Notes: generated by a model from the letters alone, not told the origin. A stretch of DNA of 64,000 nt from Acidimicrobium ferrooxidans (GCA_020723485.1 DYIU01000001.1:879779-943778), one strand, 5' to 3'; shown: positions 1-64,000, counted from the stretch's first letter. Translations and numbers: made by a program.

Positions 1-1887
1 ACCCTGGGCCAGGCGAACGACGATGCCCACGACTTCTCCGCGAAGGTGGAGGCGCTCAATGGGACCGCCGGCTCGCCGCTCATGAGCTACTACCCCAGGG
101 GGACCGCGAGCCTCGGCCTCATAGACGCGGCCGCGGGCCTCGTGGTGGACAACGCGGGCGGCGCGCTGTTCTACCGCCCCACCGCCTCCCCGATGAGGGT
201 GCCTGTCTTCAGCAGGGCGGACTGGGCCGCCGCGGACCCGGCGAAGAGGGTACCGACGCTAGACTTTCCCGGCGCGGGCGGCGAGCCGACGGTGACCAAC
301 CGCGACCTCCTCCCGGGTGTGCTGGGAGCGGCGAACGTCCGGGACCTCGCCGGCGTCACCGTCACCGGCCCCACCATGGGCCCCGGCGGCAGCGCCACTG
401 TCTCCTACGTCCTCCCGGTCGCTTCGACGGTCAGGGCATCGGTCTGGGATGGACCAAGGCGCGTGCGCGAGCTCGCGAGCACGCACCAGGAGGCTGGCAG
501 GAGGAGCTTCGAGTGGGACGGTACGGATGGGGCCGGCGACAGGGTTGCAGACGGACGATACGCAGTGAGGATAGACGTCTACCCGGATGACGCCTCCGCC
601 GTGAGGCCCGCTTCTGCCGATGTCTGGGTCAACTCCGACGTCCCCGGTCTCGCGCGGGACTGGTACTTCGCCGAAGGGTATACCGGCGCCAGCCCCGGGT
701 CGGGGGACTTCCAGGAATACATACTGGTCGCTAATCCCGGCGGCGGAAGCGCGCGTCTGAAAGCCACCTTCATGCTTGCGGACGGGAGGACGCTCGAGAA
801 GGTCTTCAGCGCCTCGCCCCACAGCCGGCTCACAATCGCGGTGGACGACATCCTCCCGGACGCCGAGGTCAGCGTACATCTGCATGCTGACGCGGACGTC
901 GCCGCCGAGAGGTCCATGTATTTCAGCGGGGGGCGGGCGGGCCACGATTCGATCGGCGTCAACGGCCCCTCGACCGCCTGGTACCTGGCCGAGGGATGCA
1001 CCCGGGCCGGCTTCGACGAGTACGTGCAGGTGCAGAACCCCGGGGAGGCGGACGCCTCGGTAGCGGCGACCTTCATGGCCTCGGACGGCTCCACCGAGAA
1101 GAGGGAGTACGCGGTAGGCCCGCACACGCGGTTCACCATCCACGTGAACCAGGTCATGGACGGCAGGGACGTCTCGACCATGGTCGAGAGTGACAGCCCC
1201 GTGGTCGTGGAGCGCTCCCAGTACCTGAACGGCATGACCGCCGGGACGTGCTCGCTCGGGGCGCGGTCACTGTCCCGTACCTGGTACCTGGCTGAAGGAT
1301 ACACGGGCGGAGGGTTCGAAGAGTACGTCCTCCTCCAGAATCCGGGGCAGAGCGCCTCCGACGCCACCCTCTTCTTCATGGACCGCACCGGGACCAGCGC
1401 GATAAGGAACTACACGGTGGCGGGGAGGTCGCGGTTCACGGTGCCGGTGGGCGACGTCCTGCCGGGCAGCGAGGTGTCGGTCAGGGTGAGCGCCGATGCC
1501 CCGCTCGCCGTGGAGAGGGCGATGTACTGGAACGGCCGCAGCGAGGGCCACGCCTCCATTGGGACGCCGTCCCCCGACGGCGACTGGTACCTTCCCGACT
1601 GCTGTACCGCGGGCGGCTTCGAGACCTGGGTGCAGGTGCAGAACCCGACGGACGGCGAGCACCGGGTCACGATGACGTTCATGGAGCCTTCGGGAAAGAC
1701 GACCGAGCGCTCCTACACGCTCGCGCCCCGCAGCCGCTTCACGGTAGATACGGGAACGGTGCTGCCCTCGGCGGAGTTCAGCGTGAGCGCGGACGCGGAC
1801 GGCCCTGTCATCGTGGAGAAGTCCGTCTATTTCGCCGGGCGTGCCGGCGGCACCTGCTCCATAGGCGCCAGGGGCGCCGCAAGGTGA
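1..1887 (+). CDS. Exported surface protein, FlgD-like domain plus four C-terminal repeats (5' partial)
   Basis: The frame is open from the first base of the window, so the true start lies upstream; the first in-window start candidate is a GTG at 46. Around 370-640 a segment resembles the FlgD/CHU-type Ig-like fold (strand pattern ending in DGTDGAGDRVADGRY). It is followed by four repeats of about 101-106 residues, opening at 661, 979, 1282 and 1585 with WY[FL]AEG or a variant and closing with an ER-MY(F/W) motif and a Gly/Ser-rich end. The protein stops directly after repeat four, with no LPXTG motif or membrane anchor. The same four-repeat tail occurs in four other proteins of this window. 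The N-terminal function cannot be judged because it is missing. A role at the cell surface is inference. Confidence 0.8.
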   Translation, partial: TLGQANDDAHDFSAKVEALNGTAGSPLMSYYPRGTASLGLIDAAAGLVVDNAGGALFYRPTASPMRVPVFSRADWAAADPAKRVPTLDFPGAGGEPTVTNRDLLPGVLGAANVRDLAGVTVTGPTMGPGGSATVSYVLPVASTVRASVWDGPRRVRELASTHQEAGRRSFEWDGTDGAGDRVADGRYAVRIDVYPDDASAVRPASADVWVNSDVPGLARDWYFAEGYTGASPGSGDFQEYILVANPGGGSARLKATFMLADGRTLEKVFSASPHSRLTIAVDDILPDAEVSVHLHADADVAAERSMYFSGGRAGHDSIGVNGPSTAWYLAEGCTRAGFDEYVQVQNPGEADASVAATFMASDGSTEKREYAVGPHTRFTIHVNQVMDGRDVSTMVESDSPVVVERSQYLNGMTAGTCSLGARSLSRTWYLAEGYTGGGFEEYVLLQNPGQSASDATLFFMDRTGTSAIRNYTVAGRSRFTVPVGDVLPGSEVSVRVSADAPLAVERAMYWNGRSEGHASIGTPSPDGDWYLPDCCTAGGFETWVQVQNPTDGEHRVTMTFMEPSGKTTERSYTLAPRSRFTVDTGTVLPSAEFSVSADADGPVIVEKSVYFAGRAGGTCSIGARGAAR

Positions 1888-1899
1888 CCCCGGTGTGCA

Positions 1900-2685
1900 C
1901 TACGGTTGGGCCGGAAGGGTCGCCCCCTCGAAATCCGGGCTGTCGGGGAACTCGAGCTCTAGGCCCTCGGCCTGGTCGAGCTTGAGCAGCGTGTTGTCCA
2001 CCGAGCAGTCGAGCACGTGCCCGCCTGCCTTGCGGTCGCCGGTCAGGAAGTGGAAGTGGTAACCGGCCTGGTTCACCCCCGAGAGGTAATCCGGGTAGAA
2101 GAATCCCACCATCGTCCCCGTCACGCCGTCGAGCTCGAATACTGTCTGCTCGGCCACCACCTGGTCGAGCGTTGGGTAGGGGGGTTTCTGCTTCGGGACG
2201 CTGCGGGCCTTAACGTGGGAGAAGGTGCCGTCGAGGCGCACCGCGAAAACGAAGTTCCTGCTGGGCAGGAGGCTGTCCACGAAGGCCTTCAGGGCGTCGA
2301 GGCTCGCGAGGTCCTCGGCGGTCGCGTTCTTCTCGGGCTCGAAGAATTTCACCTCCGCGAACGGGGTCTTCACCCCCGGCTTCACCACGCGCGGGACCCC
2401 ACTCACCGGCACCTGGTAGACGATGCCGTTGAGCACCACCATCTCGCCGTCCAGCCCGTTGAACGTTCCTATGCCGAAATCCCCGTTCTCTTCGAGGGTG
2501 CCGCAGGTCGTGTCCCCGGCCATGACCCCTCCCGACAGGGCCCCGAGAGTCGACACCTGGTAAACGTTCTCCTTCTCGACCGCGTTCTCCGAGGCGCCGC
2601 CGCAGGAGGAGGCACCTACCAACAGGGCGACAAGGAGGCAGGAGATCAGCAGCGTCCTGGTCATCTTCATTCGGCCCCCCGTCAT
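1900..2685 (-). CDS. budA: Alpha-acetolactate decarboxylase with lipoprotein signal
   Basis: The body matches alpha-acetolactate decarboxylase (EC 4.1.1.5), which converts 2-acetolactate to acetoin. Visible family blocks are STLGALSGGVMAGD near the start, the FNGLDGEMVVLNG block, VPKQKPPYPTL, and the zinc-binding region GYHFHFL with the later GGHVLD. Unlike the usual cytoplasmic enzyme it has a basic and hydrophobic N-terminus ending in a lipobox-like ASSC followed by a GGAS linker, so export as a lipoprotein is likely. Two starts are possible: ATG at 2685 (no clear ribosome site) or ATG at 2670, which has a run of six G just upstream; both keep the signal. It is convergent with the preceding surface protein, and no acetolactate synthase or acetoin dehydrogenase gene is nearby. 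Confidence 0.87.
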   Translation of the reverse strand: MTGGRMKMTRTLLISCLLVALLVGASSCGGASENAVEKENVYQVSTLGALSGGVMAGDTTCGTLEENGDFGIGTFNGLDGEMVVLNGIVYQVPVSGVPRVVKPGVKTPFAEVKFFEPEKNATAEDLASLDALKAFVDSLLPSRNFVFAVRLDGTFSHVKARSVPKQKPPYPTLDQVVAEQTVFELDGVTGTMVGFFYPDYLSGVNQAGYHFHFLTGDRKAGGHVLDCSVDNTLLKLDQAEGLELEFPDSPDFEGATLPAQP

Positions 2686-2810
2686 CGTAGTAACTCACGG
2701 CGCACTTGTCGCATCGGCAATCGCCGTGACCAATCTTATCAAACGCGAGGACCAGAGAACCCCGGTGCAACTTGGCGGTGGGGAAGAAAATCAGTATGCT
2801 TTTAGCGAGC

Positions 2811-2887
2811 GGCCACGTAGCTCAGACGGATAGAGCAACTGCCTCCTAAGCAGTAGGTCGTCGGTTCGAGTCCGACCGTGGCCTCCA
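2811..2887 (+). tRNA. tRNA-Arg (anticodon CCT), CCA encoded
   Basis: A full cloverleaf can be drawn. The acceptor stem GGCCACG (2811-2817) pairs with CGTGGCC (2877-2883), followed by discriminator T and an encoded CCA (2885-2887). The anticodon stem ACTGC/GCAGT encloses the loop CTCCTAA with anticodon CCT. The T-loop GTTCGAGTC is present. Confidence 0.95.
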
Positions 2888-2903
2888 GGGATCAGGCCGG
2901 GTG

Positions 2904-3290
2904 TTAGAACTCGGTGGGGATCTTCTTGACGTCCTCCATCATCTGGTTGACGGCCTTGATGTACTTCATGATGGTCTGCATGTTGCCTTCGAAGGTGAGC
3001 TTCTTGACCATTATGGCCTGCAGGGGGTCCTGGTCGCCCTCGACGATCTCCTTCCAGACCCCGTAGTCGCCCGCGATGATGTAATCGCACTTCTTCTCAC
3101 CGGTTCCGAGCTCCAGGACCTTGCCGTCCTTGAGGTGGGTCCAGAACGGGATGTCGCCCCTGTCGCCGGCGTTCTGGATTATGAACTGGATGGTAGCGTC
3201 GAAACCCTTGCCGGCCTTGGCCATCTCCTTGTCGGAGTTCATCTCGTCGGCCAGCGCCTGGGCCCACTCCTCGGTCGCGAACAGTGCCAT
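2904..3290 (-). CDS. SCP2 sterol-binding domain protein
   Basis: 128 residues, about the size of one SCP2 (sterol carrier) domain. It has the typical central strand region (GDIPFWTHLKDGKVLELG), the Y-I-I-AGDYGVWKEIVEG block and a C-terminal helix pair after KKLTFEGN. SCP2 domains bind hydrophobic ligands such as acyl chains. A strong GGGGAGG lies 6 bases before the ATG. It stands alone between tRNA-Arg and a long intergenic region. The ligand is unknown; a role in lipid or acyl-CoA handling would fit the acyl-CoA genes further along but is inference. Confidence 0.85.
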   Translation of the reverse strand: MALFATEEWAQALADEMNSDKEMAKAGKGFDATIQFIIQNAGDRGDIPFWTHLKDGKVLELGTGEKKCDYIIAGDYGVWKEIVEGDQDPLQAIMVKKLTFEGNMQTIMKYIKAVNQMMEDVKKIPTEF

Positions 3291-3496
3291 CTTCGCCTCC
3301 CCTTCGCCTGCGTCCCAGAAGTACCGTTGTGAATCTTATCCAAAAAGCGCGGCCGACTCAATAGTCTGACCGGCGGGTCTGTCTGGGAGGGCGACGCCCC
3401 CGAACGGCCACTGGAGGGCTGGCGCGCGCGGCCAGTTTCATAGAGGCGTCCACCCGGCCCGCACTCATATACGCTCGTGGGCTTGATTCCCTTCGC

Positions 3497-3530
3497 GCAA
3501 CACCGGGGTCAGGTCACTATGTTGCGTTTT
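3497..3530 (+). repeat. GGGGTCAG-family element, single unit (copy 1)
   Basis: GCAACA (3497-3502) pairs with TGTTGC (3520-3525) around the conserved GGGGTCAGGTC core, followed by a short T-rich stretch. It has the same design as the units at 31254 and 43203. It is about 190 bases upstream of the peptidase start, one of only two copies not placed at a gene end. Confidence 0.8.
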
Positions 3531-3579
3531 CCTCGGATTCCTTCGGGCGCCGGGAGCGAGCAGGGGGACTCAGACCCTA

Positions 3580-3603
3580 ACGGGTGACCTCCGAGTCACC
3601 CGT
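3580..3603. other. Perfect 9-bp inverted repeat
   Basis: ACGGGTGAC and GTCACCCGT flank a 6-base loop. It lies 115 bases before the peptidase start. There is no T-tract, so it is not a typical terminator; it could be an operator or a leader-RNA hairpin. Confidence 0.5.
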
Positions 3604-3717
3604 GGGTATGAGATTCCTGTAGCCCCCTGGTACTACCCGGATTTGCTACTTATACCCGATGTTTCCGGGTCCCTCCAGCGCCGATTCCACTTGTAGTAGA
3701 AGGCTTGGAGGAATCCT

Positions 3718-6321
3718 GTGAAGCGCGTTTTTATTGCAACGATTCTGGTTTGCATGTGTGCCGGGGCCCTGGCGGGGCTCCAGCTGGCGCTTCCGTCCCA
3801 GGCCTTCGCGGCGGATTCCCCGACGGTCGGCCCCCCGCTTCCCGGCGGAGGCGCCCCCCGCACGATGGGATTCGTCCGTACCACCTCCGGAGACTACCCG
3901 AAAGCCCGCACTATGGACGCGACCGCCGCGAGCGTCCCCCAGGCGGTCGACCTGACCAACGCCGCGCTGCCTGTGGGAAGCCAGGGCGGCCAGTCCTCTT
4001 GCGTGGCCTGGACCGTTGCTTATTACTACAAGACCTACCAGGAGGCACGAGAGCACGGCTGGGACGTGTCCCGCGCGGACCGGCGCTTCAGCCCCTCGTT
4101 CCTCTACAACCAGATAAACGGCGGCCGTGACAGGGGAGCGAGCTTCCCCTCGGCATTCGAGCTCCTCAAGGACAACGGGGCCATCGACCTGAACGCGATG
4201 CCCTACAACGAGAACGATTACACCACGCAGCCCAACGCCCAGCAGGCGGAAGCTGCCAAACCGTATCAGATTGCCAACTACGCCTATATCTGGCGCGGAG
4301 CGGGCGGCAACGACGTGAACCAGATAAAGGCGCACATCGCGGCGGGCGACCCGGTTGCTCTCGGCATACCTGTCTACCAGGCCTTCTACTACTGCCAGGG
4401 CAACTGGGTCGGCTCACCCGCGGCCGGCGAGACCCTCTACGGCAACCACGGCATCTGCGTCGTCGGGTACGACGACAGCGCCGGCGGGGGCCAGGGTGGG
4501 ATAAAGATCGTAAACTCCTGGGGCTCCGACTGGGGAGCGGGCGGATACACCTACCTCTCCTACGATTTCGTGGCGAACTACTGCTGGGAAGCCTGGACGA
4601 TGACCGACAGCGCCTCCGACAGGCCGGCGGTCTCGAGCCTCAGCCCGGCGTCTGGGGCCGTTGACAGCCAGGTCACCATCTCCGGGGACAACTTCGGGAC
4701 GTTCAGGGGGTCGAGCGGAGTCAAGTTCAACGGGCTCGCAGCGACGGTCACCGGCTGGGACAACGACACTGTGACCGCGAAGGTCCCGGCGGGAGCGACT
4801 GACGGGAACGTGACGGTCACCAACTGGATCGGCGAGGTCAGCAACGGCAAGCCGTTCGACGTTGGGATGAGCCTAACGGGCGTCGCCCCCGGCGTGGCGA
4901 AGCCGGCCGACAGGGTCACCGTCTACGGTCAGGAGCTCGGCTCGGGCGGAACGCTCAAGTTCAACAGTACGACGCTGCAGGTGCTGTCCTGGAGCAGCAG
5001 TAAGATAGAGTTCGCGGCTCCGGCGGCGCTCGGCAGCGGCACCATCAAGGCCTATGTCGGCGGCAAGGTCTCGAACGGCGTCGCCTTCAGCGTGGTCGCC
5101 TCCACGTGGTACCTGGCTGAGGGCTGCACCAACGGCGGCTTCGAGACCTGGGTGCTCGTTCAGAACCCGAACAACAGGGCGGCCAACGTCAACGTCACCT
5201 ACATGACTCCCTCCGGCACGGTGCAGGGCCCACAGGTGAGCGTGCCCGCCAACGCCAGGCAGACATTCAACGTGGCGGACACGGTCCCCGGCCAGTGGGA
5301 GGTCTCCACCAGGGTGACCGCCGACCGCCCGGTGTTCGCAGAGAGGGCGATGTACGGCAACAACCGCGCCTGGGGCAGCGAGTCGATAGGGGTCGAGTCC
5401 CCCCAGGCCAGGTGGTACCTGGCGGAGGGTTCCACCGGGGGAGGCTTCGAGACCTGGATACTGGTGCAGAATCCCAACAGCACGCCGGCCCGCGTGATGC
5501 TCAACTACATGACCGAGACTGGAAAGGTCGAAGGCCCGTACGTGACGCTCGCGGCGAACTCCCGGAAGTCGTTCAACGTGGCTGACACCGTCCCCAACGT
5601 GAGCGGAGTCTCGACGACGGTGAGCTCGGACCGGCCGGTGATCGCCGAGCGCGCGATCTACTGGGCCAACCGCAAGGGCGGCACCGACTCTGTCGGGGTC
5701 ACCAGCGCGGCGACGAGCTGGTACCTCGCCGAGGGCTCAACCGGCGCCGGCTTCGAGACCTGGGTGCCGGTCATGAACCCGAGCTCGAAGGACGCGCGGG
5801 TTCAGCTGACATACATGACCGAGCGCGGCGAGGTCAGGGGCCCCAGCGTCACCATAAAGGCGGGGACGCGGCGGGTGTTCCACGTCGCGGACACCGTCCC
5901 GGACACGTGGAGCGTCTCGACCAGGGTGACCAGCGACCAGCCGGTGGTCGTGGAGCGCTCGGTCTACTGGAACGGCAGGGTCGAAGGCCATGAGTCGGTC
6001 GGCGTCATGGAGCCGGCCGAGACGTGGTACATGCCGGAGGGCAGCACGGGCCCGGGATTCGAGACCTGGGTCCTGGTGCAGAACCCGAACGACAAGGCCG
6101 TCGAGGTCAGCGTCAACTACATGACCCCCAAGGGCGAGATCAGCGGGCCGAAGGTGAAGCTGCCCGCGAACTCCCGCAAGACATTCTTCGTAGCGGACAC
6201 AGTGCCTGACCAGTGGCAGGTGTCGACTCGGGTGACCGCCGACGAGCCCGTTATCGCGGAGCGCTCAATGTACGGCAGCGGCCGCGTATGGGGGCACGAC
6301 TCGGTGGGCATTCCGAAATAG
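3718..6321 (+). CDS. Secreted papain-like (C1) cysteine peptidase with two IPT domains and four C-terminal repeats
   Basis: 867 residues, GTG start preceded by GGAGG. A signal peptide ends near AFA-AD (residue ~31). The catalytic domain (residues ~70-300) has the active Cys in QSSCVAW, the His in GNHGICVVGYDD and the Asn in NSWGSDWG, the C1A papain order. Two IPT/TIG beta domains follow (starts near PAVSSLSPASG and LTGVAPGVAKP). The tail is four repeats of 102 residues opening at 5107, 5413, 5719 and 6025 with WYLAEG or WYMPEG. The repeats are highly regular, the last ends at the C-terminus, and there is no anchor motif. It probably degrades protein outside the cell while the repeats hold it at the surface or multimerise it; the repeat role is inference. 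Confidence 0.9.
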   Translation: MKRVFIATILVCMCAGALAGLQLALPSQAFAADSPTVGPPLPGGGAPRTMGFVRTTSGDYPKARTMDATAASVPQAVDLTNAALPVGSQGGQSSCVAWTVAYYYKTYQEAREHGWDVSRADRRFSPSFLYNQINGGRDRGASFPSAFELLKDNGAIDLNAMPYNENDYTTQPNAQQAEAAKPYQIANYAYIWRGAGGNDVNQIKAHIAAGDPVALGIPVYQAFYYCQGNWVGSPAAGETLYGNHGICVVGYDDSAGGGQGGIKIVNSWGSDWGAGGYTYLSYDFVANYCWEAWTMTDSASDRPAVSSLSPASGAVDSQVTISGDNFGTFRGSSGVKFNGLAATVTGWDNDTVTAKVPAGATDGNVTVTNWIGEVSNGKPFDVGMSLTGVAPGVAKPADRVTVYGQELGSGGTLKFNSTTLQVLSWSSSKIEFAAPAALGSGTIKAYVGGKVSNGVAFSVVASTWYLAEGCTNGGFETWVLVQNPNNRAANVNVTYMTPSGTVQGPQVSVPANARQTFNVADTVPGQWEVSTRVTADRPVFAERAMYGNNRAWGSESIGVESPQARWYLAEGSTGGGFETWILVQNPNSTPARVMLNYMTETGKVEGPYVTLAANSRKSFNVADTVPNVSGVSTTVSSDRPVIAERAIYWANRKGGTDSVGVTSAATSWYLAEGSTGAGFETWVPVMNPSSKDARVQLTYMTERGEVRGPSVTIKAGTRRVFHVADTVPDTWSVSTRVTSDQPVVVERSVYWNGRVEGHESVGVMEPAETWYMPEGSTGPGFETWVLVQNPNDKAVEVSVNYMTPKGEISGPKVKLPANSRKTFFVADTVPDQWQVSTRVTADEPVIAERSMYGSGRVWGHDSVGIPK

Positions 6322-6543
6322 CAGGCCCGCAGCAACGAACCCGGCTCGTTCGTACCCGATGCAGCGGACCTGCGCGCCCCCAAAGGTTGAACCTGGTTAT
6401 TAAGCTGTGATTATCCCCCATTAGATTGATTTACTGGTGTTATTCCGGTGGCGAATGGTAAGATACCGAGGTCAAACGGTCTGGATGCCAGGAACAGCAG
6501 GGCGGTTCCCCGACATCTGGCGAGGTGAAAGGGCGAGGGCACC

Positions 6544-8388
6544 TTGGATCCAGATGAGATTGTCCGGATGCTCGTCGTCGACGACGACCCGGACGCCGCT
6601 GACCTTTACCAGCGTCTGCTCGAAAGGCGGATGCACATCGAGGTGGAACGTGCTGCGGACGCCGCAACTGCGCGCCGCAAGCTGACCGACTCCGAGTTCG
6701 ACGTCGTCACCATAGACTACAGACTCCCGGATGAGAGCGGCCTCGTGCTGCTCGAGGACCTTGCCGAGGGTGAGGACAATCCCCCCGCAATCGTGGTCAC
6801 TGCATATGGAGATGTGCACCTCGCCACGCGCTCCTTCGAGCTGGGGGCGGCCGGCTATGTCATTAAGGACTTCAAGCTTCCAGATACCCTCGCCGCCGTG
6901 GTAGAAAAAGCGGTTGCCGACTCCGCTCTCAGGCGTGAGAGGCACGAGCTCGACCGCGAGAAAGCGTTCACCGGCGTAGCGGTCAACGCCCTGGACGAGG
7001 TCTTTTTCGTCCTTGACCTGCAGGGGCGCCTCGTGAGCTGGAACCTGCGCTTGAATGAGCTCACCGGCTTCACTGACGGCGAGCTGCACCGCATGGAGTT
7101 CGCGGAGGTCTGCGGCCGTGAGGAAGCCGAACGCATGCTCCAGGCGGTGGCGTCGCAGCCGAAAGGAGAAAGAGCTGTCCTCCGCACCTACCTGACCGCA
7201 CGGGACGGCGGGCGCGTCCCGTTCGAGCTGACCGCGGTCGCCCTGGAAGAGGACTCAGGAGAGCCGGTAGGCACGTGCGCGATCGGACGCGAGGTCTCCT
7301 GGCACCGCCGCGTCACCCCGCGGGTCCCTGCCGAACAGGACGTGGCCGATTCGACCGGTGACATAATCGCGCGCGTCGACTATGACGGGGTTTTCACTTT
7401 TCTCTCTGACACCGCGTGCAGCTTCTGGGGGTCCAGCCGCGATGAGCTCCTCGGGCGGAGCTTCACTGAGTTCATTCACCCGGACGATCTCGAGGAGGAC
7501 GTGGAGGCGAGCTCCTACACGATTCGCGGCGGGCACATGGTACGGGGAATAGTGAACAGGCAGCTCACCAGGCGGGGGGAGAGACGGGTCGAATGGAACA
7601 TAATGCCCCTCTTTGGTGAAGACGGCGCCATCGAGGGGTTCCAGTTCACGGGCCGCGACATAACCGACAAGGTATTGACCGAAGAGTTCCTGATGCAGGT
7701 GAACCGCGAGCTCGATGCCTACGCTCACACGGTCTCACACGACCTGAAGGGGCCGCTTTCCGCCATAATGCTCGCCTCGGACACGCTCCGATTGCTCCTG
7801 GAGAGCCAGGACGCGTCGAGCAGCCCCAACGGTACGCTGCGCGAGATGGCCTCCATCATCAGCAAGTATACGGCGGAGGCTGGCACGCTCATCGAAGACC
7901 TCCTCATGCTGGCCGAGGCAGGGCAGGTGCCCATGGACGTAGAGGAAGTCGATGTCGGGGAGGTCGTGTCGGAGGTCCTCGAAGAGCTCAAGGGAAAGGT
8001 GGCCGAGAGGGGCGTGCGAGTGCTCACGAGCGAGGACCTCGGCCGCATAGCGGCAAGCAGGGTCCAGGTCCTGCAGCTCTTCTCCAACCTGATATCGAAC
8101 GCGGTGCTGCACAACGACAGCCCCGAGCCGGTGGTGGAGATCACTTATCTGGGCAGGGAGGAGGGGGGCCACCGTTACGTTGTGAGGGACAACGGGTCCG
8201 GCGTTCCGGACGAGCACCTGGACAATATCTTCAAGCTTTTCTACAAGGGAAAGGACGGCGGCGCGGGGGTCGGCCTGGCGACAGTCGAGAAGATAGTGCA
8301 GGTCTACGACGGTTTCATCAGGGCCTACAATGACGGCGGAGCATGCTTCGAGTTCTGCATAAAGGACCATGGAAAACAGCAGGAGTAA
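6544..8388 (+). CDS. Hybrid sensor histidine kinase: receiver-PAS-PAS-HisKA-HATPase
   Basis: 614 residues, TTG start (GAGGG 5 bases before). An N-terminal receiver (1-125) has acidic VVDDD, phospho-acceptor Asp in VTIDYRLPD and Lys in YVIKDF. Two PAS domains follow (about 145-260 and 275-385). HisKA has the H-box YAHTVSHDLKGPLSA; the ATPase domain shows the N-box LISNAVLHN, DNGSGVP and GAGVGLATV. No membrane segment, so it is a cytoplasmic sensor. Its stop overlaps the start of the LytTR regulator by 20 bases, so the two are translationally coupled and likely partners. A receiver at the N-terminus of the kinase suggests an input from another phosphorelay. The signal is unknown. Confidence 0.92.
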   Translation: MDPDEIVRMLVVDDDPDAADLYQRLLERRMHIEVERAADAATARRKLTDSEFDVVTIDYRLPDESGLVLLEDLAEGEDNPPAIVVTAYGDVHLATRSFELGAAGYVIKDFKLPDTLAAVVEKAVADSALRRERHELDREKAFTGVAVNALDEVFFVLDLQGRLVSWNLRLNELTGFTDGELHRMEFAEVCGREEAERMLQAVASQPKGERAVLRTYLTARDGGRVPFELTAVALEEDSGEPVGTCAIGREVSWHRRVTPRVPAEQDVADSTGDIIARVDYDGVFTFLSDTACSFWGSSRDELLGRSFTEFIHPDDLEEDVEASSYTIRGGHMVRGIVNRQLTRRGERRVEWNIMPLFGEDGAIEGFQFTGRDITDKVLTEEFLMQVNRELDAYAHTVSHDLKGPLSAIMLASDTLRLLLESQDASSSPNGTLREMASIISKYTAEAGTLIEDLLMLAEAGQVPMDVEEVDVGEVVSEVLEELKGKVAERGVRVLTSEDLGRIAASRVQVLQLFSNLISNAVLHNDSPEPVVEITYLGREEGGHRYVVRDNGSGVPDEHLDNIFKLFYKGKDGGAGVGLATVEKIVQVYDGFIRAYNDGGACFEFCIKDHGKQQE

Positions 8389-9136
8389 CACGAAGAAACG
8401 GATACTCATCATCGATGACAACCAGGGCATCAGGTCCGCGCTCTCGACGTTCCTGGCCGCCGGAGGGTTCGAGGTCGAGGCGTCGGAGGACGGGGACCGG
8501 GGCCTCGAAGCGGTGCGGCGCTGGAAGCCTGACCTCGTGATACTGGACCTCCGCATGCCCGGAAAGGCCGGGTGGGACGTCATGAAGGAGATCCGCGAAG
8601 ACCCGTTCACCGCGGACCTGCCTGTCATGCTCCTCACAGCGGTGAAGGACCAGGAGTCAAAGGTGCTGGGGTTCCGCAGCGGGGCTGACGACTACCTCGA
8701 GAAGCCGTTCCATGCCCTTGAGTTGATGGCCCGCGTCGACCGCATCCTCCAGACCCGGGGCAGGACGGTCACGGGGGGCAGGGAAGCCACCGCGATGGAG
8801 AAGGTCCCGGTCAGGATCGGGGACAAGGTCTCGTTCGTGCCGCGGAAAGAGATCTACTTCATCGAGGCGGCCGGGAAGTACTCCTACGTGCACACCTCGA
8901 AGGAAAGATATCTCTCCGACTGCAGCCTGAAGGAGATCGAGGAAGCGATGCTCTGCCAGGAGGAGTTCTTCCGGGTGCACCGCAGCTACCTGGTGAACCT
9001 TGACCGGGTCGCAGGGGTGACGAAGGAGGCCCCCGGACGATACGTCGTGGAGCTGGAAGACGACCACCGCACCAGCATATACGTGAGCCAGCGGCGCCTT
9101 CGCGACTTCAAAGAGAGGCTCCACCTTCATTTCTGA
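8369..9136 (+). CDS. LytTR-family response regulator
   Basis: 255 residues. The receiver (1-125) has IIDDN, phospho-acceptor Asp in VILDLRMPG, Thr in MLLTAVKD and Lys in DDYLEKPF. The LytTR DNA-binding domain (about 145-250) has the hallmark EIYFIEAAGKYSYVHT and FFRVHRSYLVNLDRV blocks. The ATG lies inside the 3' end of the kinase gene. LytTR regulators often control secreted or surface functions, which fits the exported proteases on both sides, but that target is inference. Confidence 0.93.
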   Translation: MENSRSNTKKRILIIDDNQGIRSALSTFLAAGGFEVEASEDGDRGLEAVRRWKPDLVILDLRMPGKAGWDVMKEIREDPFTADLPVMLLTAVKDQESKVLGFRSGADDYLEKPFHALELMARVDRILQTRGRTVTGGREATAMEKVPVRIGDKVSFVPRKEIYFIEAAGKYSYVHTSKERYLSDCSLKEIEEAMLCQEEFFRVHRSYLVNLDRVAGVTKEAPGRYVVELEDDHRTSIYVSQRRLRDFKERLHLHF

Positions 9137-9227
9137 CCCCGTCGGGATCGCCGCGTTTTTCGCTCATTCCGCTATTCAATCAGTTAATCCCAGCTGACGC
9201 GCTTGACTGTTTTTTTCTTGGCAGCCC

Positions 9228-9373
9228 GGTGGCGTCAGTCGGAGAATGTTCGTGGGTGAAAGCCCACCCTCGCCAGGTAGCGCCAGGCATTGTGCGGCAA
9301 GAGCTTCTCGGGGATATGAATGCGCTGGCGCGCGCCTGCCTGCGGGAGGTGCCCCGACGAGCAGGAGGGTCGA
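9228..9373 (+). other. Possible structured leader RNA upstream of the small gene
   Basis: The stretch is rich in paired segments: GTGGG/CCCAC around a TGAAAG loop near 9252-9267, GCC-AGGTA-GCGCCAGGC just after, and further GC-rich complementarity to 9360. The segment TAGCGCCAGGC and, just downstream, GTGCGGTTCGG (9377-9387) recall pieces of group II intron 5' regions, but no reverse transcriptase follows. It could equally be a leader regulating the small gene at 9374. No defined riboswitch class was recognised. Confidence 0.3.
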
Positions 9374-9664
9374 ATGTGCGGTTCGGAAGCCCCCGGGGAT
9401 TTCGAGAGGTTCATCGAGACCGAGGAAGGCAGGGACTGGCTGGCGTGGCACGGCTGGGTCAGGGTATCCGACGTCTTTGAGAGGGCTCTTATAGTACCCG
9501 TGGCATCCGACGACATCCTCGAGGACGCGCTCGTGATGGTGATGGAGAGCGGAAAGACCGGTGACGTGGGCACGCACCTGCATGAAAGAGGGATGACGGG
9601 GAGGGTCGCGCTCGTCCTGGAGGAGCAGGCCGAAAGCGTGAAAACGGGGCCGGGCTCGTGGTAA
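9374..9664 (+). CDS. Small conserved-looking protein of unknown function
   Basis: 96 residues starting MCGSEAPGDF; the ATG has GGAGGG 5 bases upstream, which decides this start over a longer frame beginning at 9320. Acidic, no signal peptide or membrane segment. It has a plausible alpha/beta pattern (DWLAWHGWVRVSDVFERALIVPVASDD, read in two parts) and a terminator 40 bases after the stop. I do not recognise the family. It sits alone between the LytTR regulator and the subtilase. Confidence 0.6.
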   Translation: MCGSEAPGDFERFIETEEGRDWLAWHGWVRVSDVFERALIVPVASDDILEDALVMVMESGKTGDVGTHLHERGMTGRVALVLEEQAESVKTGPGSW

Positions 9665-9702
9665 TATGACAGAGGGCCAGAAATGGCCTGGTAGACGGGG
9701 AG

Positions 9703-9737
9703 AGGCGCCGATCTTATGACCGGCGCCTTTCTCTCTT
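9703..9737 (+). terminator. Intrinsic terminator
   Basis: AGGCGCCG (9703-9710) pairs with CGGCGCCT (9721-9728), 10-base loop, then a T/C-rich run TTCTCTCTT. A small GGCCA-GAAA-TGGCC hairpin with a GNRA loop sits just before it (9675-9688). Ends the small-gene transcript. Confidence 0.7.
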
Positions 9738-9774
9738 GGCAACTCACTTTGCCGCATCTCCGTCAGACCTTTAT

Positions 9775-9810
9775 CATGGAAAAGGTGCCTGCCGATAAGC
9801 ATGGAAAAGG
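9775..9810 (+). promoter_or_regulatory. Direct repeat upstream of subtilase gene
   Basis: CATGGAAAAGG occurs twice (9775-9785 and 9800-9810), 25 bases apart, ending 15 bases before the TTG start. It could be a regulator site or a leader feature. The second copy also lies close to the ribosome site GGAGG. Confidence 0.35.
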
Positions 9811-9825
9811 GCTGGAGGCTGTCTC

Positions 9826-12657
9826 TTGAAGAAAGCAATCGCCGCTCTCGTTGCACTGGCAATCGTACTGCTCGCCGGATTTCCCGCACTCGCGCGCGGC
9901 GGTGAAGGCGTTCCGAGGATTGCCTCGAAGGTCCGCGAGGGCGCGGAGTACGCGCCCGGAGAGATACTGGTGAAGTTCAAGGACGGCGCCGGGGCCGGGG
10001 CGGCGGGCGAGGCGCGCTCCAGGGCGGGCGCGTTGGTCTCGGAGCGGTTGCCCTATACCGACTTCGACCTGGTAAGGGTCCCTCCGGAGAAACTGGAACA
10101 CGCCCTCTCAGTCCTGCGTTCATCAGGCCTGGTCGAGTATGCCGAGCCCAACTACATCAGGCACGCCGATTACACTCCGACGGACCCGGACTACGCGACG
10201 TACCAGTGGAACCTGAGCCAGACGGCTGCGGCCGGGGGGATAGACATGGAGCCCGCCTGGGACACGGTCTTCGCGGCTACGGGGAACTACGGGGGAGATC
10301 CGTCCGTGGTGGTCGCAGTGCTAGACAGCGGGGTGGCCTATCGTCCCGCCGCGGTGGGAGGGCGCTCCCCCGACTTCGACGCGGTGCAGGCGCACTTCGT
10401 GCAGGGCTATGACTTCATAAACCGCGACCAGTACGCGGACGACGATTTCGGCCACGGAACTCACGTGGCGGGGACAATTGTCGAGAGCAACAACAACGGC
10501 CTCTACGTTACCGGGATAGCGTTCGACTGCACAGTCATGCCGGTGAAGGTACTCGATCACACGGGAAGCGGCACTGACGCCGAGATAATCCAGGGGATAA
10601 GGTTCGCGGCGGACAACGGCGCGGACGTGCTTAACATGAGCCTCTCCGGGCCCGACCCGAACGAGGCGCTCCGCGACGCCATCGACTATGCGTTCGAAAA
10701 CGGAGTGGTCGTCTGTGCATCCGCCGGCAATCGAGACGACAGCTTCGTGGACTACCCTGCCGGGTACCCCAACTGCATCGCGGTAGGAGCCACAGCCAGG
10801 ACCGGAGCGAGGGCTTCGTACTCCAACTACGGCAGCGCACTCGACGTTATGGCACCCGGCGGTGACGGCTCGCTTGCCACGAACCGCGTGAACCAGGTCA
10901 CGTACGTGACAGAGGGGAACCCCTTGAGCGGGTTCAACCGGATTCCCAAGAACGGGACTTCCATGGCCAGCCCGCACGTGGCGGCGGTGGCTGCGCTCGT
11001 GAAGTCGGTGCACCCGACGTGGACGTCTGCGCAGGTCCGCGGAACCGTAGTCATGAGCGCACAGGACATTGCGCCCGCGGGCTGGGACAGGTACACCGGG
11101 TGGGGACGGATAGACGCGAACGTGGCCGTCTCAACGGCATCGCCGCCCGGGCCTACCGGTCCGTCGCTTGAGGCGGTGAGCCCTGACCAGGGGTCCTCGG
11201 GCTCGAGTATCACGATAACCGCTACGGGCAGCGACTTCTCCAACCCGGTGAAACTCACGCTCGAGCGGATCGGAGAGGCCGGCATCGGCGGCACGGGCCT
11301 CTCCCAGACCGGGTCCACCAGGATCGCCTGCAACCTGTCGCTCTCCGGCGCGCAGCCCGGCCTCTGGGACGTCATCGTAGAGGACAAGGCCATGCGGTCC
11401 GATACGCTGGCGGGCGGTCTCGCGGTGGACAGCGCCGACAACAAGACGTGGTACCTCTCGGAGGGCTCTACCGACTACGGGTTCGAGGAGTACATAACCA
11501 TCCAGAACCCGAGCGCGGCGACCGCGAACGTGAACGTGCTGTTCATGACGCCCGGGGGGGCGCAGCCTCCTCAGACCCTGAGTGTGGCGCCCGACAGCAG
11601 GGCGACGGTTACGGTCTCTGACTTCGTCCCCGGAACTGACGTCTCAGCGAAGGTCACCTCTGACCAGAACATCATCTGCGAGCGTTCGATGTACTGGAAC
11701 GGGCGCATCGAGGGGACGGACAGCATAGGGGTCCAGGCGCCTTCATACGCCTGGTACCTGGCGGAGGGGACCACCGACTACGGCTTTGACACGTTCCTGA
11801 CCGTTCAGAACCCGACCGCGCGCGCCGCAACCGTGAGCGTGACCTATCTCACAGACGAGGGTCCTGTGGAGAAGGACCCGTTCACGGTGGACGCGAACAG
11901 CCGTCAGACGGTCAACGTGGCGGACGACCTTCCCGCGAGCGACATGTCCTTCGAGGTCATCGCCGACCAGCGGATAATCTGCGAGCGCGCGATGTACTGG
12001 GACGGCAGGAGGGGCGGTCACGTGTCCGTGGGCTCGAACTCCCCGGCTCAGGAGTGGTACGTGTGCGAAGGTTCCACAGACTGGGGTTTCACCGAGTACC
12101 TCGAGCTGGGCAATCCCGGCGCGGGCGACGCAGCGGTAGACCTCACGTACATGACGCCCTCGGGCCCGGTCCCCCGGACACCTCTCAACGTGCCGGCGGG
12201 CTCGCGGGTGACCGTGCGGGTGAACGACGACCTGCCCGGCGAAGACATATCCGTCCGGGCTGTCTCCGACGCCGGCATAATAGTCGAGCGCGCGATGTAC
12301 TGGGACAACGGAACCGGGAGAGCCGGGCACTGCGCGATGGGCGTCCCCCAGCCGAGGCAGGAGAACTTCCTCGCGGAGGGCACCACCAACTGGGGCTTCG
12401 ACGAGTGGGTGGTGATACAGAACCCGAATTCCACCGCCTGTGACATCGGCGTCGACTACATGACCTCCCAGGGGCCCATTCCCACCACCGGCTTCAGCCT
12501 GCCCGCGAACACACGGGTCAGCCTCCACGTTAACGCGTCGGTGCCGTTCCTGGACACCTCCGCCTATGTGTATTCGAACCTGCCGATAATCGCCGAGCGG
12601 GCGATGTACTGGGACTCCCGGGGCGCAGGCCACGTGTCCCCGGGCCTCATGAAATAG
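9826..12657 (+). CDS. Secreted subtilisin-family (S8) serine protease with four C-terminal repeats
   Basis: 943 residues, TTG start with GGAGG upstream. Signal peptide to about LARGG; a fervidolysin-like propeptide follows (YAPGEILVKFK to EYAEPNYIRH). The S8 domain has the Asp in VAVLDSGV, His in GHGTHVAG, oxyanion-hole Asn in SAGNRDD and the Ser in NGTSMASPH. A beta domain (about 445-540, SLEAVSPDQGSSG) links to four repeats opening at 11449, 11752, 12055 and about 12361. The fourth opens NFLAEG rather than WYLAEG. The ends are the same as in the papain-like protease, so two proteases of different fold share one tail. Expected to act outside the cell on protein substrates. Confidence 0.93.
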   Translation: MKKAIAALVALAIVLLAGFPALARGGEGVPRIASKVREGAEYAPGEILVKFKDGAGAGAAGEARSRAGALVSERLPYTDFDLVRVPPEKLEHALSVLRSSGLVEYAEPNYIRHADYTPTDPDYATYQWNLSQTAAAGGIDMEPAWDTVFAATGNYGGDPSVVVAVLDSGVAYRPAAVGGRSPDFDAVQAHFVQGYDFINRDQYADDDFGHGTHVAGTIVESNNNGLYVTGIAFDCTVMPVKVLDHTGSGTDAEIIQGIRFAADNGADVLNMSLSGPDPNEALRDAIDYAFENGVVVCASAGNRDDSFVDYPAGYPNCIAVGATARTGARASYSNYGSALDVMAPGGDGSLATNRVNQVTYVTEGNPLSGFNRIPKNGTSMASPHVAAVAALVKSVHPTWTSAQVRGTVVMSAQDIAPAGWDRYTGWGRIDANVAVSTASPPGPTGPSLEAVSPDQGSSGSSITITATGSDFSNPVKLTLERIGEAGIGGTGLSQTGSTRIACNLSLSGAQPGLWDVIVEDKAMRSDTLAGGLAVDSADNKTWYLSEGSTDYGFEEYITIQNPSAATANVNVLFMTPGGAQPPQTLSVAPDSRATVTVSDFVPGTDVSAKVTSDQNIICERSMYWNGRIEGTDSIGVQAPSYAWYLAEGTTDYGFDTFLTVQNPTARAATVSVTYLTDEGPVEKDPFTVDANSRQTVNVADDLPASDMSFEVIADQRIICERAMYWDGRRGGHVSVGSNSPAQEWYVCEGSTDWGFTEYLELGNPGAGDAAVDLTYMTPSGPVPRTPLNVPAGSRVTVRVNDDLPGEDISVRAVSDAGIIVERAMYWDNGTGRAGHCAMGVPQPRQENFLAEGTTNWGFDEWVVIQNPNSTACDIGVDYMTSQGPIPTTGFSLPANTRVSLHVNASVPFLDTSAYVYSNLPIIAERAMYWDSRGAGHVSPGLMK

Positions 12658-12833
12658 CGGCACGGGCGGTCCGCCGGGTCGGATCTCATCTTGATATTCG
12701 CCATTAAGCGACCGGGTCTGCTCATAATAGAATATGACCCGGTGAGGGCTTCCTTCCGCTGATAGCCGCAGGAGCCGGCAGGGTAATCAAGTAATAGGAC
12801 ATGAGCCGAAGTGCTGGAAAAGGATAAGCGCAT

Positions 12834-13052
12834 TTGATATTGAAGATTCCATGGGTGGACCGTACCAGGTGCACCCGCGAGCTTGACTGCAAGGCAGCGA
12901 AGTACTGTAAGAAGGGCGCGTTCAAGGTGCAGCCGGAGTCCGAAGACGAGCCTGGAAAGGCGAGGGACTTCCCGTGGGTGGACCTCGAGCAGTGCAAGCA
13001 GTGCGGGGACTGTGAGAAAGCCTGCACTGAAAGAGCTGTCAAGATGGTGTAG
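12834..13052 (+). CDS. Small ferredoxin-type Fe-S protein
   Basis: 72 residues. The C-terminal CKQCGDCEKAC is a classical 4Fe-4S motif; an N-terminal Cys set (CTRELDC, then C six residues on) may complete a second cluster. The TTG at 12834 has AAGGA upstream; a TTG two codons later is an alternative. First gene of a rightward unit with thioredoxin (52-base gap), a radical SAM activase and a DUF89 protein. It probably supplies electrons to the radical SAM enzyme, as inferred from its position. Confidence 0.8.
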   Translation: MILKIPWVDRTRCTRELDCKAAKYCKKGAFKVQPESEDEPGKARDFPWVDLEQCKQCGDCEKACTERAVKMV

Positions 13053-13104
13053 CCGACGGCGCCGGAGGGCCTGTGAGAGCGGGCCGGTGTGAACAGGAGG
13101 AGAC

Positions 13105-13431
13105 ATGGCAGACGTCCTTGAGGTAAACGAGCAGAACTTTGAGACCGAGGTGCTCCAGTCCGACAAGCCGGTGCTGGTCGACTTCTGGGCGCCGTGGTGC
13201 GGACCCTGCCGGATGATGCACCCCGTCATCGAGAGCCTCTCTGAGGAGTACGAGGGCAAAGCCGTGATCGCCAGGTGCAACGTCGATGACAACCCGGCCG
13301 TTGCGGGGAGGTACACCGTCACGGCCATTCCTACCATGATCCTCTTCAAAGGTGGAGAGCCGGCGGAGACAATGATCGGTGTGACCCCGGCCGACGAGCT
13401 CAAGAAGCGCATAGACGCAGTTTCCGGGTGA
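13105..13431 (+). CDS. trxA: Thioredoxin
   Basis: 108 residues, standard thioredoxin length. The active site is WCGPC inside FWAPWCGPCRMM, and the cis-Pro loop is ITAIPT-like (TVTAIPTMILF), followed by the C-terminal GVTPADELKKRI helix. Cytoplasmic dithiol-disulfide exchange. GGAGG lies upstream of the ATG. Its stop overlaps the GTG start of the radical SAM gene by four bases (GTGA), so the two are translationally coupled. No thioredoxin reductase is next to it. Confidence 0.95.
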   Translation: MADVLEVNEQNFETEVLQSDKPVLVDFWAPWCGPCRMMHPVIESLSEEYEGKAVIARCNVDDNPAVAGRYTVTAIPTMILFKGGEPAETMIGVTPADELKKRIDAVSG

Positions 13432-14162
13432 TAGACCTGGAGATAAAGGGCTTCATCCCGAACACCATGCTCGACTGGGAAGGGATGCTTGCTTCCACTC
13501 TCTTCCTCCCGAGATGCAACTTCAGGTGTCCCTTCTGCCAGAATCCCGACCTGGTCCTGCACCCGGAGCGCCTCGAGACGGTGCCCCTGGAGTCGGTCAA
13601 GTTCTACATCGCGGAGCGGGAGGGATGGGTCGAGGGCGTGTGCATCACCGGCGGCGAGCCGTGCCTGCACACCGACCTCCCCCGTCTCTGCGCCGAGCTC
13701 AAGTCGCTCGGGGTCGGCGTCAAGCTGGACACCAACAGCAGCGTCCCCGAGATGCTCGCCCGCCTGATCGAGGAGGGGCTTGTCGACTATGTCTCCGTCG
13801 ATGTGAAGGCCCCGCTGGAGCCGGCCGCTTACCGGCTGGCCACGGGGACCGACCGGGCCGACCTGCTGGAGCTGGTGGAGCGAGGTATCGGGATAGTGCG
13901 CGATTCCGGCGTCGCGCACGAGTTCCGGACCACCGTCGTGCCCATGATGCACGGGCCCGCCGAGGTGGCGAAGATGGCCGAGTACCTGTCCGGTGAAGAG
14001 CGATACGTGCTGCAGTACTTCAGTCCGGGGGACACCATCGACCCGCGCTACAGCTCGCTCAGGCCTTTCACGGAGGAGGACATGGAGGGGATGCTTGCCG
14101 AGGCCCGCAGGTTCATCCCCGGGACGGTGGTGCGCGGGGCGCCCGCCGGCCTCGACCAGTAG
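13428..14162 (+). CDS. Radical SAM protein, NrdG-like activating enzyme
   Basis: 244 residues, GTG start overlapping the thioredoxin stop. The radical SAM CxxxCxxC motif is RCNFRCPFC, SAM-binding GGE is ITGGEPCLH, and the later DTNSS and SVDVKAP blocks match anaerobic ribonucleotide reductase activating proteins and their relatives (TIGR02495-like). It would make a glycyl or other radical with SAM and a reduced cluster. No class III reductase (NrdD) lies in the window, so the target is unknown. The ferredoxin and thioredoxin just upstream are natural electron and thiol donors. Many proteins annotated as NrdG-like in such operons have other substrates. Confidence 0.85.
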   Translation: MIDLEIKGFIPNTMLDWEGMLASTLFLPRCNFRCPFCQNPDLVLHPERLETVPLESVKFYIAEREGWVEGVCITGGEPCLHTDLPRLCAELKSLGVGVKLDTNSSVPEMLARLIEEGLVDYVSVDVKAPLEPAAYRLATGTDRADLLELVERGIGIVRDSGVAHEFRTTVVPMMHGPAEVAKMAEYLSGEERYVLQYFSPGDTIDPRYSSLRPFTEEDMEGMLAEARRFIPGTVVRGAPAGLDQ

Positions 14163-14192
14163 CGCTCCCAGCCGTTCCTGACAAGGAGAACG

Positions 14193-15044
14193 ATGAAGAT
14201 ACTCCCTGATTGTTATCTATGCGCGATGAGGCAGGCCCTCGGGGCGGCCCGCCTGGTCTCAGACGACCTGGAGTTCCAGAACGAGGTGATGGTGCGGACG
14301 GCAGGCCTTCTGGCCGGGGCGCCGCGGGAGGGCACCCCGCCGGAGGGCGGCGAGCTCTTCTACCGCATGATACGGGAGCTGTCTGGAATACCTGACCCGT
14401 TCCGCGAGATGAAGGTCCGGCAGAACGAAGTGGTCTCAACGCTGCTCCCGTGGATGCGCGAAACGGTCGCATGCGCGGACGACCCGCTGCTTATGGCGGT
14501 GAGGCTCGCAATCGCCGGCAACGCGGTGGACCCTGGCGCGCGGGAGTCGTTCGAGCTCGAGAAGAGCGTGATGGAGGCGGTTGAAGGCGAAGTCGGCCTC
14601 GAGGTCTACCCCGAGTTCCTGGAGCGGCTCGCCGGGTCACGACGGGTGCTCATCATCGCGGACAACTGCGGCGAGATAATCTTCGACAGGGTGCTGATAG
14701 AGAAGATGATCGAGGGGCGCGAAATCGAGGTGACACTCGCGGTACGCGGCGGGCCCATCATCAACGACGTCACCATGGTGGAGGCCGAGGAGCTGGGGCT
14801 AGGTGAGCTCTGCGAGCTGATTTCGACAGGCCTCGAGATGCCAGGCACGGTGGTCGCGCGAGCCGCGCCTGAGTTCCGGGATGCCTTCCGGGACGCGGAC
14901 CTCGTCATTTCCAAGGGCCAGGGCAACTGGGAGACCCTCGAAGAGGAGGACCGCGAGATATTCTTCATGTTCCAGGCCAAGTGCCCGGCGGTAGCAGCGT
15001 TCCTAGGCTGCCCCGAGGGCCACCCCCTCCTTTTGAAGACTTAA
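14193..15044 (+). CDS. DUF89 / ARMT1-like metal-dependent phosphatase
   Basis: 283 residues. It starts with a Cys pair (PDCYLCAMRQAL), typical of the prokaryotic DUF89 branch, then the metal and phosphate site blocks ADNCGEIIFDR, AVRGGPIINDVT and SKGQGNWETL. Members hydrolyse damaged or side-product sugar phosphates (damage-control phosphatases). It is the last gene of the ferredoxin-thioredoxin-radical SAM unit (30-base gap, AAGGAG upstream). A GGGGTCAG-family element begins 3 bases after its stop. Confidence 0.88.
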   Translation: MKILPDCYLCAMRQALGAARLVSDDLEFQNEVMVRTAGLLAGAPREGTPPEGGELFYRMIRELSGIPDPFREMKVRQNEVVSTLLPWMRETVACADDPLLMAVRLAIAGNAVDPGARESFELEKSVMEAVEGEVGLEVYPEFLERLAGSRRVLIIADNCGEIIFDRVLIEKMIEGREIEVTLAVRGGPIINDVTMVEAEELGLGELCELISTGLEMPGTVVARAAPEFRDAFRDADLVISKGQGNWETLEEEDREIFFMFQAKCPAVAAFLGCPEGHPLLLKT

Positions 15045-15047
15045 ACC

Positions 15048-15070
15048 GGGGTCAGGCCCTGATTCAAGCT
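15048..15070 (+). repeat. GGGGTCAG-family element, half copy (copy 2)
   Basis: The head GGGGTCAGGCC starts 3 bases after the TAA of the DUF89 gene and runs into the stop codon of the convergent gene. The body after the head resembles the element at 22875 (GGGGTCAGGCC then a T/G-rich run). It lacks the inverted second half. Confidence 0.65.
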
Positions 15071-17094
15071 CAGTCGCAGCGGTCGACCAGGGAATCGCAG
15101 ACCACCTGGAGCAGGTCCAGGGTCTCGATGTGCTCGGAGAGGTTCTGCTCACACCACGGGCAGCAGGTGACGATCGCCTCGGCGCCCACCTCGCGGGCCA
15201 TGTCGGCCCTCTTGCGGGCGATCTCGCGAGCGAGCTCGGGGAACGCCGACCGCACGCCCCCGCCCGAGCCGCAGCAGGCGGCCAGCTCGCGGTTCCACTC
15301 CATCTCAACCGGCTCGAGCCCCATTATCGAGGAAAGGATCTGGCGGGGCTCATCGTATATCCCGCACCCGCGCCCCAGATGGCACGGGTCGTGGTACGCG
15401 GCCTTCAGAGTGGACGGCGACTTCAGAGGGAGCTCTCCGCGCCTGACGGCACCGGCCACGACCTCGGAAATATGGCGCACCTCGAGGTCGAAGCCGCCGA
15501 ACCGGGACCGGTAATCGCGCAGGGCTTTCAGGCACCCGGGGCACAGGGTCACCACCTCGCGGGCGCCGGAGGCCCCGAACAGCTCGATGTTCTCCCTGGC
15601 AAGCTGCTCGTACAGCTCGACCTCTCCGAGCCGGAGGAGCGGGCTCCCGCAGCAGCGCTCGTCGCTGCCGAGGTAGGCGGGCTCAACCCCGGCTGCGCGC
15701 AGGACCTTTACCGCCGCGCGGGCGGCCTCGGGCTCCACGAACGCGAGCGAGCACCCGGCGAAGAACAGCGTCCCGCCCTCGGAACGCGGCTCCAGGCCGA
15801 GCCCTCCGGCCCAGCGGGACCTGGCACGGCGCGGCTGCATCCACGGGTTGGCGTAGTTCCTGATGCTCGAGACCAGGGGTCTGTGCTCCTCGACAGGCAG
15901 GAGCCCCACGGCCGTACCTCGCGCCCGGAGCTCCTCGACCAGGCCCGGCACGTCCAGCGAGACCGGGCAGCGCTCCTTGCAGAGAGCGCACGTCGTGCAG
16001 AAGGGCAGGCCGGCATCGACGGATGCTGCGACGCCGGAACCGCCCACCGAGCAGTCGGCGCAGACGCCGACGCCTCCCAGATGGCCCGGCGTGCCGTATT
16101 CGGGCCCCAGGATGTCGTAGACCGGGCACTGGAGGAGGCAGGCTCCGCACCCTATGCAGAAGAGGGCCTCCCGGAGGCGTTCGTCGGCCATGAGCTCCGA
16201 GCGACCGTTGTCGATGAGTATCAGGACCACCTCCCGGGGACCGTGGACCCCGTAGTAGAGTTCCTTCTCTATGTCGGCGGTCTTGCTCGGCCCGGAGATG
16301 ATCCGCATGAAAGACGTGACCGGCTGGCCGGTCGCGTAGTAGGTCTCGAGGCGGGCCATGTTGACCGCTTCCTCGAGGTCCGGGTACAGCTTCTCGGGCG
16401 AGGCCAGGATGATGAGCTTCCCGGGCCGCTGGCTGACCAGGTCGAGGTTGCCCTCGTTGTGTATGAGCAGGACGGAACCCTCTGCCGCCGCGATGGCGTT
16501 CGCACCGGTCAGCCCGACTCGCGCCCTCTCTATGAGGGGGACCAGCTCCGCGCGGATCTCATCGATAAGCGTGTTTGGTTCGGGCTCGACCTCGCGACCC
16601 AGGTGCTCGGAGAGGGCCCGGGCTATGTCGTGCCTGTCCAGCTGGGCGCACGGGCACGTCGGGTGCGCGGTGGGCTCGCCCGCGAGCTGGACTATGCGGT
16701 CGCCGATGTCGGTCTCCACTACCTGTACGCCCGCCGCCTCGAGCGCGCCCGCAAGGCCTATCTCCTTGGCCAGGTTGGTCTTGGACTTGACCAGGAGCTT
16801 CTCCCCGGCCAGCTCTTCGAGGACGAGGCGGACGGCCTCTTCGGCGTCTTCTGCCTCCCTTACGCGGACACGGTTTGCCTCGAGGTTCGAGACCGCCTGC
16901 TCGAGCAGCTCCCTGTCACCGACGCAAGCTTCGCGAACGGCTCGGAGTCGCTCCCGACGCTTTTCGAGGTCGGGAAAACGCCCGGCGTTCTCTTCCATCT
17001 TGTCGAGGACCGAGCGGAAAGCGGCGCGCAGGGACTCGTACCGTTCAGTGTCCGCGGCGGCACCGGCCGCCTTCTTGCTGTGTTCGGATGCCAT
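15070..17094 (-). CDS. LutB-LutA type fusion: LUD domain, two 4Fe-4S motifs, two CCG domains
   Basis: 674 residues. The N-terminal half is a LutB-like LUD domain (residues ~60-310: KSKTNLAKEIGL, ANAIAAAEGS, NEGN). Two 4Fe-4S motifs follow (CIGCGACLLQCP and CTTCALCKERCP). The C-terminal half has two HdrB/GlcF-type CCG modules (DERCCGSP with CPGC, and HDPCHLGRGCG with ACCGSGGG and CPWCEQN). In most bacteria lactate-use LutB and LutA are separate proteins. This one probably oxidises a 2-hydroxy acid or passes electrons via a heterodisulfide-reductase-like cluster. No LutC or LldP gene is next to it. No clear ribosome site precedes the ATG, though a TATGCT lies 17 bases upstream, so a short leader is possible. 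Confidence 0.85.
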   Translation of the reverse strand: MASEHSKKAAGAAADTERYESLRAAFRSVLDKMEENAGRFPDLEKRRERLRAVREACVGDRELLEQAVSNLEANRVRVREAEDAEEAVRLVLEELAGEKLLVKSKTNLAKEIGLAGALEAAGVQVVETDIGDRIVQLAGEPTAHPTCPCAQLDRHDIARALSEHLGREVEPEPNTLIDEIRAELVPLIERARVGLTGANAIAAAEGSVLLIHNEGNLDLVSQRPGKLIILASPEKLYPDLEEAVNMARLETYYATGQPVTSFMRIISGPSKTADIEKELYYGVHGPREVVLILIDNGRSELMADERLREALFCIGCGACLLQCPVYDILGPEYGTPGHLGGVGVCADCSVGGSGVAASVDAGLPFCTTCALCKERCPVSLDVPGLVEELRARGTAVGLLPVEEHRPLVSSIRNYANPWMQPRRARSRWAGGLGLEPRSEGGTLFFAGCSLAFVEPEAARAAVKVLRAAGVEPAYLGSDERCCGSPLLRLGEVELYEQLARENIELFGASGAREVVTLCPGCLKALRDYRSRFGGFDLEVRHISEVVAGAVRRGELPLKSPSTLKAAYHDPCHLGRGCGIYDEPRQILSSIMGLEPVEMEWNRELAACCGSGGGVRSAFPELAREIARKRADMAREVGAEAIVTCCPWCEQNLSEHIETLDLLQVVCDSLVDRCD

Positions 17095-17115
17095 GCTATG
17101 ACTTTAGCATAAGAA

Positions 17116-17141
17116 GGAGCCCCGCCCTGCGGCGGGGCTCC
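17116..17141 (-). terminator. Hairpin terminator between leftward genes
   Basis: GGAGCCCCGCC (17116-17126) pairs with GGCGGGGCTCC (17131-17141), 11-bp stem and 4-base loop. Read leftward it is followed by TTCTTATGC. It would end the CoA-transferase transcript just before the LutB-LutA fusion. Confidence 0.65.
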
Positions 17142-17162
17142 ATGTTGCTCGTGTTAACCGGC

Positions 17163-17202
17163 GTTGCACATGTTGCCAGTGCAACGAAAATGGTCTGACC
17201 CC
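17163..17202 (-). repeat. GGGGTCAG-family element, single unit (copy 3)
   Basis: Read on the minus strand, GGGGTCAGACCATTTTCG begins one base after the TAA of the CoA-transferase beta gene and is followed by a hairpin GTTGCAC/GTGCAAC (17163-17169 with 17179-17185). It shares its GGGGTCAGACCA head with the palindrome at 32302. Confidence 0.75.
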
Positions 17203-17203
17203 T

Positions 17204-17974
17204 TTAGAAGCAGAAGCACTGGTTGGGGTCGACCAGGTTGCGGAGGGTGAAGAGCTCGTCCTCGGTCGGCTTGGGCGTCTCCGAAACGTTGTCGTCGACT
17301 AAAAGCTCGAACCCCGTGCACTGCTGGATTATCTCGGGGGTCACGCCGGGGTGGTACGAGAGCAGCTTCATCCGCCTGGTCTCGTCGTCGAACCCCATCA
17401 GGCCCAGGTGCGAGATGACCCTCCAGGGGCCGCCTCCAACGAGGCCGGCTTTCTCGCGCGCGCCCGGGCCGTCAAGGTACCCCGGAGAGGTGATGTAGTC
17501 GCACTTCTCCGGAAAACGCTCCGGCAGGTGCAGGCCCATGAAGATGAGCCGGTCGCACAGCGAGGCGATGTCGTTCGCTCCTCCGGAACCGGTCAGCCTC
17601 ACCTGGGGGCTGTCGTAAGGCCCGATGCAGGTCGCGTTCATGTTCCCGTACATGTCTATCTGCGCGCCGCCCAGAAAACCGACGTCGGCGAACCCCGCCC
17701 GGGAGTGTCCGAAGACGGAGGACATCGAGAGAATGACCGGCGCTTTGTAGAAGGTCAGCGGGTCCGCCACCGACCACGGCAGGACCTTCGGCTCGGGCCC
17801 TATGGAGCCCCCTTCGTAGATGGCCATCATCTGGGGGGCGTGCAGCTTGTGCGCGAGCAGCGCGCCCACGAGCGGAAGGCCCGTGCCGACGAAAACGCTC
17901 TCGCCGTCGTTGAGGAGCCTCGCGGCCACACAGGCCAGCAGCTCTCTCGGAGTGTAAACAACTTCATCGCTCAT
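17204..17974 (-). CDS. Family I CoA-transferase, beta subunit (GctB-like)
   Basis: 256 residues, typical of the GctB/IpdB branch. Recognisable parts are the N-terminal FVGTGLPLVGALLAHKLHAP, the MMAIYEGGSIGPEP segment, where the family carries its catalytic Glu, and FLGGAQIDMYGNMNAT. Works with the alpha subunit encoded 12 bases upstream to move CoA between acyl groups, or to hydrolyse a CoA thioester ring in IpdAB types. SD GGGGGGAAG precedes the ATG. The substrate cannot be read from sequence. Confidence 0.87.
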   Translation of the reverse strand: MSDEVVYTPRELLACVAARLLNDGESVFVGTGLPLVGALLAHKLHAPQMMAIYEGGSIGPEPKVLPWSVADPLTFYKAPVILSMSSVFGHSRAGFADVGFLGGAQIDMYGNMNATCIGPYDSPQVRLTGSGGANDIASLCDRLIFMGLHLPERFPEKCDYITSPGYLDGPGAREKAGLVGGGPWRVISHLGLMGFDDETRRMKLLSYHPGVTPEIIQQCTGFELLVDDNVSETPKPTEDELFTLRNLVDPNQCFCF

Positions 17975-17986
17975 CTTCTTCCCCCC

Positions 17987-19045
17987 TTATATGGCTCGCT
18001 TGGCTACTTCTTCGTACTTCCAGTCACGGTCCGCGCCGGTGCCCATCGTACCGATGTTGTAGTAGGCCGCGGAGGTGGCGAACTGCTCGAGCTGCTTGAC
18101 GTACTCGATGGTGTTCATGCCCTCTTCGTGCGCTGCGAGCTCCATCATCTCGTAATGGTTGGCTGTGCCGTAGATGTACTCCTCGACCCAGGCTTTTGTC
18201 GACTCCGGGGTCTTCCAGTCGACCCGTATGACCCTTTCCTGGAGCCGCCGGTCGAAGTAGTAGAGCCCCGGCATGTCACCCGGCCATGCGCCGTAAGGCA
18301 CCTCGCAGACCGCGTCGACGCAGTACCACGGGATTATCACCTGAGGCGAGTTCGCGCGGATGTCGTCGGTGTCCACGATGCGCTCGCAGGTGACGACCAC
18401 CTTGCGGGCAGCGGCGGCGATGGCGGTGTCGTTCACCGACAGGCCCCAGATGCGGCTGTTTCCATACATGTCGGCGTGGTGGACGTGGAAGATAGCGACA
18501 TCGGGATACATCGCTGGTACCAGGCAGACAGGTTCGCCCGTCCAGGGGTCCTCTCCCACCTTGACGTACTGGTTGTCCTTGAGCATGTCGCTGCCGAGCA
18601 TGCTCTTCGTGGCGACGTAGTTGAGCCCCTGCTCCGCGGCGCGGAGGGACGCCGCAAGCGCGCCGTGGCTCCACTCTGCATAGACCTCGAGCGTACCCGC
18701 CTCGACCCCGCGGCGGAAAGGAGCCACCAGGCCCCTCATCTCCACACCGACGTAAGCCACGTGGCTGCCCTTGAGCCCGCCCTCCTCATGGAAGATGGTC
18801 GTCAAGCCGCCGGGCGTGTGTATGCCCACCAGGTCTTTCTTCTTCTGCCTCCCGATCTCCCAGTTCGCGGCCATGGGGCCTCTGACGTACGCGAACCCGG
18901 TCTCGATTATCGAGTCTCCGTCCTCGACGTACTCGGCTACGGCGTCCTTCAACTCCATTCGCTTGTCCACCAGGGCGCGGGTCTTCTTCAGCTTGACCTG
19001 GCGCGCCAGTTCATGGTCGAACAGGCGATCATTAGCGTGGGCCAT
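17987..19045 (-). CDS. Family I CoA-transferase, alpha subunit (GctA-like)
   Basis: 352 residues, longer than acetate/acetoacetate alpha subunits and in line with glutaconate-type GctA. Blocks: DGDSIIETGFAYVRGPMA, GIHTPGGL, AEWSHGALAASLRAAEQGL, HVHHADMYGNSRIWG and a C-terminal aromatic-rich helical end. SD GAGGAGG 8 bases before ATG. First gene of the leftward alpha-beta unit; divergent from an acyl-CoA ligase, with the promoters in the 220 bases between. Confidence 0.87.
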   Translation of the reverse strand: MAHANDRLFDHELARQVKLKKTRALVDKRMELKDAVAEYVEDGDSIIETGFAYVRGPMAANWEIGRQKKKDLVGIHTPGGLTTIFHEEGGLKGSHVAYVGVEMRGLVAPFRRGVEAGTLEVYAEWSHGALAASLRAAEQGLNYVATKSMLGSDMLKDNQYVKVGEDPWTGEPVCLVPAMYPDVAIFHVHHADMYGNSRIWGLSVNDTAIAAAARKVVVTCERIVDTDDIRANSPQVIIPWYCVDAVCEVPYGAWPGDMPGLYYFDRRLQERVIRVDWKTPESTKAWVEEYIYGTANHYEMMELAAHEEGMNTIEYVKQLEQFATSAAYYNIGTMGTGADRDWKYEEVAKRAI

Positions 19046-19263
19046 CTCGAAAGCACCTCCTCGAATGCTGGTTTCGTTTCAGGTTACGGCCGATTTTCAC
19101 GTTTCATTCCTTCCTGAAAATAAAGCAGCGGGCATAGAGACTACACCCGCTTCGTACATCCAGGTACACATTCTATATGTCCACGGTGCCTAATCTCAAG
19201 CAGGAGAACGCCGGGGCGCGCCTAAATGCTCGGGTATGTGACAGCTCGGAAAGGAGGGTCGCC

Positions 19264-21048
19264 ATGGGTGACGAGACCATAGGCGGCATGTTCCAGGCCA
19301 GGGCCGCGAGGTACGGCGACCGGACATACATGATGTCCAGGCGGGGCGGCTCTTGGAAGGAGATAACCTGGAGACAGTTCGACGAAAAGGTCCGGAGGCT
19401 CGCCCTGGCGCTGATAGCCATGAACGTCGCCCCCGGAGATCGGGTGGCCATATTCTCGGCCAACAGCCCGGAGTGGCAGATGGTCGACATGGCGGTAGTC
19501 TCCACCGGGGCTGCCGACGTACCTCTCTACGCGACAATCACGGCGAAGCAGGCTCAGTACATCCTGTCCGACTCCGGCTCGAAGGTCATGTTCGTGGGGT
19601 CGGAGGACCACCTCAGGCGTGTGCTCGAGGTAAGGGGCGACCTGCCGGGCCTCGAGAAGATCGTCACGATGGACAACACCCCCTCGGACCACCCTGACGT
19701 GATGACCTTTGACGAGATGCTGGAGCGGGGAGCGAAGAGCGATGACCCGGGCGAGTTCGACCGGCGCCTCGCGGCGGCAAAGCCGGACGATATGTGCAGC
19801 ATCGTCTACACCTCCGGAACCACCGGTGACCCGAAGGGCGCCATGCTTACGCACCACAACTTCATGTCGAACGTCTCGATAGTGTCGGCGCTCGTGAAGA
19901 TCTACGACAAGTACACCGTTCTCTCTTTCCTGCCGCTCAGCCATGTCCTGGAGCGGATGAGCGGGTACTACGGGGGGACCTTCAACGGCTGCACTATTGC
20001 GCATGCCGGGTCCATGGAGACGCTGGTCGACGACATAGGCGAGATAAAGCCCCACTGGATGGTGAGCGTGCCCAGGCTCTACGAGAAGGTAAACGCCGGG
20101 GTGCTTGCCAACGTCGAAGCGGAGCCCCCGCTGAAACAGAAGATCTTCCACTGGGCGGTGGGTGTAGGCCGGCAGGTGAGCAAGCTGGAGGTCGCCCACC
20201 AGGCGGTGCCCACCTGGCTGGGGCTGAAACACAGGGTAGCGAACAAGCTGGTCTTCTCGAAGATATACGAGCGGATGGGCGGGAGGCTCATCTTCTTCGT
20301 GTCGGGCGGCGCGCCGCTGGCTAAGGAGATAGCAGAGTTCTTCCATGCCATGGGCATACTCATCCTGGAGGGTTACGGCCTGACCGAGACGTCCCCGGTC
20401 ATATCCTGCAACACGCCCGACAACGTGCGGTTCGGCTCGGTCGGCAGGGTCATCCCTCAGTGCGAGGTGAAGATAGCCCAGGACGGCGAGATACTCGTGA
20501 AGGGCCCGAACGTGATGCTGGGGTACTGGAACAAGCCCGCGGAGACCGCCGAGGTCATGGAGGAGGGCTGGTTCCACACCGGGGACATCGGGAGGTTCGA
20601 CGAAGACGGCTACCTCTACATAACCGACCGCAAGAAGGACCTCATCGTGACGGCCGGTGGGAAGAACGTGGCGCCCCAGAACATCGAGAACGCCTTGAAG
20701 ACCAGCAGGTACATCGAGCAGGCTGCGGTGATAGGCGACAAACGGCAGTTCATCAGCGCGCTCATCGTCCCTGCCTTCACCGAGCTCGAGACTTGGGCCA
20801 CGAAGCAGGGGATACCCACGTCCGACCGAGCGGCCCTGATCTCGGACGAGAGGGTCCGCAGGCTGTTCGAGTCGGAACTGGCGGAAGCGCAGAAGGATTT
20901 CGCCCGCTTCGAGACCGTCCACAAGTTCACGCTCCTCCCGGAGGAGATGACCGAGGCGGCCGGTCTAATCACGCCGACCCTCAAGCTCAAGAGGAAGCAG
21001 GTCAGCGACGCTTTCGCGGACCAGATAGAGCACATGTACCAGGATTGA
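19264..21048 (+). CDS. fadD: Long-chain fatty acid--CoA ligase (AMP-forming)
   Basis: 594 residues, the FadD15-like long form. The P-loop is CSIVYTSGTTGDPKG, the A5 block GYGLTETSPVISCN, A7 WFHTGDIGRFDEDGYL, A8 ITDRKKDLIVTAGGKNVAP. It activates a fatty acid with ATP and CoA for beta-oxidation or lipid synthesis. The frame extends upstream to 19177, but AAGGAGGG before the ATG at 19264 decides the start. Divergent from the CoA-transferase genes. A 30-bp-arm palindrome begins 12 bases after the stop. Confidence 0.93.
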   Translation: MGDETIGGMFQARAARYGDRTYMMSRRGGSWKEITWRQFDEKVRRLALALIAMNVAPGDRVAIFSANSPEWQMVDMAVVSTGAADVPLYATITAKQAQYILSDSGSKVMFVGSEDHLRRVLEVRGDLPGLEKIVTMDNTPSDHPDVMTFDEMLERGAKSDDPGEFDRRLAAAKPDDMCSIVYTSGTTGDPKGAMLTHHNFMSNVSIVSALVKIYDKYTVLSFLPLSHVLERMSGYYGGTFNGCTIAHAGSMETLVDDIGEIKPHWMVSVPRLYEKVNAGVLANVEAEPPLKQKIFHWAVGVGRQVSKLEVAHQAVPTWLGLKHRVANKLVFSKIYERMGGRLIFFVSGGAPLAKEIAEFFHAMGILILEGYGLTETSPVISCNTPDNVRFGSVGRVIPQCEVKIAQDGEILVKGPNVMLGYWNKPAETAEVMEEGWFHTGDIGRFDEDGYLYITDRKKDLIVTAGGKNVAPQNIENALKTSRYIEQAAVIGDKRQFISALIVPAFTELETWATKQGIPTSDRAALISDERVRRLFESELAEAQKDFARFETVHKFTLLPEEMTEAAGLITPTLKLKRKQVSDAFADQIEHMYQD

Positions 21049-21059
21049 CTCAAGACCGC

Positions 21060-21148
21060 AACAAGGGGGTCAGGTCACTTTGTTGCATTTTGGGCCACTG
21101 TCCAGGAGGTCCCCCAGGAATGCAACAAAGTGACCTGACCCCCTTGTT
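21060..21148. repeat. GGGGTCAG-family palindrome, 30-bp perfect arms (copy 4)
   Basis: Bases 21060-21089 are the exact reverse complement of 21119-21148, with a 29-base loop. Each arm holds GGGGTCAGGTCAC and TTTGTTGCATT. It lies immediately after the acyl-CoA ligase stop. Confidence 0.95.
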
Positions 21149-21271
21149 GCATCTGAGCCCCGGTTCACTACTTTGGGGGTCTGGCACTCGGGGGCATCGT
21201 GGTAGTATTACTCAAGCCCGACGGGCCGGGAGGCCCGGCTCGAGAGCGCGACCACAAGGAGGACGTTTCAG

Positions 21272-22867
21272 ATGCGAACCGCTGGTCCTGCGAGGCGCGG
21301 AGCACGGCTGCTGGCCGCATCGGCGCTGGGAATGGCCCTGTTGCTCGCCGTCGCGCTGCCCGCGACGGCCCAGCCCATCGGGCCGCACATAGACAACCTT
21401 CTGCCGACGCAGGGATTCGTCGGGACGCCGGTTGCCATACTCGGCAGCAACTTCGGCCTTCCAGTTCCCGGGAGCCATATCTACTTCAACGGGACGGAGG
21501 CTACTCCCATCACCTGGCAGGACGGAGTCATCACCGCGCAGGTACCGGACGGCGCGACGACCGGCCCGGTCACGGTCGTGACGCCGGTAGGGCTGAGCAA
21601 CGGGGTTGACTTCACCGTGAACGAGGCGCCCGCGCCGGCCCAGATCTGGTACCTCGCAGAGGGCACGACCGCCTGGGGATTCGAGACGTTCATCGTGATG
21701 GAAAACACCACCAGCGTGGACGCTACCGTGACCATGTTCTACGACACAACCCAGTACGGCAGGCTTCCGAGGCCACAGCCGGTCAACGTGCCCCCGGACT
21801 CACGGGTGACCATCAACGTCAATGACGACCTCGGGCTGCCGCTTGATTTTGCCACCGAGCTGAGGTCTTCACAGCTCATAGCCTGCGAGCGGGCCATGTA
21901 CTGGGGAGACCGGAGAGAGGGCACGGAGTCCGTCGGGGTGACAGGGGCTTCGCAGACCTGGTACCTGGCCGAAGGCTGCACCACCTGGCCATACGAGACA
22001 TGGATCTGCATCCAGAACCCGAGCATCACTGCCACCGCCAACATAGACATCACGTACATGACCTCGAACGGCGTGATCGAGAAAGAGACGTTCGGGGTCG
22101 GGGCGGGGCAGCGACTGAGCATCGACGTCTCCAAGGATGTCGGGCAGTGCGACGTCTCAACCAGGGTCGTGAGCGACCAGAACGTCATATGCGAGCGCTC
22201 GATGTACTGGAACGAGCGCCGCGGCGGCCACGACTCGATCGGGGTCACCGAGCCCGCCCAGGAATGGTACCTCGCGGAGGGCTCGACGGCATGGGGTTTC
22301 GATACCTGGCTTACGCTCCAGAACCCGAACGACTCATCCGCCAACGTCGATGTGACGTTCATGACGCCTGAGGGCCCGGTGGAGCTCCCCACGTTCACCG
22401 CCCCCGCCAACTCGAGGCAGACCGTCAACGTGAACGAGAAGGTCCCGGACACGGACACCTCGATTCAGGTCACAGCCGACCTGCCCGTTATCGCGGAGCG
22501 CGCCATGTACTGGGACAACGGGACCGGACGGGCGGGGCACGAGACGGTCGGGATGGACGCCCCCGCAAACACCGTGTATCTCGCTGAGGGGACCACGGCA
22601 TGGGGTTTTGACACATACGTCTGCATCCAGAACCCGAACGGAGCACCCGCCGTGGTGGACGTGACCTACCTCACGAACGAGGGGCCGGTTCCAGGGGCCC
22701 AGCGGACAGTCGAGCCTCACAGCCGCTTCACTATCAACGTGGCCGATGAGCTGCCGAACACCGATACCGCGATCAAGCTCGATTCCGACCGGCCGATAAT
22801 GGCCGAGCGCGCGATGTACTGGAACTCGATGGGCGCCGGGCACTGCTCCATAGGTTGGGTCCCTTAG
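21272..22867 (+). CDS. Secreted protein: IPT domain plus four C-terminal repeats
   Basis: 531 residues; AAGGAGG before the ATG. Twin-basic N-terminus and a hydrophobic stretch with cleavage near ATA-QP (~residue 32). One IPT/TIG domain (residues ~35-115, IDNLLPTQGFVGTP to SNGVDFTV) is followed by four repeats opening at 21647, 21959, 22265 and about 22573. This is the minimal form: no catalytic domain, just IPT and the four-repeat tail. It could be a structural surface protein built from the same module the proteases use; that is inference. Confidence 0.88.
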   Translation: MRTAGPARRGARLLAASALGMALLLAVALPATAQPIGPHIDNLLPTQGFVGTPVAILGSNFGLPVPGSHIYFNGTEATPITWQDGVITAQVPDGATTGPVTVVTPVGLSNGVDFTVNEAPAPAQIWYLAEGTTAWGFETFIVMENTTSVDATVTMFYDTTQYGRLPRPQPVNVPPDSRVTINVNDDLGLPLDFATELRSSQLIACERAMYWGDRREGTESVGVTGASQTWYLAEGCTTWPYETWICIQNPSITATANIDITYMTSNGVIEKETFGVGAGQRLSIDVSKDVGQCDVSTRVVSDQNVICERSMYWNERRGGHDSIGVTEPAQEWYLAEGSTAWGFDTWLTLQNPNDSSANVDVTFMTPEGPVELPTFTAPANSRQTVNVNEKVPDTDTSIQVTADLPVIAERAMYWDNGTGRAGHETVGMDAPANTVYLAEGTTAWGFDTYVCIQNPNGAPAVVDVTYLTNEGPVPGAQRTVEPHSRFTINVADELPNTDTAIKLDSDRPIMAERAMYWNSMGAGHCSIGWVP

Positions 22868-22874
22868 CTTAATA

Positions 22875-22947
22875 CCGGGGTCAGGCCTCGGTTTGAGTTG
22901 AGCGATCGCATATTCAGGATTCGGCTTAAACCCAGGCCTGACCCCGG
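22875..22947. repeat. GGGGTCAG-family palindrome (copy 5)
   Basis: CCGGGGTCAGGCCT (22875-22888) and its perfect complement (22934-22947) form 14-bp arms, extended inward by imperfect pairing of TTTGAG with TTAAAC. It begins 7 bases after the stop of the IPT/repeat protein. It shares the GGGGTCAGGCC head with copy 2. Confidence 0.9.
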
Positions 22948-23029
22948 CATCTACAGGAAAACGGCGCGGACCCCGAAATAGTAGGTAGACCGGACGCGTT
23001 ATCCCAGGGAAGAACCAGGGGTGGTTGCA

Positions 23030-23929
23030 ATGATTCTCGAGATCGTCGGTCGGGTAGCCGGAACGCTCATCGGGACCGGGAAGCTCCTCTCAGGCGCGGT
23101 GGCCGCGCTTTCACCTCGCGCGGTCGCGGAGGCCATCAACAGCAACCCGGAGTTCCTTTCCGAGATGATGGTCGAGGTGGACCCGTCCGTGGTGATCGGG
23201 GCGCTCGACGGAGACCCCAGAGTGCTCATCGATTACCTCTCGGAGATGGACCCGCGGCCGATAGCAGAGGCCATCAACATGTGCCCGGAGTTCCTGGTGG
23301 GGACCATCGAGGCGCTCTCGCCGGAGGTCCTGGCCGAGGTCGTCTATGACACCCCGGGGTTCGTGGTGGGCCTGATGCGCTCGCTCGACCCGGCGGTCGT
23401 CGCCCGGGTGGTGAACGAGAACCCTGATTTCATCGCGGACCTCACCTCCAAAATATCCCCGGACGTGATAGCGCAGGTCACTAACCGCAACGCCGCCTGG
23501 GTGGCCCGCCTCCTGGGGAAGATCGACCCTGCGGTCATCGCCGGCGGGGTCAACAGCAACGGCTCCTGGCTCTCGGAGGTGACCAGGCGGCTCGATCCCG
23601 GAGTGCTGGCCGGGACAGTGAACGCGATAGGGGAGTGGAGCAAGGAGCTCATACGGCAGATCGACCCGGCCGTAATCGCCGGCGCCTTTGACGAGTTCGC
23701 AGTGCTGATCGAAGGGGTCATCGACAACCTGAGCCCCGAGGCGGTCATCTCGGTGGTGAACCGCCTTGCGCGCAACCCGCTTATGCAGCAGGTCGCCCTG
23801 GACATGGCCTACGAGATCCCCATGCGGAACAAGTTCCTTCCCGGCCAGGTCCAGCTCATGGGAGCGAGCAGGATGGACCCGAACCGCAGGCCGCGTTCGG
23901 CGAACACGCGCATCGTACCGGGGACCTGA
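23030..23929 (+). CDS. Protein of about ten tandem 23-residue helical repeats, unknown function
   Basis: 299 residues from the ATG at 23030 (a GTG at 23021 is the alternative). After a short hydrophobic N-terminus, nearly the whole protein is a repeat of period 23: [DS]P-x-V-[IV]-A-x-x-[VI]-N-x-N-P-x-[FW]-[LVI], then a helical end with L/I. I count ten copies from residue ~25 to ~260, e.g. DPAVVARVVNENPDF and SPDVIAQVTNRNAAW. Two short helices per unit are expected, giving an alpha-solenoid. It ends in a basic tail with KFLPGQVQLMGASRMDPNRR. No known family recognised. The next gene, 24 bases on, is an acyltransferase, so a lipid or membrane link is possible. Confidence 0.8.
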   Translation: MILEIVGRVAGTLIGTGKLLSGAVAALSPRAVAEAINSNPEFLSEMMVEVDPSVVIGALDGDPRVLIDYLSEMDPRPIAEAINMCPEFLVGTIEALSPEVLAEVVYDTPGFVVGLMRSLDPAVVARVVNENPDFIADLTSKISPDVIAQVTNRNAAWVARLLGKIDPAVIAGGVNSNGSWLSEVTRRLDPGVLAGTVNAIGEWSKELIRQIDPAVIAGAFDEFAVLIEGVIDNLSPEAVISVVNRLARNPLMQQVALDMAYEIPMRNKFLPGQVQLMGASRMDPNRRPRSANTRIVPGT

Positions 23930-23953
23930 CAGCCGGGACCGGGGGAGCATGCC

Positions 23954-24718
23954 TTGAACGTCTACCAGTGCCTCATGTATGAGACGACCCGGATGATGAT
24001 AGGGCCGGCTGTGAAAGTGCTGCTTCGCATGAAATGCGAGGGAGCCGGGAACGTTCCCGCCGAGGGGGGCGCCCTCATAGTCGGCAACCACAGGAACCCC
24101 GTGCTCGATCCCATGTCCATAGCGCGGAACGTCGACAGGCCTATCAATTTCGTGGCCGCCTCGGTCGCGTTCAAGCTGCCGGTGGTGAGCCAGCTCTTCC
24201 GCGGGCTGGGGGCCATGCCGATGGATGTCTTCGGCGGCAAGCAGAGCGGCGAGGACATGAACCAGGCTGTGGAGATGCTCAAGGAGGGGGAGCTCGTCGG
24301 GGTATTCCCTGAGGGCGTTCACACTATCGCCCACCTGAACTCGGTTTCCAAGATACGGAATTTCCGTACAGGTTTCGCGCGTATCGCCCTGCGGGCCCGC
24401 GTGCCCCTGATTCCCGCTGCGGTGGTAGGGATGGGGGAACGCAACCTGCCAGCGATCCCGCCCGCGCTGGTCAAGCCTTTCTTCGACCACCCCGAGTTTC
24501 AGAACGGCGTCAGGTGGACCTACTACAAGAGGGTGCACGTCAGGATCGGCAGGCCGATCGACCTCGGCCCCTACTACGACGAGGAGATATCAAAGGCGTT
24601 GATCGACGAGATAAGCGGCAAGATGAGGCGGATAATCATAAAGCTGTACGACGGCGAGGACCTCGACCGCTTTCTCACCGGTGAGACCCCCTTCGACATC
24701 TACTACGACCGCGTTTAG
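23954..24718 (+). CDS. PlsC-like lysophospholipid acyltransferase with spaced H-D motif
   Basis: 254 residues, TTG start with GGGGGAG upstream. The PlsC/LPLAT fold is seen from the VGNHRNPVLDP motif, the FPEGVHT glycerol-phosphate binding motif and the later LIPAAVVGMGERNLP. The catalytic pair, normally H-x4-D, reads H-R-N-P-V-L-D here, so five residues lie between His and Asp. The family would acylate a lysophospholipid or related alcohol from acyl-ACP or acyl-CoA. Likely co-transcribed with the 23-residue-repeat gene upstream. A convergent HTH gene overlaps its stop. Confidence 0.83.
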   Translation: MNVYQCLMYETTRMMIGPAVKVLLRMKCEGAGNVPAEGGALIVGNHRNPVLDPMSIARNVDRPINFVAASVAFKLPVVSQLFRGLGAMPMDVFGGKQSGEDMNQAVEMLKEGELVGVFPEGVHTIAHLNSVSKIRNFRTGFARIALRARVPLIPAAVVGMGERNLPAIPPALVKPFFDHPEFQNGVRWTYYKRVHVRIGRPIDLGPYYDEEISKALIDEISGKMRRIIIKLYDGEDLDRFLTGETPFDIYYDRV

Positions 24719-24882
24719 TTGGACATGAAGCAGAGGAGCTGCAGCTCGGATATCAGGCATCGGCCGTCGATCATTATCGCGGTAAGCTTTCCGTCCATGA
24801 CGTACCGCCAGGCCTCCGCGGGGCTGATGCCCAGGGCACTCGAGGCTTCCTCTATGTTCAACAGCTTGATCGTCCGCTCCAT
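24715..24882 (-). CDS. Small MerR/excisionase-type HTH protein
   Basis: 55 residues beginning MERTIKLLNIEEAS. The LNIEEASSALGISPAEAWRYVMDGKL block is the winged-helix excisionase-type turn. A TTG seven codons upstream extends the frame, but GGGAG near the ATG favours the shorter form. It ends four bases inside the acyltransferase gene (convergent). No phage or transposon gene is nearby, so it may be a stand-alone regulator. Confidence 0.6.
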   Translation of the reverse strand: MERTIKLLNIEEASSALGISPAEAWRYVMDGKLTAIMIDGRCLISELQLLCFMSN

Positions 24883-25018
24883 CTTGCTCAACTCCCTCTT
24901 CAACCATAGACGCTTGATCCCCGTGTTTCATTACGGCATCCGCGGTTTCTATGATCGGGGCGGTCTCTGGTAATCTAGGAGGGTCGATGCAGACTGACTG
25001 CAGGGAAGGCGGGCTCAA

Positions 25019-26173
25019 TTGAGGCGCGAGGATTCCGTATACCTGGACAACGCGGCCACCACCTACCCGAAACCGGAGGCGGTCTACCTTGCCGTTGAGG
25101 GGTTCATGCGCGAGGTCGGCGGCAGCGCGGGGCGCTCGGGCCACAGGCGCGCGGTCGAGACCGGGCGCATGGTGTACTCCGCCAGGGAATCCCTGGCCCG
25201 CCTGCTGGGGGCGAGCGATCCGCTACGGATAGCTTTCGCCAGGAACGCCACCGAGGCCATAAACGTTGCCGTCTGGGGTCTGCTGAAGCGCGGCGACCAC
25301 GTGGTCACCACATCGATGGAGCACAACTCGGTGATGCGGCCCCTGCATGCCGCCGCGTCGCGTGGGATAAGCCACACGGTGGTGACCTGCGGCCGTGACG
25401 GAAGCCTCGACGTCGCCCTCCTCGCGGAAGAGATACGGCCCGAGACGGCACTCATCGTCGTGAACCACGCATCGAACGTCACGGGAACGATACTGCCCGT
25501 TGCCGACGTTGCGCAGGTCGCGCGGGAGAGGTGCGTTCCCCTCCTGGTGGACGCCGCCCAGACCGCCGGCCGCCTGCCGATTTCGGTGGAGTTGGACGGC
25601 ATAGACATGCTGGCCTTCACGGGCCACAAGGAGCTGTTCGGCCTCCAGGGCACAGGCGGGCTCTACGTCAGGGAGGGCCTGGACGTGGCGCCCATCTGCT
25701 TCGGGGGGACGGGCAGTTCGTCGAGCTCCCTGGAGCAGCCCGGAGACATGCCGGACAGGCTCGAGAGCGGCACCCTGAACGCGCACGGCATCGCGGGGCT
25801 GGGTGCGGGGGTCGAGTTCGTACTGTCGGAGGGCGTCGACAGGATACGCGCGCACGAGGTCGAGCTGACCCGGCGCCTGCTGGAAGGCCTCAATCGCCTC
25901 GGAGGCGCAAGGACATACGGGCCCTCGGCGCTCGAGCAGCGCATCGGCGTGGTCCCGGTGACGTTCGACAGGATGTGGCCGCCGGATGCCGCGGAAGCCC
26001 TCGATTCACGGTACGGCATCGCCACCCGCCCCGGCATGCACTGCTCGCCGCTCGCCCACCGCACCATCGGCACCGCCGAGACAGGCGTGCTGCGGGTGAG
26101 CTTCAGCTACCTCAACACGGCCGCCGAGGTGGATTACCTCCTGGAGTCCCTGAGCGAGCTCATCGCCGGATAG
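25019..26173 (+). CDS. Cysteine desulfurase family aminotransferase class V
   Basis: 384 residues, TTG start with GGAAGG upstream. The fold-type I PLP enzyme is clear: DNAATTYPKPEAV at the N-terminus, MEHNSVMRPL, DAAQTAGRLP, the PLP-lysine in FTGHKELFG, and the catalytic Cys in RPGMHCSPLAH. It matches the EF2568-like subfamily of cysteine desulfurases, which release sulfur or selenium from Cys/Sec. No Isc or Suf scaffold lies next to it, and the actual sulfur acceptor is unknown. Confidence 0.9.
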   Translation: MRREDSVYLDNAATTYPKPEAVYLAVEGFMREVGGSAGRSGHRRAVETGRMVYSARESLARLLGASDPLRIAFARNATEAINVAVWGLLKRGDHVVTTSMEHNSVMRPLHAAASRGISHTVVTCGRDGSLDVALLAEEIRPETALIVVNHASNVTGTILPVADVAQVARERCVPLLVDAAQTAGRLPISVELDGIDMLAFTGHKELFGLQGTGGLYVREGLDVAPICFGGTGSSSSSLEQPGDMPDRLESGTLNAHGIAGLGAGVEFVLSEGVDRIRAHEVELTRRLLEGLNRLGGARTYGPSALEQRIGVVPVTFDRMWPPDAAEALDSRYGIATRPGMHCSPLAHRTIGTAETGVLRVSFSYLNTAAEVDYLLESLSELIAG

Positions 26174-26178
26174 AAAGA

Positions 26179-26199
26179 GCCGGGGCTTTGAGCCCCGGC
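26179..26199 (-). terminator. Hairpin terminator
   Basis: GCCGGGGCT (26179-26187) pairs with AGCCCCGGC (26191-26199), loop TTG. Read leftward it is followed by TCTTTCTA, so it most likely ends the leftward lipoprotein transcript. It also sits just after the stop of the convergent desulfurase gene. Confidence 0.65.
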
Positions 26200-26225
26200 C
26201 CGGAATCGCGCTTCGGTCAGCCTGC

Positions 26226-27071
26226 CTAGATCCCCAGTCCCGGGATGCTCGGTATCCCGCCGGCGGCGGCGGATGGTATCTCCTGGGCGTTCTGAGCCTC
26301 GGGCGGTAGTGAGACGGTCACGGGCTCGTTATAGCCGGAGAAAGTCATAGCCATGTCGACGCTCATGTCGCCGAGCAGGGGAGCGTCCTTCAAGGACATC
26401 TTCACCGACGTAGCGCTCGGGAGGTAGGTGGTCTTGTCGATCTTCATCACTATGTTCATCTCGAGGCCCGCAAGCATCTGCTTGGCGAGCTCTATCATGT
26501 CCTGCGCGTTCTGTGCCTCCTCGCTCTCGGGAGCCGACGACGTGGCCGTGGCGCCCTCGAGCGCCTCCTCGATGAACTTGGAGCCGACGTCGAAAGATAT
26601 GACGTAGTTGTTCCCCTCGTCGGGTAGCTTCTCGAGGTTCTCGGCGTACTTGCTCATGTCTGCGAGCTGGCCGGGCGTCATCATCCCGCTTCCGAGCTCG
26701 GCGGCGCTGTCGACCTTCTGCTTCACCCAGCCCGTAGTCGCGCTGTAGGAGTAAGCGTAGCCGTCCATGACGTAGGCTTCCGTCTTCTCGCCCTTGTCAT
26801 CCGTCGCGACGATCTTCGCCTCGACCTCGGTCTCGCTGATGATATTGCCCTCCATGTCGAAGGTCATCCTGGATTCCTTGACCTCGGAGTCCGGGGTCAG
26901 GACGTCGGCGGAACCGGAGGCCTTGAGGCTCTCCACGTCCTGTGAGGCCTCCTGGCTCCTGTCCAGGATGCCCTGCGCGCTGGTCGGAGCCGCCGATTTA
27001 TTCCCGCAGCCGGCGAGGACGACGACGGCGATAAGCATCGCTGCGACAACCGCCAGAACAAGCTTCTTCAT
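26226..27071 (-). CDS. LppX/LolA-like lipoprotein
   Basis: 281 residues with a signal peptide and lipobox VLAGC (Cys ~22). The body has the alternating beta pattern of the LppX/LprG/LolA fold (MTFDMEGNIIS, AYVMDGYAYSYSATTGW, MNIVMKIDKTTYLPSA), a concave sheet used to carry lipids or glycolipids. An Ala/Ser/Glu-rich insert lies at about 175-195 and the tail is Pro/Gly-rich. GGGAGG precedes the ATG. The fold assignment comes from pattern, not from search. Confidence 0.7.
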   Translation of the reverse strand: MKKLVLAVVAAMLIAVVVLAGCGNKSAAPTSAQGILDRSQEASQDVESLKASGSADVLTPDSEVKESRMTFDMEGNIISETEVEAKIVATDDKGEKTEAYVMDGYAYSYSATTGWVKQKVDSAAELGSGMMTPGQLADMSKYAENLEKLPDEGNNYVISFDVGSKFIEEALEGATATSSAPESEEAQNAQDMIELAKQMLAGLEMNIVMKIDKTTYLPSATSVKMSLKDAPLLGDMSVDMAMTFSGYNEPVTVSLPPEAQNAQEIPSAAAGGIPSIPGLGI

Positions 27072-27307
27072 AACATACCTCCCGGGTTTTCATAGATTAT
27101 AACGGAACCGCGAGGGGTTGGGTCCTCTTCACTCCGACGACCGTCCGGTGCCCGGGGTTCCGAGCGCGGCGCCGAGGCGCAGGGCCGGCCCTCCGGTCAA
27201 GTATTGACGGGCATTCTGTCGAAGAGTAGATTGAGGTTTCCCTACGGGAGCCTGATTCGCTGGGGCAGCCTTCACCAATCATCTTTGCGGAAGCGGGAGT
27301 GAGAGCG

Positions 27308-27658
27308 ATGGACGTCAAGGAGATCCAGTACCTGGCCGAGGGCCTTTTCAGCACCGTTGCCGAGTTCTACTCCGAGCTCCACGAGGCGCTCGTGGCCAAG
27401 GGCAGGAGGAGGATGGGCCAGGAGGACGCGCCGGACAGCCCGCAGGTGTCGGAGCTCATCAGGCGCACCAGGGAGCGGCAGGCCGTGGTGGACCTCATGG
27501 GAGCAGGGAAGAAGGGCGAGGAGGAGCTGATCCAGGCGGTGGGCGCCCAGGTCAAGAAGATCCTGTCATCGGCGGGCATCGTTACGCGCCCGGACCTGAC
27601 CAGGGTAGAGAAGCGCATGGACGAGATAGAGCAGGCCCTGGCGGACAAGGGTTACTAG
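27308..27658 (+). CDS. Phasin-like protein, short form
   Basis: 116 residues, mostly helical. The end (KKILSSAGIVTRPDLTRVEKRMDEIEQAL) matches the end of the next gene's core, so the two are paralogs. Such AGIVTR..DL-x-VE..-D-E helices are typical of polyhydroxyalkanoate granule-associated proteins (phasins). ATG 27308 has GGGAG upstream; a GTG three codons earlier is the alternative. The next gene begins 9 bases after the stop. Confidence 0.7.
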   Translation: MDVKEIQYLAEGLFSTVAEFYSELHEALVAKGRRRMGQEDAPDSPQVSELIRRTRERQAVVDLMGAGKKGEEELIQAVGAQVKKILSSAGIVTRPDLTRVEKRMDEIEQALADKGY

Positions 27659-27666
27659 GAGGGCAG

Positions 27667-28074
27667 ATGGCAGCAAAGGATTTCTCCGACATCCCCTATT
27701 TCCTGGTGGGCGCGCTCGTGGCGGTCGAGGAAGAGGTAATGAAGGCCGCCGACCGGCTGGTGGACAAGGGAAAGTCACTGACACCGGAGGGGCGCAAGAA
27801 GACGGCCTCCGCGAAGAAAGGCCTGGTCTCTCGGGGCGACGACTTCTCCATGGTGGTCGCCCGCACCGTGCAGAGGGTGCTCGAGAACGCCGGCATCGTC
27901 ACGAGGGACGACCTCGGGGACGTCCAGCGCCGCGTAGACGCGCTCGAGAGAAAGCTCTCGAGGCCGGCGAAGAAGCCGGCGAAGAAGCCCGCGGCAAAGA
28001 AGAAGTCAGCAGCCGGGAAGAAGGGCGCCGCGAAGAAGAAGGCGGCGAAGAAGCCCGCCGGGCCCCCTCAGTAG
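27667..28074 (+). CDS. Phasin-like protein with histone H1-like basic tail
   Basis: 135 residues. The N-terminal 100 residues mirror the preceding gene (FFLVGALVAVEEE-type helix, then VLENAGIVTRDDLGDVQRRVDALERKL). The last ~35 residues are a Lys/Ala/Pro-rich tail with PAKK and AAKK repeats, like PhaF and histone H1-like proteins, so it could bind DNA and granules and help share granules at division. GGAGGG before ATG. No PHA synthase is in the window. Confidence 0.72.
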   Translation: MAAKDFSDIPYFLVGALVAVEEEVMKAADRLVDKGKSLTPEGRKKTASAKKGLVSRGDDFSMVVARTVQRVLENAGIVTRDDLGDVQRRVDALERKLSRPAKKPAKKPAAKKKSAAGKKGAAKKKAAKKPAGPPQ

Positions 28075-28712
28075 CCCATCCCGGTCAGGTTGTCGCGCAG
28101 CACGCACTCCACCTCGTCCTGGTAAGCGAGGTACTTATCGAAGAGGTCCCGGTCCTTTAACAGCTCCACGTGAGGCAGAACCCACCTGAGCAGGGTGAAC
28201 TTGTGGCTCGCCTTTATCTTCCGCCCGAGGATGAGTTTGACCGGGTCCTTCCTGCTGAGGAGCGCGTCGGCGTAGTCGCGGCGCGAAGCTACCGAGAGGA
28301 CGGGGACGTCCCCCCTGATGCCGCGCTCCACGGTGAAGCAGCAGTTGTCGAGGGTGACCGTCGACTCGTACTCGCCGGTGACCGCGAGCCCGAGCTTCTT
28401 CCCGCACAGGTCCTCCATTATCTTCCTGATGCGCGGGTCCTCGAGCATATAGGGGGTCGCTTCCTCGAAGAGCGCCTGCTGCATCTTGAAGTAGTGGCCG
28501 GGGGGCGCGCACAGGATGAAGTGCTCCAGCCGGCGTTCGAGCTCGGGGTCCGTCACTTTGGGGAACATGTTGACGATCTCCCAGAACCTCTGGATGATGT
28601 TCTGGTCCACGCCCGAGAGATGCCGCGCCCGGTTCTCTGCCCGGGCGACACGCTCCTGGAGCTTCTTCTCCTCCCTGTCGGCCTTCTTCCGCTGCCGCTC
28701 CGAGCGCGCCAC
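28068..28712 (-). CDS. Unknown protein, coiled-coil start and possible SCP2-like end
   Basis: 214 residues, GTG start right after the stop of the upstream membrane-protein gene (GGAGGG upstream), so the two form a leftward operon. The first ~40 residues are a charged helix (RQRKKADREEKKLQERVARAENRARH). The middle (ESTVTLDNCCFTVERGIRG, then DPVKLILGRKIKASHKFTLLRWVLPHV) loosely resembles an SCP2-type sheet and helix. Its 3' end overlaps the phasin-like gene by 7 bases (convergent). No firm family. Confidence 0.65.
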   Translation of the reverse strand: MARSERQRKKADREEKKLQERVARAENRARHLSGVDQNIIQRFWEIVNMFPKVTDPELERRLEHFILCAPPGHYFKMQQALFEEATPYMLEDPRIRKIMEDLCGKKLGLAVTGEYESTVTLDNCCFTVERGIRGDVPVLSVASRRDYADALLSRKDPVKLILGRKIKASHKFTLLRWVLPHVELLKDRDLFDKYLAYQDEVECVLRDNLTGMGY

Positions 28713-28713
28713 G

Positions 28714-31131
28714 CTAGCCGCCCTCCGCTCCGCCGCCGCTCCTTAGCGCCGCGGTGAGCAGCAGGAAGAAGGGGACGAACAGGAACACCGAGATGCCCGC
28801 CACGGCCTCGATGCCGGAGTCGTTGACCACCCAGGCCACCGCCATCGCTACTCCCATGCCGAAAAAACCGGCGGACAGGCGGGGGAGCTCGCCCTTTATC
28901 CGCCCGAACAGGTGGAACCTCCAGTTGAGGGCCAGCCCGCCGATGACCAGCAGGAGCGCCAGCAGCCGCCAGATCGACGCGAAGGTCAGTGACCACGTCG
29001 CGGCAAGCTTGCGGCTCACCAGCGATACGAACTCGGAGGCCGTGTTCCCACCCGCGCCCGAGAACGCCTTGCCGGTGTGTGAGGAGGTCCCCGGGAGAAG
29101 GACGTCGGCCCCCACCATCACCGCCAAAAAGAGCACCAGCACCGCCGCGACCAGCGCTAGCTTCTTCAGCCCCAAGCGTCCTCCCTCGAGCTGGACCGCC
29201 GCCACCGTTCCCCCCGCTACCACGGTCACGAGCCCGCCGAAGTTCGCGCCCAGCCTGCCGAATCCCACGAAGAAGGCGGTGACCGCCAGCACCAGCCCGA
29301 AGGCCGTGTAGCGCTTCCAGGGCGAGTCGAGAGACCTGCACATCAGGGTCACCAGCAGGCAGGCAAACAGTATGGCGGAGCCGGTGGCGAAGCCCATGTA
29401 CAGGTTCCCGATACCGTAGTAACGGTCGGCGATGACCACGTCGGAGCCGAAGGCGCTGAACGTCATCAGCGGTGACCCGACCGCGATGTCGAGCAGTATG
29501 GTGAGGAGCGTGACACCTGACAGCGCGGCAAGCGGACTCGCCAGGGGAGCGAGCTCAAGCGCGCGCGGCCCGGACCTCAGCCCTCCCGGTCGGAGGGCGA
29601 GGGCCCCCAGGGCCAGCAGGACGCTCGCGACCAGCACCGCCGGGATCAGCCACGCGGTCTCGGGGACCGCGAAGGCCGGGACCGCCAGGTATGCGAGCGG
29701 ACCGGCGAGTATGCTGAAGAGCACCAGCGACCAGAGCAGCCTGCGCCTCGCCAGTATGTCCACCCTGATGAGCGCCAGCAGGAGGAACAGCGAGATAAGG
29801 ACCATGGAGACTATCACGTAGACGCGGACCATCGTCTTCCGGGCCGACGAGGCCGCGGTCGCCCTCTCCTCGAAGCTGCGCATTCCTTCGAGGTCCGTGC
29901 CGGTCGACGACGCGGCCAGCGCTCTCCCGTCCATCTCTCCGGGTATCTCGAGGCCCAGGAACTCGAGGGCCGTGGGTGCGATGTCGTAGTTTGAGACCAG
30001 CCCGACGCGGCGGGTGGTGGGCGAGCCGAGTCGCCGGCCGGCCGTGAACCCGGGGCCGGTCACCACCAGCGGGGTCAAGAGGTCGCCGTCGGCGACCATC
30101 TCTCGCGTCGGGGTAGGGGTACAGACCACCAGGAGGTCCCGGGTGGTGTCGATCCGCTCGACGAGCTTCCCGAGCGCGGCATCGCATTCCCTGAGCGCCG
30201 CCGCCCGGGCCCGGGCGAGCGTCTCCGCCGAGGAGTAGCCCGCCTGCTCGTCGACCCTGGACGTCTGACCCATGTCCACCACCAGCAGGTCGGAGGTCGC
30301 GAGTCGTGCGGTGGCTTCGTCGATGAGCTTCGCGAAGTCAGTCCTCACGCCCGGCGCGGAGGCGGGGTCCGCCGTGTACAGGTCGGAGGACACGTCGCCC
30401 GAAGGGACCAGCCCGTCCGAGTCCATGGCTATGCAGGAGGCCTCACGGTGCAAAAGGGTCGCTTGAGGGGCCGACCCGGGCGTCGTCTCGACCGTCTGCA
30501 CGATGCCCACCTGGTAGCCCGTGACGACCTGGTTCGCCGGGGCCAGAGAATCGGCGTTGCCCACCAGCGCCATCGCGCCACCGCCCTCGCGCACCGCCTC
30601 CCCGAGCAGGCCGGGCAGGCTCGTCGCGAGGTCGGTGTCCGACCTCTCCTTCATCTCCTCTATATAGAGGTTGACCACCGAGCCCGCGGGCGCGTCCGCC
30701 CCGGTCCGCGCCCGGTAGAGGTCGCCGGCCTCCACGGATTCGCCGGACGGCGTCTCGAGGAGCTCGGTCGAGTTGAACGCGAGGCCGGCGTTGGGCCCGC
30801 CGAGTGCCCTGCCGCCGGCTCCAATGCTCACGTAGCCGCCCAGGCCGTACAGGTCGTAGCGGGACCTCGCGTTCATCAGAGCGAAGCCGCCCCCGGAGAT
30901 GAGGTCCATCACGTTCGGGCTGTCAGCTTCCGAGAGGTCGTCCAACCCGATACGGTCGATGATCACTATCACTACCCTTCGCCCTGAAGAAACGTGCGCC
31001 CGCGCGTCCGGGGCGGCGGCGGCAAGCAGGGCGAGCGCCACCACGACCGCGAGGACCGCGGTCGCCGCGATGCGGCGCTTCGGTGGTGACGGGCGCCATG
31101 TCCTAGAGTGTCTTCCGGTGTGATTGGTCAC
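28714..31131 (-). CDS. Membrane protein with alkaline-phosphatase-like ectodomain and ~11 C-terminal TM segments
   Basis: About 805 residues from the GTG at 31131; an upstream TTG at 31209 adds 26 residues but has no ribosome site, and a TATCAT box 10 bases before the GTG is consistent with a short or absent leader. A signal anchor (ATAVLAVVVALALLAAAAPDARA) precedes a domain (about 50-420) with the alkaline phosphatase/sulfatase superfamily layout (VVIVIIDRIGLDDL, and a later LLVVDMGQTSRVDEQAG with a regular helix and DLLVVCTPTP). The usual SDHG metal site is replaced by CTPTP, so it may be a catalytically dead relative. The C-terminal half is membrane helices. The start is uncertain. Confidence 0.7.
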   Translation of the reverse strand: MTNHTGRHSRTWRPSPPKRRIAATAVLAVVVALALLAAAAPDARAHVSSGRRVVIVIIDRIGLDDLSEADSPNVMDLISGGGFALMNARSRYDLYGLGGYVSIGAGGRALGGPNAGLAFNSTELLETPSGESVEAGDLYRARTGADAPAGSVVNLYIEEMKERSDTDLATSLPGLLGEAVREGGGAMALVGNADSLAPANQVVTGYQVGIVQTVETTPGSAPQATLLHREASCIAMDSDGLVPSGDVSSDLYTADPASAPGVRTDFAKLIDEATARLATSDLLVVDMGQTSRVDEQAGYSSAETLARARAAALRECDAALGKLVERIDTTRDLLVVCTPTPTREMVADGDLLTPLVVTGPGFTAGRRLGSPTTRRVGLVSNYDIAPTALEFLGLEIPGEMDGRALAASSTGTDLEGMRSFEERATAASSARKTMVRVYVIVSMVLISLFLLLALIRVDILARRRLLWSLVLFSILAGPLAYLAVPAFAVPETAWLIPAVLVASVLLALGALALRPGGLRSGPRALELAPLASPLAALSGVTLLTILLDIAVGSPLMTFSAFGSDVVIADRYYGIGNLYMGFATGSAILFACLLVTLMCRSLDSPWKRYTAFGLVLAVTAFFVGFGRLGANFGGLVTVVAGGTVAAVQLEGGRLGLKKLALVAAVLVLFLAVMVGADVLLPGTSSHTGKAFSGAGGNTASEFVSLVSRKLAATWSLTFASIWRLLALLLVIGGLALNWRFHLFGRIKGELPRLSAGFFGMGVAMAVAWVVNDSGIEAVAGISVFLFVPFFLLLTAALRSGGGAEGG

Positions 31132-31253
31132 GCCCAAATGATAACACGGGGTCCGGGCGCAGCCGACAGTCCCGGCCCTCGAAGGCTTTACCCGAACGCC
31201 GCGTATCAAGGAGCGGGCTCGCGTTGCGCTGTCGGGTCATGTGATATGCTCGT

Positions 31254-31285
31254 GCACATCGGGGTCAGGTCACTTGTTGCGTTTC
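31254..31285 (+). repeat. GGGGTCAG-family element, single unit (copy 6)
   Basis: GCACATC-GGGGTCAGGTCACTTGTTGC followed by GTTTC. Same unit type as copies 1 and 9, with a slightly degenerate left arm. It is 47 bases before the lipid kinase start, so it probably lies in that gene's leader. Confidence 0.7.
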
Positions 31286-31331
31286 TGGGGGGGGTCCCCC
31301 GTGTTGGCCCGTTACCATGGGAGGCGATGTC

Positions 31332-32300
31332 ATGCCGTCGGGCGAGCGGTACACCCAGGAAAGCTTCAGAAAACCGCAGGGTGGCCCGGACAGGGCCCCG
31401 GGAATCGCCCAGGAGTACCTGATAGTCGTGAACCCGGTGTCCCGAGGAGGCAAGGCCAGGAAAGAGGGCGAATGGCTCCTCAAGCAGTTGAGGCGCCTGG
31501 GGGTCAAGCACGAGGCCTTCCTTACCGATTACCCCGGTCACGCGGAGCACATCGTCTCCAGGCTGCTCGACCAGGTCGACGTCGTGGTCGCGGTCGGCGG
31601 AGACGGGACCATCAACGAGGTCATCAACGGGATGATGGCCGCCCCGGGCCAGGAGAAGCCCCTCGCGGTCTTTCCCGCCGGCACCGCCGACGATTTCTGC
31701 CACAACATGGACATCCCCCGCGACCGGGACAGGGCCCTGGAAGTGATGCTGGGCGACCGCACCCGGCGGATAGACCTCATCAGGTACAACGACAGGTACG
31801 CCGCGGTGACGCTCGGGGTGGGAGTCGACGCCGAGATTGCTTACAACGCCCTGAGCCACAAGCGCATCAGGATAGCGGCGTATTTCGCTGTCGGGCTGAG
31901 GATAGTCTTCAAGGAGCGCATGCGGAACTCGCCCCGCCGGATGCGCATCGAGACCGATAACGGCAACGTCTACGAGGACAGGTACCTCATCGCGGTCTTC
32001 GGGAACGCGCCTCTCTACGGGCGCTACGTCTACTGGATGCCGGACGCGGAGATGGACGACGGCTTGCTGAACATGTCGGCCCTGAAACCGATGGCCCCCA
32101 TACCCGCCTGGTACCTGTTCATGAGGAGCTTCAGCCGGGATTACAGGACCGACAAGGTCCTCCGGGAGGCGAGCAGCAGGTTCCTGGTCGAGCTCAAGGA
32201 GGAGTCGTTCCTCCAGGTGGACGGGGAGGTCTACAAGTACCAGGCCGGCGAGAAGATCGATATCGGCGTCGCCCGGAGCGCCCTCACAGTCCGCGCCTAA
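31332..32300 (+). CDS. Diacylglycerol/lipid kinase family protein
   Basis: 322 residues. The DAGK catalytic blocks are present: VVNPVSRGGKARK, the GGDGTINEVINGM nucleotide loop, and FPAGTADDFCHNM. The C-terminal half is the beta sandwich with GVGVDAEIAYN and FGNAPLYGRY. Members phosphorylate diacylglycerol, sphingoid bases or undecaprenol. GGGAGG lies 7 bases before the ATG at 31332 rather than the ATG at 31317. A palindromic element starts one base after the stop. Confidence 0.88.
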   Translation: MPSGERYTQESFRKPQGGPDRAPGIAQEYLIVVNPVSRGGKARKEGEWLLKQLRRLGVKHEAFLTDYPGHAEHIVSRLLDQVDVVVAVGGDGTINEVINGMMAAPGQEKPLAVFPAGTADDFCHNMDIPRDRDRALEVMLGDRTRRIDLIRYNDRYAAVTLGVGVDAEIAYNALSHKRIRIAAYFAVGLRIVFKERMRNSPRRMRIETDNGNVYEDRYLIAVFGNAPLYGRYVYWMPDAEMDDGLLNMSALKPMAPIPAWYLFMRSFSRDYRTDKVLREASSRFLVELKEESFLQVDGEVYKYQAGEKIDIGVARSALTVRA

Positions 32301-32301
32301 T

Positions 32302-32407
32302 GGGGTCAGACCACTTTCGTTCCATCAGCAACACTGACCACTTCAGCAACATGTCGTGTTGCGCAAGTCAACTGATGTTGCTGATGGAACGAAAGTGGTC
32401 TGACCCC
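32302..32407. repeat. GGGGTCAG-family palindrome, 32-bp perfect arms (copy 7)
   Basis: Bases 32302-32333 are the exact complement of 32376-32407, with a 42-base loop that itself holds a smaller hairpin (CAGCAACA with TGTTGCG). Head GGGGTCAGACCACTTTCG starts one base after the kinase TAA. Its arms differ from copies 4 and 8 beyond the head, and match copy 3 at the GGGGTCAGACCA part. Confidence 0.95.
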
Positions 32408-32416
32408 GAATGGAAG

Positions 32417-32443
32417 AAAGGCGGGTCGCCAGGACCCGCCTTT
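32417..32443. terminator. Bidirectional hairpin terminator
   Basis: AAAGGCGGGTC pairs with GACCCGCCTTT around a 5-base loop (11-bp stem). Being symmetrical with A/T ends, it can end the rightward lipid kinase and the leftward regulator transcripts. Confidence 0.7.
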
Positions 32444-32527
32444 CCTCGCCTGCGTCTTCTGACTGCCAGCTAATCCAGGCTCTTCAACTCCCTGTATGCA
32501 ACTGCCCGGTCCGGACCTGAAGCTGTA

Positions 32528-33169
32528 TCAGGTCACGAGGCCGTTGCGCAGTGCCGTCGCGACTGTCTCGGTGCGGTCCGAGGTGCCGAGCTTGTCGAAG
32601 ATGTGCGCCACGTGCGTCTTGACGGTCTGCTCGCTTATCCAGAGGGCCTTCGCGATCTCCTTGTTCGTGTTGCCCTCGGACAGAAGCTGCAGCACCTCCA
32701 TCTCCCGGCTGGAGAGCCCGTAGTCCTTGGCCTTGTTGTCGGCCAGGGTCACGAACTCCTTCAGCAGCTGGGCTGTGGCGTCCGGGTGCAGCAGGGCTTT
32801 GCCCTCGTAGACGGTCTGGATTGCGTGCACAAGGTCGTCCGAGGAGGTGTTCTTCAACATGTAGCCGGTGGCGCCGGCCTTCACCGCCTCGTACACATAG
32901 CCCTCCTGGTCAAGCATAGTGAGCATCACTATCTTGGCCTCGGTGTGCTTCTCACGTATCAGCTTGGTCGCCTGGATGCCGTTCATCCCTGGCATGCTGA
33001 TGTCCATGAGGATCACGTCGGGCTCCACCTTGTCCACCATCTCCAGCGCCTCTTCGCCGGACCCGGCCTCTCCGACGATCTCAACCTCGTCGCCCTGGTC
33101 GAAGACCGCCTTGAGGCCTTCGCGGACCAGGTTGTGGTCGTCAACGATCAGCACTTTTATCGCGGACAT
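32528..33169 (-). CDS. NarL/LuxR-type response regulator
   Basis: 213 residues from the ATG preceded by GGAGGG; the longer frame (to 33208) is unlikely. The receiver has IVDDHN, phospho-acceptor Asp in ILMDISMPGMNG and Lys in GYMLKNTS. The C-terminal LuxR-type HTH reads LSSREMEVLQLLSEGNTNKEIAKALWISEQTVKTH. Second gene of a leftward unit; its start lies 13 bases inside the kinase gene, so they are coupled partners. Confidence 0.95.
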   Translation of the reverse strand: MSAIKVLIVDDHNLVREGLKAVFDQGDEVEIVGEAGSGEEALEMVDKVEPDVILMDISMPGMNGIQATKLIREKHTEAKIVMLTMLDQEGYVYEAVKAGATGYMLKNTSSDDLVHAIQTVYEGKALLHPDATAQLLKEFVTLADNKAKDYGLSSREMEVLQLLSEGNTNKEIAKALWISEQTVKTHVAHIFDKLGTSDRTETVATALRNGLVT

Positions 33170-34770
33170 GATGCTCCCTCCAATATGGGCCTGAGGGGCA
33201 CGTCGCACGTTATGTTCGTGCCGCGCCCCGGTTCGGACTTTATCTTGAGGTTGCCCCCCAGCAGCTCGGTGCGCTCGCGCATGCTGGCGATACCCAGGTT
33301 GCGCGTCTTGCCGCGCGCCTTCTGAGGGGAGAAACCCTTGCCGTCGTCACGGATGTTCACGTGCAGTTTCTGCGGCGTGGTCTCTATCTCTATGGTCACG
33401 TGGGAGGCGCCGGCGTGCTTCTCGATGTTGTTGAGCGCCTCCTGGATGATCCTGAACAGGTTTATCTGCGCGTCGCGCGATATCACGGGACGCTCCTCAG
33501 GCATCTGCAGGTTCGTCTGGATCCCGTTGGAGAGCCCGAAGTTCTTGAGGTGCGTCTCCAGCGCCGCGTACAGCCCCATGTCGTCGAGCATCGGCGGCCG
33601 CAGGCCGAGGAGCAGGTCGCGCAGCTCCTTGATGTTGGTGTTGAGCTGCTCTCCCAGCATCTTGAGGTCGCCCATGAGCTCGCTCTCGTCGTCGGGCCCC
33701 AGCTTCTTCTCGATGGCCTGCAGGCGGTAGGAGATGCCGACCAGCGACTGCACCACGCTGTCGTGTATCTCCGCGGCCAGCCTCCGGCGCTCCGACTCCT
33801 GCGCCGTGATGGTCTGGTGGAGGAGGCGCCTGTGGACCACCTCGTCCTCCCTCAGGTTCTCGTGAAGGCGGGCCCTCGCCACCGCCGCCGCGACCTGGTT
33901 GGCTATCGTGGCGAGCAGGTCCTGCTCGTCCTGGCTGAGGGTCACGTCCGCCTTGCCAGCGATGACTATAGCCCCCAGGAACGTGTTGCGCTCGAACAGC
34001 GGGAGTATGTAGCCGTCCTCCGCGTTGAGCGAGCCCGGGAACAGCAGACCCAGGTCGAATCCCTCGAGCTCGCCCGCGCGCACAGGCCGGCGGTTAGCCG
34101 CGAACGCCTGCTTGAGGAGCCAGACCATATCCCGCGAGATGGTGCTGCGGCTCACCGTCCGCCCCTTCGGGGTCTGCCCGTTTCCCTGCTTGAACGCGTA
34201 CACCTCGGGCTCCTCGACGTCGGTCAGTATCAGGGCGCACGACGGCAGGTCGAAGAGGGCGATGAGCTTGTCCGCGACACCCTCGAGCAGCTCGTCCAGC
34301 ACGGGCGCGGAGATGAGGATGTCGCTTATCTTGTAGACGGTCGAGAGCTGCAGGCGCTCGATGGTCTCGCGGCGCTCGCGCGCGACCGTCTCCTGGGTCT
34401 GGGGCTTCAAGACGCTCTTGATGGTCTCGGTGAGCGTCACCGGGCTGAACGGCTTTGTGATGTACTTGACCGCCCCCGCCCCCAGGCCGCGCAGCTGGTC
34501 TTTCTCCGCTATCTGCGCGGTCACCATGACCACGGGTATGTCGGCGGTCGCGGGGTTCGCCTTGATGTATTTGAGGATGTCCCAGCCGCTTATCTGGGGA
34601 AGCATCACGTCGAGCACGACGCAGTCGGGTTTGCACTCTTTTATCTTCTCGAGAGCGGTGGGCCCGTCGTACGCTACGACGACCTCCATCCCCTCGATCT
34701 TGAGGTTGATCGAGATGACTTTCGAGACATCCCGCTCGTCTTCGACTACGAGTATCTTCGGCTTATCCAT
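33157..34770 (-). CDS. Receiver-GAF-histidine kinase (HisKA_3/NarL-type)
   Basis: 537 residues. An N-terminal receiver (1-120: VVEDERDV, VLDVMLPQISGWD, YITKPFSP) is followed by a GAF domain (about 150-300: LFDLPSCALILTD, DLLATIANQVAAAVA) and a HisKA_3 dimerisation region with ESERRRLAAEIHDSVVQSL. The ATPase domain shows QEALNNIEKHA, DDGKGF and GIASMRERTELLGG. Cytoplasmic sensor, no membrane segment. A perfect 8-bp palindrome lies just upstream (34780-34801), overlapping the ribosome-site region. Two N-terminal-receiver kinases in one window is notable. Confidence 0.93.
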   Translation of the reverse strand: MDKPKILVVEDERDVSKVISINLKIEGMEVVVAYDGPTALEKIKECKPDCVVLDVMLPQISGWDILKYIKANPATADIPVVMVTAQIAEKDQLRGLGAGAVKYITKPFSPVTLTETIKSVLKPQTQETVARERRETIERLQLSTVYKISDILISAPVLDELLEGVADKLIALFDLPSCALILTDVEEPEVYAFKQGNGQTPKGRTVSRSTISRDMVWLLKQAFAANRRPVRAGELEGFDLGLLFPGSLNAEDGYILPLFERNTFLGAIVIAGKADVTLSQDEQDLLATIANQVAAAVARARLHENLREDEVVHRRLLHQTITAQESERRRLAAEIHDSVVQSLVGISYRLQAIEKKLGPDDESELMGDLKMLGEQLNTNIKELRDLLLGLRPPMLDDMGLYAALETHLKNFGLSNGIQTNLQMPEERPVISRDAQINLFRIIQEALNNIEKHAGASHVTIEIETTPQKLHVNIRDDGKGFSPQKARGKTRNLGIASMRERTELLGGNLKIKSEPGRGTNITCDVPLRPILEGASCPR

Positions 34771-34779
34771 CCGGCCTCC

Positions 34780-34801
34780 ATGTACCTCCTAAAAGGTACA
34801 T
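34780..34801. promoter_or_regulatory. Perfect palindrome 10 bases before the kinase start
   Basis: ATGTACCT and AGGTACAT surround a 6-base spacer. It is adjacent to the leftward kinase start and includes part of the AGGAGG ribosome-site region. Likely an operator or a translational hairpin; no regulator is identified. Confidence 0.5.
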
Positions 34802-34941
34802 CGGCATAACTCACCCGAACTTTTAGCTTTTTTGACACCCGTTTGGGGGATGAGTCCCTGCGTGGCCTCAAATGTAGAACGCGAAAATGACCAAAAGGGT
34901 GACGCCGCCGACCGGCGGCCGGAATGCCTTTGAAGGGGAGT

Positions 34942-35679
34942 CTAGCGCTTCCGGAGCCTGCCGAGGACCGACTTCGAGGCGCTCACGGCGCGGGTCCTCA
35001 TCGCGTGGTCGTGGGCCGGGCTGGTGGTGATGTTGAACATGACCGTGACAATGCGAAGCACGAATGTTACCGCTATGCAGACCACCGCCGCGACCCACGG
35101 CGGAAGATCGAACCCCGCCCCCAGGGTGAGGAACACCACCACCCCGACCAACGCCACGGTCGCGTAGAGCTGGCCCGGCAGAAAGATCTCCGGGTCCTTT
35201 CCTGAGAACATGTCGCGGAGCATGCCTCCCCCCGTCGCGTTGATGATGCCGATGAGGCCGGCGGCGTACACCGTCAGTCCCACGGAGAGTGATTTCGAAG
35301 CGCCGACCGCGGCGTACATCCCCAGGCCGGCGGCGTCCGCGACGAGGATCACGATCTTCAATTGCTTCTCGATCTTATCTCCGATGATCGCGGCGAACGC
35401 GACTGCAGCCGCCACGGCCGCCAGGTACTGCCAGTGCTCTACCGCTGCGGGCACTTGCTGGAGGAAGATGCCGTCACGGATTATCCCGCCGCCGAGGCCG
35501 ACCGCGAGGGCCAGGGCGGCCATGCCCGTCAAGTCGTATTTTCTCTCGTACGCCACGAGCGCCCCGGTCAGGGCGAAAAGGAACGCCGCGGTATAGTCGA
35601 GCGCGGCGGGAAGGATGAACTGCCCCTGTGATGCTGTAGAAGTACTCAAGAATAAGGCCATGTCTCCAACACCGAGCAT
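34942..35679 (-). CDS. TRIC/UPF0126-family membrane channel (YadS-like)
   Basis: 245 residues, seven predicted membrane helices. The fold is a repeat of two halves with the family GGG-x-[IL]-RD motifs: LGGGIIRDG in the first and GGGMLRDM in the second, characteristic of the TRIC-type/UPF0126 (trimeric intracellular cation channel or glycine uptake) proteins. GGGAAG before the ATG. A -10-like TATAAT lies 30 bases upstream. Confidence 0.88.
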   Translation of the reverse strand: MLGVGDMALFLSTSTASQGQFILPAALDYTAAFLFALTGALVAYERKYDLTGMAALALAVGLGGGIIRDGIFLQQVPAAVEHWQYLAAVAAAVAFAAIIGDKIEKQLKIVILVADAAGLGMYAAVGASKSLSVGLTVYAAGLIGIINATGGGMLRDMFSGKDPEIFLPGQLYATVALVGVVVFLTLGAGFDLPPWVAAVVCIAVTFVLRIVTVMFNITTSPAHDHAMRTRAVSASKSVLGRLRKR

Positions 35680-35708
35680 CGAGCCTGCTTCCCTTTCACT
35701 AAGTTGAC

Positions 35709-35714
35709 ATTATA
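35709..35714 (-). promoter_or_regulatory. Candidate -10 box (TATAAT)
   Basis: A perfect TATAAT is read on the minus strand 30 bases before the TRIC-family start. No good -35 is seen 17 bases up, so this is only a candidate. The opposite strand reads TTGACA nearby, with no matching -10. Confidence 0.35.
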
Positions 35715-35794
35715 GACTTAGCCCGAACAATTGCTACCTTCCTTCAACCGGGAGACGGCTGCAGGTCGGTGCCTTTAGGAGCTGGGGGTCTAAC

Positions 35795-37129
35795 ATGGAG
35801 AAAGGCGAGCTCAAGGCTGCTGTCGCGGACATGATGCCTCAGGTCCGGGAGGACCTGGAGCGGCTCGTGCGGATACCGTCTGTCTCTCTGCCGGGCTTTC
35901 CGGCCGAGCCGCCGCGCGAGACGGCGAACGCCGTGGTCGAGCTTCTGAAATCAGTAGGCGTCGCTAATGCAAGGCTGAGGGAGATCAAAGGCGGGAACCC
36001 GACGGTCGTTGGAGGCCTCGAGGGGCCGGAGGGCGCGCCGACGGTCCTGCTCTATGCCCACTACGACGTGCAACCGCCCGGGCCCGACGAGGGTTGGAAA
36101 TCCCCCGCCTTCGAGCCCACCGAGCGCGGGGGCCGCATCTATGGCAGGGGCGCCGCGGACGACAAGTCCGGTGTTGTCATGCACGCGGCGGCGCTCCGGG
36201 CCTTCAAGGGAAAGCCTCCGGTAACGATAAAGGTGGTGATCGAGGGCGAAGAGGAGACCGACAGCCACCTGGACGCCTTCGTTCTCGACAACCCTGAGCC
36301 GTTCCAGGCCGACCTGATCGTGATAGGCGACACAGGCAACTGGAAAGTCCGCGAGCCGACTCTTACCACTACATTGAGGGGGCTCGCGGTCTGCGACGTG
36401 AGGGTCGCGACACTGAAGGACGCGGTGCACAGCGGCATGTACGGCGGCCCCGCGCCGGACGCGCTCATGGTGCTCATCAAGATGCTCTCTACGCTGCTCG
36501 ACGACGCGGGCGACGTTAACGTGAAGGGCCTCGATTCCTACAAGTGGGAGGGGCTCGATTACTCAGAGCATACGTACAGGGAGACCGCGGGTGTCCTGCC
36601 CGGCGTCCCGCTCATAGGGAGCGGCTCGGTCTCCGACCGGCTGTGGGCCAAGCCTTCAGTAACCGTGATCGGGCTGGACGCTCCGGCGGCTGAAGGGGCT
36701 CCCAACGCGCTGATACCCGAGGCCCGGGCGGTTGTGAGCATGCGTGTGCCCCCGGGGCAGGACGCGGAAAAGGCGCGCGCCCTGCTCGCCGAGCACCTGA
36801 GGGCCTCGGCGCCGTGGGGTGTCCAGGTGACTGTGACCGAGGGCCAGGCGGGCCCGGCGTTCATGGCCGGTACGGACGGGCGCGGGTACGAGGCCGCGCG
36901 GCGCGCTATGAAGGACGCCTACGGCAAAGACAGCGTGATGATGGGACAGGGCGGCTCGATACCCCTGGTGAGCAACCTGGCGCAGGCGGCTCCAAAGGCG
37001 GAGATAATCATGTGGGGCGCGGAGGACCCGGCAGCCGCGATACACTCGGACAACGAGAGCGTCGACATCGGCGAGCTCCAGCACTGTATCCTCGCGGAGG
37101 CCCTGCTGCTCAAATATTTCTCCGAGTAA
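35795..37129 (+). CDS. M20 family metallopeptidase (dipeptidase)
   Basis: 444 residues. Zinc-site pattern of the M20 family: H in YAHYDVQPP, Asp in RGAADDKSG, Glu pair in EGEEETDS, Asp in IVIGDTGN, and the late His in AAAIHSDNES. The dimerisation domain with HSGMYGG is present. Carboxypeptidase/dipeptidase acting on peptides in the cytoplasm. The next gene, 28 bases on, is an amino acid permease, so the pair probably takes up and breaks down peptide-derived amino acids. Confidence 0.92.
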   Translation: MEKGELKAAVADMMPQVREDLERLVRIPSVSLPGFPAEPPRETANAVVELLKSVGVANARLREIKGGNPTVVGGLEGPEGAPTVLLYAHYDVQPPGPDEGWKSPAFEPTERGGRIYGRGAADDKSGVVMHAAALRAFKGKPPVTIKVVIEGEEETDSHLDAFVLDNPEPFQADLIVIGDTGNWKVREPTLTTTLRGLAVCDVRVATLKDAVHSGMYGGPAPDALMVLIKMLSTLLDDAGDVNVKGLDSYKWEGLDYSEHTYRETAGVLPGVPLIGSGSVSDRLWAKPSVTVIGLDAPAAEGAPNALIPEARAVVSMRVPPGQDAEKARALLAEHLRASAPWGVQVTVTEGQAGPAFMAGTDGRGYEAARRAMKDAYGKDSVMMGQGGSIPLVSNLAQAAPKAEIIMWGAEDPAAAIHSDNESVDIGELQHCILAEALLLKYFSE

Positions 37130-37157
37130 CAGCACAAACGCTCAAGGGAGGTTGGAG

Positions 37158-39083
37158 ATGGCAAAGAAGAAGGAGGCCAAGGCGGGGCACCACTACCTGA
37201 CGTGGACCACCGTATGCTTCATGACGGTCGCCTGTGTCGCGAGCATCAGGAATACGCCGAGCATGGCCATATACGGCAAAGCGGCGATATTCCTGTACAT
37301 CGTTCCGGCTATCCTTTTCCTGATACCCACCGCGCTGGTCGCAGCCGAGCTCGCCAGCGGCTGGGAGGGCGGCATCTACAAGTGGGTCGACGAGGGGATG
37401 GGACCGAAGTCGGGGTTCCTGGCAATCTGGTCCCAGTACGCGATGACGCTCACCTACTACCCCTCCCTGCTCGCATCCGTGGCCGCGACCCTCGCGTTCA
37501 TCTTCATGCCCAGCCTGGCCTCGAGCGGCCTGTTCACGGCGATAGTGATTCTCGTCGTGTACTGGCTCGCGACCATGGTGTCGTTCCGCGGACTAAAGGC
37601 CAGTGCCCTCATCTCGAGCGGCGGGATGGTGATAGGAACCCTCATCCCCGGCGTGACCCTCGTGGTGCTGGGCATCATCTACATCGCGTCAGGAGCGCCG
37701 AGCCAGTCGGCTGCGACAAGCTGGCTTCCGCCGTTCACGGGCCTCGCGAGTATTGTCCTCATAGTCAACAACTTCCTCTCCTACGCCGGCATGGAGGTCA
37801 ACGCCGTACACGTGAACCAGATGGAGCGCCCGTCCAAGGATTTCCCGAAGGCTATCTTCGTGGCCTCGGGGATGGCGGTCGCCATCTTCGTGCTCCCGGC
37901 GCTGGCCATATCGTTCGTCATTCCCGCCGAGCAGATCAGCCTGACGGCCGGCGTCATGCAGGCTTTCCAGCAGTTTTTCAACTACTTCCACATCGGGTGG
38001 CTGACCCCGATCTTCGGAGTGATGCTCGTAGCAGCGATGGTCGGTGGGATGATGGGGTGGCTTGCCGGCCCGAGCAAGGGCCTGCTCATGGTGGGCCGGG
38101 AGCAGGGGTACCTTCCACGGAGCCTGCAGAAGACCAACAAGAACGGCATCCAGTCCGCCATCCTTCTTGCCCAGGGCGCGCTCATATCGGTGATAGCGCT
38201 CCTGTACGCCTTCATACCGAGCGTGAACAGCGCCTACTGGATACTCTCCGCCATGACCACCCAGATATACATGATAATGTACATCCTCATGTTCATCGCC
38301 GTGATGAGACTCAGGAAGAGCCAGCCGGACCGGCCGAGGGGTTTCAAGGTACCCGCCTTGATGGTCGTGGCGAGTGTTGGGCTCGTCACCTCGATAGTGG
38401 TGTTCCTCATCGGGCTCGTGCCGCCGTCCCAGTTCGGTGACACCAACCCGGCGATCTACATACTGCTGATGCTGGGAGGGACCCTGCTCATAGGCATCGG
38501 GGTACCCGCGCTCTTCCTGGTCCTGCGCAAGCCCTCGTGGGTCGCCCCACCCGAGGAAGTCGCGGCCGTGGAGGAAGAGGTGGCTGTCGCGCCTGAGGCG
38601 GCCCCGGCTCCCGCCGCGGCGGAAGCGAAGCCCCCCAGGAAGCCTCGCTTGAGGCCCGCGCGGGGCACGGTCCTGGGATGGGTGGCGGCCGTGGTGATCA
38701 TTGCGCTCATCGCCGGCATCGGGGCGATCGTCTGGGAGGCCCCCAAGAAGAACGCCGAGGCCAAGAGTAAGGCGCAGCAGCTCTATGACGACGCTGTCGC
38801 CGCCGGCATCAACCTCCCCGATGAGGAGAGGGCGGTCAACGCTTTCGAGAGCCTGTTCGGAACCGACGGCGGGGCGGCTGTGGAGACGGCCACAAGCAAC
38901 CTCTCGCAGGCTGAGACGCTGTACAACACCAGCCGCGCAAGCGGGGAGGTCAGCCAGAGGGTCGGCCCGGTCGACGCCAAGCTCCTCGAGTTCCAGTACC
39001 TGGTCCTCGGTGTATATGCGCCGGAGAAGCAGGCGGAGTTCGAGGAGTTCATCGACGGCATCAAGGACCAGGAGACTCTCTAG
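37158..39083 (+). CDS. APC-family amino acid permease with extra C-terminal domain
   Basis: 641 residues from the ATG at 37158 (GGGAGG upstream; a TTG two codons earlier is the alternative). Residues 1-460 are a twelve-helix APC transporter (glutamate:GABA antiporter-like). A Glu/Ala/Pro-rich linker (~468-515: VEEEVAVAPEAAPAPAA) leads to another membrane helix (VLGWVAAVVIIALIAGIGAIV) and a ~100-residue soluble, helical, acidic end (KSKAQQLYDDAVAAG to IDGIKDQETL). Such an extension is not part of the family core and may be a sensor or partner-binding domain. A palindromic element follows 4 bases after the stop. Confidence 0.88.
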   Translation: MAKKKEAKAGHHYLTWTTVCFMTVACVASIRNTPSMAIYGKAAIFLYIVPAILFLIPTALVAAELASGWEGGIYKWVDEGMGPKSGFLAIWSQYAMTLTYYPSLLASVAATLAFIFMPSLASSGLFTAIVILVVYWLATMVSFRGLKASALISSGGMVIGTLIPGVTLVVLGIIYIASGAPSQSAATSWLPPFTGLASIVLIVNNFLSYAGMEVNAVHVNQMERPSKDFPKAIFVASGMAVAIFVLPALAISFVIPAEQISLTAGVMQAFQQFFNYFHIGWLTPIFGVMLVAAMVGGMMGWLAGPSKGLLMVGREQGYLPRSLQKTNKNGIQSAILLAQGALISVIALLYAFIPSVNSAYWILSAMTTQIYMIMYILMFIAVMRLRKSQPDRPRGFKVPALMVVASVGLVTSIVVFLIGLVPPSQFGDTNPAIYILLMLGGTLLIGIGVPALFLVLRKPSWVAPPEEVAAVEEEVAVAPEAAPAPAAAEAKPPRKPRLRPARGTVLGWVAAVVIIALIAGIGAIVWEAPKKNAEAKSKAQQLYDDAVAAGINLPDEERAVNAFESLFGTDGGAAVETATSNLSQAETLYNTSRASGEVSQRVGPVDAKLLEFQYLVLGVYAPEKQAEFEEFIDGIKDQETL

Positions 39084-39087
39084 CGCA

Positions 39088-39170
39088 CATCGGGGTCAGG
39101 TCGTTTTGTTGCATTTGTGCCAGGTAGTGGATAAACGCTCGAAATGCAACAAAACGACCTGACCCCGATG
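39088..39170. repeat. GGGGTCAG-family palindrome, 29-bp perfect arms (copy 8)
   Basis: Bases 39088-39116 are the exact complement of 39142-39170, 25-base loop. Arms hold GGGGTCAGGTCGT and TTTTGTTGCATTT, close to copy 4. It fills almost all of the gap between two convergent stop codons (39083 and 39176). Confidence 0.95.
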
Positions 39171-39175
39171 TTGCA

Positions 39176-40261
39176 TCAGGTCTGGTCGAGGGCGGGGGAG
39201 ACCTCTATCTCGAGGCGCCCGCCTTCCTGGAGCTCCCAGTCGACGGAGCTCCCCTCGCCGAACACGAGCTCGTAGAGGCCCTGGACCGCGCCGACCACCC
39301 AGAGGTGCATGACCGCGTTGGCGATGGTCACCCGGACACCCTTCTTTCCCATGTGGAGGTCGGTCAGCTCCCCGAGGCCCCTGAGCGCGAACTGCCGGAG
39401 CATCTCGTCGGTCCCGGTTATCTCTGATGCGCGGAACGGCCCGGTCCTTACGAAGCGGCGCTGCGCTTCGACTACCATCCGCGGTATCTCGCTTCCGAGC
39501 TCGGCCTCGAGTTCCTCGAAGACCGGGTCTATCATCTGGGGCCCTATCATAGCCATGCGCCTGCCTGTCTCGCGGCCCCGGATCACGCCTCTTTCGAGGT
39601 CCCACTCGTATTCCTTCAATCCGGCCGGCGCGCCGCACGTCCCGCAGCGCTCCAGCTCGACCCCCCCGGCGGAGGGTTCGTAGGGCGCCGTTGTGAGCCT
39701 GGTCTTGAGCTCGGCGGCGTGCTCGGCGGGAAATATCCTGATGTCGTACGTGTCAGGCGCGACCTGCGTGTATTCGGACATGTTCTCCCGCGCGGTGAGG
39801 GCCTCTGTGGTGCCGGCGACGGAGGCTACGGCGAGTGGGAGCGAGAACGGCTCGGTGTAACGGATGACCGCGAAGTCGCCTTCGTCGTTCTGGTACCTTA
39901 TGTCCTCGAGCGACAGGCTGCCGTATCCCATGTGCTCCGCTATGGCGAAGACCGCCTCGATGACGGGCCTGATGTCCATATCGCCCGCCTGAACGGCCTT
40001 GAGGGCTTCGGCGGGGACCATCTGGCGCATGTAGATGTTGACGGCCCTGCGCGAGCCGACAATGACCAGGTGTTCGATGTCGAGGCCTATGAGCTCGGCG
40101 AGCCCCTTCCATATCGGGTCCCAGGTCTCGCTCTCGATGAATGCCATCCGGCTCTCGTGACGCCTGGCCTGGACGAGCGAACCGTCACTAAGCCACTCGT
40201 GCTCGCCGCTCATGTATTCGGGAACGCCGCATTCCTCGCATCGTGGTGTTTCCGTTGCCAA
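39176..40261 (-). CDS. Internally duplicated protein with two CxxC units, unknown function
   Basis: 361 residues, TTG start with GGGGAGG upstream. Two similar halves of about 180 residues: the first begins RCEECGVP, the second ERCGTCGAP. Each then has a basic G/R stretch (RHESRMAFI and GRRMAMIGP), a helix pair with LGL/LGS, then a V-x-R-R-x-V block and an end of mixed beta strands. The CxxC pairs may bind zinc. No known family, no signal or membrane segment. Convergent with the permease gene. Confidence 0.7.
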   Translation of the reverse strand: MATETPRCEECGVPEYMSGEHEWLSDGSLVQARRHESRMAFIESETWDPIWKGLAELIGLDIEHLVIVGSRRAVNIYMRQMVPAEALKAVQAGDMDIRPVIEAVFAIAEHMGYGSLSLEDIRYQNDEGDFAVIRYTEPFSLPLAVASVAGTTEALTARENMSEYTQVAPDTYDIRIFPAEHAAELKTRLTTAPYEPSAGGVELERCGTCGAPAGLKEYEWDLERGVIRGRETGRRMAMIGPQMIDPVFEELEAELGSEIPRMVVEAQRRFVRTGPFRASEITGTDEMLRQFALRGLGELTDLHMGKKGVRVTIANAVMHLWVVGAVQGLYELVFGEGSSVDWELQEGGRLEIEVSPALDQT

Positions 40262-40351
40262 CGGACCGCCTCCCCATGCAACCAGACCGGGCCCTACCCT
40301 TACCTGACACCGGTGTCATTATATCCCAGGGAATACTTCCTTTGGAAACAC

Positions 40352-41509
40352 TCAGGAACCTGCCCCTCGCCGTTCGCGCTTGCGCCGGAGGAGCCCCCCG
40401 ACCGCCGCCGCGGCCGCGCCCAGGTACAGAAGCGGCGCCGACATGGCCAGGCGCGCCTTCAGGGTGCCGCCCGAGGCGCGCTCGGCAGGAGGCGGCATTT
40501 TACCCATCGGGGCGTGCGGCTCGGACTGGTACCAGTACGCGGCCGAGTCGTACCGCGCGGGCAGGCAGTTGTTGAGCCCGTGGTCGATGGTGACCTTCAG
40601 CCGCTCCTCGAACGCGACCGGCATCTCGGCGTGGAACCTGTAGCAGTGTACCCTGCGCGTCAGGTAATCGCGCTTCGTGACCCCGTGTGTGGGCCAGGTG
40701 GAGGGCACCTTCGTGAAGTACCAGGCACCGTTGAAGTAGTCCTCGCCGCCGGTCCCGTGCACGTTAGGCTCAGGCTCGGCGGCCCCGTCTATCCAGATGC
40801 GCTCCCAGCCCTCGAGCATCCCCATGCCGAATCCCTCGGGCATCTGCCACCGCAGAGGGTTGAGCGGCCACGGCCACCCGGCCCCCTCCATGTCCATGTG
40901 GCAGCCCATGAAGAACCCGCGCCCGCGGGCCTCGAGCACAGTAAACGGAGGGTCGCCCCTGCCGGTGTGCTCCCGGCGCCACAGGCAGTGGAAGTAAGGC
41001 GTGTCCGCGGGAAGGTCGCTGGTGAGCTTCAACCAGGTTACCTGGTAGAAGAAGAGCCTGACCTTGCCGCCCCCCTGGTTTTCGAAGACGACCCGCGCAC
41101 GCTCTCGGAAAGGCATCGGAAAGAAGCAGAGGTACCCGCCCGAGGTTATGCCGACGTATGCCGAGGAATACTCTTTGGGGCGCGCGAAGGTCGCGCCGAA
41201 CAGGTCGCCGAGCGGCACCAGGACGGAGGGCTCGTCCTCGGAGTCCCAGTACATCTTGACCACCACGTCGCGCAGTGCGCCGCGGTTCAAGAACGCCGGC
41301 TGGGTCATCCAGATGCGGGTTATCACGCCGGGCCCTTCGAGGGCGGCGGCTTCATGCGCCTCACCCGGCGCCAGCTCGACGCACTTCTCGTTGAACTCGT
41401 TCGCCGCTCCGGGACCGGTCGCGGGGCGCCTGCCGAAGCTCGAGACCTGGTAGGTGACGCCGTCGTGGGGTCCGATTCCGAGGATATCGCTGCTGAGGTT
41501 GAAGAACAC
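40352..41509 (-). CDS. GH172 (DUF2961) family protein with C-terminal anchor
   Basis: 385 residues, GTG start with GGGAGG upstream. Family blocks: GPGVITRIWMTQP, DSEDEPSVLVPLGDLFG, HGTGGEDYFNGAWYFTK, which includes the conserved catalytic Glu of DUF2961. GH172 includes D-arabinofuranosidases and difructose-dianhydride enzymes. The tail (LAMSAPLLYLGAAAAAVGGL then RRKRERR) looks like a membrane anchor, but there is no signal peptide, so orientation is unclear. The divergent ribulokinase is 86 bases away and an isomerase follows it, so this is probably a sugar-use locus. Confidence 0.82.
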   Translation of the reverse strand: MFFNLSSDILGIGPHDGVTYQVSSFGRRPATGPGAANEFNEKCVELAPGEAHEAAALEGPGVITRIWMTQPAFLNRGALRDVVVKMYWDSEDEPSVLVPLGDLFGATFARPKEYSSAYVGITSGGYLCFFPMPFRERARVVFENQGGGKVRLFFYQVTWLKLTSDLPADTPYFHCLWRREHTGRGDPPFTVLEARGRGFFMGCHMDMEGAGWPWPLNPLRWQMPEGFGMGMLEGWERIWIDGAAEPEPNVHGTGGEDYFNGAWYFTKVPSTWPTHGVTKRDYLTRRVHCYRFHAEMPVAFEERLKVTIDHGLNNCLPARYDSAAYWYQSEPHAPMGKMPPPAERASGGTLKARLAMSAPLLYLGAAAAAVGGLLRRKRERRGAGS

Positions 41510-41595
41510 GAGCCACCTCCCGGGTTCTGTGAGCCATTACATTACAGCCCGTTCTATAATAGGGCAAGCCCGCGACAAACGGGGGTGGCGTTTCC

Positions 41596-43245
41596 TTGGA
41601 CGAGCACGTGATAGGCGTAGATTTCGGCACCGACTCGGTGCGCGCGGTGGTGGTCAATGCTCGCACCGGGGAGGAGGCCGGGCAGGCCGAGAGCGCCTTC
41701 CGGAGGTGGGGTGAGGGCCTTTACTGCGACCCCGGCTCGGACATGTACCGACAGCACCCGCGTGACCATATCGAGGCGCTCTCCGATTCGCTGCAGGATG
41801 CACTCGAAGGGTGCCGGGAGGTCGCCGCGTCCGTAAGGGGCATCTCTGCAGACACCACGGGCTCCACCCCGGGTCCGGTCGACCGGGGCGGCACGGCGCT
41901 CGCCCTGCTGCCGGAGTTTGATGCCGAACCCGACGCGATGTTCGTACTGTGGAAGGACCACACCGCCGTCGAGGAAGCCGCTGAGATCAACCGCGCTGCC
42001 CGTTCCCGGGGCGGTGAGGACTTCACCAGGTACTCGGGCGGGGCCTACTCGGCGGAGTGGTTCTGGTCGAAGATTCTCCACGTCCTGCGCGGGAGCGCCA
42101 GCGTGCGCGGCTCGGCATTCTCCTGGGTCGAGCACTGCGACTGGGTCACCGCCCTTCTCACCGGCGTCACGGACCCGCTCTCGATGAAGCGCAGCCGCTG
42201 CGCCGCCGGGCACAAGGCGATGTGGAACGCCGGGTGGGGAGGACTGCCCTCCGAGGAATTCCTTGAGGGGGTCGACCCGGTGCTCGCCGGCCTCCGCGGG
42301 CGGCTCTATTCGGACACCGTGACGGCTGACCGGGCGGCCGGGACGCTCTCAGCGGAGTGGGCAGGGAGACTCGGCCTGCCGGAAGGGGTCGCGGTCGCGT
42401 CCGGAGCGATAGACGCTCACATCGGGGCGGTGGGGGCCGGGATAAAACCGTACGTCCTGATGAAGGTCATCGGCACCTCGACGTGCGACATGCTGGTCGC
42501 GCCGGCATCAGATCTGGCCGGGAAGGCCATAGGGGGCATATGCGGCCAGGTCGACGGCTCGATAATCCCGGGCATGGTCGGCCTGGAGGCCGGTCAGTCC
42601 GCGTTCGGTGACGTCTTCGCATGGTTCCGCGACCTGCTGGCCTGGCCGCTCGAGCGTGCGGGGGAGCGGTCCGATGCGATTCTCAACGCGCTGCTCGCGG
42701 AGGCGGCGGAGCTTCCCCCCGGCCCCGCCGGCCCGCTCGCACTCGACTGGCTCAACGGCAGGCGGACCCCGGACGCGGACCAGACACTGAGAGGCGCCGT
42801 TACCGGCATCGGTCTCGGGACGACTGCTCCCGAGCTCTTCAAGGCGCTCGTCGAGGCAACGGCCTACGGCGCGCGGAGCATCAACGAGAGGTTCGTCTCC
42901 GAGGGTGTGCGCATCGAAGAGGTGATAGCCCTCGGTGGCATCCCGCGGAAGGCGCCGTTCGTGATGCAGACGCTCGCGGACGTCCTGGGGGTGCCGGTCA
43001 AGGTCTCCGCGTCCGAGCAGACCTGCGCCCTCGGCGCAGCGATGTTCGCCGCCGTCGCGAGCGGGGTATACAAGGACGTCGAGTCGGCGCAGGAGGCGAT
43101 GGGGGCCGGGTTCGACCTGGAGTACGAGCCGCGCCCCGAGCTCTCCGGGCCGTACGAGGAAGCATACCGGGATTACCTCAGGCTCGGCGCATTCGCCGAA
43201 ACGCAACATAGGGGTCAGGTCACTTTGTTGCGTTTTCCGGATTAA
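41596..43245 (+). CDS. araB: FGGY-family ribulokinase (AraB-like)
   Basis: 549 residues, TTG start. N-terminal GVDFGTDSVRAVVVNARTGEE and the YCDPGSDMYRQHPRDH block match ribulokinase, and later parts have VIGTSTCDML, EAGQSAFGD, ALGGIPRKAPFVMQ. It phosphorylates ribulose (L- or D-). The last 15 residues (from ~43200) are encoded by a GGGGTCAG repeat element: translation runs through the repeat to a stop at 43245, so the natural C-terminus has been replaced or extended. Divergent from GH172, followed 31 bases on by an isomerase. Confidence 0.87.
   Translation: MDEHVIGVDFGTDSVRAVVVNARTGEEAGQAESAFRRWGEGLYCDPGSDMYRQHPRDHIEALSDSLQDALEGCREVAASVRGISADTTGSTPGPVDRGGTALALLPEFDAEPDAMFVLWKDHTAVEEAAEINRAARSRGGEDFTRYSGGAYSAEWFWSKILHVLRGSASVRGSAFSWVEHCDWVTALLTGVTDPLSMKRSRCAAGHKAMWNAGWGGLPSEEFLEGVDPVLAGLRGRLYSDTVTADRAAGTLSAEWAGRLGLPEGVAVASGAIDAHIGAVGAGIKPYVLMKVIGTSTCDMLVAPASDLAGKAIGGICGQVDGSIIPGMVGLEAGQSAFGDVFAWFRDLLAWPLERAGERSDAILNALLAEAAELPPGPAGPLALDWLNGRRTPDADQTLRGAVTGIGLGTTAPELFKALVEATAYGARSINERFVSEGVRIEEVIALGGIPRKAPFVMQTLADVLGVPVKVSASEQTCALGAAMFAAVASGVYKDVESAQEAMGAGFDLEYEPRPELSGPYEEAYRDYLRLGAFAETQHRGQVTLLRFPD
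43203..43236 (+). repeat. GGGGTCAG-family element, single unit in a coding end (copy 9)
   Basis: GCAACA (43203-43208) pairs with TGTTGC (43226-43231) around GGGGTCAGGTCAC. It is inside the 3' end of the ribulokinase frame, giving the residues TQHRGQVTLLRF. Confidence 0.85.
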
Positions 43246-43276
43246 CCCGAAGAAACGCAGGAGAGGAGCACAGGCG

Positions 43277-44839
43277 ATGGCCGATACGTTCAAGGTGGGG
43301 GTATTCTCCCCGAACGACCCGAGGCCATGGGTCCGTTCGGAGAACCTCGACATGATGCTCGATTACGAGCGGCACCTGGTCGAGGCGCTCCGTGACCGCG
43401 GCCTGGAGGTGGTGCGCGGGGGCGAGGGCCTTCCCCGCGAGGACCAGGTCGCCTGGAGCACGAAGCTGGTGCAGGACCACGTGGCAAAGCTCGCGGACGC
43501 GGGCTGCGCGGCGCTCATAGTCAACCAGGGCTCCTGGACGTTCCCCTACGACTCCATCGACGCGGTCAAGCTCTTCGCGCGCCTGACCGGTGAGACGCCC
43601 AGGGTTGTGATGTGGTGCTACAAGGACACCACCGTTCCCGGGCTTGTGGCGGGCATGGCCGCCGGTGGGGGCTTGAAGCGAATAGGCATCCCGTTCGCGA
43701 CCTGCTACGGGATGATCGACAGGGACCCGGCCTCCGCCGACCGGCTGGTGGAGGTACTGGATTTCTACCGCGAGCGCTGGGAGGCGTCCGGCGCGGCGCG
43801 GCGCGTAATCGAAGCCCTGCCCTTCCAGAAGTATCTCGCGCTCGGCGGCATGAGCCTCAAGATGGCGACCACCACCGCGGACGTCGACCAGTGGCAGAAG
43901 CTGTTCGGGGTATCCTACGAGGCGCTCGACCAGTCGGCCCTGCCCGACCGCGCCGCCGCCATGGTCACCTGGAGCGGCAGGCCCGGAGACAGCGACTACG
44001 GGATAAAGGACGAGCGCGTCACGCGGGCGCTCGAGTTCCTGGTGAGAGGGGGCCACGGCTCATTCGATTTCGATGCTGAGAAGACAACAAGCCTCGCCCG
44101 GTTCGTGCTGCAGCTCGCGTTCTATTTCGCCGCGGTGGACCTGGTCGAGGAGTACGGCGTGACGTTCATGGGCATCAAGTGCCAGGATGAGCTCTCGGCG
44201 TCTTTCTGCACCGCCTGCCCGGCGGCGGCGTTCCTCAACAACGACGTGGGCCCGGACGGTGAGCCCAAGCCGGTTGTGCCCGTCGCCTGCGAGAACGACA
44301 TGGACTCCGCGCTCTCGCAGCTGCTGCTGTTCCTTCTGTCCGGCGAACCCTCCGGCTTCGGCGATTTTCGCGACGTTGCCGACGGCGTGCTTGCCATAGT
44401 CAACTGCGGCCAGCACCCGCATTACTTCTTCGGAGCTCCCGGGGAGGACCCGGTGGCCAAGCTCGACCGCGCGGAGTACCCGGGCCAGGAGATGTTCTAC
44501 GCGGCCGGCGGCTGCTCGGTGCGCGGCAGGACCCCGGGAGGACAGACAGTGACGGTGGCCCGGCTGGGACGCCGCAACCTGCGGTACGAGATGGTCGCGA
44601 CGGTGATGGAGACCGTGGACGTGCACCCGTCCGAGCACGAGCTTTACTCGCCATCATGGCCCATCCTGAAGGGGAGGGTCCCGGTTTCGGACGACGTCCT
44701 CATAGACGCCTGGCCCTGCAATCACCTGGCATTCGCCTTCGGCGACTGGACCGCCGCGCTCGCCGAGCTCGCCCAGCGCCTCGACATCGGCTACCGCATC
44801 TTCGACTGCCGCGGCCGCGAATACTCAAAGCCTTCATGA
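43277..44839 (+). CDS. L-fucose/L-arabinose isomerase family protein
   Basis: 520 residues. Recognisable elements of the fucose isomerase fold: the N-terminal VGVFSPNDPRPW and NQGSWTFPYDS, the metal-region blocks FMGIKCQDELS and VACENDMDSAL, and NCGQHPHYFFGAP. It would interconvert an aldose and a ketose, for example D-arabinose and D-ribulose, or L-arabinose and L-ribulose. It sits just after a ribulokinase, so the product is probably phosphorylated next. AGGAG precedes the ATG. No epimerase or aldolase is adjacent. Confidence 0.83.
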   Translation: MADTFKVGVFSPNDPRPWVRSENLDMMLDYERHLVEALRDRGLEVVRGGEGLPREDQVAWSTKLVQDHVAKLADAGCAALIVNQGSWTFPYDSIDAVKLFARLTGETPRVVMWCYKDTTVPGLVAGMAAGGGLKRIGIPFATCYGMIDRDPASADRLVEVLDFYRERWEASGAARRVIEALPFQKYLALGGMSLKMATTTADVDQWQKLFGVSYEALDQSALPDRAAAMVTWSGRPGDSDYGIKDERVTRALEFLVRGGHGSFDFDAEKTTSLARFVLQLAFYFAAVDLVEEYGVTFMGIKCQDELSASFCTACPAAAFLNNDVGPDGEPKPVVPVACENDMDSALSQLLLFLLSGEPSGFGDFRDVADGVLAIVNCGQHPHYFFGAPGEDPVAKLDRAEYPGQEMFYAAGGCSVRGRTPGGQTVTVARLGRRNLRYEMVATVMETVDVHPSEHELYSPSWPILKGRVPVSDDVLIDAWPCNHLAFAFGDWTAALAELAQRLDIGYRIFDCRGREYSKPS

Positions 44840-44902
44840 GCCCCGGGCGCTCGTTGTCATGACCGGCGGCCGCCGATATAATTGTCCGTACCTCGAGACC
44901 GG

Positions 44903-44978
44903 GCGGGTGTAGCTCAGCAGGCAGAGCGTCAGCTTCCCAAGCTGAAGGTCGTGGGTTCGAGACCCATCACCCGCTCCA
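44903..44978 (+). tRNA. tRNA-Gly (anticodon CCC), CCA encoded
   Basis: Acceptor stem GCGGGTG (44903-44909) pairs with CACCCGC (44968-44974), then T and an encoded CCA to 44978. The anticodon stem TCAGC/GCTGA holds TTCCCAA, anticodon CCC. Its 3' end resembles three repeats further right (46210, 47535, 48559), which suggests use as an integration site. Confidence 0.95.
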
Positions 44979-45091
44979 GCTCTTTATCGGCTTAGTTAAG
45001 CCACACATTACAATACAAGTAAGATTCTACATGGTTGATTAGCTTAGCTGATTCGGCCTATATTCGGGCAAACTCTTGTTCATTTGGCCAC

Positions 45092-45994
45092 TTATTCTAC
45101 GTTGACATGCGCGCTGATGCGGTCAATGCATGCCCTTATATAGTCAGAGTCGTCCACGGTGATCCTTATAGCCCCGTCCTCGCAGGCGGCGGCACAGCGC
45201 CCGCAGCCCTTGCATTCCTGGCCCACCACGGCCCTTCCGCCCGTGAGCCGCATCTGTTTGTAGATGCAGGCCTCCACGCAGGCACCGCAGCCGGCGCAGT
45301 CCTCCGTGACCTTCACCTCCACGCCCTCCAGCCGCATGATGATATCGCGGACGCCCCGCGACGCGTAGTGGAGGGCGGTGGTCAGGCAGCAGCAGGGGCA
45401 GCACTGGCAGATGGTCATCAGGCGGTTGTGCGGCTTTACCCCCAGCATCACGGAGTCGAAATCAATCCTGCCGATCACCGGCACCAGGCCCATCTCGGTT
45501 CCCGTTCGTAGGTGGTCAAGGGCCTCCTCCCTGCTTACGTGCCGCCCCACACTCGGCTCGATCTCGCGCGCTGCCTCGCCGATGAAGAGGCACCCGCGGT
45601 CGACTGGGAAATCCTTACAATCAAAGGACCTGCGGCAGGGGCAGAAGTTGAGAATCACATGGTGCCCGGCCTGGTTGATGAAATGCTCCACCACGGAGAA
45701 GGGCAAGGCCGTGCCGCCGCTCACCTCCACCCCTTCGTTTACCGGTATGCAGGTAAAGCTGGTGCCCCTAGCCTTCAGGATATGCGGGAGCAGAGAACGC
45801 AGCACCGGCCAGTTGGCCATCTTGAACATGGCGTCCTTGTGTTTGCTACTATCCGCGAACCACTCGAAACTCCTCCCGCTCCTGCCCATCTCCATGAACC
45901 CCCTATACCCCGGCATGGCAAAACGGCATATGCGTGGATGTTGACCGTCGAGTGCTCCAGTAGTCGCAAGTCCTCCCACTATATAGATTGACAT
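45092..45994 (-). CDS. 4Fe-4S protein with extra Cys clusters
   Basis: 300 residues as given; the start is uncertain and an ATG at 45895 with AGGGGG upstream is a good alternative (267 residues). The C-terminus has two 4Fe-4S motifs (CAGCGACVEACIYKQ and CKGCGRCAAACEDGA). Ahead of them lie two unusual clusters: CPCRRSFDC and CQCCPCCC. The middle (GLVPVIGRIDFDSVM, FINQAGHHVILN) resembles electron-transfer subunits without a clear name. It is in the AT-richer stretch after tRNA-Gly. Confidence 0.75.
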   Translation of the reverse strand: MSIYIVGGLATTGALDGQHPRICRFAMPGYRGFMEMGRSGRSFEWFADSSKHKDAMFKMANWPVLRSLLPHILKARGTSFTCIPVNEGVEVSGGTALPFSVVEHFINQAGHHVILNFCPCRRSFDCKDFPVDRGCLFIGEAAREIEPSVGRHVSREEALDHLRTGTEMGLVPVIGRIDFDSVMLGVKPHNRLMTICQCCPCCCLTTALHYASRGVRDIIMRLEGVEVKVTEDCAGCGACVEACIYKQMRLTGGRAVVGQECKGCGRCAAACEDGAIRITVDDSDYIRACIDRISAHVNVE

Positions 45995-46383
45995 TTCCCA
46001 TATGCAACTCCTGATGCAGATATTCTACGAGGCTCTCGAACCCGTCTCCACCATTGAGCAGGTAGTTACCCGACGGGGAGGCAAGGAGCCTGGTGATCAC
46101 TGTGCCCGAGTCGATCTGAGTCGATTATGCAGTGACATGGGATGGTGCTTGATAGTGCAGGCGTTCTTCTCTTCTTGTGTCAGCGGGAATCTTAATGTCG
46201 GGTTAATAGCGAGACGGTTCACCCGCTCCACTCATGAGCGGGGCGTGTACGCGTTCAGAACCAGGTTTTCCGGTAAGCGGAGTCCATATATATACAACAA
46301 TGCAAACCCCGATAAGGATGTATACTTGCAAGGGCTTTCCGCCCCTTCTGTAAGGGGAAAGAGACAGGACAGGATCAAAGGGA
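45995..46383. other. Intergenic region with degraded ORF and repeat R1
   Basis: Nearly 390 bases. A minus-strand frame (45903-46100, with FESLVEYLHQEL) may be the N-terminal remnant of a broken gene. Repeat R1 (46197-46230) lies in it, and a short CCCCTT/AAGGGG hairpin plus AT-rich boxes (46287-46335) precede the rightward RsgA gene and probably hold its promoter. Nothing else recognised. Confidence 0.45.
46197..46230 (+). repeat. Repeat R1 resembling the tRNA-Gly 3' end
   Basis: GTCGGGTTAATAGCGAGACG then GTTCACCCGCTCCA. The last 22 bases match the tRNA-Gly 3' end at 18 of 22 positions (CGAGAC and TCACCCGCTCCA identical). It is nearly identical to R3. Confidence 0.8.
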
Positions 46384-47460
46384 TTGAAAGAAAAGTTGCT
46401 GAACCTGGGTTTCACTGAGGGATTGATCCAGGAATCCGCTCTTTACGAATGCATGTTCCTGGGAAGGGTCGTTGCCCAGTACAAGGACCTGTACAGGGTG
46501 GTCACGGAGAACTCGGAGCTGATCGCGGAGATATCAGGGAAGATGCGCCATGTGTCCGGCGAGATGTCCGATTATCCTGCTGTCGGTGACTTCGTGATGA
46601 TTGACAGGGAGGACGCGCAACACGGCAACGCGATCATCCACGAAATACTGACGAGGAAGAGCGCATTTGTGAGAAGAGCCGCAGGCACGGCCCACGATAT
46701 CCAGGTCGTTGCGGCGAACATAGACACGGTGTTCATCTGCATGTCCCTAAACAGGGATTTCAACTTGCGGAGGCTCGAGAGGTATCTCGCCGTTGCCTGG
46801 GACAGCGGCTCAACCCCGGTGGTTGTGCTCACGAAGGCTGACCTGTGTGATGAGGTGGACTCGAAACTGGTGGAGATGAGTGATGCGACTACCGGGGTCG
46901 ATGTCATCGTCACCTCGAGCATGACCGAGGATGGATACCAGGCGATACTCGAGTACGTGAGAACAGGGCAGACGGTCGCCTTTATCGGTTCGTCCGGCGT
47001 TGGGAAGTCCACCCTGATAAACAGGCTCCTCGGTGAGGATGTCATCGAAACCGGGGAAGTCAGGAAGGGCGACAAGGGGAAACACGTCACAACGAGACGA
47101 GAACTGATAGTCGTTCCGACCGGCGGAGCGGTCATTGATACTCCAGGCATGCGCGAACTCGGCGTAGATTCCGTAGACCTTGCCAGGACCTTCAGCGACA
47201 TCGACGGGCTGGCGGACGGCTGCAGGTTCAAGGATTGCAGTCACGAGACTGAGCCGGGTTGCCGCGTGAGACAGGCGATAGCGGATGGTGAGCTCTCCGA
47301 AGAGCGCCTGGCCAGCTACAAGAAGCTGAAGAAAGAGGCAAGGTACGATGGGCTCAGTTCCAGGGAGATCGACAAAGAGAAGATGAGCGCGATGTACTCT
47401 GGCTTTGACGGGGTCAGGAACGCGCGAGCTTATGTAAAGTCGAAGAAGCGAGAGAGATAG
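46384..47460 (+). CDS. rsgA: Ribosome small-subunit-dependent GTPase A
   Basis: 358 residues, TTG start. The circularly permuted GTPase order is clear: G4 LTKADL first, then G1 GSSGVGKSTLINRL, then G3 DTPGMRELG. The zinc-binding end has the CRFKDCSHETEPGCRV knuckle. It helps mature the 30S subunit by checking the decoding site. Usually a core gene, but here it sits in an AT-richer stretch between tRNA-like repeats, so it may be an acquired extra copy. Confidence 0.93.
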   Translation: MKEKLLNLGFTEGLIQESALYECMFLGRVVAQYKDLYRVVTENSELIAEISGKMRHVSGEMSDYPAVGDFVMIDREDAQHGNAIIHEILTRKSAFVRRAAGTAHDIQVVAANIDTVFICMSLNRDFNLRRLERYLAVAWDSGSTPVVVLTKADLCDEVDSKLVEMSDATTGVDVIVTSSMTEDGYQAILEYVRTGQTVAFIGSSGVGKSTLINRLLGEDVIETGEVRKGDKGKHVTTRRELIVVPTGGAVIDTPGMRELGVDSVDLARTFSDIDGLADGCRFKDCSHETEPGCRVRQAIADGELSEERLASYKKLKKEARYDGLSSREIDKEKMSAMYSGFDGVRNARAYVKSKKRER

Positions 47461-47534
47461 TCCGGGTCGCTGCAAACCGAACCGGTCCCCCGCACCTCAC
47501 GATGCCCGGCTTGATGAGGGTGTGCAGATATGTA

Positions 47535-47554
47535 GAGACGGTTCACCCGCTCCA
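47535..47554 (+). repeat. Repeat R2 resembling the tRNA-Gly 3' end
   Basis: GAGACGGTTCACCCGCTCCA is the same last 20 bases as R1. The upstream half is missing. It lies between RsgA and the decarboxylase-like gene. Confidence 0.75.
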
Positions 47555-47717
47555 CGCTATCATGGTCAATTCTTGATAAGGTAAGCAAGCTACAGGTAGA
47601 TGTTTGCAGATTTTTTCTGCATTTCTTGTTCAGATGATATACTCATACGAGCGGCGACAAGCACCAGTCAGAACCATGGGAAGACTACGCCCGTAGGCTT
47701 CGAAGGGGGATGGTCTC

Positions 47718-48554
47718 ATGTCGGACGATTTCTTCTCCACGGTGCAGCAGATCGACTTGAAGGTCGAGGAATTCGAGTTCAAAGCCCCAGTCTTCTATTA
47801 CGATTTCCGAGACATGCTGGCGGTCTTTCCCGCCCGGTTGTCGGAGATCAGGAAACTGATGCCCGACAAGAGGTTGAGTCCCGCGCAGCTGGTTCCAGGC
47901 ATTGGAGCAGTAATGATGGGCGCCCTGGAGTACTCTGACACCGGCATCGGGCCTTATAACGAATTCAGCTTTGCTATCCTGGTCAACTCGCCGGATTTCC
48001 TTCCGCTTCCGGGCTATAACATGCTGCGCCAGCAGCTGCGTATGTATAACCATGTCTACATACACAGGCTTCCCGTTGATTCGAGGATAGCCCTTGTAGG
48101 CGGCCTCATGTTCGGCTTCCCGAAGTTCATGGCATCGATCGAGTTCGACGATACGGACCAGTGGACCAGCTGCGAAGTGAGCAAGGGCGGCGAGCTCCTG
48201 TGGAGGCTGAGGGGGAGGAAGATCCCTGCCACTCGTTATGACGAGATGAGGATGTTCGCTCACCTGTACCTGCAAGGCCAGCCGACGTGTCTCGAATTCA
48301 GGCTGAACGTGCTGGAATACGGGATGAGCGTAAAACCTACGGACGCAGAACTGGAGTTGGGCAGCCATCCTGTTGCGGAAGAGCTACGGCGCGCCCTCCT
48401 GTCAACCAGACCCTTGATGTATCTGAACGCCACTAAGACTCAGGCCATACTGTTCGGGCCCGAAGGCGTCTCGATGCCGGTTCTGGAGCAGTTTCTAAAA
48501 GGGAAGCTCATGAAAGAGGTGGACGAGTTCGTGGGCCAGGTGACGTCGGGTTAA
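47718..48554 (+). CDS. Acetoacetate decarboxylase family protein
   Basis: 278 residues, AAGGGGG before the ATG. The ADC fold is visible from GIGPYNEFSFAI and the catalytic-lysine block FGFPKFMASIEF, with PKxxA in place. Real acetoacetate decarboxylase makes acetone and CO2; many family members have other beta-keto substrates. It lies in the tRNA-Gly region. Its last bases form the start of repeat R3, and an ADC gene with no CoA-transferase next to it leaves the role open. Confidence 0.87.
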   Translation: MSDDFFSTVQQIDLKVEEFEFKAPVFYYDFRDMLAVFPARLSEIRKLMPDKRLSPAQLVPGIGAVMMGALEYSDTGIGPYNEFSFAILVNSPDFLPLPGYNMLRQQLRMYNHVYIHRLPVDSRIALVGGLMFGFPKFMASIEFDDTDQWTSCEVSKGGELLWRLRGRKIPATRYDEMRMFAHLYLQGQPTCLEFRLNVLEYGMSVKPTDAELELGSHPVAEELRRALLSTRPLMYLNATKTQAILFGPEGVSMPVLEQFLKGKLMKEVDEFVGQVTSG

Positions 48555-48577
48555 TAGCGAGACGGTTCACCGCTCCA
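48545..48577 (+). repeat. Repeat R3 resembling the tRNA-Gly 3' end
   Basis: Identical to R1 except for one missing C (CACCGCTCCA). The first bases encode the end of the decarboxylase gene (TCGGGTTAA includes its stop). Confidence 0.8.
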
Positions 48578-48740
48578 TCTTGGCCAGACATGCATCTGGC
48601 AAAGGATACTCTCTGGTCAACGGTCTTGAAGACCGTTGAGCCTCGAAAGGTGCTCCGTGGGTCCGGTCTTTCTCCCCCCACCGAATGACCCGATTCCGAT
48701 GGGATATACTGGTGGTGAAATCCACTCAGGAGGCATGGGG

Positions 48741-51626
48741 ATGATTCTCGATAAGACGAAAAGGATGCAATTCCTGCCGTGCAGATACTGGAGAGCCACA
48801 CAGGTGGTGGCCATCACCGTCGCTGCACTGCTTCTCTTTGCCACCGGCGCGGTGGCGGCGTGGCCCGAGGCGCAGTGGGTATCCGTTGACCTGTACGATA
48901 ATGATGTCCCTCTGATCGCTGTCGATCCCGCTGGAAATCCCAATGTCGTGTGGCGCGGATCCGATGGGTCTAACGGTCACGTCTACTACGCTGAGAACAA
49001 CGGCAGCGGGTGGAACCCGGACCCGGTATCCAGTGGCGTCTCGACCTCGAACTGGTACCCTCACATGGCGCTCGATTCGGCTGGAAACCCCAACATCGTA
49101 TGGTCCGGGTGGGTGAGCTCGGTCGAACAGATCTACTACGCCGAGAACACCGGGAGCGGGTGGACGCCACAGAAAGTCTCCCTCGGCACCTCTACGGCGA
49201 ACGAGGATCCACAGATAGCGCTCGATTCGGCTGGAAACCCCCATGTTGTATGGTACGGGACCGAGGGCTCGAGTAAACAGATCTATTACGCGGAGAACAC
49301 CGGGGGCGCCTGGCCCATCCCACAGAAGATATCCACCGGCGCGGCGCCCAACAACTATTTCCCGCGGCTTGCCCTGGACCCCGATGGAAATCCCAATGTG
49401 GTGTGGTATGGGATCGATGGCTCAAACTTCAACGTCTACTACGCGGAGAGCGACGGAGGCCCATGGACGCCACAAATGGTATCTACAGGAACAAATAATA
49501 GAAACCCGCAGATAGCGATAGACGGGGCCGGACACCCAAACGTGGTGTGGTGGGGGTGGGACGGCTCTACGGCTCAGATCTACTACGCCGAGAACGCCGG
49601 GAGCGGTTGGACGCCACAGATGGTCTCAACCACGTCGACCGGTAACATATCTCCCCAGATAGCGCTCGACTCGGAGGGAAACCCGAACGTGGTGTGGTGC
49701 GGGAGCGACGGCTCTACCAACCACATCTACTACGCCGAGAACACCGGGAGCGGTTGGGCACCGCAGTTGATATCCGCGACGTCGACGGACAACGAAGTTC
49801 CCCAGATCGTGCTCGATCCTGGTGGAAATCCCAGGGTGGTTTGGGGAGGGTCGTCGGGGGGGTCAAATACGATGGCCTGCTACGCGGAGAACAACGGAGG
49901 TGCCTGGACATCGCAGGTGTTGCCATCAGGCATCTCGACCGACGTCCGCAACCCGCAGCTGGCCCTTAGCTCTACAGGGAACCCGAACGTGGTCTGGTGG
50001 GGCCCCGACAACGTGCACGACTTCGAGCATATCTTCTACTCCGCACCGACTATCCCCACCGTGACCACGACCGCGCCTGGCGGTGTGACCTCTACCAGCG
50101 CGGTCTCAGGAGGCAACGTCACCGATGACGGGGGAGCACCGGTGACGGAGCGGGGCGTCTGCTGGAGCACCTCACCCAATCCGATAATATCAGGCGAACA
50201 CACCGTGGACGGCAACGGGATAGGCACCTTCTCAAGCGACATACCGGCGCTCAACCCGGGCACCCTCTACTACGTGCGGGCATACGCCACGAACTCCGCG
50301 GGGACAGGCTATGGTGACCAGAAGTCCTTCACCACACTATACCAAGCCGAGACCTCCTACCTCGCCGAGGGCACCAACGCCTGGGGATTCTCCACCTACA
50401 TAACGCTCGAGAACCCCTATCAGCTCGCATTGCACGCGAAGCTGACCTACATGGACCCGAGCGGCCCGACGGCGGGAAAGGGGATACTGAAGAGCCGCAC
50501 CCTGGTGCTGCCCCCTGCCTCCCAGACCACCGTCTCATCCATGTCGGACATCGGGGAGATAGACTTCGCCACCAAGGTGGAGTGCACCGAGGGCTACGGC
50601 ATAGGGATAGACCGCACGATGTTCTGGACCGGGAAGGGCGCTGCGTGCCCGGGCTACCACTCATCAGTCGCGAGCGGTTCCCTGTCAAACACCTGGTACA
50701 TGCCCGAAGGCAGCTCAAACTGGGGGTTCGAGACCTGGACCTGCGCCTTCAACCCGAACGCCGACCCGGCGAACGTCACTCTCACCTACAACACACAAGA
50801 TGGCCCGGTGACCGTGCATAAGACCATACCCCCGCACGCGCGGGCCACCTGGCCCATGGTGGACGATGTGGGAGCGGCGGACGCCTCCATACAGATTGAG
50901 AGCGACCAGCCGCTGGTGGCGGAGAGGAGCATGTACCGAGACGACCACAGGGAGGGCTCCTGCTCGATAGGCGCCACCGATCCCACCCTGACGTTCTTCC
51001 TGGCCGAGGGGGCGACAGGGTACGACGCTGACTTCGTCACCTATGTCCTCGTCCAGAACCCTGGAACAGAGACCAACAAGGTCTCCATAACCTACAACAC
51101 AGGCTCCGGCCCTGTGCCGGGACCGGCTTTCGAGATGGCCCCGGGCTCCCGCAAGACGGTCAGGGTGAACGATACCCTGCCGCTGAACACTGACTTCTCG
51201 ACGACGGTACAAGGCACGGAGTCACTCGTAGCGGAGCGGGCCATGTACTGGGATGCCGGCAGCGGAGAGGCCTTCCATGCTTCGATCGGGCTCTCGATAC
51301 CGCATGTCTTCTTCATGCTCCCCGACGGGCAGACGGGCAACGGCTTCGAGACCTGGACGGTGGTCTCCAACATCTACCAGGAGGAAGTCGAGGTCCGCGT
51401 CACCTACCTCCCGCAGGACGGGAAAGGCGAGCCGGTCTCCTTCACCGCGAAGATACCCCCGCTCTCCCGCAGATCGTTCAACATGGCCGACAAGGTGCCG
51501 TCCGGCAGGGCGGCCGCCATGGTCGAGTCCCTGGGCGAGGGTGAGCCCGACCCGATCCTGGTCGAACGGGCCATGTACATGAACCAGAAGGGAGCGGGAA
51601 CCAGTACCATCGGTTCCTGCGGGTGA
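48741..51626 (+). CDS. Exported protein: 8 beta-propeller-type repeats, a fibronectin-like domain and four C-terminal repeats
   Basis: 961 residues from the second of two close ATGs, spaced correctly from AGGAGG. A signal peptide (VVAITVAALLLFATGAVAA) is followed by eight repeats of about 50 residues (core LALD..GNPNVVW-G..GS...IYYAEN), probably an eight-bladed propeller, with closely similar DNA too. A fibronectin-like domain (TVTTTAPGGVTSTSAVSGG to DQKSFTTL) and then four repeats of the surface module open at about 50352, 50694, 50990 and 51306. The last ends at the C-terminus. Probably a surface binding protein; ligand unknown. Confidence 0.88.
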   Translation: MILDKTKRMQFLPCRYWRATQVVAITVAALLLFATGAVAAWPEAQWVSVDLYDNDVPLIAVDPAGNPNVVWRGSDGSNGHVYYAENNGSGWNPDPVSSGVSTSNWYPHMALDSAGNPNIVWSGWVSSVEQIYYAENTGSGWTPQKVSLGTSTANEDPQIALDSAGNPHVVWYGTEGSSKQIYYAENTGGAWPIPQKISTGAAPNNYFPRLALDPDGNPNVVWYGIDGSNFNVYYAESDGGPWTPQMVSTGTNNRNPQIAIDGAGHPNVVWWGWDGSTAQIYYAENAGSGWTPQMVSTTSTGNISPQIALDSEGNPNVVWCGSDGSTNHIYYAENTGSGWAPQLISATSTDNEVPQIVLDPGGNPRVVWGGSSGGSNTMACYAENNGGAWTSQVLPSGISTDVRNPQLALSSTGNPNVVWWGPDNVHDFEHIFYSAPTIPTVTTTAPGGVTSTSAVSGGNVTDDGGAPVTERGVCWSTSPNPIISGEHTVDGNGIGTFSSDIPALNPGTLYYVRAYATNSAGTGYGDQKSFTTLYQAETSYLAEGTNAWGFSTYITLENPYQLALHAKLTYMDPSGPTAGKGILKSRTLVLPPASQTTVSSMSDIGEIDFATKVECTEGYGIGIDRTMFWTGKGAACPGYHSSVASGSLSNTWYMPEGSSNWGFETWTCAFNPNADPANVTLTYNTQDGPVTVHKTIPPHARATWPMVDDVGAADASIQIESDQPLVAERSMYRDDHREGSCSIGATDPTLTFFLAEGATGYDADFVTYVLVQNPGTETNKVSITYNTGSGPVPGPAFEMAPGSRKTVRVNDTLPLNTDFSTTVQGTESLVAERAMYWDAGSGEAFHASIGLSIPHVFFMLPDGQTGNGFETWTVVSNIYQEEVEVRVTYLPQDGKGEPVSFTAKIPPLSRRSFNMADKVPSGRAAAMVESLGEGEPDPILVERAMYMNQKGAGTSTIGSCG

Positions 51627-51638
51627 CACTAGCGACCG

Positions 51639-51657
51639 GCTCCCGCGGGACGGGAGC
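51639..51657 (+). terminator. Weak hairpin after the propeller gene
   Basis: GCTCCCG pairs with CGGGAGC around a 5-base loop, 12 bases after the stop. There is no T-tract, so termination is uncertain. Confidence 0.3.
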
Positions 51658-51752
51658 GAACAGCCAAAACCAGGTGACGCCGGACTGCGATAGAATGCCT
51701 GAGCCGGTGTTCGGCTCGACCATTTGACCGTCAGTATCTACGGGGGACCGGC

Positions 51753-53189
51753 TTGGCGCTGACTTCCGTCCACTTTGTTTGGTTCTTCATCGTAACGGTG
51801 TTGCTGTACTTCGCCCTCCCGCAGCGCTGGCGCTGGGTGGTGCTGCTGGCAGCGAGCTACTACTTCTACATGTGCGCCGAGCCCCGGTTTGCTCTGGTGA
51901 TGCTCGCCACCACCGGTATCACCTATGCGAGCGGCCTGTTGATGAGCCGGAGAGACACCAGGGAGGTGCGCCGCCGGTTCCTTCTCGCCGGGCTCGCCGC
52001 GGACCTGGGGCTGCTCTTCATCTTCAAGTACCTGGACTTCTCCCTGCACGCCGTTGAAGAGGCGCTCTCGAGCATCAACGTCATCGTCAACATGCCGGAG
52101 ATGAGGTGGCTGGTTCCCCTGGGAATATCCTTCTACACCCTGCAGTCGCTCTCGTATCTCTTCGACGTTTACAAGGGCAAGATGGCGGCGGAGCGTCACC
52201 CCGGCTACCTGGCGGCCTACGTATCGTTCTTCCCTACGGTGACGGCCGGGCCGATAGAACGCGGCGCCCACCTCATTCCCCAGTTGCACGAGCGGCACGA
52301 GTTCAGCTACCAGAGGACGGTCTATGCGCTCCAGCTCATCGCCTGGGGATTGTTCAAGAAACTGGTAGTGGCGGACCGGCTCGCCTTTCTGGTCAACCAG
52401 GTGTACGGCGACGTGCGCTCATACAGCGGGCTGCCCCTGGTGCTCGCCACCCTGCTCTTTGCCGTCCAGCTCTACGCTGACTTTTCCGGCTATACGGACA
52501 TCGTGAGGGGTTGTGCCTCAGTGATGGGTTTCGACATCCTCGAAAACTTCAACCTGCCGTACTTCGCGAAGAGCATCAGCGAGTTCTGGCGTCGCTGGCA
52601 CATGTCCATGACCTCATGGTTCCGTGATTACCTCTACATCCCGTTGGGCGGCAACCGGCGCGGGACGGCGCGGACGTACCTGAACATCCTCATCGTGTTC
52701 CTGGCCAGCGGCCTGTGGCACGGCGCGAGCTGGACTTTCGTGGCATGGGGCGCGCTGCATGCCGGATACATGATGGTGGGGCGTGCGACGGCCGGCGCCA
52801 GGGAGGCATTGTGGGAGCGGACGGGCGTTGACCCCGGGGGCAGGGCAGTCGGTGTCTTAAAGGCACTCGCGACGTTCCTGCTGGTGGATTTTGCCTGGAT
52901 ACTGTTCCGTGCCGACTCACTGGCGGACGCGGGCTACATAATCCGCAACCTGTTCAGCAGCGGCGCGGGCAGCTTGTCCGTAGTGGTAGGCGCAAGGGGA
53001 TTCGCGCTCGACTGCGTCGTGATAGCCCTGTTCCTCGCGGCGGAACTCGTGCAGCTGCGCGGCCCCCTGCTTGAGATAGTGGGCAGGCAGCGCCTGGCAG
53101 TGCGCTGGGCACTCTATTGCTCGGTTGTGCTTTCCGTCCTCCTGCTAGGTGTGGCGGGGAGCCAGCAGTTCGTGTACGTGCAGTTCTAG
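51753..53189 (+). CDS. MBOAT-family O-acyltransferase (AlgI-like)
   Basis: 478 residues, TTG start with GGGGGA upstream. About ten membrane helices. The MBOAT signature is seen in FSGYTDIVRGCASVMGF, EFWRRWHMSMTSWFRDYLYIPLGG and the catalytic His region LASGLWHGASWTF. Such proteins move acyl groups across the membrane for polysaccharide or lipid modification. The next gene is a matching SGNH-like protein 10 bases on. Confidence 0.93.
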   Translation: MALTSVHFVWFFIVTVLLYFALPQRWRWVVLLAASYYFYMCAEPRFALVMLATTGITYASGLLMSRRDTREVRRRFLLAGLAADLGLLFIFKYLDFSLHAVEEALSSINVIVNMPEMRWLVPLGISFYTLQSLSYLFDVYKGKMAAERHPGYLAAYVSFFPTVTAGPIERGAHLIPQLHERHEFSYQRTVYALQLIAWGLFKKLVVADRLAFLVNQVYGDVRSYSGLPLVLATLLFAVQLYADFSGYTDIVRGCASVMGFDILENFNLPYFAKSISEFWRRWHMSMTSWFRDYLYIPLGGNRRGTARTYLNILIVFLASGLWHGASWTFVAWGALHAGYMMVGRATAGAREALWERTGVDPGGRAVGVLKALATFLLVDFAWILFRADSLADAGYIIRNLFSSGAGSLSVVVGARGFALDCVVIALFLAAELVQLRGPLLEIVGRQRLAVRWALYCSVVLSVLLLGVAGSQQFVYVQF

Positions 53190-53199
53190 AGGAGAGAAC

Positions 53200-54147
53200 A
53201 TGAAGAGGCTGATAGCTAGACTCATGGTCCTGGCGGCGCTGGTAGCGCTGGCGCTCCTCGCTATCAACAGCCTCTACATTCGCACCGGGGGCTACAGGAA
53301 CAAGCTCGAGTTCCAGGGAACGAACAGGTTTCACGAGGTGCCCGGAGGGCTGGAGGTGGTGAACTTCGGTTCCTCCCACGGAGCCTGGGCGTTCGATTAT
53401 AAAGCCGCGGGGGTCAAAGGGTTCAACTTCGGGCTCGGCGCCCAGGACTACTACTACGACTACCAGCTCGCGAAACGTTTCGCGGGCCGGCTCGCCGACG
53501 GCTGCGTGGTCATTATCCCGGTCTCCTTTTTCTCGTTCGGACTCAACCAGCGCGAGAGCCGGAACATGCGGTATGACTACCGGTACTACGGCATCCTCCC
53601 CTACGGGGACATCCACGGACACAACGCGCTCGACTACGTCAAATACAGGTGGCTCCCGGTCCTGTTCGAGGCCGAGCGCCTCGAATGGATAGTACGGGAC
53701 CAGGTGCCCCGCGAGCACGGCTTCAAGCACCTCGAGAAGAACAAGTTCACCGCGAAGAAGCTGGCCTCAGTGGGACGAAACAGGGCGGAGTACCACAAGC
53801 GCCTGATAGACCAGCCGGAGTCGGTCTACGAATACAACCGGGTGAACCTCGAAGAGCTCATCTCTTACTGCCGGGAGCATGGCTGGCGGCCCGTGCTCGT
53901 CACCACCCCGTACACCAGCCAGTACACCGGTAACTTCTCCAGTGATTTCATGGACGACTTCCACGACAGGGTGGAGGCTGTCAGCGAGAAATACGGGGTG
54001 CCGTATCTCGATTTCTCCCGGAGCGCGCCATACAACGGCGACATCGAGCTGTTCTGCGACTCCGATCACCTGAACGTCAGGGGGAGGGAGCGCTTCACCG
54101 GCGAGGTCATCGACACGCTGCGGGAGATGGGCATGCTGGAGAGATAG
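53200..54147 (+). CDS. SGNH-like protein, partner of the MBOAT
   Basis: 315 residues; ATG 53200 has GGAG upstream. An N-terminal signal anchor (LMVLAALVALALLAI) is followed by a hydrolase-like domain. NFGSSHGAWAF holds the Ser of block I (as in AlgX/DltD-type acyltransferases) and the end has DSDHLNVRGRERF with the Asp and His. It would receive the acyl group from the MBOAT and attach it to an exported polysaccharide. The substrate is unknown. Confidence 0.85.
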   Translation: MKRLIARLMVLAALVALALLAINSLYIRTGGYRNKLEFQGTNRFHEVPGGLEVVNFGSSHGAWAFDYKAAGVKGFNFGLGAQDYYYDYQLAKRFAGRLADGCVVIIPVSFFSFGLNQRESRNMRYDYRYYGILPYGDIHGHNALDYVKYRWLPVLFEAERLEWIVRDQVPREHGFKHLEKNKFTAKKLASVGRNRAEYHKRLIDQPESVYEYNRVNLEELISYCREHGWRPVLVTTPYTSQYTGNFSSDFMDDFHDRVEAVSEKYGVPYLDFSRSAPYNGDIELFCDSDHLNVRGRERFTGEVIDTLREMGMLER

Positions 54148-54209
54148 CCTGTAGTGAATGCAGGTGTGTTGAGGCGGTCACCCGCGCCAGGTCAGTGAAC
54201 CCTCCGGCG

Positions 54210-54713
54210 TCAGGAACCGCCGGCCAGCTCACGGCCGACCTCACGGCCCAGCCCGAGAGCTCGCTCCGGCTCGCCTTCCCAGAGCGGCCCCTTCATGCCG
54301 CTGACAAAGAACTTCTGGGGAGGAGCGGCCGGCTTCAGGCCCGCGCTCTCCAGCTCGCTGTATACCTGCTCGGCGCTCTCCGCGGGCCCGCACGGACCGC
54401 CTGATTCATCTGTCTCTTGCGGCGCCCCGTCCTCCCCGGCCGGCCTCAGCCCCGTTCCCACCGCGACGAAAGGCTTCCCACGCCAGGCTGCACCGCCGAG
54501 ATTCTTTCTGATGAACTTCTTGACCGGCCCCAGCATCTTCCCGAACCGCGTGGGCGAGCTGACCACCACGAAGTCGTAGTCGCCGCTCACGTCCTTAACG
54601 GGCAGGCTGACGACGGTCATCTCGTTGCCCGATTCCTCCAGGCCCCGGGCGATCGCCTCTGAGATTATCTTCCCATTGCCGTATTTAGTGTAGTAGGCGA
54701 CAAGGCCTTTCAT
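54210..54713 (-). CDS. Flavodoxin-like protein (paralog 1)
   Basis: 167 residues. FMN phosphate loop AYYTKYGNGKIISEAIA at the N-terminus, the SSPTRFG loop and the final KFFVSG end match the flavodoxin domain. A 46-base gap separates it from a close paralog upstream. It could carry electrons in place of ferredoxin. GGGAGG before ATG. Confidence 0.82.
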   Translation of the reverse strand: MKGLVAYYTKYGNGKIISEAIARGLEESGNEMTVVSLPVKDVSGDYDFVVVSSPTRFGKMLGPVKKFIRKNLGGAAWRGKPFVAVGTGLRPAGEDGAPQETDESGGPCGPAESAEQVYSELESAGLKPAAPPQKFFVSGMKGPLWEGEPERALGLGREVGRELAGGS

Positions 54714-54758
54714 GTGTGAATCCTCCCGTGGTCTGGTCGGCCGTTGAAGCCTGGCCGG

Positions 54759-55244
54759 CTAGCTTTCCCCGGACAACATCCGCCCTATCGCACGCCCCAC
54801 CTCGCGTGCGCGGTCTTCTTCGCCTTCAAGGAGTCTCGCGTTCTTCCAGTCGTCCGCGTTCTCGACCCAGAACTTCTGCGGCCCCATGAGCGGCTTCAGG
54901 CCGGCCTTCTCGAGCCGCTCGTACAGCCTGTCCGCGCTGCCAGCCGGCCAGGTCTCGCTCCTCTTGCCCTCTTGCTCTTCCGAGTGCACCCCTGTGCCTA
55001 CAGCAACGAACGATTTGCCGGCCCAATCGCCCCTCAAACTTGACACGAACCTCTTCGCCGGTCCCATCGCGCGCCCCAGCCGGGTGGGGGAGCTTGCCAC
55101 CACGAAATCGAAGTCTCCATCGACCTTGCCCGGCAGTTGAAGCACCTTCACTTCCTGCCCGGACTCCTCCAATCCCCTGGCGAGAGCCTCCGCTATCCTC
55201 TTGCCGTTTCCGAACTTCGTGTAGTAAGCGATCAATCCCCTCAT
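54759..55244 (-). CDS. Flavodoxin-like protein (paralog 2)
   Basis: 161 residues, clearly similar to paralog 1 along its length (AYYTKFGNGKRIAEALARGLEES, SSPTRLGRAMGPAKRF, GPQKFWV). GGTGGAGG upstream of the ATG. Both genes and the DNA glycosylase upstream run leftward with short gaps. Confidence 0.82.
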   Translation of the reverse strand: MRGLIAYYTKFGNGKRIAEALARGLEESGQEVKVLQLPGKVDGDFDFVVASSPTRLGRAMGPAKRFVSSLRGDWAGKSFVAVGTGVHSEEQEGKRSETWPAGSADRLYERLEKAGLKPLMGPQKFWVENADDWKNARLLEGEEDRAREVGRAIGRMLSGES

Positions 55245-55260
55245 GACACAACCTCCACCT

Positions 55261-56271
55261 TCAGGTCAGCCGGGTCAGGTTGTACTCCCGGGCCAGGTTC
55301 TCCAGGTCGTTCAGGATGTAGGCGAAAGCCCACCAGCTCCACTTTCCCCAGCGCTTCTCGACCAGATCCGATACCCTGCCGATCTCCTCCCGCGGCTTGT
55401 CCGGCGTTTGGCCGAGGAGAAGCTCGCTCATCAGGATGACGCTCCAGGCGTCTATCGGCGCATACCTGCCCAGGACTATTCCCGCGGAATACTGCCCTAT
55501 GCCCGGAATCGCCCTGACCGCGCTGACCGCCTCGTCGTCGGGCATCCGGTCCAGCTCCAGTATATTCAAAGGGTTGTCCCTGAGGTAACCTGCGGCGTTC
55601 GAAAGGAGCCTTGCCCTGTAACCCAGGTTGGCCTTCACCCGCAGTTCAGCCTCGTCCACCCGTGAGAGCCTGCGGGGTGTGGGCCATAGAAGCACCTCTC
55701 TGCCGTCGAACTTCAGCCTGGTGCCGTAGCGCTCGAGGATGGCGGCCATCATCTGCCTGCTGCGCGGCAGCTGGGCCATCTGCAGGGTGATCGCCAGTAT
55801 GACCCTCCCGAAGATGTCATCGAGCCTTCCCAGGCGCATGCCGTACCTGTCCTTGACCACTCCTTTCAGGATGCGGTCCTTCTGCGCGAAGCGGTAGAAG
55901 GCGTGCGGGTTTTTGTCCTTCCCGAGCCCGTGCTCCACCGAGGCGAGCAGTTGAGCCCGCTGGTCATCACTTAGTTCGAAGTCGGCATACGCGAGCGCGG
56001 TAACCGACCGCCCGGCCGAGAACAACTTCAGTCCGACAGACCTTGATCCCAGATAAAGGGCGGCCCAGATGGTGCCATCCTGGAATATCTCCCCCGGTGT
56101 GGACCAGTGCCAGCCGGCTGGCTTTGCCACGGTCAGGGCAAAATCGAAGGGACCGTCAATGCTGATGTTGAATTCGTGGACAAGCTTCAAATCCCGCTCC
56201 TCGCCGCGACCCAGGGAAACAAGACATGGTTTCCAGAGAGCTCCTTCTTGTCTGGCATAAGATGTTATCAT
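55261..56271 (-). CDS. HhH-GPD DNA glycosylase (AlkA-like)
   Basis: 336 residues. The HhH-GPD core is AVRAIPGIGQYSAGIVLGRYAPIDAWS, with the helix-hairpin-helix glycines and the catalytic Asp. An N-terminal AlkA-like beta domain precedes it. It removes alkylated or otherwise damaged bases. The ATG at 56271 has no clear ribosome site, so the start is uncertain. Divergent from the next gene by 29 bases. Confidence 0.87.
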   Translation of the reverse strand: MITSYARQEGALWKPCLVSLGRGEERDLKLVHEFNISIDGPFDFALTVAKPAGWHWSTPGEIFQDGTIWAALYLGSRSVGLKLFSAGRSVTALAYADFELSDDQRAQLLASVEHGLGKDKNPHAFYRFAQKDRILKGVVKDRYGMRLGRLDDIFGRVILAITLQMAQLPRSRQMMAAILERYGTRLKFDGREVLLWPTPRRLSRVDEAELRVKANLGYRARLLSNAAGYLRDNPLNILELDRMPDDEAVSAVRAIPGIGQYSAGIVLGRYAPIDAWSVILMSELLLGQTPDKPREEIGRVSDLVEKRWGKWSWWAFAYILNDLENLAREYNLTRLT

Positions 56272-56300
56272 GCAGGCAACCAGCGGCTTAGGGGGGCGGA

Positions 56301-57179
56301 ATGAAACTCGGCAGCCTTCTTGTCAGGATGAGCAAGGTCTTCCCCGACCCCGTGTCGATGGCCGATATCCGGCGAATGGAGCGCAGGGAGCTGACCGGAG
56401 CGGAGAAGGATAAGCCCTACGCGAAGTATTTCTACAAGGAGCTCGCGGAGATACCGGCTGACGACCTTGTAAAGGTGAACGCGGGGCCGGTGGACCCGGC
56501 CATGGCGACCACCGTGCAGGACCGGAATGACCTCATGAAGCCGGGGTATCTGGATGTTGAGACCGGCTACACGGTGATGGAGGACGGGAGCGGGTTCGCC
56601 GCGACCCTGGTAAAGATGCAGGGGGTCACCCCGGAGATGCTCGACTGGTGGTTCAACTGGCACGTGCTGGAGGGCCTGCGATACGCGATCTGGTGCCCGG
56701 TGGCGCACACCGACATAAGCGCGAAGGACCCCTCCAGGCACCTGGACAGCTCGGGGGTGCCCCTGCGCGAGAGGAATTACGGCAGCACCCACTACCCGGT
56801 CGAGGGGTTCAACCAGGCGAGCTCGCAGAAGGTCGCCATCGAGTTCTTCTCCCCTCAGGATTTCGGCCTCGACATGAGCATGTTCGTCCAGCCGGGGATA
56901 TCCAGGGCATACTGCGCGAACGTCATCCTGGACATGCTGAAGACCCCGTTCAACACGTTCTTCCACGCAGTGCGCGAGGTCGACGGCGGCATCGAGTACC
57001 GCAGCCGGTACTGGCTCGGCTATACCATGAAGAACGGCTCCCCGAAGAGGGTGAAGCGGCCGCTGCCGTACAGGATGAGCGACCTGGCGCGCAACAACTG
57101 CCTGCACAGCCTCACCGAGTACAACAACCTGGCGTCCTTCCTGCCGCAGCTCTACGAGGAGATGGGGAGAAAGATCTGA
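56301..57179 (+). CDS. DAPG hydrolase (PhlG)-like protein
   Basis: 292 residues. The VTPEMLDWWFNWHVLEGLRYAIW and CPVAHTDIS segments match the PhlG/phloretin hydrolase family, which uses Zn to cleave C-C bonds of acylated phenols. Ligand positions such as the WH and AHTD histidines are visible. A downstream Glu/His set (GFNQASSQKVAIEFF) is less clear. GGGGGG before ATG. Aromatic metabolism is possible. A small membrane gene follows 58 bases later. Confidence 0.72.
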   Translation: MKLGSLLVRMSKVFPDPVSMADIRRMERRELTGAEKDKPYAKYFYKELAEIPADDLVKVNAGPVDPAMATTVQDRNDLMKPGYLDVETGYTVMEDGSGFAATLVKMQGVTPEMLDWWFNWHVLEGLRYAIWCPVAHTDISAKDPSRHLDSSGVPLRERNYGSTHYPVEGFNQASSQKVAIEFFSPQDFGLDMSMFVQPGISRAYCANVILDMLKTPFNTFFHAVREVDGGIEYRSRYWLGYTMKNGSPKRVKRPLPYRMSDLARNNCLHSLTEYNNLASFLPQLYEEMGRKI

Positions 57180-57237
57180 TGAGGGTGTCGCCGGGAATGC
57201 AGCAGGCGGCTCGGCGAAAGAAGCTCTGGGAGGAAAG

Positions 57238-57447
57238 ATGAAGGTGCCCGACTGGGTCAAGAAAGTCCTGAAGTACTGGATAATAGCAGCGGTGGTCGGT
57301 CACACGCTGGAAGCCCCATTCGCCTACCGCGCGGCGAAGAAGAGGGGCAAGGACCCCTGGAAGTACACCCGGCGCACCCTCGCACTCGGCGCCATAGTCC
57401 TGATACCCCTGCTCCGCAGCAAGCCACAGGCTGAAGCGGAGGCGTGA
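57238..57447 (+). CDS. Small two-helix membrane protein
   Basis: 69 residues, GGGAGG before ATG. Two hydrophobic helices (VLKYWIIAAVVGHTLEAPF and LALGAIVLIPLL) with a basic middle (YRAAKKRGKDPWKYTRR). It resembles DUF4499/TMEM254-type small proteins. Function unknown; likely co-transcribed with the DAPG hydrolase-like gene. Confidence 0.65.
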   Translation: MKVPDWVKKVLKYWIIAAVVGHTLEAPFAYRAAKKRGKDPWKYTRRTLALGAIVLIPLLRSKPQAEAEA

Positions 57448-57459
57448 GTCAGCCCCGGA

Positions 57460-58017
57460 CTATTCGCAATCCGATGCCTTTCGGCTGAAGAGACGCCTTG
57501 GAAGTGGGATTATCTCGTTAACGGACTCCCTGTATTCCTCGTACTCCTGGCCGAACAGCCTGCCGAGCGGGATGTCCTCCCCGTGGATGGAGAACTTGAA
57601 CCCGGAATAAAGCACCAGGGCGATGGAGAACAGGAGCCCTGAGTGAAAGATGACTCCCAGTGACGGTATTACGAAGACTATCAGGGAGGAGTATATCGGG
57701 TTCCTGCACAGGGCATACGGCCCGCTCTTTATCAGCTTGCCCTCCCTGATGTGCATCAGGAAATGTATTCCCGACCAGCCCCAGAACACGAGCCCCAAGC
57801 CCAGCCAGATGAATCCGAGGGCTTTGATGAAGGCGCGGTTCAGGAACTTGAGGTCGCCGAACTCGGGGTTTTTGTGCATCACGATCAGGCAGAGGATTAT
57901 GTAGGGTAGGCACAGGAGGGCGAGCCTGGGCCCGATGCCGCCGAGCGTCAATTTGGTCTCGCCTCCGTTCCCGGCCGACCCGCAGGTCGTGTTCGAAACA
58001 GCACCAGTAGCTTCCAT
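57460..58017 (-). CDS. Isoprenylcysteine/phospholipid methyltransferase family protein
   Basis: 185 residues, about four membrane helices. The ICMT/PEMT signature is GPYALCRNPIYSSLIVFVIP, and FGQEYEEYRESVNEIIPL closes it. Likely SAM-dependent methylation of a membrane lipid or isoprenoid. GGGGGAAGG before ATG. Convergent with the small membrane gene. Confidence 0.87.
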   Translation of the reverse strand: MEATGAVSNTTCGSAGNGGETKLTLGGIGPRLALLCLPYIILCLIVMHKNPEFGDLKFLNRAFIKALGFIWLGLGLVFWGWSGIHFLMHIREGKLIKSGPYALCRNPIYSSLIVFVIPSLGVIFHSGLLFSIALVLYSGFKFSIHGEDIPLGRLFGQEYEEYRESVNEIIPLPRRLFSRKASDCE

Positions 58018-58155
58018 TCCTTCCCCCTTTTCATGAAGCCGTGCCCGTTAGAATCCATTCTATCCCGTCGAGTTGTCCCGGTGTGGAGGAAGGAGAAAAT
58101 CCGGCCCCGTCAAACAAAATGCCTTAGTCGATGGAAATCGAGGAAAGGACATGTC

Positions 58156-58362
58156 ATGGCGGTCGAGGACACTGAAGAGAACGGCGCCAAGTGCATCTGC
58201 GGGACCTGCAAGAGCTACCCGGGCAACGAGCCGTGGCTGTACTGTGCCAGAGGGAAGAGCCCGCAGGATATCAACCAGGTGGAGTGCATCTGCCCCAGCT
58301 GCCCCGTCTGGGCGGAGAACGACCTGGGAGGCACCTATTACTGCGTCAGCGGGCGAGCGTAG
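58156..58362 (+). CDS. DUF2769-type Cys-rich small protein
   Basis: 68 residues from the ATG at 58156 (GAGGAAAGG upstream). Cysteines are regularly placed: CICGTC, C-ARGKS, CICPSC and YYC, the pattern of DUF2769 proteins common in methanogens and anaerobes; probably a metal-binding unit. Cytosolic. Confidence 0.75.
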   Translation: MAVEDTEENGAKCICGTCKSYPGNEPWLYCARGKSPQDINQVECICPSCPVWAENDLGGTYYCVSGRA

Positions 58363-58380
58363 GCTTCGAGCACGGCGGGG

Positions 58381-59049
58381 TCAGAAGACGTAGAAGGCAA
58401 TGCACAGGAACTGTAACAGGCTGCCCAGGAAGGTGAATACGTGAAAGACCGAATGGGCGTACTGCATGTTCTTGCTGTGGCCTATCACGTACAGGACCGC
58501 GCCGATCGTGTACGAGATGCCGCCTGCCAGGAGCAGGGCTGAACCGGCCGCTCCCAGCACGCGGATAACCGGCACGATGGCTACTATCGCAGACCAGCCC
58601 ATGACTATGTAGCACGTGAAGGAGAAGTACTGGTACCTCTCGATGTCTATCGCGGTCAGTGTCACCGCGAGCGCCGCCAGGGTCCACTGGAAAGCGACCG
58701 CAAACCAGGCCAGAGTCGGGTATTCGGGGTGAAGTGCTACCAGCGCGATCACCGTGTAGGTGCCGGCGATATAGAAGTAGATAGTGCAGTGGTCGATGAC
58801 CTGGAAGACCTTCTTGGGCATCGGCGGCGTAATCCCATGGTATATGCTCGAAGTCGTATACAGCAGGATCATGGATCCCCCGTAGATGATTGAGGCGGCC
58901 ACCTCCAGAGCAGTGTCAGCCAGGACAAGGCACCAGACCAGGGCGACGACCCCCAGGACTGCTCCAGCCACGTGCGTAGCAACGTTCACGATCTCTTCGT
59001 TCCGTGAGTAGCCGCTCAGTTCCCTGTCTGCAAGCTTCGTCCTCTTCAC
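58381..59049 (-). CDS. Hemolysin III / TrhA (PAQR) family membrane protein
   Basis: 222 residues, GTG start, seven predicted helices. Conserved elements: SSIYHG in helix 2/3, IDHCTIYFYIAGTYT, and the C-terminal HSVFHVFTFLG histidines that bind zinc. In the PAQR family these residues suggest a hydrolase-like site. Its GTG overlaps the DUF1697 stop by one base. Confidence 0.92.
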   Translation of the reverse strand: MKRTKLADRELSGYSRNEEIVNVATHVAGAVLGVVALVWCLVLADTALEVAASIIYGGSMILLYTTSSIYHGITPPMPKKVFQVIDHCTIYFYIAGTYTVIALVALHPEYPTLAWFAVAFQWTLAALAVTLTAIDIERYQYFSFTCYIVMGWSAIVAIVPVIRVLGAAGSALLLAGGISYTIGAVLYVIGHSKNMQYAHSVFHVFTFLGSLLQFLCIAFYVF

Positions 59050-59597
59050 TACAACTTCTCCCTGATCTTGAGCACCGTATTCCAGGTCCTGGTTGTTATC
59101 CCCGGACCAAGTTCCCTCTCGAGGATCTTCATGAGGTCGGGGGTTCCGAACCGGGATGAGAGCTCGAGGACGCTAAAGACCTCACCGGGGGTCGATTTGA
59201 GGACGACGTAATCTCCATCCGACGATTCGAGAGGTGTTTTGAATCCATCCGGTGGAGGCCCCGGGAGGAACGAGACCAGGAGCCTCGTCTGGGGCCCCTC
59301 CTCGACGGTTGAAAAAGGTTCCGAGCCGACCAGTTCCTCGATTTTCCGGCCCGTCCTTACGATCACGCTCGAATCCAGGCTGAGGCTCTTCTTGAGCCCC
59401 CTCTCAACCTTGCTCGCGAGCGACGTGGGGTCCGCGGGGGATGCATCAAAGATGACGTTCCCACTGTTCAGTACGGTCCGCACCCGCTCGAATCCCAGGG
59501 AGACGAACGCCTGCCGGAGCGCATCCATCTTCACGGGCTTCCTGCCGCCGACGTTCACACCGCGAAGAAACGCGATGTAAGTAGTTGCACGACTCAA
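59049..59597 (-). CDS. DUF1697 family protein
   Basis: 182 residues, TTG start. The FLRGVNVGGRKPVKM and VLNSGNVIFDA blocks and the final TWNTVLKI are typical of DUF1697. Function unknown. It is the first gene of a short leftward pair with the TrhA-like gene. Confidence 0.88.
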   Translation of the reverse strand: MSRATTYIAFLRGVNVGGRKPVKMDALRQAFVSLGFERVRTVLNSGNVIFDASPADPTSLASKVERGLKKSLSLDSSVIVRTGRKIEELVGSEPFSTVEEGPQTRLLVSFLPGPPPDGFKTPLESSDGDYVVLKSTPGEVFSVLELSSRFGTPDLMKILERELGPGITTRTWNTVLKIREKL

Positions 59598-59613
59598 CCG
59601 GTTCTTCCCTTAC

Positions 59614-61059
59614 TCATCCGTGCATCCGCTTTCCCTCAAGGCCCCTGCCTCGGGCGGCCCTCGAGAACTGCAGGTATGCGTCCATGGCCAGCACGCATGA
59701 CCTGATATCCGTGTACACGGGCACGCCGAACTCGTCCCAGCACTCCTCGTAGAGCTTGAAGTAGCGGATGTTGCCGAATATCCACGACACCACGGGCTTG
59801 CCGTGTTTGCGCAGCTCGGCGCCGATCTTGTCGAAGGGGAAGTACTCGACGGTGCGGTCGGCGAAAGGCAGGAGTATCACCCCGTCGACGTTGTCATCGG
59901 CAAGCACGGCGCGCAGTACCTCCACGAAGGTGTCCGTGCCCCTCTGTTCGAAGGCGGGCCATATGTCGACCGGATTGCCGGGAGGCATCCAGTCCGGGAA
60001 CACCCCGCCGAGACTCTCCAGGGTCTTGCCCCCCAGGCCGGCTATCTTCATGCCGGATGACCTTGCCATGTCCACGGTGGCGACGCCCGCTCCGCCGGTC
60101 ACGGTCACGATGGCGATATTGTTGCCCTCGTCTGTGGCAAGGTTGAACGGCCCCGGGTGCAGCGAGAACGCCTTTCCCAGGTTCATGAGGTCGTGGAAAT
60201 CGTCCAGCCTGATGACCCCGGCCTGGCGGAGGGCGCCGTCGACGACCTCGTCGGCTCCCGCAAGGCTGGCTGTATGCGACATCGCCGCCCGGGCCGATTC
60301 CGCGTACCTGCCGCCCTTGATGACCGCCAGCGGCTTGCGGCCCGCCATATCCCGGGCCACCTCCAGGAAGCCCCTGCCGTCGTCAATCGATTCCAGGTAG
60401 GCTATCACCGCCTGCGTCTTCGGGTCGTCCGCGAGGTACCGCAGCACCTCGACCTCGCCCACGTCGAGCTTGTTGCCTATCGCGCACGCCTTGCTGACCG
60501 TGAAGAAGCCGGATATCACGTACTGGAGCATGAAGCCGGCGGCGAGCATCCCGCTCTGAGAGATTATCCCCAGGGGCCCGGGCCTGAGGCGCTCGCGCGC
60601 CTTCCTCACCAGCATGAAAGGCGCGAAGATGAACGGGTCGGTGTTCACCAGGCCGGTGCAGTTGGGCCCCCATATCCTCATGCCCGACCTCGAGGCTATC
60701 TCCTTGCAGCGGTCGCTCAGCGCCTTGCCTTCCTCTCCGACCTCCGCGAATCCGCCGGACTCTATGAGCGCGGCGTTGATCCCGGCCGCCGCGGCGTCCT
60801 CAAGCACCCCGGGCACGCGGGCCGCCGGCACGAAGATTATCGCAAGCTCGACCTTGCCACTCAGGTCGCGGAGGGACGGGTAGCATCTCAATCCCAGTAT
60901 CTCGTCCCGCCCGGGGTTGACCGGGTACACGGGGCCGTCGAAGGAATCGACCATGTTATGGATTATCCCGTAGCCTCCCTTGCCCTCGGTCGGCGAGGCG
61001 CCCACCACCGCCACGCTCTCCGGGGCGAAGAAAGGATCGAGACCTGCTCTTTCAGGCAT
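59614..61059 (-). CDS. ADP-forming acyl-CoA synthetase alpha subunit
   Basis: 481 residues. CoA-binding N-terminus (FFAPESVAVVGASP, YPVNP), CoA-ligase blocks GPLGIISQSGML and AIGNKLDVGEVE, and the phospho-His in MSHTASLAG. The ATP-grasp beta domain is absent and no beta gene is within the window. It should be inactive for ATP synthesis alone unless a distant beta subunit is used. AGGAG before ATG. Confidence 0.87.
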   Translation of the reverse strand: MPERAGLDPFFAPESVAVVGASPTEGKGGYGIIHNMVDSFDGPVYPVNPGRDEILGLRCYPSLRDLSGKVELAIIFVPAARVPGVLEDAAAAGINAALIESGGFAEVGEEGKALSDRCKEIASRSGMRIWGPNCTGLVNTDPFIFAPFMLVRKARERLRPGPLGIISQSGMLAAGFMLQYVISGFFTVSKACAIGNKLDVGEVEVLRYLADDPKTQAVIAYLESIDDGRGFLEVARDMAGRKPLAVIKGGRYAESARAAMSHTASLAGADEVVDGALRQAGVIRLDDFHDLMNLGKAFSLHPGPFNLATDEGNNIAIVTVTGGAGVATVDMARSSGMKIAGLGGKTLESLGGVFPDWMPPGNPVDIWPAFEQRGTDTFVEVLRAVLADDNVDGVILLPFADRTVEYFPFDKIGAELRKHGKPVVSWIFGNIRYFKLYEECWDEFGVPVYTDIRSCVLAMDAYLQFSRAARGRGLEGKRMHG

Positions 61060-61173
61060 GGATGCTCCTGTCTCTGTATGTGGAGACCATCGCCTTTGAT
61101 ACGCGAAGCCCCGTCCAATTATTTACATGAACGGGGCCCTGCGCAACGCTTGCGGGTCAGGCTCTAGCCGGGC

Positions 61174-61839
61174 TCAGTACCGCCAGCCCAGTATGATCAG
61201 CCCTATCAGGTTCAAGATTATCGAAACGGCGTATATCACGCCGATGAAGATTATCTTGTTCTTGTGGCTCTTCATGTCGAGCATGATGTTGATCAGCGCG
61301 AACCAGTAGAAATACCCAAGGAAAAAGATGATCCAGATGCCCCCGATGGTGAACTTCCACCATGAGTACTCCCAGACCAGGTGGCCGCCCTGGTTCAGTA
61401 TCACCTCGATAATGACCGCCAGTACGGCGAACAGCACGGCATAGAACCAGCGGTTCGGGATGCCTATTATCTTGTCCTTCTTCTCCGGCAGGAGGGAATG
61501 GTAGTAGACAAGGCCGAACAGGATGAACCCGAAGATTATCTCTATGTTCCAGCCGACGAAGACCCTGTATGCGGTGTCCCCCGGCGTGGTCCAGACCGCG
61601 GAGCGCTCGGAGAGGTGATAGACCCAACCGTTCCACGTCTCGTTGAAGAAGTCCGCTCCGAGGAGGACCAGGACCGCGTAGATCGGGTCCCAGTTCCCCG
61701 TAGCGCGCGCGTCCTTGATCTCCTTTGTGAGGATGTACGCCACGACGAGAAGCATGGGCACGATGTACCACTTGATCATCGACAGTTCCCTGAGACCGAC
61801 CAGCGCCTGACGCGACGCTTCGGTGTAGACGTAGGACAT
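61174..61839 (-). CDS. Polytopic membrane protein, unknown function
   Basis: 221 residues, six to seven membrane helices. GGGAGGGAGG before ATG. Blocks such as ADFFNETWNGWVYHLSE and FALINIMLDMKSHKN are visible, but the family is not recognised. Confidence 0.7.
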   Translation of the reverse strand: MSYVYTEASRQALVGLRELSMIKWYIVPMLLVVAYILTKEIKDARATGNWDPIYAVLVLLGADFFNETWNGWVYHLSERSAVWTTPGDTAYRVFVGWNIEIIFGFILFGLVYYHSLLPEKKDKIIGIPNRWFYAVLFAVLAVIIEVILNQGGHLVWEYSWWKFTIGGIWIIFFLGYFYWFALINIMLDMKSHKNKIIFIGVIYAVSIILNLIGLIILGWRY

Positions 61840-61930
61840 CGTCCCTCCCTCCCGAGAAGCAAACGTTCCTCTACATAATTGTATTTCGCGGCGGATATCT
61901 CCTTGTATAGACTATCCTCGAGGAGGTCCC

Positions 61931-62350
61931 ATGAGCGTTAGACCGGGAATGAAGCTCGAGCTGATAGCCCCCTGCGGGATGAACTGTGCGCTCTGCATGG
62001 CGTGGCTCAGGGAGAAGAACCGGTGCCCCGGCTGCAGGGGCGACGACGCTGTCAAGGCCAGGTCATGCGTCAGCTGCATAATCAAGAACTGCGACGTCCT
62101 CAGGGAATCCGGCGCGAAGTACTGCTCGACCAGGTGCGAGAAGTTCCCGTGCAAGAGACTGCGGGACCTGGACAAGAGATACAGAACGAAATACCACATG
62201 AGCATGCTCGAGAACCTGGAAGACATCGAAGAGCTGGGCATAAGGGCATTCGTCAGGAATGAGAAGGAGAGGTGGGCCTGCCCGGAGTGCGGCGGGATCA
62301 TCTGCGTCCACAGGGGCGCCTGCTCCAGTTGTGGACGCACGGCGTATTGA
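61931..62350 (+). CDS. DUF3795 zinc-binding protein
   Basis: 139 residues, GAGGAGG before ATG. N-terminal APCGMNCALCMAW and CPGC, then CVSCIIKNC and YCSTRCEKFPC, the typical DUF3795 cysteine set, and a final CPECGGIICVHRGACSSCG ribbon. Function unknown. Confidence 0.87.
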   Translation: MSVRPGMKLELIAPCGMNCALCMAWLREKNRCPGCRGDDAVKARSCVSCIIKNCDVLRESGAKYCSTRCEKFPCKRLRDLDKRYRTKYHMSMLENLEDIEELGIRAFVRNEKERWACPECGGIICVHRGACSSCGRTAY

Positions 62351-63877
62351 TCAGCCCTTGAGCACGAGTGCAGTTGCAGAGTGCGCGGGGAAGCGATAGC
62401 GGGGCAGGACATCTCCGGCGTCGACCGTCGTCCGGCTCACGCTCACGACCTCGTCATCGTCAAAGGTGTTCTCGGCAAGGGCGTGAGGGCCGCGGAGGCA
62501 GTGAAGGTCGACCTCGCCGGCGGGTTCGAACCCCTCCAGCGATATCTCAGCCTCGATGTCGTCGGTGAAATCCCTGTTTATCACAAAGACGGTCACGGTA
62601 CTGCCGTCGGAACTCGACGTGGCGGAGCAATCGAGCAACGGCACCTCGTTCAGTGGAGGTATTCTGCCCAGCCTGGGAGTGTCGAAGGAGCCACAGGAGA
62701 CATGTGAGCGGATGCTCCGCGGCCCGGCCAGGCGCCCGTACATCCAGAACGGGTAGTAGAGCGCGGTGCGGAAGACGCGGGGCCCCGAGACCCTTATCAG
62801 GCCCAGCATGTTGACCAGCATCGACACGTTGGCCATCTTCAGGAAGTCGGCGCACCTGTGGAAGGCGTGGAACATCCCGCAGGTGAACAGCGCGTCTCGC
62901 AGGGTCCAGCGGGCATTGAGGACCTGCGACGGCTTCCACCAGAGGTTCCATTCGTCGAGCGTGACCTTGACGTTACTGCCGGCCCCCATCACCGACTCGA
63001 TATCGGAGGCCGCGCTCCTCAGCACCCCCTCGCATTCAATCGGTGAAGCGACTACGGCCTTGAACATCCCTTCAGCCCCTGAAAGGCGCCGCTGCAGTGC
63101 GACGAGCGGAGCGGTCTCGATTGAAGGAAAGTATATGTGAATAGACAGCAGGTCTATCTCGGCACCGGCGACCTCCAGCACCTTACGGTTCCAGTTCTCA
63201 TCGAGAAAAGACGGGGCGCCGACGGCTACACACTCGAGGCCTCCGTCCACTTCAGCCATCGCCCGCCGGTATTCGAGGTACCTTGCCGCGTACTCACCGG
63301 CGCCGAGGTGGCCCGGGGCCCAGCCGCCGTACATCTCGTTCCCGATGCCCCATGTCCTGACCCCATAGGGCTGCTCCCGGCCATAAGAAGAGCGCAGCCC
63401 GCCCCCCACTGTCTCAGCCGGGCCGTTCATGTACTCAACCCAGGCGGCGGCCTCATCCGGGGTGCCCGTCCCCAGGTTGACGTTCACGTACGGTCTCGCG
63501 CCCACACTCTCGGCGAATGCCATGAACTCGTCGCTGCCGAAGGCGTGGGGGTCCAGCACGCGGGTCGCCGGGCCGAGGCGCGACCAGTAGCGGTTCCGGT
63601 TGAGCGGCCTCGAGCGCAAGGGGCCCACGCCGTCGCGCCAGTGGTAGGTATCGGCGTAGAGCCCGCCCGGCCACCTGACGACCGGAGGCTCCAGCTCGGA
63701 TACCAGCCGGACCACGTCTTCGTTGACGTGCCAGGGACCGCGCGGGTCCCCGGGCCTCTCGTTCCGGAGAAGCCCGCCGTAGATGCACCGGGCCATGTTC
63801 TCGATGAAGTGACCGTAAACAGCCGGGTCGATATCTCCGGTTACGTCTCGCGCGTCTACCTCGATCGCAGCTTTCAT
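62351..63877 (-). CDS. GH51 alpha-L-arabinofuranosidase
   Basis: 508 residues. Family blocks: IDPAVYGHFIENMARCIYGGL, VRWPGGLYADTYHWRDGVGP, acid/base Glu in GIGNEMYGG, and the nucleophile Glu in VTLDEWNLWW. C-terminal beta domain present (TVTVFVINRDF). It has no signal peptide, so it should act on imported oligosaccharides, cutting terminal arabinofuranose. GAGGAGG precedes the ATG. It fits the ribulokinase/isomerase genes 20 kb away. Confidence 0.93.
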   Translation of the reverse strand: MKAAIEVDARDVTGDIDPAVYGHFIENMARCIYGGLLRNERPGDPRGPWHVNEDVVRLVSELEPPVVRWPGGLYADTYHWRDGVGPLRSRPLNRNRYWSRLGPATRVLDPHAFGSDEFMAFAESVGARPYVNVNLGTGTPDEAAAWVEYMNGPAETVGGGLRSSYGREQPYGVRTWGIGNEMYGGWAPGHLGAGEYAARYLEYRRAMAEVDGGLECVAVGAPSFLDENWNRKVLEVAGAEIDLLSIHIYFPSIETAPLVALQRRLSGAEGMFKAVVASPIECEGVLRSAASDIESVMGAGSNVKVTLDEWNLWWKPSQVLNARWTLRDALFTCGMFHAFHRCADFLKMANVSMLVNMLGLIRVSGPRVFRTALYYPFWMYGRLAGPRSIRSHVSCGSFDTPRLGRIPPLNEVPLLDCSATSSSDGSTVTVFVINRDFTDDIEAEISLEGFEPAGEVDLHCLRGPHALAENTFDDDEVVSVSRTTVDAGDVLPRYRFPAHSATALVLKG

Positions 63878-64000
63878 TGCTGATAGTCCTCCTCAGGCCG
63901 GTCACCGATGCCGGCATCCCGTGCGTCAATTATCATCCGGCCGGGGACAGCGATACAAGGAGCCGCTCGTTTTTGCTATGGTTATGGTGCGCGCTAAACG

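Follow-up and report, generated by a model that had tools for sequence, protein, structure and literature searches.

The window (the whole 64-kb stretch of DNA analyzed) contains an intact tRNA-Gly(CCC) gene followed by three units, each holding one intact gene and ending in an att-like site that resembles the 3' end of the tRNA (Table 1). The sites, R1, R2, and R3, lie 1252, 2576, and 3599 bp downstream of tRNA-Gly(CCC), and the stop codon of the cassette 3 gene (48552-48554) falls inside R3. The original prediction had described three att-like copies of the tRNA-Gly 3' end bracketing an RsgA gene and a decarboxylase-like gene. The copies were confirmed by the recovery of an intact tRNA with ARAGORN and Rfam, a shuffle test, and a leave-out profile, and the two genes were confirmed by Pfam, both as intact ORFs; the prediction had overlooked a third unit, between the tRNA and R1, which carries an intact minus-strand gene with ferredoxin domains. 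The stretch had also been said to look AT-richer than its surroundings, and measurement agreed: GC was 0.545–0.577 in the units, against 0.656 and 0.616 in the 10-kb upstream and downstream flanks, respectively.

Table 1. Features of the tRNA-Gly(CCC) locus, in positions of the window.
Feature	Description	Position	Strand	Evidence
tRNA-Gly(CCC) gene	intact, putative docking point	44903..44978	+	ARAGORN; Rfam RF00005, 68.7 bits
tRNA-Gly(CCC) last 21 nt	CGAGACCCATCACCCGCTCCA, common to the sites	44958-44978	+	site model alignment
Cassette 1	1252 bp, tRNA end to R1 inclusive	44979..46230	+	site-to-site interval; GC 0.577
Cassette 1 gene	intact, 300 aa, 4Fe-4S ferredoxin domains	45092..45994	-	ORF; Pfam Fer4
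R1	37-bp att-like site of cassette 1; left arm GTCGGGTTAATAGCGAGACGG, tRNA-like end TTCACCCGCTCCA	46194..46230	+	leave-out profile, E 3e-5
Cassette 2	1324 bp, R1 end to R2 inclusive	46231..47554	+	site-to-site interval; GC 0.561
Cassette 2 gene	intact, RsgA-type GTPase, 358 aa	46384..47460	+	PF03193, E 5e-51
R2	37-bp att-like site of cassette 2; left arm GGGTGTGCAGATATGTAGAGACGG, near the main TGTGTGYAG type	47518..47554	+	leave-out profile, E 5.5e-4
Cassette 3	1023 bp, R2 end to R3 inclusive	47555..48577	+	site-to-site interval; GC 0.545
Cassette 3 gene	intact, acetoacetate-decarboxylase-like, 278 aa	47718..48554	+	PF06314, E 3.5e-13; ORF
R3	att-like site of cassette 3; R1-type left arm, tRNA-like end minus one C	48542..48577	+	leave-out profile, E 0.045

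The RsgA of cassette 2 was the sole RsgA match in the genome, and RsgA is sporadic. Paralogues of the ferredoxin and decarboxylase protein families occur both in this genome and across the class, those of the ferredoxin-domain family being many. The gene adjoining this tRNA-Gly(CCC) is not the response-regulator gene that neighbors it in genomes G001, G004, and G007, so the locus is not syntenic with theirs.

Match quality and uniqueness of the repeats

As the original prediction had stated, R1 and R3 are identical at 33 of 34 positions, with R3 short of one C. The tRNA shares with R1 and R2 exact matches at CGAGAC (GAGAC only in R2) and at its last 12 nt, TCACCCGCTCCA, which also occur in R3 minus the one C. 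A 22-nt probe allowing up to three mismatches matched only R1 and R2 within the window and gave no match in 100 dinucleotide shuffles. The repeats, whose abundance elsewhere in the genome would weigh against that prediction, were not common: in the whole 3.36 Mb genome, the motif occurred at this locus only, plus one related site 2.86 kb downstream of the tRNA-Gly(TCC) gene.

An earlier site model was built on 28 sites that included the four of this genome, which made its E-values circular for those four; it was replaced by a leave-out profile from which all sites of this genome were withheld. This profile scored 20.4 bits for R1, 16.4 for R2, 10.4 for R3, and 35.0 for the TCC-locus site (E 7.7e-10), and the best of 10 shuffled windows reached 7.4 bits. 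Since the tRNA end alone scored 10.5 bits, the case for R3 taken singly rests mainly on its identity to R1. A candidate fourth, decayed site at 54156-54185 was not significant (E 1.6).

The 37-bp site family

Alignment of 31 sites yielded a 37-bp consensus, ATGTGTGYAGTTTGAACGAGNCGGGTTTCCCGCTCCA, with sharp edges and an end at CCA. The conserved block spans position -36 to the last CCA base, and no conservation was found in the 50 bp to its left or the 25 bp to its right. CG replaces the T-arm CC of tRNA-Gly in 27 of the 31 sites, and three sites carry the CCC of the tRNA. Site and tRNA are mismatched at two or three bases of their overlap, the site having CGG in place of CCC, and such mismatches are unusual for tyrosine recombinases.

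The left arm is not derived from the tRNA, yet it is conserved across genera. R2 carries the common TGTGTGYAG type, and R1 and R3 carry a second type, GTTAATAGCGAGACG, which is also found in G005; the arm TGTGTGCA occurs in one site of G023, a member of another family of the class. The TNN bases of the site track the local tRNA. In this genome they read TCA where the tRNA is of the CCC type and TCT where it is of the TCC type; G028 has TGA, and both G006 and G002 have TTT. The tRNA-like half of the site thus matches the local tRNA isoacceptor, and the sites are one family across the bacterial family and class, occurring both at tRNA-Gly genes and within arrays. Two exact site patterns had no match in viral contigs.

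Arrays and recurring cassettes in related genomes

A pattern search of 31 genomes of the class revealed similar clusters in G007, G004, G005, G028, and others. Among 396 genomes of the phylum, which is probably Actinomycetota, site clusters were confined to this class, with isolated matches elsewhere. The site family and the unit size were shared by most relatives of the family and by some members of another family in the class, the relatives being represented mostly by fragmented assemblies and by one genome per species. Some relatives had larger arrays than the present one, with up to about 15 sites in a genome; G007 contained about 15 over several contigs, with cassettes of 0.06–1.5 kb. Its C9 array was linked by an exact overlap of 140 bp to the contig bearing tRNA-Gly(CCC), and C55 of G004 was linked to the corresponding contig of that genome by 97% identity over 234 bp.

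Cassettes in the relatives hold one or two genes each, many of them toxin-antitoxin genes, at a site spacing of 0.06–1.5 kb. The cargo includes a PIN toxin with an RHH antitoxin, a nucleotidyltransferase with HepT, a PemK/MazF-type toxin, a DUF4258 protein with an MqsA-like protein, and small lipoproteins, together with a SpoIIAA-like protein and a beta-lactamase-family protein in G004 and Fic and an M48 peptidase in G028. Cassettes of 61–67 bp that consist of the site only occurred four times. In G028, a copy of the tRNA terminator hairpin comes after every site, as if insertion had to restore tRNA termination as well.

Cassette content differs between genera, and some cassettes recur. The PIN-toxin cassette lies directly behind tRNA-Gly in G006 and G010 and mid-array in G007, with identities of 89% over 765 bp (G007) and 72–74% over about 750 bp (G010). 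Its borders are the same and its flanks unrelated in three genera and two families, G010 belonging to the other family. A second cassette recurs in two genera, in G007, G008 (85%), and G001 (75%). Duplicates with differing neighbors were also found within genomes, namely C67/C68 (97%) and C77/C78 (94%) in G007 and C55/C11 (90%) in G004. The three cassettes of the window were not found in other genomes, so this evidence of mobility concerns their kind and not these three themselves.

Origin of the array

These observations support the predicted successive integration at the tRNA 3' end, in an AT-rich interval that looks foreign, and we consider it highly probable that a trans-acting recombinase assembled the locus as a short array comprising three mobile gene cassettes, none with an integrase, downstream of tRNA-Gly(CCC). 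Points against this view are the mismatches between site and tRNA in their overlap, that no recombinase could be linked to the array, and that no circular cassette was seen. The original prediction had instead regarded the repeats as fossils. Under such a reading, prophages or integrative elements of larger size inserted successively at the tRNA, decayed by deletion, and lost their integrases, leaving the repeats as attR remnants and the genes as leftover cargo. Ordinary large tRNA-Gly insertions are indeed known in the phylum (in G032, two 45-nt copies of the tRNA lie 8.1 and 11.6 kb downstream of it, and in G001, one copy lies about 7 kb downstream), and the one-base deletion in R3 also fits decay. 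However, the three units are all single-gene, intact, and alike in size (about 1–1.3 kb); the same pattern is found in G007, G004, G005, and G028, and cassettes recur across genera with exact borders. A recurring pattern with exact borders is not expected from independent decay to one-gene remnants, and decay of larger elements is therefore improbable here. The statement that no integrase remains held insofar as the window contains neither an integrase nor a relic of one, which itself speaks against decay; the units look like small elements that never carried an integrase, so that its absence apparently does not reflect loss.

A true integron, or a cassette cluster without an integrase (CALIN), with strongly diverged attC sites appeared more improbable still. 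The array and those of its relatives share with chromosomal integrons and CALINs the tandem one-gene cassettes with their own sites, toxin-antitoxin and empty cassettes, and an integrase that may be absent, and the overlap of a gene end with R3 is likewise typical of integrons (PMC8618304). In contrast to those systems, no IntI, attI, or Pc was seen here, and the primary site is the tRNA-Gly gene, whose sequence forms part of every site. With integron-integrase models, the four tyrosine recombinases of this genome (XerC, XerD, and two phage-type enzymes) scored at most 119 bits against cut-offs of at least 265, and the only IntI seen, G006:C98, lies on a 4-kb contig resembling contamination. 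Nor did the sites fold like attC: the 16 sites of 80 nt were no more stable than shuffles on either strand (mean z -0.57 top, -0.61 bottom), and the same was true of a bulged hairpin, GAG-N-CGG...CCGCTC, spotted by eye.

Least probable of all is that the repeats, instead of being recombination sites, arose by tandem duplication or represent a shared regulatory or transcription element whose source was the 3' region of the tRNA; the terminator hairpin present at every G028 repeat would suit such a reading, but the left arm is conserved across genera without deriving from the tRNA, unrelated genes in both orientations lie between the repeats, and from one genome to another the end of homologous cassettes coincides exactly with the repeat.

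Search for the recombinase

No tyrosine recombinase, whole or broken, was detected within the 64-kb window, and the genome contained no serine resolvase. Serine recombinases were rejected as the enzyme, being absent from this genome and from G006 and G002, which also carry sites. The phage-type integrases L141 and L142 were considered unlikely, both adjoining tRNA-Lys(TTT) sequence. A tyrosine recombinase of 190–200 aa that consists of the catalytic domain only was found in G007 and G008, one copy lying 5 kb upstream of array C67. It had no near-identical homologue in the other array-bearing genomes examined and no flanking sites, and so was not assigned as the enzyme; it is a candidate for G007 and G008 only. 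Because no enzyme could be linked to the array in this genome, the recombinase must be a general one (for example, a Xer protein), be supplied externally, or have been lost. A simple tyrosine recombinase is the most likely enzyme, since the 37-bp site is short and lacks outlying conserved arms.

Proposed insertion mechanism

Each cassette comprises one gene and a terminal 37-bp site made up of a cassette-specific left arm (about 25 bp) and a copy of the last 12 nt of the tRNA. For the cassette array, we propose that a circular one-site cassette recombines with the tRNA 3' end, the recombinase working in trans from a gene outside the array. The crossover would occur inside TNNCCCGCTCCA, a block common to both partners, on the right-hand side of the T-stem positions at which most sites have CG and the tRNA has CC; this side is the most likely, given that the T stem of the tRNA has to be preserved. 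The tRNA would then retain its T stem, the incoming cassette would supply it with a functional 3' end, and the old 3' end would become the site on the far side of the new cassette. The tRNA-Gly(CCC) gene does stay intact despite the array. The three sites with CCC may be repair products or the result of exchange further to the left. With repeated insertion, an array would grow in which the most recent cassette adjoins the tRNA, and the position of the damaged copy, R3, farthest from the tRNA fits this order, although it is weak evidence.

Comparison with known systems

Additive flexible genomic islands at tRNA genes have been described in several bacteria, including fGI1 of Alteromonas (PMC4119200) and fGI-2 of Candidatus Methylopumilus, which has recurring 20-nt tRNA-Lys ends (PMC10872708). 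Candidatus Actinomarinales carries tRNA-targeted additive flexible islands with cassette transfer between genera at about 75% identity (PMC7771536). The present system resembles these islands in that its cassettes were added beside a tRNA gene and each ends in a direct repeat of the tRNA 3' end. It differs in that the units are mostly small (one or two genes, or the site only), the site is a defined 37-bp sequence with a conserved non-tRNA arm and a characteristic CG-for-CC change, and the cargo is rich in toxin-antitoxin genes. Tycheposons, which span 4–200 kb, sit at tRNA genes, and have a XerD-type recombinase (described in PMC10872708), are likewise cargo elements that target tRNA, whereas the units here are 1–1.5 kb (1.0–1.3 kb in the window) and have no recombinase of their own. 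Unlike a canonical tRNA integrative element, the array has no integrase at the tRNA-proximal att site in the window. The array is a kind of tRNA-targeted additive cassette system, already known elsewhere, and is a new variant by its own site.

We tentatively suggest, as a possibility somewhat short of an even chance, that the arrays constitute a separate cassette system that evolved independently of integrons, with a dedicated trans recombinase that moves circles of a single gene, a 37-bp site that is half cassette arm and half tRNA-Gly 3' end, a tRNA as the primary dock, and superintegron-like toxin-antitoxin arrays.

Biological implications

Integrons are the textbook route by which bacteria collect single genes. 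If the proposed system is real, it would be a second system that stacks one-gene units, using as its dock an essential tRNA that is repaired with each insertion, and the strategy would have evolved more than once. The defined 37-bp site would provide a handle for hunting the recombinase. The cassette arrays would also account for the role of tRNA-Gly in the class as a hot spot at which toxin-antitoxin genes and other single genes are gained, and superintegron-like arrays would then be present in a class known mostly from fragmented assemblies.

Sites and terminator copies at tRNA-Gly

In the array of the relative G028, the terminator hairpin of tRNA-Gly (AAGCCGGAGG...CCTCCGGCTTTTT) recurs behind every cassette site, its loop differing among the copies. 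The genome containing the window (G000) carries a second site of the same family behind tRNA-Gly(TCC), and the intervening stretch encodes a Phd/YefM antitoxin, a short-chain dehydrogenase, and an enoyl-CoA-hydratase-like ORF. Within the window, positions 54156-54185 (GAATGCAGGTGTGTTGAGGCGGTCACCCGC) are weakly site-like (E 1.6) and may be the decayed remnant of a fourth site or simply a chance match. In G032, a genome of another family (L106), two 45-nt copies of the tRNA-Gly 3' half lie 8.1 and 11.6 kb downstream; here tRNA-Gly hosts islands of the ordinary, larger kind.

Coordinates of the tRNA-associated and recombinase features
Feature	Genome or contig	Stretch	Distance
Terminator hairpin copies	G028	L162:920-6197	
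Second same-family site	G000:C2	L134:10108-13043	2.86 kb behind tRNA-Gly(TCC)
Integrase/tRNA-Lys(TTT) stretches	G000:C10 and start of C3	L141, L142, L177, L193	
Catalytic-domain-only tyrosine recombinase	G007, G008	L163:352-924; L164:8929-9528; L144:9072-9578	

Repeated gene family in the window

One flanking gene of the relative G007 cross-matched the window at the DNA level (5104-5206, 22193-22564, and 50550-51289). These stretches probably represent a repeated surface-protein family, since the copy at 48636-51626 encodes a BNR-repeat/DUF5719 protein.

Recombinases

Both phage-type integrases of G000 are located at contig ends adjoining tRNA-Lys(TTT) sequence, which suggests that contig C10 is a 38-kb element using that tRNA. 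The assembly of the relative G006 includes a 4-kb contig (C98, L166) with a complete integron integrase of proteobacterial appearance, which is probably contamination. Several copies and fragments of a catalytic-domain-only tyrosine recombinase (190-200 aa) were found in both G007 and G008, and a cassette array lies 5 kb downstream of one of these copies.
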